A DNA stretch of 22,678 nucleotides from IMG/VR virus record IMGVR_UViG_3300036845_000163, positions 1 through 22,678 of that record. One strand, 5' to 3'. A model generated the notes under the pieces. The model searched no databases, was not told the origin of the DNA, and saw only the letters and a list, made by a program, of their open reading frames with translations. Source of the DNA: a virus. Of this stretch, positions 1-22,678 are shown one piece after another. Within the stretch, counting starts at the first letter, position 1; each line of letters starts with the position of its first letter. Position numbers and translations under genes: made by a program.

Positions 1-127
1 GCGACCCGGCGACCGGGACGCCCTGCCAGAACATCGACACGCCCTGCTGGCCGGCGCCGCCGACCGCGGCGATCCGGGTCGGGTAGCTGGCCAGCACCGT
101 CGCCCCTTCCATCAGCCGCAGGGCGGC
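1..127. repeat. Terminal 127-bp direct repeat (copy of 22490-22616)
   Basis: Bases 1-127 are identical to 22490-22616, and the two copies diverge at the next base (c at 128, g at 22617). The repeat lies inside the fibre C-terminal coding sequence. An exact 127-bp shared end is what a k=127 de Bruijn assembly leaves at a branch point, so the contig was probably opened at a repeat and not at a physical DNA end. It links the two window edges. Confidence 0.95.
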
Positions 128-787
128 CAAGTCGCCGACCGTCCCCGACTGCAATATCCCGTTGTACGTGACCTTGATCCGTCGGGTGCCGTCCGTGGTG
201 AACGCCGGCGCCGAATACCAGGTGACCCCGGTCGCGGCGCTGGTGCCCGTGCTGTTGGCCGTCTGCACGGCGCTGGTGAGCTCGCCTCGAGGGTTCGACG
301 TGGGGGCCAGCGACGCCACCGACAGGCCGCCGGGGCGGAGGTCGGTGATGTTCCCGCCGGTCACGCTCGCCGAATTGCTCGGCACGTAGATCTGGGCCAG
401 GGCGACGGTCCCGGCCGGGACGGCAGGCGCGACCGGTGACGCCGACGCGGTGCCGGTCACGAAATCGAAAATGAAGTCGTTGTTGGCGCCGCCGTCGAGG
501 TCGGCGCCGCGCGGCCGGCAGATGACGAGGTCGATCCGGTTCGTTCCGGACGGCGCGGCGGTGAGGGTTACCTGCTCGGTGGCGTCCGACGAGCACAGCG
601 TCGAACCGGTGTTGTTCTGAGTCGGGACGGCGACCTGGCCGGGTGCCACGTTGACGGTCATGGCCGAGGCGGCCGTGACCGCGCAGCCAGAGCTCGCCGG
701 GCCGGGCCACAGGGCGCCGAGCAGGCGACGGTCCTGGGATCCGGCGTAGGAACCGGACTGCAACCATTGCGGGGTGTAACGGGTCAT
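1..787 (-). CDS. Phage tail fibre / minor tail protein, 3' end off the window
   Basis: Starts at the ATG at 787 (MTRYTPQWLQSG), 9 nt after AGGAG; 262 codons are visible before the left edge. The N-terminal ~155 residues (motifs NRIDLVICRPRG, NNDFIF, VALAQIYVPS) resemble the baseplate-anchoring part of actinophage minor tail/fibre proteins. The C-terminal part (from about residue 195) looks like a beta-rich fibre-tip domain. The missing C-terminus is supplied by 22383-22489 if the molecule closes as a circle: 787+107 nt is 298 codons, in frame, giving 297 aa ending LLIEDIGT. Likely role: host recognition at the tail tip. It follows the hub gene directly (stop at 792), in line with a tail-tip operon. 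Family recognition is from memory of related proteins; receptor binding is inferred. Confidence 0.8.
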   Translation of the reverse strand, partial: MTRYTPQWLQSGSYAGSQDRRLLGALWPGPASSGCAVTAASAMTVNVAPGQVAVPTQNNTGSTLCSSDATEQVTLTAAPSGTNRIDLVICRPRGADLDGGANNDFIFDFVTGTASASPVAPAVPAGTVALAQIYVPSNSASVTGGNITDLRPGGLSVASLAPTSNPRGELTSAVQTANSTGTSAATGVTWYSAPAFTTDGTRRIKVTYNGILQSGTVGDLAALRLMEGATVLASYPTRIAAVGGAGQQGVSMFWQGVPVAGS

Positions 788-791
788 CGGG

Positions 792-2057
792 TCATCTCCT
801 GGCGAGGGCGTTGACGTCGCGGACGGGCGCGGCGAGCAGGTCGGCGAGCGTCGTCGGCGCCCGTCCGACGGTCAGGGTCACGTCCTCCTGGCCGTCGTCG
901 CCGATGTCGTACTCGATGCCGACGACCCGGATCGTGGTGTTGACGTTGAGCCGGCCTTTCTGGATGACCAGCGGGACGGTGTCGCCCATGTTCGGGTTCG
1001 TCCACGTGTACGCGCCGGGCCGCAGGGCCAGGCTGTAGGACGGGATGAGCACGCCGTACAGGTTGAGATCGCCGGCGGCCTGCTCGTTGAGGGTGGCTTG
1101 CACGGTGACGTCCGAGGCGTTCTCGGCGTTCATCCACATGCCGACCGCGCCAGCGACCCCGTTGGCCGCGTCGGCGTTCCACGCCTCGGCGTAGAACTGG
1201 GCGGCGAGCGGGTCGTCGGAGCCGTTGTTGCCGAGAACCCGCCAGTAGTTGCCGTAGTCGGCGCTGTTCACCGACCGGGTCAGCGAGGCGACAGTCGACC
1301 CGTAGACCAGCTGCGGGGTCGTGCGGGTCACGCCCTGCTGGGGATAGAAGATCCGGAAATGGTCGGCGGTGACCCCGGCCGGGTCGGGTCGGACGTCGTA
1401 GTCGAACCCGCCGATCACATGGGCGAGGTCGTCGATGGCCTGGCCGATGTTCGACTGACCCGGGTAGTTCCGGTCCCGGTAGACCTGTGACAGGCCGCGG
1501 GTGGCGCCGGCCGGCGTGGCGAGCGAGATAGCGAACGGCAGGTACGCGCCCGGGGTGAGCGGCACGCCGGGGCCGACACCGCCGGCACCGCTCGAGGTGG
1601 TCACGCCGATCGCCTGGTTGAGCAGCCCGCTCACGATCAGATCCTGGTCCGTCTGGCCGTAGGTGATCCCGCCGCCGGTCGCGGCGGTGACCCACCGCCG
1701 GGTCAGAAGGTCGATGTAGTCGTGGCAGGTGTAGTTCACGGTGTCGGCCTGCTCCGAAATGGTGTCCTCGGATTGGGCGATGACCCCGCGGAACACGGGC
1801 ACGTCGACGCCGTTGTTCTCATCCCACCGCCAGGCGACGACGTCGTGGGCGAGCTCCTGGATCAGCCCGGCGGTCGGCGACTGACCGTCGACCGAGAATG
1901 TGAGCACGGCGGCGCTGTTCAACTGTTGCACCAGCTGGCGGGACCGGGCGTCGACGAGCTCGGCGATTACGGTGTCGCCGAGCCGGGACGCGGTGTAGCG
2001 GCGCTGGTGCAGCGTGAGCCGCCATTGACCTCGGCCGGGCGGGACCGGGACCGTCAC
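792..2057 (-). CDS. Tail hub / baseplate minor tail protein
   Basis: A 421-aa protein starting at a GTG (2057) whose GTGA overlaps the stop of the upstream distal tail gene. N-terminus MTVPVPPGRGQWRLTL; a central part contains FRGVIAQSEDTIS and YTCHDYIDLLTRR, followed by QAIDDLAHVIGGFDYDVRPD, a pattern common in actinophage hub proteins (gp27/Tal-like) with a beta-rich core. It ends DVNALARR, 4 nt before the fibre start. Its place between distal tail and fibre supports a tail-tip hub that joins the tube to the fibre. Whether it carries a peptidoglycan hydrolase activity cannot be seen; no catalytic motif was recognised. Confidence 0.75.
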   Translation of the reverse strand: MTVPVPPGRGQWRLTLHQRRYTASRLGDTVIAELVDARSRQLVQQLNSAAVLTFSVDGQSPTAGLIQELAHDVVAWRWDENNGVDVPVFRGVIAQSEDTISEQADTVNYTCHDYIDLLTRRWVTAATGGGITYGQTDQDLIVSGLLNQAIGVTTSSGAGGVGPGVPLTPGAYLPFAISLATPAGATRGLSQVYRDRNYPGQSNIGQAIDDLAHVIGGFDYDVRPDPAGVTADHFRIFYPQQGVTRTTPQLVYGSTVASLTRSVNSADYGNYWRVLGNNGSDDPLAAQFYAEAWNADAANGVAGAVGMWMNAENASDVTVQATLNEQAAGDLNLYGVLIPSYSLALRPGAYTWTNPNMGDTVPLVIQKGRLNVNTTIRVVGIEYDIGDDGQEDVTLTVGRAPTTLADLLAAPVRDVNALARR

Positions 2058-2962
2058 GTCAGGAACCCGTCCCGCCATGTGGCCTGCACTTGGGTTATCC
2101 CCGACGTCGACGACCCGGCGAGAGTCATCAGCGTGTACCCGGGGTTGACGGGCAGGACCGGCCAGGAGCTGTTGATCCAATCCACGTACTGCAGGACCGA
2201 CTGGGCCGGGTCGCCGTCGACGTAGGCGGTCTTTCGGGCCGTGTCCACGTCGAGGTAATGGCCGGCGTTGATTATCAGCCCGCCCTGAGTCACCAGGGCC
2301 GTCTGAGTGAGCGCCGGGTACACGACGAAATTGACCCGCGGGTTCGTGATCGGCCCGTAGATCAGCAGGCGGGGTCGGACCGGGACATCCCCGGCGGAGC
2401 GGATGGTGGCGCCGGTACCGGTCCCGCCGCCCGGCGGGTAGATCCGATTGAAGGTCAGCGGGTAGGTGCGCCCGGCGACCGTCGACGAACCCGACCAGGC
2501 GATCACCTGCTGCTGGTTGACGTCGCGGGCGACCGGGTCGGCGACCCATTGCAGCTGGATGTCCCGCTGGTCGGCTCCGGAGATCGGCCACGAATACCCG
2601 GACGCCCGCATCGTCAGTGTCCGCTCGGCGGCGCCGGGCCGGTCGAGCACGTAGTGCAGCACGGGCCGGGCCGACGGGACCATGAACGGGGCGAACGACG
2701 CGGCGACGGCGTCGATGCGGGCGCCGGCCCCGGCGAGCGCGGTGATCGCCGCGGTGACAACCCGGGATCCCATATACATGGTCCGGTCGTCGATGCCGTC
2801 CTGGTCGGGCCGGTTGTTCACCACGTCGCGGACGTCGGGGTATCCGAGGTCCAGGCTCGAGCAGAAATACCCGGCGGCCTGGTTCTCGAGCGGGATCGTG
2901 GTCGAGCCGAGCGCCAGCCAGGCGGCCCGAACACACGACACGGCGGGCGGGGTCCAGGTCAT
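2054..2962 (-). CDS. Distal tail / minor tail protein
   Basis: 302 aa, ATG at 2962 overlapping the tape measure stop (ATGA), stop overlapping the next start (GTGA). N-terminal segment AAWLALGSTTIPLENQ and the C-terminal half with RPRLLIYGPITNPRV and SWPVLPVNPGYTLM match the general layout of actinophage distal tail (Dit-like) minor tail proteins, which form the first ring at the end of the tube. The assignment rests mainly on synteny (tape measure, this gene, hub, fibre) and on the RPRLLIYGPITNP-type motif, which I recall from such proteins. Translational coupling on both sides suggests fixed stoichiometry in tail-tip assembly. Confidence 0.7.
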   Translation of the reverse strand: MTWTPPAVSCVRAAWLALGSTTIPLENQAAGYFCSSLDLGYPDVRDVVNNRPDQDGIDDRTMYMGSRVVTAAITALAGAGARIDAVAASFAPFMVPSARPVLHYVLDRPGAAERTLTMRASGYSWPISGADQRDIQLQWVADPVARDVNQQQVIAWSGSSTVAGRTYPLTFNRIYPPGGGTGTGATIRSAGDVPVRPRLLIYGPITNPRVNFVVYPALTQTALVTQGGLIINAGHYLDVDTARKTAYVDGDPAQSVLQYVDWINSSWPVLPVNPGYTLMTLAGSSTSGITQVQATWRDGFLT

Positions 2963-4728
2963 ATCCGCTGGGTCTGCACGACCCAGGCCGCTTTCCGCAT
3001 GAACGCCTCGACGTCCACGTCGCTGCTGAAATGGGCGTTCTGCAGGACGACGGCCGGGCCTCGAGGGCCGACGTCCTTGGCCGGGGTGATCGCCTCGCCG
3101 GCGTGGGCGTAGATCAGCCCGGTGGAGGTGATGAGCCCGCCCTGCGACAGGTGCGGGATGCGGGGCACGCCGATCGTTTCGCCGCCGAGGTGAATCGGGC
3201 CTTCGTTGATCTTCGGGAGCGTGAAATGCAGGCCGTTCCAGATGTCGATGATGGCGTTGACCATGCCCCGGAACGCGTTTTCGATGGCGCCCCAGGCCGC
3301 GTCGAACGGGGCGGTGATGTACCCGGTCAGGGTCCGCCAGGTCGTGACGAACCAGTTGTAAACGGCGGCGGCGCCGGCCTTGACCGTCGCCCAATGTTTA
3401 TAGACGATGGCGGCGGCGAGGGCGATAGGGCCGAGAATGATGCCGACCAGGTACGGCCAGTTGTTCTTGATCCAGTTCCACACGTCCACCGCGGCGGCCT
3501 TCATGCCCTTCCAGATGGTCCCCCAGTTCCGGTAGATCACGTAGGCGGCCACGCCGAGCGCGGCGAGCGCGGCGACGACCAGGATTATCGGGCCGATCAT
3601 CAGGAGCTCGGTCACCACCGTCGACGCCATAACCGCCCGGAACGCCTCGGTGATGATCATGGTCGCCTCGATCGCCGAGCCGAGGGCGGTGATGGCCCCA
3701 CCGACGTAGGTGATGGCCGGCCCGTATTTCTGGCCGAACTGGGCGGCCGAATCCTCGACCCGGGCCTTAATGGCGTCGAGCTTCCCGGCGAACGTGTCCG
3801 CCGCGTCGGACGCTTGGCCTTTCAGCTTGTCCGACAGGGCGGTCATCGTGTCGGTCTGCGCGGTCGTCGCCTTCTTCACCGCGTCCTCCGCCGCGGCGAG
3901 CTTCACCGCCGCGGCCTGAGCCGCCGACGCCGCCGCGGTGACCGCCTGCTGGGCGTCGCGGAGCCGGATACTTTGCGCGGTGGTCAGCTTCTTCTTGCCG
4001 GCGTCGATGGCCTCGAGGTCGGCGGCTTTCTGTTTCGCTTTGGCGTAAGCCTCGGTCGCCGTCGCCGCGGCTTTCGTGGCCGTGTCGAGCGCTTTGGTCG
4101 CCGTGGCCGCTTTCGGGGCGGCCTCGATACCGAACTGTTTCAGCAGTTTCGTGGAACCGTTGTACGCCTGGCCCAGTTGGGTCGCGGCGACGGTCAGACT
4201 CTCGTTTTTGGCCGCGGCCAGGTCGGCGGCGGTGCCGAGATAGTCGAGCGCCTTCATCGGGTCGCCCATCGCCTGAGTCAGGATCCGTAAGGCGTCCTGG
4301 GTCGTGGCGGCCGACGTCCCGAACCTTTCCTGCACCTTGATCGCGTTTTCGACCTTCTCGGCGTAGTCCTCGTAGTCGTGGCCGGTCGCCTCTACCGCCG
4401 ACTGCAACTGGGCGTGGGCGGCCTTGTCTTTCGAGCCGAGGGACTGCAATCCGATACCGACACCGGCGATGGCACCGCCGACGCCGATCATGGCCAGGCC
4501 GACGTCCTTGCCGTGCTTCTCGATCGAGTCGAGGGCCTGGTCGACACCGTCGAGGGCCTCGCCGAACGGGCCGAGCACGCCGGTAGCGTTCAACTGGCCG
4601 AGCACCGACGAGAACGCCCCGTGCATTCTCGATGCCGCGCCCTCGGCGGTTTTCCCGGCCGACGATGTCGCCTTCGACAGGCCGGTCAGGTCGGCGAGGA
4701 TCCGGACCATGATCGACGGGCCGGCCAC
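2959..4728 (-). CDS. Tape measure protein
   Basis: 589 aa from the GTG at 4728, directly after an in-frame TAG; AGGCGG lies about 10 nt upstream. It is the longest gene of the window and sets tail length, so the tail should be short for a siphovirus. Order: an N-terminal region with Gly-rich hydrophobic stretch (AMIGVGGAIAGVGIG), a long Ala/Lys/Thr coiled-coil-like section around residues 200-290, two hydrophobic segments at roughly 370-400 and 420-445 (possible membrane-inserting parts used during DNA entry), Trp-rich repeats (YNWF, WNWIKNNW) and a C-terminal HLSQGGLI motif typical of tape measures. An internal ATG at residue 7 is an alternative start. It is separated from the chaperone gene by an inserted plus-strand HNH gene. 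Confidence 0.9.
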   Translation of the reverse strand: MAGPSIMVRILADLTGLSKATSSAGKTAEGAASRMHGAFSSVLGQLNATGVLGPFGEALDGVDQALDSIEKHGKDVGLAMIGVGGAIAGVGIGLQSLGSKDKAAHAQLQSAVEATGHDYEDYAEKVENAIKVQERFGTSAATTQDALRILTQAMGDPMKALDYLGTAADLAAAKNESLTVAATQLGQAYNGSTKLLKQFGIEAAPKAATATKALDTATKAAATATEAYAKAKQKAADLEAIDAGKKKLTTAQSIRLRDAQQAVTAAASAAQAAAVKLAAAEDAVKKATTAQTDTMTALSDKLKGQASDAADTFAGKLDAIKARVEDSAAQFGQKYGPAITYVGGAITALGSAIEATMIITEAFRAVMASTVVTELLMIGPIILVVAALAALGVAAYVIYRNWGTIWKGMKAAAVDVWNWIKNNWPYLVGIILGPIALAAAIVYKHWATVKAGAAAVYNWFVTTWRTLTGYITAPFDAAWGAIENAFRGMVNAIIDIWNGLHFTLPKINEGPIHLGGETIGVPRIPHLSQGGLITSTGLIYAHAGEAITPAKDVGPRGPAVVLQNAHFSSDVDVEAFMRKAAWVVQTQRI

Positions 4729-4749
4729 CTAGACACCGCCTATAGTAGG

Positions 4750-5295
4750 ATGATGCGTGCTATTCCCATCAGCATCGGCGATCAGTTCGGCCGCTGGACG
4801 ATTATCGGCGGCCCGGACCGGCCCGCGGGTGCCAAATGGCGGCGGTGGCTGTGCCGATGCGACTGCGGGACCGTCCGCTACCAGCAGGCGACACCGCTGG
4901 TGCGGCGCACGACGACGTCGTGCGGGTGTTTCCAGTCGGAGCGGACCGTGGCGGCCAACTGGCGCCACGGCGGGCACGGAACCCGGCTCAACCGCATTTG
5001 GATCGGAATGGTCCGCAGAACCGTCAACCCGAACAGCGAGGCAACCCGTCGAACCTACGCAGACCGCGGCATCCGGGTTTGCGATGAATGGCGCGACTTC
5101 GTGGCCTTCCGGGACTGGGCGCTCGCGAACGGTTACCGGGACGATCTGTCCATCGACCGGATAGACAACGATGGGGACTACGAGCCGGGCAACTGCCGGT
5201 GGGCGACGGTCGCCGAGCAGAACAGGAACAGACGCACTACCGACGACGCTGCGACCTCGAGGCACGCTCGATTGCGGCCGCCTCTTTCTGCATGA
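4750..5295 (+). CDS. HNH endonuclease (AP2/zinc-ribbon type, free-standing homing-like)
   Basis: 181 aa, one of only two plus-strand genes. An N-terminal GDQFGRWTIIG segment precedes a zinc-ribbon-like cluster (C35, C37, C39, C58, C60). Then come the conserved phage motif RLNRIWIGM and the DNA-binding and HNH part: RGIRVCDEW, LSIDRIDNDGDYEPGNCRW (about 132-151), EQNRNRR. This arrangement is typical of mobile HNH endonucleases in phages. Start: ATG at 4750, or the adjacent ATG at 4753, which is better placed relative to AGGA. Its last 59 bp overlap, antisense, the end of the second chaperone frame. Position (inside the structural operon, against its direction) suggests insertion as a selfish gene. 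Substrate site unknown. Confidence 0.85.
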   Translation: MMRAIPISIGDQFGRWTIIGGPDRPAGAKWRRWLCRCDCGTVRYQQATPLVRRTTTSCGCFQSERTVAANWRHGGHGTRLNRIWIGMVRRTVNPNSEATRRTYADRGIRVCDEWRDFVAFRDWALANGYRDDLSIDRIDNDGDYEPGNCRWATVAEQNRNRRTTDDAATSRHARLRPPLSA

Positions 5296-5673
5296 GGCGG
5301 ACCATCGCCGCGAACTCGGCATCCTCCAACGCATAGAGATCTACCGGGAGGCAATGCCAGTAGTGGCAGAAACTGGCGACGGCGTCGAACCATCGGCGTT
5401 CGTGGGGTCCACGTCGTCACCTCTGATGATCTCGACGTCGGCCTGCTCGGCGGCGTCCCACAGTACTTTCGTCGGGGCGTCCCGGTCCGCTCGGCGCATG
5501 GCGAAAAACGCCAGGGCGGCCATGCGGTCGGCGTCGTCGTCGCCGCCGACCATCTCCATCAGCGACCGGCCGGTCATGGCCCGCACGACGCGCAGGTCGG
5601 CGGGCCGGAACCGGGGCGGGATGCTGGCGTCGACGACGACCAGGCGGTGCTCGAGCTCGTCAGTCATGGACAT
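5237..5673 (-). CDS. Tail assembly chaperone, long -1 frameshift product
   Basis: The 110-aa short chaperone shares its start with a longer product that needs a -1 shift between about 5416 and 5395. The -1 frame has no ATG or GTG, yet it carries a convincing protein: RRWFDAVASFCHYWH, then LYALEDAEFAAMVRLMQ and a basic end SRSQRRR, stopping at TAG 5237-5239. Its upstream limit is a TGA at 5417-5419 (minus strand). Long and short chaperones made from one start are the rule in siphophage tail operons just before the tape measure, which is where this lies. The long form would be about 145 aa and would load on the tape measure protein. The exact slip codon is uncertain. Confidence 0.75.
5341..5673 (-). 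CDS. Tail assembly chaperone, short form (gpG-like)
   Basis: 110 aa, ATG at 5673 (a second ATG two codons on), overlapping the end of the gp10-like gene by 14 nt. Motifs PPRFRPADLRVVRAMTG and MAALAFFAMRRAD fit the helical first tail-assembly chaperone of actinophages. The last ~20 residues (NADGSTPSPVSATTGIASR) are low-complexity, as expected where a second reading frame is overprinted. It acts as a chaperone during tail tube polymerisation around the tape measure and is usually absent from the virion. Assignment rests on position between tube and tape measure genes, on size, and on the hidden -1 frame. Confidence 0.8.
   Translation of the reverse strand: MSMTDELEHRLVVVDASIPPRFRPADLRVVRAMTGRSLMEMVGGDDDADRMAALAFFAMRRADRDAPTKVLWDAAEQADVEIIRGDDVDPTNADGSTPSPVSATTGIASR
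5395..5416 (-). promoter_or_regulatory. Predicted -1 programmed frameshift window
   Basis: This is the only stretch where a -1 shift can join the two chaperone frames: it begins after the -1 frame TGA (5417-5419) and ends before the conserved RRWFDAV segment. It holds GAC CCC ACG with a CCCC run at 5404-5407, where a P-site CCC tRNA can re-pair perfectly after slipping back one base. No classical X XXY YYZ heptamer such as GGGAAAA is present, so the mechanism may be non-canonical. Confidence 0.5.
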
Positions 5674-6127
5674 CGTCCCCCGTGTTCGTCCACACGCCGC
5701 TCGAGGCGAAAATCCGCTCGAGGGCGCCGCTGTAAAGCTGCTCGGACCGCTCGGCCAGGCCGCGCGCCGCGGGGAACAGGTAGCGGCCGTCCTTCACGTA
5801 CTCCCGCGACGACTCCCACGGCCGGTGGCGGGCGCCGCCGAACTCGACCCAGCCGGCCCACGGCACCGCTTTCGACCCCATCCGCACCGTGGCCCCGGTC
5901 CTGGTCCCCGACGACCGCACCGACCCGGACAGGCGGCCGTCGTCGTCGGTTTGCCGGGTCGAGCGGGGCAGCGCGGAGCGGGTCGCCGCCGCGACCGGGT
6001 CCGCGGCGGTTTTCCCGGCCGCGATCATGGCCTTGAACAGCGGGCCGCGCTCGTCGTCGACGAGCTTGTTGATATCCCGGCTCAGGGCTTTTATGCCGAC
6101 GATGGCGACGACCGGGTCGTCGGCCAT
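5660..6127 (-). CDS. HK97 gp10-like tail completion protein
   Basis: 155 aa, start ATG at 6127 sharing one base with the preceding stop (TGATG). Contains the gp10-like signature VPWAGWVEFGGARHRP (about 93-108) followed by YLFPAARG, typical of the HK97 gp10 / neck-tail completion family, which caps or joins the tail tube to the head. In most HK97-type phages this gene lies before the major tail protein; here it lies after it, between a 28-aa membrane peptide and the chaperone. The motif match is strong; the exact structural role (tail terminator versus minor tail) is inferred. Confidence 0.75.
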   Translation of the reverse strand: MADDPVVAIVGIKALSRDINKLVDDERGPLFKAMIAAGKTAADPVAAATRSALPRSTRQTDDDGRLSGSVRSSGTRTGATVRMGSKAVPWAGWVEFGGARHRPWESSREYVKDGRYLFPAARGLAERSEQLYSGALERIFASSGVWTNTGDDVHD

Positions 6128-6213
6128 CAGCGCCTGGCGACGACTAGAACCAGGCTGGCGAGGGCGACGATGCCGACCTCGATCAGCAGGATCACGGTCT
6201 GAGCGTTCGTCAT
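6127..6213 (-). CDS. 28-aa single-span membrane peptide in the tail operon
   Basis: ATG at 6213 overlaps the stop of the tube protein (ATGA) and its TGA shares a base with the next ATG (TGATG), so it is translated in a coupled chain. The peptide is MTNAQTV followed by about 17 hydrophobic residues (ILLIEVGIVALASLVLV) and a basic VARR end, i.e. one transmembrane helix. Function unknown. Tight coupling on both sides argues that it is real despite its size. Alternatives: a remnant, or merely a spacer maintaining coupling. Confidence 0.6.
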   Translation of the reverse strand: MTNAQTVILLIEVGIVALASLVLVVARR

Positions 6214-6890
6214 GCGACACCGGCGACCCACGCCGAGCCGGACCAGTGAGCGCCCAGCTGGTCGGCGGTGACGACGTACTGGCCGGCCGACCATGCCGTC
6301 GCCGGCGACGCGGTCACCGCACCGAGCCCGGCGAGGTTCGCCGGTCGGGTGCAGCCGGCCGGGGTGAACTGGCCCGGCGCACCAGCGTTCGCGCCGGTCG
6401 CCGCCACCGCCCCGGTGCTCTTGGTCCACGGTCCCGACGCCGTCCAGTCGATGTCGACCTCGGAGGCGTTGCCGGCGTCGCCGCCGAACACGTTGTACGG
6501 CAGCGGGATCAGGAACCCGGAGTATTCGGGGTTGTTCGCCGCTACCGGCCTCGACCCGTAGGGGCGGACCTTGAACGCGGCGAGCGTCCCGGCCAGGGCG
6601 TAGGCGGTGACAGCGGCGGACAGGGTGGCGTCGGTGCCGCCCGGGTCGAACGACTGGGCGAACTTGGCCACGAAATGATATTTCGATGGGCCGGGGTACT
6701 CCTGCACGCCGCAGAACGTGGTCTGCGTGATCGGGTTGTTGTCCACCTCGAGCGACACCGACAACGAGAGGCATTTGAGGTTGGCGCCGTTGACCTCGAC
6801 GTAGGTGTCGGTCATCATCAGCGGCTGGGCGTTCGACGGGGCCGGATCGACCAGCAGCACCGGGGCGTCGAGGGTGTCTACGTCGGACAT
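6210..6890 (-). CDS. Major tail (tube) protein
   Basis: 226 aa, ATG at 6890 with GGAG about 9 nt upstream. N-terminal two thirds contain features of actinophage tube proteins: LKCLSLSVSLEVDNNPI, TTFCGVQEYPGPSKYHF, a central FKVRPYGSR and a VFGGDAGNASEVDIDW segment. The last ~60 residues after SGPWT form a Gly/Ala/Pro-rich extension ending GQYVVTADQLGAHWSGSAW, which may be a surface-exposed domain on the tail. It is placed immediately after the head-tail connector genes. It should be the most abundant tail protein, forming stacked hexamers. The stop is coupled to the 28-aa membrane peptide. Confidence 0.8.
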   Translation of the reverse strand: MSDVDTLDAPVLLVDPAPSNAQPLMMTDTYVEVNGANLKCLSLSVSLEVDNNPITQTTFCGVQEYPGPSKYHFVAKFAQSFDPGGTDATLSAAVTAYALAGTLAAFKVRPYGSRPVAANNPEYSGFLIPLPYNVFGGDAGNASEVDIDWTASGPWTKSTGAVAATGANAGAPGQFTPAGCTRPANLAGLGAVTASPATAWSAGQYVVTADQLGAHWSGSAWVAGVA

Positions 6891-6903
6891 GGTTCTGTCT
6901 CCT

Positions 6904-7299
6904 TCACATTCGGATCTCTAGGGCCAGTTCTGCGGTGAGATAGTCGGCACCGGCGACGTTCACGATCCGCCACGGGCGGTGCTCGACGGGGCGGGCGATC
7001 TGCACGGTGTCGCCCAGCTGCGGGTCGCCCTCGACGGCCTCGACGGCGAGCAGCAGGAGCTCGTCGACGGTGTCGGACTCCTCGAGGCCGGCCACGGCCA
7101 GGACTGACACGGTGGCGATGTCGACGGCGAACGCCGGCTGGTGTAGCAGCACCTGGGTCGGGTACTGGATGACGAGGGCGGGCGGGTTGTACGTCGACGG
7201 CGGCTGCGAGAACACTGACGCCGGCGGGGTCATGGCGGCGGTGCCGTCGGCGAGCACGACCTCGAGGGCGGCCGCGGCGAGCGCCCGATCCCAACTCAC
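6904..7299 (-). CDS. Head-tail joining protein (stopper/tail terminator candidate)
   Basis: 131 aa from a GTG at 7299 overlapping the previous stop (GTGA). Segments YNPPALVIQYPTQVLLHQ and DTVQIARPVEHRPWRIVNV are consistent with the small beta-barrel proteins that close the head-tail interface, but I do not recognise a named family with certainty. Position between the connector and the tube protein supports a neck role. It ends with EIRM and is followed by a 13-nt gap carrying the ribosome binding site of the tube gene. Confidence 0.55.
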   Translation of the reverse strand: MSWDRALAAAALEVVLADGTAAMTPPASVFSQPPSTYNPPALVIQYPTQVLLHQPAFAVDIATVSVLAVAGLEESDTVDELLLLAVEAVEGDPQLGDTVQIARPVEHRPWRIVNVAGADYLTAELALEIRM

Positions 7300-7676
7300 C
7301 CGAAAACCAGCGGCGCGTCGAGGGCGTACAGAAACTCGATGTCGGCGTCGAACCGGCCGACCCGGACCACGCCCATATCCCCGAATCCGAGCGTCCCGTC
7401 GACGGTGTCACGACGCCGGTACAGCCGGCCGGCGTGCATGACGCACGCCTGGTGGGCGGAGTCGGGCAGGTCGGCCGTGTCGGGCGGGTAGCGGGGCGTG
7501 TAGGTGCGGGTCATGGTGCCGTCGCCGTTGTCGACGACGGTGATGACGAAACCCATCCGCTTGACCCCGGCCGCGGTCGCCGCGGCGAGGGCGGTCTGTA
7601 TGACGGCGTCCTGGTCGGCGTCGGGTTGCAGGCGCAGAAACGACCGCACCTCTTTCAACGCCGGCCAGGACGCCAT
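7296..7676 (-). CDS. Head-tail connector (adaptor, gp6-like)
   Basis: 126 aa, ATG at 7676, two bases after the stop of the TIG-domain gene. The N-terminal helical part (LKEVRSFLRLQPDADQDAVI, then ALAAATAAGVKRMGF) and the C-terminal LYRRRDTVDGTLGFGDMGVV are characteristic of HK97 gp6-like DNA-packaging/adaptor proteins, which bind the portal ring. The central PRYPPDTADLPDSAHQACVM fits the same family. Its stop is coupled to the next neck gene by GTGA. Confidence 0.75.
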   Translation of the reverse strand: MASWPALKEVRSFLRLQPDADQDAVIQTALAAATAAGVKRMGFVITVVDNGDGTMTRTYTPRYPPDTADLPDSAHQACVMHAGRLYRRRDTVDGTLGFGDMGVVRVGRFDADIEFLYALDAPLVFG

Positions 7677-7678
7677 CT

Positions 7679-8086
7679 CTAGCTGTAGGTGAACGCGGCG
7701 GGAGTCGTCACGTTCCCTCGAGGGTTCTGCACGACCACGTTTACCGTTCCGGCGGCGTGGGCTGGTGCGATGCAGGTGATAGTGGCATCACTATTGACCA
7801 GGAACCCGGTCGCCGGGTTGCCGCCGATCGTGACCCCGGTCGAGCCGACCAGCCCGGACCCGGAGATCGTGACCCCGGTCCCGCCGGCCGCCGGGCCGCC
7901 GCTCGGGGTGATCGAGTCGACCTCCGGGCCGGCGGCCAGGTTCAGCCATTGGTCTTTCCGGACGAAACAGGACGGCTGCTGGCCGATCGGCCAGGAGCCG
8001 GGCAACGCCAGGACGGCCGCCATCTGCGCGGGCGTGTCCGTGGTGGCGATGCCCCAACTCCCGGCCGGGTGAATCTTCCAGGCCAT
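7679..8086 (-). CDS. Head-associated protein with IPT/TIG Ig-like domain
   Basis: 135 aa, ATG at 8086 just after the capsid stop. The first ~50 residues (MAWKIHPAGSWGIATT, GSWPIGQQPSCFVRKDQW) are unlike known folds. Residues from about 55 to the end form one full IPT/TIG domain: VDSITPSGGPAAGGTGVTI, GSTGVTIGGNPA, and an end GNVTTPAAFTYS. Such Ig-like domains decorate capsids or tails in many phages and may bind host-surface or environmental glycans. Directly downstream of the major capsid gene, it is a candidate head decoration protein. Binding target unknown. Confidence 0.75.
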   Translation of the reverse strand: MAWKIHPAGSWGIATTDTPAQMAAVLALPGSWPIGQQPSCFVRKDQWLNLAAGPEVDSITPSGGPAAGGTGVTISGSGLVGSTGVTIGGNPATGFLVNSDATITCIAPAHAAGTVNVVVQNPRGNVTTPAAFTYS

Positions 8087-8089
8087 CCG

Positions 8090-9427
8090 CTAACTCTTGG
8101 CGCTGCTCTTGCGGCCGGTGGTCGGGTTGCCGTCCTCGTCGGCGGCGACCTCGGCGTCGATCGCCGGCACCGCGTCCATTGTCGGCATACCGGCGGGCGG
8201 GGTGAGCGGGACCAGGGCGTTGCCGTACAGGGCACCGAACGCCACGTATCCGCCGTAGGCGACGGTGACACCGAGGATCGACGGCTCGATGACCGACAGC
8301 AGCCCGATCACTTCCTCGTACGCCTCGTAGGCGGCGGACGGGCCGACGATGGCCGTGCCGGCCGGGAACGTCGGGACCACGATGCGGGGCAGTCCGAGCA
8401 CGTCACCGGAGAACGACGACAGGCTCGACATGCCAGCCGCGTTGTCGTAGTCGCTGGTCGGTGGCAGGACGACCCGGGCGACGTCGACGAGCGAGCCGAG
8501 CGCGGCCCACACGTCAAGCGAGCACCAGATCCGGTCGGGCATCTGGAACGACGCCTGATAGGAGTGCATAGCCGCGGTGTAGAGGGCGGTCGTCCAGCCG
8601 TGCAGGTCGTTCGTGCCGACGACCACGGCGGTACCGATCGCCTTCGTCTTGAAGTCGAGCGCGACGGCCGTTTCGGTCTGGATGGCGTACACGGCGGCCA
8701 GGTCGCGAACCAAAATGTCCCAGGCGGACGGGCTGGTCCAGTCGATGTCCTGGCGGGATATGTCGACCGTGCCGCCGTAGGTCTGCTTCGCGAACGGCAC
8801 CGACCCGATGACCATTTTCTGCGACGGGAGCAGGGTTTTCTCGGCGGACTGCGGGCCGACGGTGGTGTGCTGGGTGACCTTCGGCCGGGTGAACGTCGAC
8901 CCGGGAATCCCGCCGAGGGCCTTCGCACCGCCGAGGCTCGAGATGAGCGGCCGATTCGAGTCGATCAGGTTCACGACCGGGCCGACGATCGGCGTCGGGA
9001 GCAGGCCGGGCGTGTCGGTGGTGATCTGGTTCACCAGGGCGCGGGTCTGCGCGATGCGCTGCTGGGCGGCCGGGTCCGGGTCAGTGTGGATACCTCGGGC
9101 CCGGATCAGGTCGACGACGAACTCGCCGGCCGACCGGTACGTCGGCGCCCGGTCGTTGCCGCCGGCGGCGCGGGCCTGGGCGGGCACACGGTCACCTCGC
9201 GGTACGGGCAGGGCGTGGTCGTGGGCGTCGCGGAGCTTCTCGAAATCCTCCAGCGGCGAGATCTGAGCGTTGAGCTCGACGATCCGCTGGCGGGCCGCGT
9301 CGAGGTTCTTGACCTCGGCGTCGACCATGTCGCGGCCTTCGGTTTCGACCCGGTCGAGGGTCTGGTCGATGAAACTGATCTGCTCCTGACGGGAGGTCAG
9401 CAGGCGGTCGAGAACGGCGTTCGGCAT
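8090..9427 (-). CDS. Major capsid protein, HK97 fold
   Basis: 445 aa from ATG 9427, chosen because AAAAGG lies about 8 nt upstream; a GTG at 9436 would leave no space for that site. The first ~110 residues are helical and charged, like a delta (scaffolding) domain removed by the prohead protease. The body starts near YRSAGEFVVDLIRARG and has the HK97 pattern: PSAWDILVRDLAAVYAIQTE (E-loop and spine region) and PDRIWCSLDVWAALGSLVD. It follows the protease gene, as usual. Ends in a Ser/Lys-rich tail. Confidence 0.9.
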   Translation of the reverse strand: MPNAVLDRLLTSRQEQISFIDQTLDRVETEGRDMVDAEVKNLDAARQRIVELNAQISPLEDFEKLRDAHDHALPVPRGDRVPAQARAAGGNDRAPTYRSAGEFVVDLIRARGIHTDPDPAAQQRIAQTRALVNQITTDTPGLLPTPIVGPVVNLIDSNRPLISSLGGAKALGGIPGSTFTRPKVTQHTTVGPQSAEKTLLPSQKMVIGSVPFAKQTYGGTVDISRQDIDWTSPSAWDILVRDLAAVYAIQTETAVALDFKTKAIGTAVVVGTNDLHGWTTALYTAAMHSYQASFQMPDRIWCSLDVWAALGSLVDVARVVLPPTSDYDNAAGMSSLSSFSGDVLGLPRIVVPTFPAGTAIVGPSAAYEAYEEVIGLLSVIEPSILGVTVAYGGYVAFGALYGNALVPLTPPAGMPTMDAVPAIDAEVAADEDGNPTTGRKSSAKS

Positions 9428-9447
9428 GTCGGGCACCTTTTCAGTCG

Positions 9448-9512
9448 GACGGTGATTCCTTGTCAGACGGTGGTGCCACGGGTGACCTGACGGTGATCCC
9501 CAGGTGGTGCCA
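9448..9512. repeat. Two interleaved 9-10 bp direct repeats upstream of the capsid gene
   Basis: In the 136-bp gap between protease and capsid genes, GACGGTGAT occurs at 9448-9456 and 9489-9497, and GGTGGTGCCA at 9469-9478 and 9503-9512. The paired order suggests a degenerate tandem duplication, or binding sites controlling capsid expression. No clear stem plus T-tract was found here. Confidence 0.5.
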
Positions 9513-9563
9513 TACGGTCCGGCGTGGGGTTCGGCGGTCAGGGCGGCGCGGGTCCGGCGGTCC

Positions 9564-10166
9564 TCAGCCGGGAAGGGTAGCGCGCTCCGCGGCCCACACT
9601 CGGCGATAGGCGGTCAGTCGAGGGGTGACACCGCCAGGCCGGCGGTAGTCGCGGACGAGGGTGATCTGAGCGTCGGCGTACGCCGGGGTCGGCACGATCG
9701 ACACCTCGACGAGGCGGGCCTCGGTGTGGGTCATCCGGTCCATGTGAGCCTCGCCGAGCGCCGGGTTGTAGTCGGCGGCCATCTCCGGCTCGGACCGGAT
9801 CGGCACGAACCCGATCGACAGGTAACCGAGGTCGCCGGAGTGCGCCATTTCGGCGGCCCGCTGCGCGTTCGGCGACCCGTTCAACTGCCATTGGCCGTGC
9901 AGCCCGTCGGACCGGCTCTGCCACTTGACGGCCTGGCCGACCGGCCACGGATCCTCCCGGGCGTGGAACAGCATCAGCGGCAGCCGTTTGGTCATCTCGG
10001 AGATCGACTTCTTGAAGGCGTCCGGCTTGAAGCGTTCCATGTACGGGCCGACGTTGGCCCAGGTGTCATACGGGACGGCCCGCCCCTCGATCAGCGTGTA
10101 CGGGCCTTTGCCGGGTTCGAGGTCGCGGACCTCGAAACCGAACACGGCGTGCTCGATGTCGGCCAT
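9564..10166 (-). CDS. Prohead maturation protease (HK97/U35 type)
   Basis: 200 aa, ATG at 10166 one base after the portal stop. The HK97-family serine protease signature is visible: LMLFHAREDPWPVG with catalytic His68 followed by P-x-G, and LGYLSIGFVP with Ser117 as nucleophile. A third acidic residue probably lies in ARLVEVSIVP (about E149-E151). It cleaves the capsid delta domain and itself during maturation. Portal, protease, capsid order is canonical. Confidence 0.9.
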   Translation of the reverse strand: MADIEHAVFGFEVRDLEPGKGPYTLIEGRAVPYDTWANVGPYMERFKPDAFKKSISEMTKRLPLMLFHAREDPWPVGQAVKWQSRSDGLHGQWQLNGSPNAQRAAEMAHSGDLGYLSIGFVPIRSEPEMAADYNPALGEAHMDRMTHTEARLVEVSIVPTPAYADAQITLVRDYRRPGGVTPRLTAYRRVWAAERATLPG

Positions 10167-10167
10167 G

Positions 10168-11412
10168 TCAGCTGTCCTCCTCGTCGGACTCGCCGGCCGG
10201 CACCGGCGGTGCCGGTGCCGTCGTGGGCGGGACGATGACACCAGGCACCGGCGTCGGCGGCGGTTGTTTCTTCGGTGGCGGCGGCAGCGACGCCAACGGC
10301 TCGCCCTGCAGGATCCGCCACCCGGTCTGCGGGGTGATGATCCCGGCCGCTTCCAGCTGGGCGAGCGCCATCGCCGTCGTCGGCAGATCCTCCTGCAGCA
10401 GCTTGTTCCGGTCGAACCGCACCGTCTGACCGCGCGGCAGCCACGCATACGACCAGACGCCCTCGAAATCGGCCAGGACCGGCTCGATCGACGTGCGGAG
10501 GATCTGCTGGTATTGCGGCGCGGAGGTCTTGTAGGTCATCCCGGCGACGGGCACCGAGAACCAGTAGGCGTCGAGGTTGAACATGTTCGCCACGTCGATC
10601 AGCGACATGTGCCGGGCCTCGGTCAACTGGGCGTCCGACGGCGACCAGGCGAGAGGGATCACCTGGGTTCCGTTCGGCAGGATCGCCGGCACCCGGTTCG
10701 GCCCCGAATACTTGGCCAGCCAGTTGTCTTTCGCCTCGTCGGCGACGTCCTGAGTGATCGTCGCCTGCGGGGTGATGATCGCCACCGACGGCACCGCCGC
10801 GCCGCTGAGCGTCGTCCGCTCGTATTCTTCCTCGGCCGCCACCCGGTCCAGGGTCGACAACGCTTCCTCGACGACGCCGACGCCGCGGATCGGGTAGAAC
10901 CGGTCGACGCCCCTGGCGACGTGGATGACGTTCGCCGGGTTGAGCACCTCGCCCAGGTAGGTGTATTGCACGGTGCCGTAGTCGCCGGGCATCCACGTTA
11001 TGTAAACCCAGGTGATCGGCAGGTACTTGCAGGCCAGCGGCCAGCCGTCCGCGCCTCGAGCGGTCACGTAGGACACGGCGTTGCCGGACAGGATGTAATC
11101 CTCCACCGACGACTGCACGAACCGGGACCGGGGCCAGGCGATCGTAGGATCCGGCGAGTCGAGCAGCGCCGGCCGGTCCAACGGCTGCCCGCCCCGGTAG
11201 GCGTCCATCGGCATCTGCTTCACCATGCCGCCGTACAACTGGATCGCTCGCTGCACCGACGGGATCCGCCGGGCCGACTGGGCGTCGAACACGTACGGCC
11301 CGGGTCCGCCCGGCCCTGACTGCCACGGCGGCGGGATCAGGTTCCCCGGCGGTGACCGACCGGGAGGGACGGCGCGCCCGACCGACCACGGTGGCGGCGC
11401 GACCATCGACAT
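10168..11412 (-). CDS. Portal protein (HK97 family)
   Basis: 414 aa, ATG at 11412. Core motifs IPSVQRAIQLYGGMVKQMP, the segment SGNAVSYVTARGADGWP, ANVIHVARG, IRGVGVVEEAL and ARHMSLIDVANMFN (clip/stem region) match HK97-type portals. The C-terminus is a long Pro-rich tail (PPPPKKQPPPTP, ending ESDEEDS), probably disordered and internal. It forms the dodecameric ring through which TerL packages DNA. The start codon lies next to an inverted repeat that may affect its translation. Confidence 0.9.
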   Translation of the reverse strand: MSMVAPPPWSVGRAVPPGRSPPGNLIPPPWQSGPGGPGPYVFDAQSARRIPSVQRAIQLYGGMVKQMPMDAYRGGQPLDRPALLDSPDPTIAWPRSRFVQSSVEDYILSGNAVSYVTARGADGWPLACKYLPITWVYITWMPGDYGTVQYTYLGEVLNPANVIHVARGVDRFYPIRGVGVVEEALSTLDRVAAEEEYERTTLSGAAVPSVAIITPQATITQDVADEAKDNWLAKYSGPNRVPAILPNGTQVIPLAWSPSDAQLTEARHMSLIDVANMFNLDAYWFSVPVAGMTYKTSAPQYQQILRTSIEPVLADFEGVWSYAWLPRGQTVRFDRNKLLQEDLPTTAMALAQLEAAGIITPQTGWRILQGEPLASLPPPPKKQPPPTPVPGVIVPPTTAPAPPVPAGESDEEDS

Positions 11413-11430
11413 TGCAACCTAATTGTTGCA
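11413..11430 (-). promoter_or_regulatory. Inverted repeat abutting the portal start codon
   Basis: TGCAAC, six bases, GTTGCA: perfect 6-bp arms at 11413-11418 and 11425-11430, directly before the portal ATG. On the mRNA the hairpin loop contains AATTAG and the 3' arm begins GTTGCA, so the only Shine-Dalgarno-like bases (TTAGG) lie in the loop/stem junction. This could modulate portal translation or serve as a protein-binding site. Role inferred only. Confidence 0.45.
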
Positions 11431-11457
11431 GGTCGTGGTAACGGGTGCCGCCGTCTG

Positions 11458-12927
11458 CTACATGATCCGGAAATCGCCGATGTCCGCTGGGGCGTGATCG
11501 TACGCCCACACTGAGACAGTCCCCGCGGTGAGGGCGGCCAGACTCCCGGCCGACTGGCGGCGACCCCACGCCCACGCGTCGCCGAGCGTGCGCCGGGCGG
11601 CGTCGTTGGCGGCGGCGTCGAGCGCCGGGTGCGGCCGGTACCGGACGGTCGGCGGGTCCGCCGTCAATCCCTCGAGCAGCCCGGCACAGGCGGCGGCGTA
11701 CTCGCGGGCCTTCAGCCCGTCGAGCTCGAGCCCGCCGAGCCCGCGGCGGGTTATCACGTCGGCCACGTCGAGGGCCGGGCCGGCCGCGTCGTGGGCCACC
11801 GCGATCGGCCGCCATTTCTCGACGAGCTCCGCGAACCGTTCCGGCAGCCAGCCCACGCCCGGGCGGTGGTCGGCGACCTCGAGGTGGGCGACACCGTCCT
11901 CCGTGCGCCAGGCGGCCACGATCGCCGCGTCCGACCGGTCGACCGCCACGTCGAACGCCAGGGCCACACGGCCGGCCTGGGGCAGGTCTGCGGGCGCCTC
12001 GGCCGCGGCCCGCCACGCCGCGAGCGGGATCACCCGACTGACGGTCGATACCCACCGGTTGCCGTAGGCGCGTGCGAACTCGTCCGGGCCGAGAATGTCG
12101 AGCGCGGCCTGCATCGCCTCATCGCCGATCGTCCGCCCATACGCCGGGTGATACACGGGCCACGACGCCGGGTCGCACGGGTCGAGATCGTCCGGGCACG
12201 CCCACTCGAAATAGGCGATCCCGCTGGTACGCCCCGCGGTGGCCGCGGCCCGGCCCTGCTCGACGGTCCCCAGCCACCACGTCGACGTCGCATCACCCGC
12301 CGTGGACACCTTCACCACCTGAGCGTTCGGGCGGGTCGCCTGGGTCGGCACGATGGCCTGGTCGATATCCCGACCCCGCTGCAGATCGAACGCCCAGCAC
12401 TCATCGACCACCACCAGATCCGAGATCTTCGAGTGCAGGCCGTCCGGGGTCGGCGGAAACGGGCGGATCAACCCGCTCGACCGGTTCCACCGGATGTGCT
12501 CGGAGCCGGCCGCCCGCCGCAGCTGCACCTCCCGACCGAACGTGGCCACCACCGGCCAATGCTCGTTCACCAGCCAATCGACGGCGTCCTTCCCCGACTG
12601 CATCGTGAACCAAACCCGAGCCCTGGGGATGACCAGCGCCCGGTGATCCATCAGCGCCCCGTCATACGTCGTCTTGCCCGACTGGCGGGGCACGGTGATA
12701 ATCCCGAACTTGAAGCAGTAGCGGCCCTGGTCGTCGACCTCGCCGAGCACGTCGCCGACGTAGTGCTGCCACGGCATGAACGGTTTCCCCGACGCCGCCG
12801 CCATCTTGGCCACGGCCGGCCCGAACGTCAGCCGGTCAGGGCTCCGCGGTGTGGCCAGGGCTGGCGGTGGCCCGGCCGAGATCGGCCAGGAGCTGCTCGA
12901 ACGCGTCGACAGGCTCCGGGTGGTCAC
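11458..12927 (-). CDS. Terminase large subunit
   Basis: 489 aa if started at the GTG at 12927. The ATPase domain has a Walker A-like VPRQSGKTT (about 79-87) and Walker B LVVVDE (171-176); the C-terminal RNase H-like nuclease starts with LAFDVAVDRSD (Asp326). It is the DNA-packaging motor that cuts concatemers and drives DNA through the portal. The start is uncertain: the reading frame overlaps TerS by about 90 nt with this GTG, and the overlapping N-terminal ~25 residues (Ser/Arg/Pro-rich) look non-native. A CTG near 12855 or a GTG/ATG near 12805 are alternatives. Ends RIM. Confidence 0.9.
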   Translation of the reverse strand: MTTRSLSTRSSSSWPISAGPPPALATPRSPDRLTFGPAVAKMAAASGKPFMPWQHYVGDVLGEVDDQGRYCFKFGIITVPRQSGKTTYDGALMDHRALVIPRARVWFTMQSGKDAVDWLVNEHWPVVATFGREVQLRRAAGSEHIRWNRSSGLIRPFPPTPDGLHSKISDLVVVDECWAFDLQRGRDIDQAIVPTQATRPNAQVVKVSTAGDATSTWWLGTVEQGRAAATAGRTSGIAYFEWACPDDLDPCDPASWPVYHPAYGRTIGDEAMQAALDILGPDEFARAYGNRWVSTVSRVIPLAAWRAAAEAPADLPQAGRVALAFDVAVDRSDAAIVAAWRTEDGVAHLEVADHRPGVGWLPERFAELVEKWRPIAVAHDAAGPALDVADVITRRGLGGLELDGLKAREYAAACAGLLEGLTADPPTVRYRPHPALDAAANDAARRTLGDAWAWGRRQSAGSLAALTAGTVSVWAYDHAPADIGDFRIM

Positions 12928-13147
12928 TGGTCAGCCCATTCGCTTGCAGCAAGTCGAGATAGCCGGCGTTGACGGTCGTGATGAGCTCGGGCGCCTCGGC
13001 GGCCTCGGCCAGATCCAAGGCGTGCGCCTGCACTCGCAGCGCCGCCCTGGCGGCCCGGGTGATGTCCGAGCGGTCGATGAGGGTCGTTTCGAGCGCCTGC
13101 TCGACCCGGCCCCGTTTCCGCCCCGATCGGTCCCGGTCACCAGCCAT
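12836..13147 (-). CDS. Terminase small subunit
   Basis: 103 aa, ATG at 13147, immediately upstream of TerL. It starts with a basic segment (DRDRSGRKRGRVEQALETTL) followed by helical, charged sequence (ALRVQAHALDLAEAAEAPEL, AFEQLLADLG) typical of small actinophage TerS proteins that bind cos/pac DNA and oligomerise. The assignment rests on position, size and composition. The repeat-bearing gap upstream is a plausible recognition site. Confidence 0.75.
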   Translation of the reverse strand: MAGDRDRSGRKRGRVEQALETTLIDRSDITRAARAALRVQAHALDLAEAAEAPELITTVNAGYLDLLQANGLTSDHPEPVDAFEQLLADLGRATASPGHTAEP

Positions 13148-13325
13148 GCCGCCCCGTCACGTCAAAACCGCCTCTGACCAGCCCGTTCCCGGCCGTTCCG
13201 GAGCAAAAAAGTTGGATATGAACGGGATGTGGGGGGCTGTTCCCCTTGAAAAATCGACCCCCGCCGTTTCGCTGGCCCCCGTGTCGACCCGCCCCATCGT
13301 TGACTGCGACTCGGTTCGTCACCGA
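13148..13325. other. Intergenic region upstream of terS: cos/packaging site candidate
   Basis: This is the only sizeable gap within the packaging/early junction. It carries CCGTTCC at 13183-13189 and 13193-13199 (10-bp period), an inverted GAACGGG at 13220-13226, TCGACCC at 13254-13260 and again about 13284, and a G-run/C-run pair (GGGG..CCCC, about 13232-13244). Helically phased repeats next to terS and an HNH gene are what terminase recognition sites look like. No experimental end is visible, and a promoter for the late operon may also lie here. Confidence 0.4.
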
Positions 13326-13637
13326 TCAGAACCGTGTCAGGTAGGGCGCGGTGGTCGTGTGGTAGCGCTGCCACATGACCTCCGCTCCTGCCACCCGGTT
13401 ACAGGTGGAGCAGGCAGCGCGCAGGTTGGACAGGGCGTAGAAGTCTCCACCGTGTGCTACTGCGACGATGTGGTCGACCTCGGTGGCGTACCCACGACAC
13501 CGACCGTCACGGTGCATCTGACACTGGCCACGGTCACGCTCGAGCACGACGAGTCTGGTCTGACGCCATGCGGTCGTGTCGTAGCGCGGATCGTTACTCG
13601 GCATCGTGTCTAGTTTGGCGTTATCCGGAACAGTCAC
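13326..13637 (-). CDS. HNH endonuclease adjacent to terminase
   Basis: 103 aa from a GTG at 13637 (AGGGG upstream); an ATG at 13604 is an alternative start. Zinc-binding and HNH elements: C39 and C47, EVDHIVAVAHGGD (D55-H56), LSNLRAACSTCN (N71, C76, C79, N80). HNH proteins encoded next to TerS/TerL are needed for terminase cutting in several HK97-like cos phages, and that is the likely role here. The alternative is an unrelated homing nuclease. It overlaps the upstream gene by 17 nt. Confidence 0.85.
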   Translation of the reverse strand: MTVPDNAKLDTMPSNDPRYDTTAWRQTRLVVLERDRGQCQMHRDGRCRGYATEVDHIVAVAHGGDFYALSNLRAACSTCNRVAGAEVMWQRYHTTTAPYLTRF

Positions 13638-13878
13638 GGTTCGACCCCTGCGAATAGCTCCCGGGTCCGGCCGCACGCATCGCAACGTGGGCTAGTGCCT
13701 CGTCCAGTAGATCTCGCTCCCTTTCGGCGCAATCTCTGTGCCAGACGTCGCCACGGGTAGCGACGAAAGTCGGTGAGCGGTCTGACCAAACGTCGTCACC
13801 ACAAGCAGAGCACGCACCAGCCAGCAAGCCTGCGGCGATGGCTTCGGCCCTGGTCGCATAGTCGGGGTTCTGGGTCAT
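13621..13878 (-). CDS. Small zinc-binding-like protein, 85 aa
   Basis: ATG at 13878 overlaps the previous stop (ATGA); TAA at 13621. It has ACSACGDDVW (C23, C26) and GDVWHRDC (H47, C50), a CxxC...HxxC arrangement like a treble-clef or zinc ribbon, then a helical end (ERERDLLDEALAHVAMRAAG). I do not recognise the family. Probable early accessory protein, in the coupled early operon before the HNH gene. Confidence 0.65.
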   Translation of the reverse strand: MTQNPDYATRAEAIAAGLLAGACSACGDDVWSDRSPTFVATRGDVWHRDCAERERDLLDEALAHVAMRAAGPGSYSQGSNRDCSG

Positions 13879-14045
13879 GGGCCGCTGTGGGCTAGTGAGA
13901 ATGGCAGCGGCGGTAACGCCTCGTGCCCCTGCTCCGAGCAGAGATGGCATAGCCCATACTCGGTGTCGGTTCGGCGGGTGCAAGTCGGCTCGCCGTCGCA
14001 CCAGCACACATAGTCGGTGTTAGGGGACTGCGTGCCGTCGTTCAC
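13875..14045 (-). CDS. Cys-rich mini-protein, 56 aa
   Basis: Starts at GTG 14045 (GTGA overlap with the upstream stop; GGGGGAG precedes) and ends with an ATGA overlap to the next gene. Five cysteines (C14, C16, C22, C33, C36) with HLC and EQGHEALPPLP suggest one structural zinc site. Its first ten residues (NDGTQSPNT) are nearly identical to the start of the upstream 75-aa gene through a 34-bp direct repeat. Function unknown. Confidence 0.65.
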   Translation of the reverse strand: MNDGTQSPNTDYVCWCDGEPTCTRRTDTEYGLCHLCSEQGHEALPPLPFSLAHSGP

Positions 14046-14047
14046 GA
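14014..14047. repeat. 34-bp direct repeat over a gene start, copy 1
   Basis: Identical to 14238-14271, 224 bp apart. It covers the GTG start and first ~11 codons of the 56-aa gene; the flanks diverge immediately on both sides. It resembles a start-associated repeat or the trace of a duplicated gene start. Confidence 0.9.
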
Positions 14048-14269
14048 CCGCTCCCCCCGGAGTCGGCGGGCGTCGCGGCGGTATCGGACGACGTCATGTG
14101 CAGGGTGGTCCACGACTGCGGTAAGCGCGTCGTGGTACTCATCCCACAAGTGGTCGGTGTCATTGTCGCCATCGGCTTCCCATGCGGCGAGGAGCGCATC
14201 GCTCGCCAATGTCAGGCGCCGCACGGTGCCCGCATATTCGGTGTTAGGGGACTGCGTGCCGTCGTTCAC
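14042..14269 (-). CDS. Hypothetical early protein, 75 aa
   Basis: GTG at 14269 after a 35-nt gap; stop overlaps the next GTG. N-terminus VNDGTQSPNTEYAGTVRRL (shared first ten residues with the next gene), then acidic DALLAAWEADGDNDTDHLWD and HDALTAVVDHPAHDVVRYRR. It is helical and charged with no recognised domain. An in-frame extension upstream to 14494 exists but would swallow the 39-aa gene and lacks good features, so the GTG is preferred. Confidence 0.6.
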   Translation of the reverse strand: MNDGTQSPNTEYAGTVRRLTLASDALLAAWEADGDNDTDHLWDEYHDALTAVVDHPAHDVVRYRRDARRLRGERS

Positions 14270-14271
14270 GA
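14238..14271. repeat. 34-bp direct repeat over a gene start, copy 2
   Basis: Identical to 14014-14047. Covers the GTG start and first ~11 codons of the 75-aa gene. Conservation of the third codon positions in both copies points to a recent duplication or a DNA/RNA-level function. Confidence 0.9.
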
Positions 14272-14304
14272 GTCGAGCCCCAGGCGTCGACGCTCGATGG
14301 CGTC

Positions 14305-14424
14305 TCACCACGGCCACCAGTCCCACCACCAGCGGTGGATGTCGACGCCGGTGTCGTCGTAGATCCGTCGGCCGCACGCCCGGCAGTAGATCAGCTGCCA
14401 TGCGGGTCGGATACGGGGGATCAT
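14305..14424 (-). CDS. 39-aa Trp-rich zinc-knuckle mini-protein
   Basis: ATG at 14424 overlaps the stop of the DUF6011-like gene (ATGA); TGA at 14305. The sequence has YCRACGRR (C14, C17) and a striking C-terminus HRWWWDWWPW with six Trp in the last eight residues. Translational coupling and the CxxC motif favour a real gene. Function unknown; the Trp tail could mediate membrane-interface or protein contact. Confidence 0.6.
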   Translation of the reverse strand: MIPRIRPAWQLIYCRACGRRIYDDTGVDIHRWWWDWWPW

Positions 14425-14687
14425 CTGGCCGCCTCGAGGGTGGCGCAGTCGGGGCCGATGCCGGCCTCGATGGAGGCGGGGTCGGTGAGCTCACGACCGC
14501 AGCGCCGGCACAGGTGCGCCGAGGTGAGCATTTTTTCGATGCGGTCGGCCTCGACGGGGTTGCCGTGGGCTCGGTACCAGCGGGCGCGGGCGGCGAGCTT
14601 GGCCGGGTTGCGGACCATGAGGCGTTGCTCCTCGAGGTGTTGGCGGTGGATGTCGTCGCGGGTATCCCACGCCCGGGGCCGGCTCAC
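14421..14687 (-). CDS. DUF6011-like zinc-ribbon protein
   Basis: 88 aa from GTG 14687 (GTGA overlap with the upstream stop). The N-terminal half is a basic helical stretch (KLAARARWYRAHGNPVEADR). The C-terminal half has LCRRCGRELTDPASIEAGIG then PDC (C60, C63, C81), the hallmark of the DUF6011 family common in actinophages and plasmids. Biochemical role unknown; probably a zinc-stabilised nucleic-acid- or protein-binding accessory factor. Confidence 0.75.
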   Translation of the reverse strand: MSRPRAWDTRDDIHRQHLEEQRLMVRNPAKLAARARWYRAHGNPVEADRIEKMLTSAHLCRRCGRELTDPASIEAGIGPDCATLEAAR

Positions 14688-15010
14688 GACGTCATCGGTG
14701 TTTCTCGTAGGCCGTCAGTGATCAGCAGGTGGTGTTCCTGGCACAGCCAGACCACGCCGAACATCTCGGCGAGCGGGCCGAACCGGTCTTTCGGTGCGAT
14801 GTGGTGGCGTTCTTCGCCGAGCCGAGTGCATGTGAGGTATTTGCATTTCTCGGGAACCGGCCGGGTGCTGAGCTCTTCGAGTGCTTTCCGGGCGCGCGGG
14901 TTGTTCCATAGCCGCCGGCCGAGAGTCCGGTAGTTCAGCGGCGGCCGGGTCGGGGTGTGCTTGGCCGGGTCAGGGTCGACCCACAGGTGGGTTTGCTCGT
15001 CGTCGGTCAT
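14684..15010 (-). CDS. HNH-like small protein, 108 aa
   Basis: ATG at 15010 overlapping the stop of the winged-helix gene (ATGA); stop overlaps the next GTG. The C-terminal half has CKYLTCTR (CxxxxC), EERHHIAPKDRF (double His), then VVWLCQEHHLLIT: a Cys/His layout like an HNH or related beta-beta-alpha-metal fold, although the central Asn of HNH is not evident. The N-terminus is Pro/Asp-rich. Probably a nuclease or an inactive derivative; substrate unknown. Confidence 0.55.
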   Translation of the reverse strand: MTDDEQTHLWVDPDPAKHTPTRPPLNYRTLGRRLWNNPRARKALEELSTRPVPEKCKYLTCTRLGEERHHIAPKDRFGPLAEMFGVVWLCQEHHLLITDGLRETPMTS

Positions 15011-15627
15011 GTGGACTCGAGTACGTCTTTGAGTGTGAGGTCGGACACGGTTCGCTGGTGGGTGCATTGGCCGACCAGGTCGCCGGTGGTGCTGTCCCAG
15101 AGGCGGCCGTGGTTGTCGCAGTAGGGGCAGGCGGCGATCGCGTCCGGGGTCAGACGGGGGTGCATGACGGCGTTGCCGTTGTCGTCAAGTTTCCAGGGTG
15201 ACGGGGCCCGTTCGGTTACCCACGAACTGGCGGGGTTTTCCACAGCCGGCGCCCGGTTGTGGCGGCGGCCGGCTGTCTTGGTTTTCTCCAAAGACTCCTT
15301 AGTTCGCGCTCCAGAGTGTGAAGGTCCCTCACCTCCCAGTGTGGAGGTACCCCCACCGCAAAGTTGGAGGTAGCCCAAATCGATGGTCACGGTGGACACC
15401 ACTCCGGGCCGCTTATCCACAGTCACATATCCGGCCTTTTCGAGGGCTTGGACGGCCCGCTCGGCGGTGTTGTAGTGGACGTGCAAATCGGCGGCCAGCC
15501 GTCGGGTCGGGACCGTCACCCGACCTGAGTAACGGCCCGCGCGGCATGCCATCGTGAGGAGCGCCATCTTCGGCATGTGGTCCAAATCCCACACGTCAAG
15601 CGCGGCCATGACCGCGGCGATATTCAC
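15007..15627 (-). CDS. Winged-helix DNA-binding protein (replication initiator/loader candidate)
   Basis: 206 aa from GTG 15627, with AAAGAGGA about 5 nt upstream (decides the start over longer frames). A winged-helix region (about residues 15-75: MALLTMACRAGRYSGRVTVP, then RRLAADLHVHYNTAERAVQA and EKAGYVTV) is followed by a linker and a C-terminal zinc-ribbon-like ACPYCDNHG...GQCTH (about C167, C170, C188, H190). This domain plan is common for actinophage replication-region proteins, and no other replication initiator is seen in the genome, so it may bind the origin and recruit host helicase. It could alternatively be a transcription regulator. Confidence 0.65.
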   Translation of the reverse strand: MNIAAVMAALDVWDLDHMPKMALLTMACRAGRYSGRVTVPTRRLAADLHVHYNTAERAVQALEKAGYVTVDKRPGVVSTVTIDLGYLQLCGGGTSTLGGEGPSHSGARTKESLEKTKTAGRRHNRAPAVENPASSWVTERAPSPWKLDDNGNAVMHPRLTPDAIAACPYCDNHGRLWDSTTGDLVGQCTHQRTVSDLTLKDVLEST

Positions 15628-15767
15628 GATTCCTCTTTGTTTTCGGGTGGGGTGCAGCGGCCGTTGTCGGCGTGCAAGGCGAGGCTGCGGGTGAACCGGC
15701 CGCACCTGTCGCATTGGAACAGAAGGAAGGTTGACGGCCCCGGCGGCTGCTGCTTCGCCGGGCTCAT
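15624..15767 (-). CDS. 47-aa zinc-finger mini-protein
   Basis: ATG at 15767 with CAGGAG 6 nt upstream; its GTGA end couples to the winged-helix gene. Contains FQCDRCGRFTRSLALHADNG then RC (C19, C22, H32, C38), a compact zinc-finger-like site. Function unknown; possibly nucleic-acid binding. The strong ribosome binding site and the double coupling support expression. Confidence 0.65.
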   Translation of the reverse strand: MSPAKQQPPGPSTFLLFQCDRCGRFTRSLALHADNGRCTPPENKEES

Positions 15768-15925
15768 GTCGGCTCCTGGCGGGTTTGGAAGGCGGCGAGC
15801 AGGTCGGCGGCCTCCGCCTCGGGGATGACCATGATCAGCGTGTACGCCACGCGCGGGTGGCGGCCTTCTTCGCCGGTTTCCTCTGGTTGATCGACCCGGG
15901 CGAATACCAGTCGTTGGTCAGTCAC
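15764..15925 (-). CDS. Hypothetical early protein, 53 aa
   Basis: GTG at 15925 overlaps the upstream stop (GTGA); an adjacent GTG at 15928 is an alternative. Sequence MTDQRLVFARVDQPEETGEE, then a basic/hydrophobic strand (HPRVAYTLIMVIPEAEAADL) reminiscent of a small beta-alpha fold. No family recognised. Coupled on both sides in the early operon. Confidence 0.55.
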   Translation of the reverse strand: MTDQRLVFARVDQPEETGEEGRHPRVAYTLIMVIPEAEAADLLAAFQTRQEPT

Positions 15926-16068
15926 CACCGGGCCGCCTCGAGCTCGCCCAGTTTCTTCGCCGCCCGCTCGTAAGCGCCTCGGTCGCCGGCCTGCTCGGCC
16001 ACCCATCGGAGGTGGCGGACATGCTGCACCTCCCATGCCCACTCGAGCCACTCGAGGATCTCAGTCAT
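15922..16068 (-). CDS. Hypothetical helical mini-protein, 48 aa
   Basis: ATG at 16068 overlaps the nuclease-candidate stop (ATGA), and its stop overlaps the next GTG. It is Trp- and charge-rich and helical throughout (MTEILEWLEWAWEVQHVRHL, then RGAYERAAKKLGELEAARW). Function unknown. Confidence 0.55.
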   Translation of the reverse strand: MTEILEWLEWAWEVQHVRHLRWVAEQAGDRGAYERAAKKLGELEAARW

Positions 16069-16496
16069 TCGACGAAATCGGTCATGTTGTGCGGGCACAG
16101 GTGGGCGTCCCGGCAGCAGCGGGTGTGGTTCCACCAGAGGTTGCACCAGGCGATCACGTCGGCGTTCGTCGCCGCCCGCAACTCTCGGTGGTGAGGCATC
16201 CCGGGCGCGACGACCTCGACGAACCTGACTGTCGGCGCCCACGGGTTCTCGACGTAGAGCACCATGACGCAGAACTCCGGCAGTTCGCTCTTGTGCTTTA
16301 GCGTCCGGAACTGGGCGTCGTCCAGATTCCACCGGTGCCCGACTCGTTTCCCTTCCAGGGTCAGCCAGTGGTAGTTCTGCTCGATCTCGCCGTCGATGTC
16401 GCTCGGCCGTGCCCTGGTACCGCCCCAGGCGGGATTCAGGAACTCCCAGTCGACGAGACTGTCGGCCGTCTTGGCACGGTCGCGGAGATTAGACAC
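16065..16496 (-). CDS. Predicted PD-(D/E)XK-type nuclease, 143 aa
   Basis: GTG at 16496, overlapping the Dam gene by 8 nt. After WEFLNPAWGGTRARPS it has DIDGEIEQNYHWLTLEGKR: acidic D33/D35, then E48-G49-K50, the spacing expected of a PD-(D/E)XK nuclease core (D ... E-x-K). Related phage proteins have DIDG...IEWK motifs. The C-terminus is Cys/His/Trp-rich (WCNLWWNHTRCCRDAHLCPH), a possible zinc site. Sitting two genes below RecT, it could be the exonuclease partner of the annealing protein, or a Holliday-junction type nuclease. Family-level inference only. Confidence 0.5.
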   Translation of the reverse strand: MSNLRDRAKTADSLVDWEFLNPAWGGTRARPSDIDGEIEQNYHWLTLEGKRVGHRWNLDDAQFRTLKHKSELPEFCVMVLYVENPWAPTVRFVEVVAPGMPHHRELRAATNADVIAWCNLWWNHTRCCRDAHLCPHNMTDFVE

Positions 16497-17166
16497 GGGC
16501 GACCACCGATCCGAACTCGCCGAACGCGGCCGCGAACCGGGCCACGTCGCCGCCGAGGTAGGCGATAGCCGACCCGTGGGTCGAGCTCGACGACACCTCC
16601 CGCGACGGGCCACCGAAATCGATGCGGCCGCGGACGAAACAGATCGTGTAGCGGAACAACTGCTGGAACCAGGCGGTTTCGGTCGGGTGGGAGTTGACCA
16701 GGGTCAGCCCGGCGGTCACGTTGCCGACCTCGTACTCGCGGACGAGCCGCTCGACGAACAGCCGGGCCTGTCCCCCGTACGGCGGGTTGAGCCACACTCG
16801 GCCACGCCACGGCAGGATCAGCCCGTCGTCGGCCTCGGTGTAGAACCGGGCCGCCTCAACAGTCTCGTTCGCCTCCATGCTCGAGGCTGGGTCGAGGTCG
16901 ACGCCGCCCATGACCACCCGGGCCGCGTCGAGAAACCGGCGCGGCGTCCGCCAATCGTTCTGGTCCGACTGGCCCAACAACTCCCGGGTTGAGGCATATT
17001 TCGTCGCATCTTTCGTCGCTCCCGTTCGCGACGCAACCCGCGACGCAACTGCCCTTGAAGCGGCCTGTCGACACCGCTTTGAGCAGTAAAGCTGCGGGCG
17101 GCCGGTGGTAGCCGGCGGCGTGAATCGGGTCCGACAATGGCGACACGCCCGGGTGGTGGCGGTCAT
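16489..17166 (-). CDS. DNA N6-adenine methyltransferase (Dam family) with N-terminal zinc finger
   Basis: 225 aa, ATG at 17166 overlapping the RecT stop (ATGA). Residues 8-32 form a zinc ribbon (C8, C11, C28, C32). A basic linker follows, then the phage Dam domain: DWRTPRRFLDAA, VDLDPASS (about 89-96) and the catalytic WLNPPYGG (N127-P-P-Y). Methylates adenine using SAM; it could protect phage DNA from host restriction or time packaging/replication. Adding a zinc-finger module to a Dam domain suggests extra DNA targeting. Recognition sequence cannot be deduced. Confidence 0.88.
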   Translation of the reverse strand: MTATTRACRHCRTRFTPPATTGRPQLYCSKRCRQAASRAVASRVASRTGATKDATKYASTRELLGQSDQNDWRTPRRFLDAARVVMGGVDLDPASSMEANETVEAARFYTEADDGLILPWRGRVWLNPPYGGQARLFVERLVREYEVGNVTAGLTLVNSHPTETAWFQQLFRYTICFVRGRIDFGGPSREVSSSSTHGSAIAYLGGDVARFAAAFGEFGSVVARV

Positions 17167-18158
17167 TCGGTGAACCGGGTTCCGTCGGTGTTCTCCCCGG
17201 AGGCAGGAGCTTCCCCTGCCACCACCTCCGGGGAGAGGTGCTCGCCGGTAGCGTCCGTCCGCTCCAAGGTGTCCACCACCGGCGAGTCTGTGACCGAGGC
17301 AAGCAACGCCTCGAGGTGCTGTTGTGAGATTTCGTCGGACTGGCGGGGTCCCCATGTTTGGGCGGCGCGGGCGCGGGCGACGAGCGGGTCGTAGCCGGCG
17401 GCCTCGTAGGCGTCGACGAGGGCCAGTTTCGCTCGAGCGGCGGTAACGCACTCCGGCCGGTCCGCCGCGGGTGGCAGCACGCGGCGGGCCGGTTCGGAGC
17501 CCGGCGAGGTGAGCTCGCCGGTTTCCGGGTCAACCGTCGCCGGGGCCGGTCCGGTGATCTGGTCAACCTCGGAGGTGGGGCCGTCGTCGAGCTCGACGGC
17601 CAGATCGGACGGGATCTCGGCGACGCCAGCCCGGCGCAGGGCGAGGGCGAGGGCGACTTTGGCCAGCATCAGCGACGGTTTCTCGGCCCACATTTTCGCC
17701 ACGTTGCCGTTGTCGTCGGTCTGCACGAACTCCTGCCACCGGCAGGTGCCGTTGACCGGGGTCACGAACCCGCGGACGTGCACCAGGTAGCGGGCGGCGT
17801 AGGGGTAGTCGTCGGTGTCCCACAGGTCGACCCACGGCGGGGCGGTGCCGTCCTCGAGGCGGGCCGCTCGGAACTCCGGGCCTTCGATCCCGACGAGCCG
17901 GTCGGATCGGAGTGCTATGGCGATGCGGCCGTCGATCGACAGCTGGGGGCGGTGCACCTCGCGGCGGAGCCGCTTGTCGTAGCGGGGGATCAGGTAGATC
18001 TCGGGTGGGTTCGTGAACGGTGACACCTGCAGGCGTTGCGAGATCGCGCCGAACCAGACGAGCTCCTGCTCGGTGGCCTTCGGGGCCAGCTGGTCTTTGA
18101 CCATGCCCAGGAACCGGCCTCGAGGGTTAGTGCGGTCGACGAGGTCGACGGCGGTCAT
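17163..18158 (-). CDS. recT: RecT-family single-strand annealing protein
   Basis: 331 aa, ATG at 18158 overlapping the excisionase-like stop (ATGA). The core shows RecT features: VWFGAISQRLQVSPFTNPPE, IYLIPRYDKR, RPQLSIDGRIAIALRS, and WAEKPSLMLAKVALALALRR (about 170-195). The C-terminal ~130 residues are variable, acidic and Pro-rich. It anneals complementary single strands during replication-linked recombination. No lambda-Exo/RecE-like gene of usual size is adjacent; the 143-aa nuclease candidate two genes on may replace it. Confidence 0.88.
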   Translation of the reverse strand: MTAVDLVDRTNPRGRFLGMVKDQLAPKATEQELVWFGAISQRLQVSPFTNPPEIYLIPRYDKRLRREVHRPQLSIDGRIAIALRSDRLVGIEGPEFRAARLEDGTAPPWVDLWDTDDYPYAARYLVHVRGFVTPVNGTCRWQEFVQTDDNGNVAKMWAEKPSLMLAKVALALALRRAGVAEIPSDLAVELDDGPTSEVDQITGPAPATVDPETGELTSPGSEPARRVLPPAADRPECVTAARAKLALVDAYEAAGYDPLVARARAAQTWGPRQSDEISQQHLEALLASVTDSPVVDTLERTDATGEHLSPEVVAGEAPASGENTDGTRFTE

Positions 18159-18388
18159 CCGGTCTGTCGGTCGCGGTCGACGCCGGCCAGGAACCTCTCG
18201 ATGTCGACCTTAAGCACCTTCCGGCTTTTGCCGATCAGGACGATGGGCAGCGGGAACAGCCCGGCTTTCGCCAGGTGATATCCGGTACTGGTGCCGATGT
18301 CGAGGCGTCGACAGGCGTCGGCGAGAGAGATAACGCCCACGTCATCCGGCGGGGTTTGTTCGTTCCCGGTGTTTGCCATATCGGGCAT
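18155..18388 (-). CDS. Helix-turn-helix protein, excisionase (RDF) candidate
   Basis: 77 aa if started at ATG 18388; ATG 18379 and GTG 18436 are other choices, none with a good ribosome binding site. The domain VISLADACRRLDIGTSTGYH then LAKAGLFPLP...KSRKVLKVDIERFLAG is a MerR/excisionase-type (HTH_17) DNA-binding fold. First gene of the leftward early operon, facing the regulatory gap. It could be the recombination directionality factor acting on attP, or an early regulator. Separation from int by one gene and the gap is usual for lysis/lysogeny switches. Confidence 0.7.
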   Translation of the reverse strand: MPDMANTGNEQTPPDDVGVISLADACRRLDIGTSTGYHLAKAGLFPLPIVLIGKSRKVLKVDIERFLAGVDRDRQTG

Positions 18389-18616
18389 ATTTCTGTAACT
18401 ACGGTCCGTTAGCAAGGCTTTTCGTACAGGTTCCACACAAATCCAAAATCGACACGATTCGGCAAACCATTTGGGTGATTACAGAGTGTTGTCACCTAAG
18501 GGCCGGGGAACCCGGTCGTCGTCGCAGCCCAGCCCTTCCCCCTCGCAGACGGTGTAGGTGCCACGCCGGCGCCGTCCTAAGGACAACGACGCGGAATGTA
18601 GCAGGGTCTCGCGGAT
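18389..18616. promoter_or_regulatory. Divergent control region between early operon and RHH gene
   Basis: The gap between the leftward early genes and the rightward 111-aa gene holds several small palindromes: ACGGACCGT-type near 18401-18409, CCGGG-GAA-CCCGG at 18503-18515, GTCCT-A-AGGAC at 18574-18584, and CCTAAGG twice (18495-18501 and 18576-18582, 81 bp apart). This is the best place for the promoters and operators of the lysogeny switch. I could not define -35/-10 boxes with confidence. The excisionase-like gene may extend into it to 18436. Confidence 0.5.
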
Positions 18617-18952
18617 ATGCCCACTAGCTGTGGGGACAGCAACACTGTGGCGGTGGTTGGGAGACGTAAGCGGCTGACCCTTGACCTCTCCCCAGAGGGC
18701 TGGGACGGGTGGCGCGCCATGGGACGCCGTACCGGCGGCACGCACTCTGCCATGGGCAACGTGCTCGGAGCGGCGATGAAGGCCGCTATCGAGGCTGGGC
18801 TGACCGATCCAACATGGAAGGCGCTCGCCGAGCAGATCGCGGCCGCCAGCTGGGACCAACAGCACCCCGACGACCAAGATGAGACCCCGTTAACGGCTGA
18901 CCCGGAGCCGGTGCCGCAAAAACGGGGGAAGCGTCCTAGCGGATCCGGGTGA
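18617..18952 (+). CDS. Ribbon-helix-helix-like protein, lysogeny regulator candidate
   Basis: 111 aa, ATG 18617; a GTG at 18647 with GGGGA upstream is an alternative. A basic strand KRLTLDLSPEGWDGWRAMG followed by helices (SAMGNVLGAAMKAAIEAGL) fits a ribbon-helix-helix DNA-binding fold; the C-terminal third is acidic and Pro-rich with a basic end (QKRGKRPSGSG). It is the only non-mobile plus-strand gene, diverges from the early operon and converges on int with a 17-bp 3' overlap. No cI-like gene is present, so this is the best candidate for the repressor. The fold call is from pattern only. Confidence 0.55.
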   Translation: MPTSCGDSNTVAVVGRRKRLTLDLSPEGWDGWRAMGRRTGGTHSAMGNVLGAAMKAAIEAGLTDPTWKALAEQIAAASWDQQHPDDQDETPLTADPEPVPQKRGKRPSGSG

Positions 18953-20048
18953 CCGTCGCCGCCCGGCGAGGGCGGCCGACGACGTCGAGGGCGTCGAGGT
19001 TGGCGTCAGGGTCGACGTGGGCGTACCGCTTGAACACCGTGATCTCGGAGGTGTGCCCGGCGTACTTGGCGACCTTGGCCGGGTCGACGCCGTTGGCGAC
19101 CCACAGCGACACGGCGCTATGGCGCATGTCGTGGATCCGCAGCCCGGGCTTGCCGATCGCCTTCGTCGCGTCCCGCCAGAAACGGGTCCGCCAGCTGGCC
19201 AGCCGTAGGTAGCCGCCCTTGGGGGCCGGGAAGGCGATGTCGTCGGGGTGCTTGCCGTCGAGGTAGGCGGCGAGCTCGTCGGCCAGCCAGGGCACGATCG
19301 GCACCACCCGGCGGCCGGCCGGGGTCTTGGGGGGCCCGAACACGAGGTGGCCGCTGACTTCGGTGACGATCTTCGTCACGACCACCCGGCGGCGGACCAC
19401 GTCGATGTCGCCCACGGTGAGCCCGACGAGCTCCCCGATCCGCATACCCGACCAGCAGGCGAGCAGCAGCAGTTCGCGGTAGCGGGGGTCGATGGCGTTG
19501 GCCAGGTCGTGGATCTGCGCGGCGGTGATGGTCTGCATCTCTTTGACCTCGTCGCGGGGCACCTTGACGTCGGTGCAAGGGTTGGCCGGGATCAGCCCGT
19601 CGGTGACGGCCTGGGCGAGGATCTTTTTCAGGATCTGTTTCGCCTTTTCGACCGTGCTCGGGGCTAGCCCGCGATCGGTGGCCAGACTGGCAATCCATTC
19701 CCGCACGGCCGGGGCCTTGATGTCGCCGATCGGGACCGTCCCGAACCGGGGGATCAGGTACCGCTTCAGGTAGCCGAGATCGCGGACCTTGGTGGACTGG
19801 CGCAGGTGGACGACGGTCGCAGCCCATTCGGCCGCGTAGTCGGCGAATCGGACGACGCCGCCACGCTCGTCGACCAGCTTGCCGTCACGCTGGTTGACCC
19901 GGACGTGGTCGAGCCAGGACTGGGCCTCGTCGCGGGTGTCGAATGTGCTGGGCGCCTTGTGATGGAATCCGTCGTCCCCCATCCACCGGGCCTGATATCG
20001 GCCGGAGCCGATCTGGCGGACGTTGCCGAACCGGCTACGGCGGGTCAC
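18936..20048 (-). CDS. int: Tyrosine-family site-specific integrase
   Basis: 370 aa, GTG at 20048 overlapping the stop of the acidic gene (GTGA). An AP2-like arm-binding N-terminus (RYQARWMGDDGFHHKAPSTF) is followed by the core-binding SAM-like domain (about 66-160) and the catalytic domain with R203 (CWSGMRIGEL), K241, HDMRH (H306, R309), H332 (AGHTSEITVF) and nucleophile Y342 (KRYAH). All catalytic residues are intact. It recombines attP, which lies about 400 bp upstream, with a host tRNA-Val locus. Longer frames to 20396 exist but would run through the acidic gene and arm sites. Confidence 0.95.
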   Translation of the reverse strand: MTRRSRFGNVRQIGSGRYQARWMGDDGFHHKAPSTFDTRDEAQSWLDHVRVNQRDGKLVDERGGVVRFADYAAEWAATVVHLRQSTKVRDLGYLKRYLIPRFGTVPIGDIKAPAVREWIASLATDRGLAPSTVEKAKQILKKILAQAVTDGLIPANPCTDVKVPRDEVKEMQTITAAQIHDLANAIDPRYRELLLLACWSGMRIGELVGLTVGDIDVVRRRVVVTKIVTEVSGHLVFGPPKTPAGRRVVPIVPWLADELAAYLDGKHPDDIAFPAPKGGYLRLASWRTRFWRDATKAIGKPGLRIHDMRHSAVSLWVANGVDPAKVAKYAGHTSEITVFKRYAHVDPDANLDALDVVGRPRRAATVTRIR

Positions 20049-20269
20049 GACCGGGGCCTCTTGTGGGGCTCGGCGGTGAGAATGGCATCGATCACGGCGT
20101 CGCGGATCACGTTGAACAACTGGACCGCGGTCAAGTCGACCACCCGGACCTCGTTGGCGTGAAGGTGGGCCAGAGACTCTTCGAGGGCGAGCTCGAACTC
20201 TTCTTCTTCTTCGACCTCGGCGTCCTCGTCCAGATCGGCGAGCTCTTGGTCGGTAGGTAGCTTGGGCAT
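20045..20269 (-). CDS. Small acidic protein coupled to integrase, 74 aa
   Basis: ATG at 20269 with GGGAGGT about 8 nt upstream, which decides this start over an in-frame ATG at 20365 lying in the arm-type repeats. Acidic N-terminus (DQELADLDEDAEVEEEEEFE) and a helical C-terminus (VVDLTAVQLFNVIRDAVIDA) ending KRPRS. It is coupled to int by GTGA and lies between attP and int. Family not recognised. It might regulate integrase (activity or directionality) or act as a small partner; this is inferred from position. Confidence 0.7.
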   Translation of the reverse strand: MPKLPTDQELADLDEDAEVEEEEEFELALEESLAHLHANEVRVVDLTAVQLFNVIRDAVIDAILTAEPHKRPRS

Positions 20270-20299
20270 GTTCGGGACCTCCCAGTGGTTCCGGATCGC

Positions 20300-20339
20300 G
20301 GGGCCGGGCCTGTGGAAGCGGGCGCCGGCCCCATTTTTT
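20300..20339 (+). terminator. Rho-independent terminator, plus strand
   Basis: GGGGCCGG (20300-20307) pairs perfectly with CCGGCCCC (20325-20332), followed by A and six T (20334-20339). It stops rightward transcription between int and attP, so transcripts running antisense through int from the RHH side would end before the attachment site. Only the plus-strand orientation has the T-tract. Confidence 0.75.
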
Positions 20340-20365
20340 GGCATCTTGCCAAAACGCTTTGGCAA
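20338..20365. repeat. Left attP arm: clustered TTGGCA/TGCCAA inverted repeats
   Basis: TTGGCA-TCT-TGCCAA (20338-20352) overlaps TTGCCAAA-ACGC-TTTGGCAA (20346-20365, perfect 8-bp arms). The same TTGGCA word recurs as direct repeats on the other side of the attP core, the pattern of arm-type integrase sites. It also overlaps the T-tract of the terminator. Confidence 0.65.
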
Positions 20366-20437
20366 GGATGTGGCACGGCGTCCGCTGGAATCTCATGCTC
20401 TGGCGCCCCGCATGGCCTCTGACCTGCGGTTTTGTTC

Positions 20438-20480
20438 GTGGGCGCTAGAGGACTCGAACCTCCGACCTCAGCCGTGTGAA
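20438..20480 (-). other. attP: attP core: 3' half of tRNA-Val(CAC)
   Basis: On the minus strand this 43-bp stretch reads as a tRNA 3' half: anticodon loop TTCACAC (CAC, valine), 3' anticodon stem GGCTG, variable loop AGGTC, T-arm GGAGG-TTCGAGT-CCTCT, acceptor strand AGCGCCC and discriminator A. The 5' half is absent: the bases before the loop (TGACT) do not pair properly with GGCTG. Integration into a host tRNA-Val(CAC) gene would therefore rebuild an intact tRNA. The crossover is probably in or near the anticodon loop. It lies in the int-lysis gap between two sets of arm repeats. Confidence 0.85.
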
Positions 20481-20532
20481 AGTCAACACCTCCGGCACAG
20501 AACATAGCAAACGGGAAAATGCAGGGCTATTC

Positions 20533-20559
20533 GGGAACACTTCACGGCCTTTCGTTCCC
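20533..20559. repeat. GGGAAC/GTTCCC inverted repeat in attP region
   Basis: GGGAAC (20533-20538) and GTTCCC (20554-20559) are separated by 15 bases. There is no adjacent T-tract, so it may be an integrase/RDF site or a weak terminator for the late operon. A CAATATTG palindrome follows at 20570-20577. Confidence 0.4.
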
Positions 20560-20594
20560 CTAATAGTGTCAATATTGCCGCCCGGTGTCGATGT

Positions 20595-20616
20595 TCTTGG
20601 CACGGCTCTTGGCACG
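20595..20616. repeat. Right attP arm: tandem TCTTGGCACG repeats
   Basis: TCTTGGCACG occurs at 20595-20604 and 20607-20616, a 12-bp period, and shares TTGGCA with the left arm repeats. Two directly repeated arm-type sites flanking a tRNA-derived core are typical of tyrosine integrase attP regions. The repeats end 2 bp before the stop of the 29-aa gene. Confidence 0.65.
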
Positions 20617-20617
20617 A

Positions 20618-20707
20618 CTACCCGCCCAGCCACCATCGGGCCAGGACGTAGCCGAGCTCGGCGAGCGCGAACGCGCCGACGGCCACCGCCGCGTAGGCGA
20701 TGAGCAT
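20618..20707 (-). CDS. 29-aa single-span membrane peptide at the end of the lysis cassette
   Basis: ATG at 20707, 23 nt after the holin-candidate stop; TAG at 20618. The sequence is MLIAYAAVAVGAFALAELGY then VLARWWLGG: one transmembrane helix with a Trp/Arg end. No clear ribosome binding site. Possible second holin, antiholin or lysis accessory; an in-frame non-ATG extension upstream is possible. Confidence 0.5.
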   Translation of the reverse strand: MLIAYAAVAVGAFALAELGYVLARWWLGG

Positions 20708-20730
20708 GGCGGCCCGCTGTTCGCGGTCGG

Positions 20731-20934
20731 TCAGCGGCGGTGACGGCGGACGTAGGCGGCGATCGCCTCAGGCGGGACCAGGCCGATCAGCACCAGCCCG
20801 GCGACCCATTGCACGATCGCGGCCGGGGTGGTCATGGCGTCGATTATCACCGCCGTACCGAGCGCGAACGCGGCGAGCCGGAACAGCAGCAGATGATGAC
20901 GTGGTCCCGGCGGCGAGCCGGCCGGGTCGGCCAC
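20731..20934 (-). CDS. Holin candidate, two membrane spans, 67 aa
   Basis: GTG at 20934, two bases after the endolysin stop. Pro-rich polar N-terminus, then two hydrophobic helices at about 15-34 (LLLFRLAAFALGTAVIIDA) and 40-58 (IVQWVAGLVLIGLVPPEAI), and a basic tail YVRRHRR. Size, topology and adjacency to the endolysin fit a holin, which forms membrane holes to release the endolysin. There is no sequence signature, so the call rests on context. Confidence 0.7.
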   Translation of the reverse strand: MADPAGSPPGPRHHLLLFRLAAFALGTAVIIDAMTTPAAIVQWVAGLVLIGLVPPEAIAAYVRRHRR

Positions 20935-20936
20935 CG

Positions 20937-21671
20937 TTACTTGCTAGTCAGAATCTGAGTGACCCAGGGAATCGAGTCGAACTCCGCGGCGGACAACACG
21001 GCGACCTTGATCCCGGCGTTGCGGTAGGCGGTGGCCGAGGTGCCGTCCGCGACGGCCCGTTTGACGGCGCCGTCGTACATGGCCGTCCCGCCGGTCGAGG
21101 TGCGCTGAATCATGATCATGTCCGGTTCTTCTTCCTCTGCAGGTGGTGGCGTGGCGCCGCCCTTGGCCAGGTCGATTACGTGGTCGATCGGGAACGACGG
21201 CCCGCAATCCCAGTGTCCGCCGCCGGACGCGCCAAGGTCGTTGTGCTGGCAGACGCCTCGAGCGTTGGGGTCCTGGGCCTGGGCGGCGGACAGGAGCACC
21301 AGCGGGATGTTGAGGGCGGCTGCTTCCTCGGCGAGCCAGGCGGCGGTGTTGGCCAGCATGGTCGGGTGACTGTTCCACGTAGCACTATTCCAGCTGGCGA
21401 ACGCGCAGAGCTCGGCCTGCACCGAGTAGGGGTTGGCGTTCGCCGCCGTCCACGCCTTGCCGGGCACGCGGGGCACGTACTCGCCGACCGTGTTGGGAGT
21501 GTCGTCGATCCCGACATGCGAGCTCACCTGGGCGGACGGGTTCTGGAAGTAGGCGCCGAGCGACTGGTAGGTGAGGGCGCCTTCGGCGGTGTGCAACACG
21601 AGGTGGGTGATGGGCGTCCCGCCGCGGCTCGAGTAGTTCGGCGACGGGATCTGGACCCGGGTCAGGGTCAC
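20937..21671 (-). CDS. Endolysin, N-acetylmuramoyl-L-alanine amidase (PGRP/Amidase_2)
   Basis: 244 aa, GTG at 21671 overlapping the upstream stop (GTGA). Amidase_2/PGRP zinc site: THLVLHTAEG (H27), then GVCQHNDLGASGGGHWDCGP with H143/H153 and C156 as likely ligands; DCGPSFP is typical of actinophage endolysins. A Pro/Glu linker near 175-183 separates a ~60-aa C-terminal part (MIMIQRTSTGGTAMYDGAVK, ending VTQILTSK), probably wall-binding but not recognised. It cleaves the amide bond between MurNAc and L-alanine. No signal peptide, so it needs the neighbouring holin. Confidence 0.9.
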   Translation of the reverse strand: MTLTRVQIPSPNYSSRGGTPITHLVLHTAEGALTYQSLGAYFQNPSAQVSSHVGIDDTPNTVGEYVPRVPGKAWTAANANPYSVQAELCAFASWNSATWNSHPTMLANTAAWLAEEAAALNIPLVLLSAAQAQDPNARGVCQHNDLGASGGGHWDCGPSFPIDHVIDLAKGGATPPPAEEEEPDMIMIQRTSTGGTAMYDGAVKRAVADGTSATAYRNAGIKVAVLSAAEFDSIPWVTQILTSK

Positions 21672-21865
21672 CGGTCGATCGTTTCTACGGTGTCACGGAA
21701 CCATTCGACGAGCGGGCCCTGCCAGTCGATGACGAGCCGGACGAGCTCGCGGCGTTGACGGGGTGTCATGGCCCGCAGCCGTTCCAGGTTGGGCAACAGT
21801 TGGGTTACGGGATCCTCGCCGCGTTCGACGGGCGGGTCGGGTGCCGGGTCCGGCCAGACAGTCAC
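21668..21865 (-). CDS. Hypothetical protein upstream of endolysin, 65 aa
   Basis: GTG at 21865 (GTGA overlap with the acidic gene) and a GTGA overlap with the endolysin start. Acidic/Pro-rich N-terminus (VWPDPAPDPPVERGEDP), then an amphipathic helix (LERLRAMTPRQRRELVRLV) and WFRDTVETIDR. No family recognised. Tight coupling suggests a lysis- or tail-tip-associated function. Confidence 0.6.
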   Translation of the reverse strand: MTVWPDPAPDPPVERGEDPVTQLLPNLERLRAMTPRQRRELVRLVIDWQGPLVEWFRDTVETIDR

Positions 21866-22017
21866 CCGGCGGGGTCGGCGGACGGCCCCGGCCAGATGAC
21901 CTCAGTCTCGGTGTCGGCGTCAGTGTCCTCGCCGTCGACGTCGGTGGTCTGCTCGTCGTCCTCGACCGGGCCGCCCGGGTCAGTATCGGGCGTGGGGTTG
22001 GGTTCGGTTGTGCTCAT
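21862..22017 (-). CDS. Acidic low-complexity mini-protein, 51 aa
   Basis: ATG at 22017 with GAGGA about 9 nt upstream; stop overlaps the next GTG. Composed of Thr/Asp/Glu/Pro repeats (GPVEDDEQTTDVDGEDTDAD) ending VIWPGPSADPAG, probably disordered. Function unknown. Position between the 113-aa protein and lysis genes. Confidence 0.6.
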   Translation of the reverse strand: MSTTEPNPTPDTDPGGPVEDDEQTTDVDGEDTDADTETEVIWPGPSADPAG

Positions 22018-22028
22018 TTTGATGGTCC

Positions 22029-22370
22029 TCAGCTTTCGGATATCGGAACGCCTTCCGAGGTGTAATACAGGGCTGCGACGACCGGGAAGTTGGCCTGGGT
22101 CAGCGACAGCAGGTCGCCGTCGGTGACCTTGGCCTGGTCGATGGTCCCGTCGCCGTTGTCGGCCTTATCACCGATACCCGGCCCGGCCGCGTCCATGCGG
22201 ACGAATGTGCCGACGACCGGGCCGACACCGCGGAGCACGTCATCGGCGGTGGCGGCGATATCGGCGCGGCCGTCGTCCTTGTAGGTTTCGGCCTGCTCGG
22301 TCGCCGACGCGGTGGCACGCCCGGCGAACGTCGGGTCGCTGGTCAGCTGGTAGATCGATGCGTATGACAT
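22029..22370 (-). CDS. Conserved phage hypothetical protein, 113 aa
   Basis: ATG at 22370 with an optimal ribosome binding site (AAGGAG). It starts MSYASIYQLTSDPTFAGRAT, continues helical (SATEQAETYKDDGRADIAAT) and ends with VAALYYTSEGVPISES. Similar MSYAS... proteins occur near tail-tip and lysis genes in actinophages, but I know no function. Its first four codons are also those of the 83-aa duplicate gene upstream, apparently copied with the leader. Confidence 0.7.
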   Translation of the reverse strand: MSYASIYQLTSDPTFAGRATASATEQAETYKDDGRADIAATADDVLRGVGPVVGTFVRMDAAGPGIGDKADNGDGTIDQAKVTDGDLLSLTQANFPVVAALYYTSEGVPISES

Positions 22371-22616
22371 ACGTATATCTCCTTAGGTGCCGATGTCCTC
22401 GATGAGCAGGGTCGACGGGGCGCCGGTGTTGGCCAGGGCGGTTACCGCCCCGGTACCGGACTGCAATGCGACGTTGAGCGAGTAGGTGTGCGACCCGGCG
22501 ACCGGGACGCCCTGCCAGAACATCGACACGCCCTGCTGGCCGGCGCCGCCGACCGCGGCGATCCGGGTCGGGTAGCTGGCCAGCACCGTCGCCCCTTCCA
22601 TCAGCCGCAGGGCGGC
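22358..22616. repeat. 259-bp repeat unit, fully contained copy
   Basis: This copy spans the leader and start of the 113-aa gene plus the fibre C-terminal region. Its first 57 bp equal 22622-22678 and its last 127 bp equal 1-127. If the intervening 75 bp (22415-22489) also exist unassembled at the contig junction, the second copy is complete and the two form a direct tandem repeat with 264-bp period, joined by 5 bp (22617-22621). Confidence 0.85.
22371..22387 (-). promoter_or_regulatory. Very strong ribosome binding site of the 113-aa gene
   Basis: Minus strand TAAGGAGATATACGT then ATG: full AAGGAG complement to the 16S rRNA tail at about 8 nt spacing, beginning in the stop codon of the upstream gene. 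It differs by one base from the T7 gene 10 leader core (AAGGAGATATACATATG). The same leader occurs at 22635-22651 before the 83-aa gene. Confidence 0.8.
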
Positions 22617-22634
22617 GAGATATGCGTATGACAT
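22383..22634 (-). CDS. 83-aa duplicate of the fibre C-terminal domain as a separate gene
   Basis: ATG at 22634 with the strong AAGGAG leader. The first five residues (MSYAY) come from the start of the 113-aa gene; from LAALRLMEGATVLASYPTRI to the end LLIEDIGT it equals the fibre C-terminus. The fusion is in frame. It lacks the first strands of the tip domain (present in the full fibre as APAFTTDGTRRIKVTYNG), so it is a partial domain. It could be a real mini-gene producing extra tip subunits, or a chimera made by assembly at the repeat. The 3' part must in any case be real because it completes the fibre gene. Confidence 0.5.
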   Translation of the reverse strand: MSYAYLAALRLMEGATVLASYPTRIAAVGGAGQQGVSMFWQGVPVAGSHTYSLNVALQSGTGAVTALANTGAPSTLLIEDIGT

Positions 22635-22678
22635 ACGTATATCTCCTTAGGTGCCGATGTCCTCGATGAGCAGGGTCG
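22622..22678. repeat. Right-end repeat (copy of 22358-22414)
   Basis: 57 bp identical to 22358-22414; it runs to the window end, so true length is unknown. It places a second copy of the leader and of the fibre 3' end upstream of the 83-aa gene. Confidence 0.9.
22647..22678 (-). CDS. 3' end of the tail fibre gene (partial, continues at window start)
   Basis: Minus strand encodes the last codons (TLLIEDIGT) and TAA of the fibre, directly upstream of the 83-aa gene leader. With the tandem-repeat model, 32 nt here plus 75 unassembled nt plus 787 nt at the other edge give the same 298-codon fibre gene. Confidence 0.6.
   Translation of the reverse strand, partial: TLLIEDIGT

Follow-up and report, generated by a model that had tools for sequence, protein, structure and literature searches.

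The window, which is the whole stretch of DNA analyzed here, corresponds to a full virus record of 22,678 bases. Self-comparison of the window revealed that bases 1-127 are repeated exactly at 22490-22616 and that a 57-base stub at the record end (22622-22678) is an exact copy of 22358-22414. Hence, the phage genome is probably a circle of about 22.5 kb (~22.49 kb) and the record contains a small assembly overrun. Additionally, a 39-bp direct repeat with 97% identity was observed at 14009-14047 and 14233-14271, its two copies starting 224 bp apart. Recognizable phage genes encode a terminase, portal, major head and tape measure proteins, an endolysin, RecT and a tyrosine integrase; this is the gene content of a small tailed temperate phage. 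Three genes surround the integration functions:

18936-20048, minus strand: tyrosine integrase with a GTG start; N-terminal, SAM-like core-binding and catalytic domains (PF00589, PF22022, PF14659; phrog_1; AlphaFold model and PDB matches)
20045-20269, minus strand: small acidic ORF of 74 amino acids between att site and int, with a glutamate run; its stop overlaps the GTG start of int
18155-18436, minus strand: HTH_17/excisionase-like protein downstream of int (PF12728 below cut-off; phrog_66, excisionase and transcriptional regulator)

Domain and phrog searches yielded no family match for the acidic ORF. The HTH_17/excisionase-like protein is a candidate recombination directionality factor and may reverse integration. 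The integrase contains core-binding and catalytic domains (PF22022/PF14659, PF00589) together with the R-K-HxxR-H-Y residues, and its translation shows the motifs GMR, PKT, HDMR, AGH and KRY. PDB alignments of the integrase model mainly cover residues 58-369, with lambda Int among the matches. The N-terminal domain had no Pfam match; the AlphaFold model predicts three strands (residues 7-11, 17-22 and 28-35) followed by a helix (38-53), and the motif SGRYQA lies at the start of strand 2 of this domain. Sheets of this kind contact DNA in Tn916 Int and in AP2-type domains.

The attachment site is located upstream of these genes. Its center consists of two nested features:

20438-20480, minus strand: attP common core, tRNA-Val(CAC) 3' half extending from the anticodon loop to one base past the discriminator (43-bp exact identity with tRNA genes of Acidimicrobiia MAGs)
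20474-20480, minus strand: likely overlap region, anticodon loop TTCACAC, with the first anticodon base at 20478 taken as offset 0 (placed by the identity boundary; exact cut presumptive)

On the minus strand, 20438-20480 reads TTCACACGGCTGAGGTCGGAGGTTCGAGTCCTCTAGCGCCCAC and comprises the CAC anticodon loop, variable loop, T arm, acceptor 3' strand, discriminator A and an extra C; the tRNA 3' half originally predicted at this position is indeed present. Rfam and ARAGORN detected no complete RNA, tRNA included, in the window, and no tRNA 5' half was detected near the core. The core ends about 390 bp from the start of the tyrosine integrase gene (PF00589), and its 43 bp lie within the 30-45 bp typical of tRNA 3' half cores. 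Since the phage carries an exact tRNA 3' half, insertion would be possible without breaking the host tRNA gene.

Candidate host genes were identified by comparing the inner 40 bases of the core with GTDB, using one genome per species. The scan gave 70 exact copies on 69 stretches, and 62 of them lie within complete tRNA-Val(CAC) genes as determined by ARAGORN. Actinobacterial tRNA-Val(CAC) genes ending in the 43-bp core, for which the original prediction had proposed to search, were thus found, and the objection that no host tRNA carries the core does not hold. By record title, the carriers are Acidimicrobiales, Acidimicrobiaceae, Ferrimicrobium or MAGs of Actinobacteria/Actinomycetes. Identity between phage and host comprises 43 bp in 65 of the 70 copies and is slightly longer in the remainder. 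These matches support Acidimicrobiia as the predicted host class and the 3' half of the host tRNA-Val(CAC) gene as the predicted target, in agreement with the valine tRNA gene named at the outset. One record (L056), titled Candidatus Saccharibacteria, has an Acidimicrobiia tRNA-Val(CAC) gene; this MAG is probably mislabelled or contaminated.

Six of the 70 copies are orphan 3' halves (L004, L023, L024, L028, L034 and the second copy in L062); the other two non-complete copies are a longer fragment (L022) and a copy at a contig edge (L031). In L062 (3076-6197), a complete tRNA-Val(CAC) gene and an orphan 3' half are located 3.0 kb apart; hydrolase-like ORFs lie between them and no integrase was found there, an arrangement consistent with a small island remnant. 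Identity to the host tRNA stops 2-5 nt 5' of CACAC in the window, where the distance is 2 nt, and in six of seven orphan tRNA fragments. This recurrent boundary indicates that strands are most likely exchanged in the anticodon loop, the exact cut position being one that we infer from the boundary. Strand exchange at the anticodon loop was reported to be common in mycobacteriophages (PMC10865867).

The target was also analyzed from the side of the integrase. The integrases most similar to that of the window (38-45% identity) among 397 genomes of the order adjoin tRNA-Val. Within the best 18 integrase loci, all 11 with a complete nearby tRNA are located at tRNA-Val (nine CAC and two TAC), and remoter integrases of the order are mostly found at Pro, Arg, Ala, Gly and other tRNAs. 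A maximum-likelihood tree grouped the window integrase with those of L097, L112 and L057 with a support of 95/84, all three being located beside tRNA-Val(CAC); furthermore, L112 and L057 show the same gene order of tRNA, small ORF and int as the window, with the same reading direction. By sequence, the window integrase belongs to a clade predicted to target tRNA-Val(CAC).

Repeats predicted to be arm-type sites were found on both sides of the core:

20368-20377, minus strand: P' arm site 1, CGTGCCACAT, at +101 (fits the arm-pair position of the family; identical 10-mer at identical offset in L147)
20357-20366, minus strand: P' arm site 2, CTTGCCAAAG, at +112, spaced 11 bp from site 1
20345-20354, plus strand: extra inverted copy CTTGCCAAAA; 9 bp of it (20345-20353) are repeated perfectly in inverted orientation at 20358-20366
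20335-20344, minus strand: extra weaker copy ATGCCAAAAA
20595-20604, minus strand: P arm site CGTGCCAAGA, at -126
20607-20616, minus strand: P arm site CGTGCCAAGA, at -138; 12 bp, not 11 bp, from the copy at -126

P' sites 1 and 2 agree at only 7 of 10 bases. The locus L147, which is situated beside tRNA-Gly, carries the same CGTGCCACAT at the same offset as the window. CGTGCCAA is the reverse complement of the word TTGGCACG used in the original prediction; the window arms read CGTGCCA. An inverted TTGGCA/TGCCAA cluster had been proposed at 20338-20365; it is present, but the sites fitting the arm pattern are 20368-20377 and 20357-20366, and the copies at 20335-20354 are extra and partly inverted. 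Likewise, the two tandem TCTTGGCACG copies assigned to 20595-20616 exist and are more precisely located at 20595-20604 and 20607-20616, 12 bp apart. It had further been suggested that the whole site can be drawn from the sequence; all elements then listed were recovered, but the best downstream copy, CGTGCCACAT, and a box at 20415-20427 had been missed.

TTGGCA occurs seven times in the 22.7 kb, with five copies within 20338-20614, and is the most concentrated hexamer of the window. Some hexamer was equally clustered in 2 of 60 first-order Markov replicates; clustering alone is thus only modestly beyond chance, and the case for arm sites rests on comparative evidence. For this purpose, 73 tRNA genes followed on their 3' side by an integrase were compared, an arm pair being defined as two 10-mers with ≤1 mismatch and a spacing of exactly 11 bp at +60 to +200 from the anticodon. 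Such a pair was present at 44 of the 73 loci as compared to 0.4 in shuffled sequences, and other spacings gave ≤5. Most pairs begin at +98 to +115, and the repeated word is private to each element. No clear pair was found at 29 loci, no box at 10 and neither at 6 of the 73.

Arm sequence follows the integrase N-terminal domain. Similarity of arms tracked the first 60 integrase residues when the C-terminal part was controlled for (partial Mantel 0.27, p = 0.001, 47 loci), whereas with the N-terminal domain controlled for, the correlation with the C-terminal domain was 0.05 (p = 0.17, 47 loci). A CGTGC pair was found at 18 of 23 loci with the integrase signature SGR[YWF][QR]A as compared to 0 of 46 without it (69 loci, window excluded; p = 2e-12, a value not derived from a blind test since the signature was chosen after viewing the alignment). 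Several signature loci without a CGTGC pair have near-pairs. As the loci are related to one another, the p-values of the locus comparisons, here and for the box below, are too small. The window integrase carries the signature as SGRYQA, and its predicted arms contain CGTGCCA. Related integrases were reported to differ in arm sites in a manner tied to the N-terminal domain (PMC3203893); a rule connecting N-terminal domain and arm sequence was not found described in the open-licence literature searched.

The TTGGCA sites (CGTGCCA) are most likely arm sites of the integrase, and the proposal of a shared hexamer as arm motif agrees with relatives having a similar N-terminal domain in position, tandem spacing and sequence. 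We also considered that the core is real and these sites are an operator for a phage repressor or excisionase, the right pair being incidental. An operator would be in keeping with the perfect inverted repeat (20345-20353/20358-20366) that precedes the small ORF and int, with the HTH protein encoded nearby and with the modest clustering of the hexamer. However, the core has a pair on either side (+101/+112 and -126/-138), private tandem arms near +100 are found in many other elements, CGTGC is the very sequence found in relatives with the same N-domain signature, and a promoter/terminator scan gave no signal overlapping the TTGGCA clusters. An operator in place of arm sites therefore appears improbable; the two roles could coexist at the same sites. 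An interim reading, by which TTGGCA was private to this element and perhaps no arm site, was dropped given the 11-bp pairs, their positions and the N-domain signature.

The novel lead emerging from the comparison with about 70 other sites is a shared box at a fixed distance from the core. The box, CCWGGTCAGRGGC, starts about 10-13 bases past the tRNA 3' end, near +52. In the window it is represented by:

20415-20427, minus strand: shared att box GCAGGTCAGAGGC; the W of WGGTCA lies at +53 from the first anticodon base (weight matrix top match)

This is the best weight-matrix match in the whole 22.7-kb window on both strands, and the window was outside the training set. The box was found in one locus set and then tested on a held-out set, where it occurred at 24 of 39 integrase-adjacent tRNAs as compared to 7 of 59 control tRNAs (p = 3e-7) and at no displaced position. 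By weight matrix, it was present at 58 of 73 integrase-adjacent tRNAs and at 8 of 59 controls; the control tRNAs may include decayed elements. Its offset from the first anticodon base is mostly 52-54 and in some loci 42 or 64, i.e. about one helical turn apart. Positions of box and arms covary (r = 0.92, n = 40), the box staying near the midpoint between crossover and arms. Some att sites have a box on both sides, as L024 does at +51 and -59. Box-like sequences were also found in attP of Tweety (ACAGGTCAGAGGC) and Pixie (CCAGGTCAACGGG), and a weak one in Giles-type phages. In the Gordonia phage Finkle (L207:3845-3874) and in Pixie (L213, attP region), the box-like sequence is located inside a stem-loop beside the core, so that in some phages the box may coincide in part with a terminator. 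The literature searched, open-licence only, yielded no description of the box.

The box was found with int in either orientation; hence, it is not an int promoter. Its constancy while the arms change favors the reading that the box is probably the site of action of a bending or architectural protein shared among the elements or of an invariant part of the integrase complex, a role suggested by its position and conservation. As a less likely alternative within the same overall explanation, the box could be another integrase site, of arm type and near the core, instead of a host-factor or hinge site. It is element-borne, keeps a fixed helical phase (42, 52-54, 64) and occurs on both sides in L024, as such a site might; yet the box is constant and arm sequences vary with the N-terminal domain, which makes it unlikely that the same domain reads both. 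We tentatively propose, at somewhat less than even odds, that actinobacterial tRNA-targeting integrases share an unrecognized att component. This component would be the CCWGGTCAGRGGC box, placed midway between the arms and the anticodon-loop crossover and roughly five helical turns from the latter. Whatever the tRNA target or arm specificity, the box would stay the same, and a common factor binding it would fold the recombination complex; the arm sequence would be readable from the N-terminal signature.

Furthermore, integrated copies and relatives of the phage were searched for. The 397 genomes of the order yielded no prophage of this phage or of any near relative; the portal protein had no strong match there in a search run without a positive control. 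Viral contigs contained neither the exact core nor, with a single-sequence query, integrase relatives, and blastn did not detect the attachment region in the phage collection. Related small phages (L113-L129) share the portal protein with 45-72% identity; among ten of the portal-sharing records searched, only one weak match to the integrase was obtained, and the scanned loci of portal-related phages contained no clear tRNA half. Judged from these comparisons, the integration module looks exchanged among portal-sharing phages. The missing integrated copy, in viral contigs as in the 397 genomes, is what would be expected if the tRNA half were a relic, left by a past integration or picked up from a host, that no longer serves as attP. 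This is very improbable: living host genes match the 43 bp exactly, the integrase has retained its domains and groups within a tRNA-Val clade, and box and arms occupy their expected positions.

The best explanation, to which we assign a probability of about 90%, is that the region is attP of a temperate phage of Acidimicrobiia, the integrase of which recombines with the 3' half of tRNA-Val(CAC) by exchange in the anticodon loop, with CGTGCCA arms and the box between. The integrase (18936-20048) would recombine attP with the 3' half of the host tRNA-Val(CAC) gene, and strands would be exchanged in the anticodon loop; consequently, the 43 bp carried by the phage would complete the tRNA gene at one junction, and the other junction would retain an orphan 3' half. 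The integrase N-terminal domain would bridge the core to the tandem CGTGCCA arms at +101/+112 (P') and -126/-138 (P), and the DNA between core and arms would be bent near the box CCWGGTCAGRGGC, about half-way from the crossover to the P' arms. The excisionase-like HTH protein (18155-18436, minus strand) may reverse the reaction.

An unclassified circular phage is thereby assigned to Acidimicrobiia hosts and given an integration site, which is useful because Acidimicrobiia have hardly been cultured. In addition, a rule set is obtained for tRNA-targeted att sites of Actinomycetota: crossover in the anticodon loop, a box near +52, private 11-bp tandem arms near +100 and an arm sequence tied to the N-terminal domain. 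With these rules, testable predictions of attP, arms and integrase specificity can be made from sequence; the rules also hint at a common factor.

Published actinophage attP sites share a plan of a 30-45 bp tRNA core, an adjacent int and pairs of arm repeats (PMC10865867, PMC3203893, PMC2884959); the site in the window is therefore of a known type in a little-studied host class. Published analogues are Tweety, Pixie and CrimD. In Tweety and Pixie, which use tRNA-Lys (PMC2884959, PMC3203893), attP is located just upstream of int as in the window, and the core is likewise a tRNA 3' half, of 47 bp as compared to 43 bp. Both phages also have tandem repeats on both sides, 12-13 bp apart by our reading, and a box-like sequence on the tRNA 3' side, but they differ from the window in tRNA, arm sequences and host class. 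Tweety integration was tested with plasmids, whereas the window attP is predicted from sequence. Giles-type attP (Amochick, L210) resembles the window in having a tRNA 3' half as core (Pro) and tandem repeats with a spacing of 12 bp on both sides; its repeats are different (TTTGACCCCAAT), and its box-like sequence (GCAGATCAGGGGC) is a poorer match situated closer by about one helical turn.

Lambda Int is a three-domain tyrosine integrase with an arm-binding N-terminal domain; its arms flank the core, and bending of the DNA between them is needed. The predicted domain plan of the window integrase and its putative arms on both sides of the core resemble those of lambda; unlike in the window, attB of lambda is no tRNA gene and the IHF sites do not resemble the box. 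Further counterparts are the integrated elements L112, L057 and L097 of Acidimicrobiia, which have the tRNA-Val(CAC) target, the integrase clade and the box in common with the window. Their arms differ from those of the window (GTTTGTCCGC in L112 and ACGGGAACT in L097; none was called in L057), and L112 and L057 carry a small HTH-like ORF between att and int where the window has the acidic ORF.
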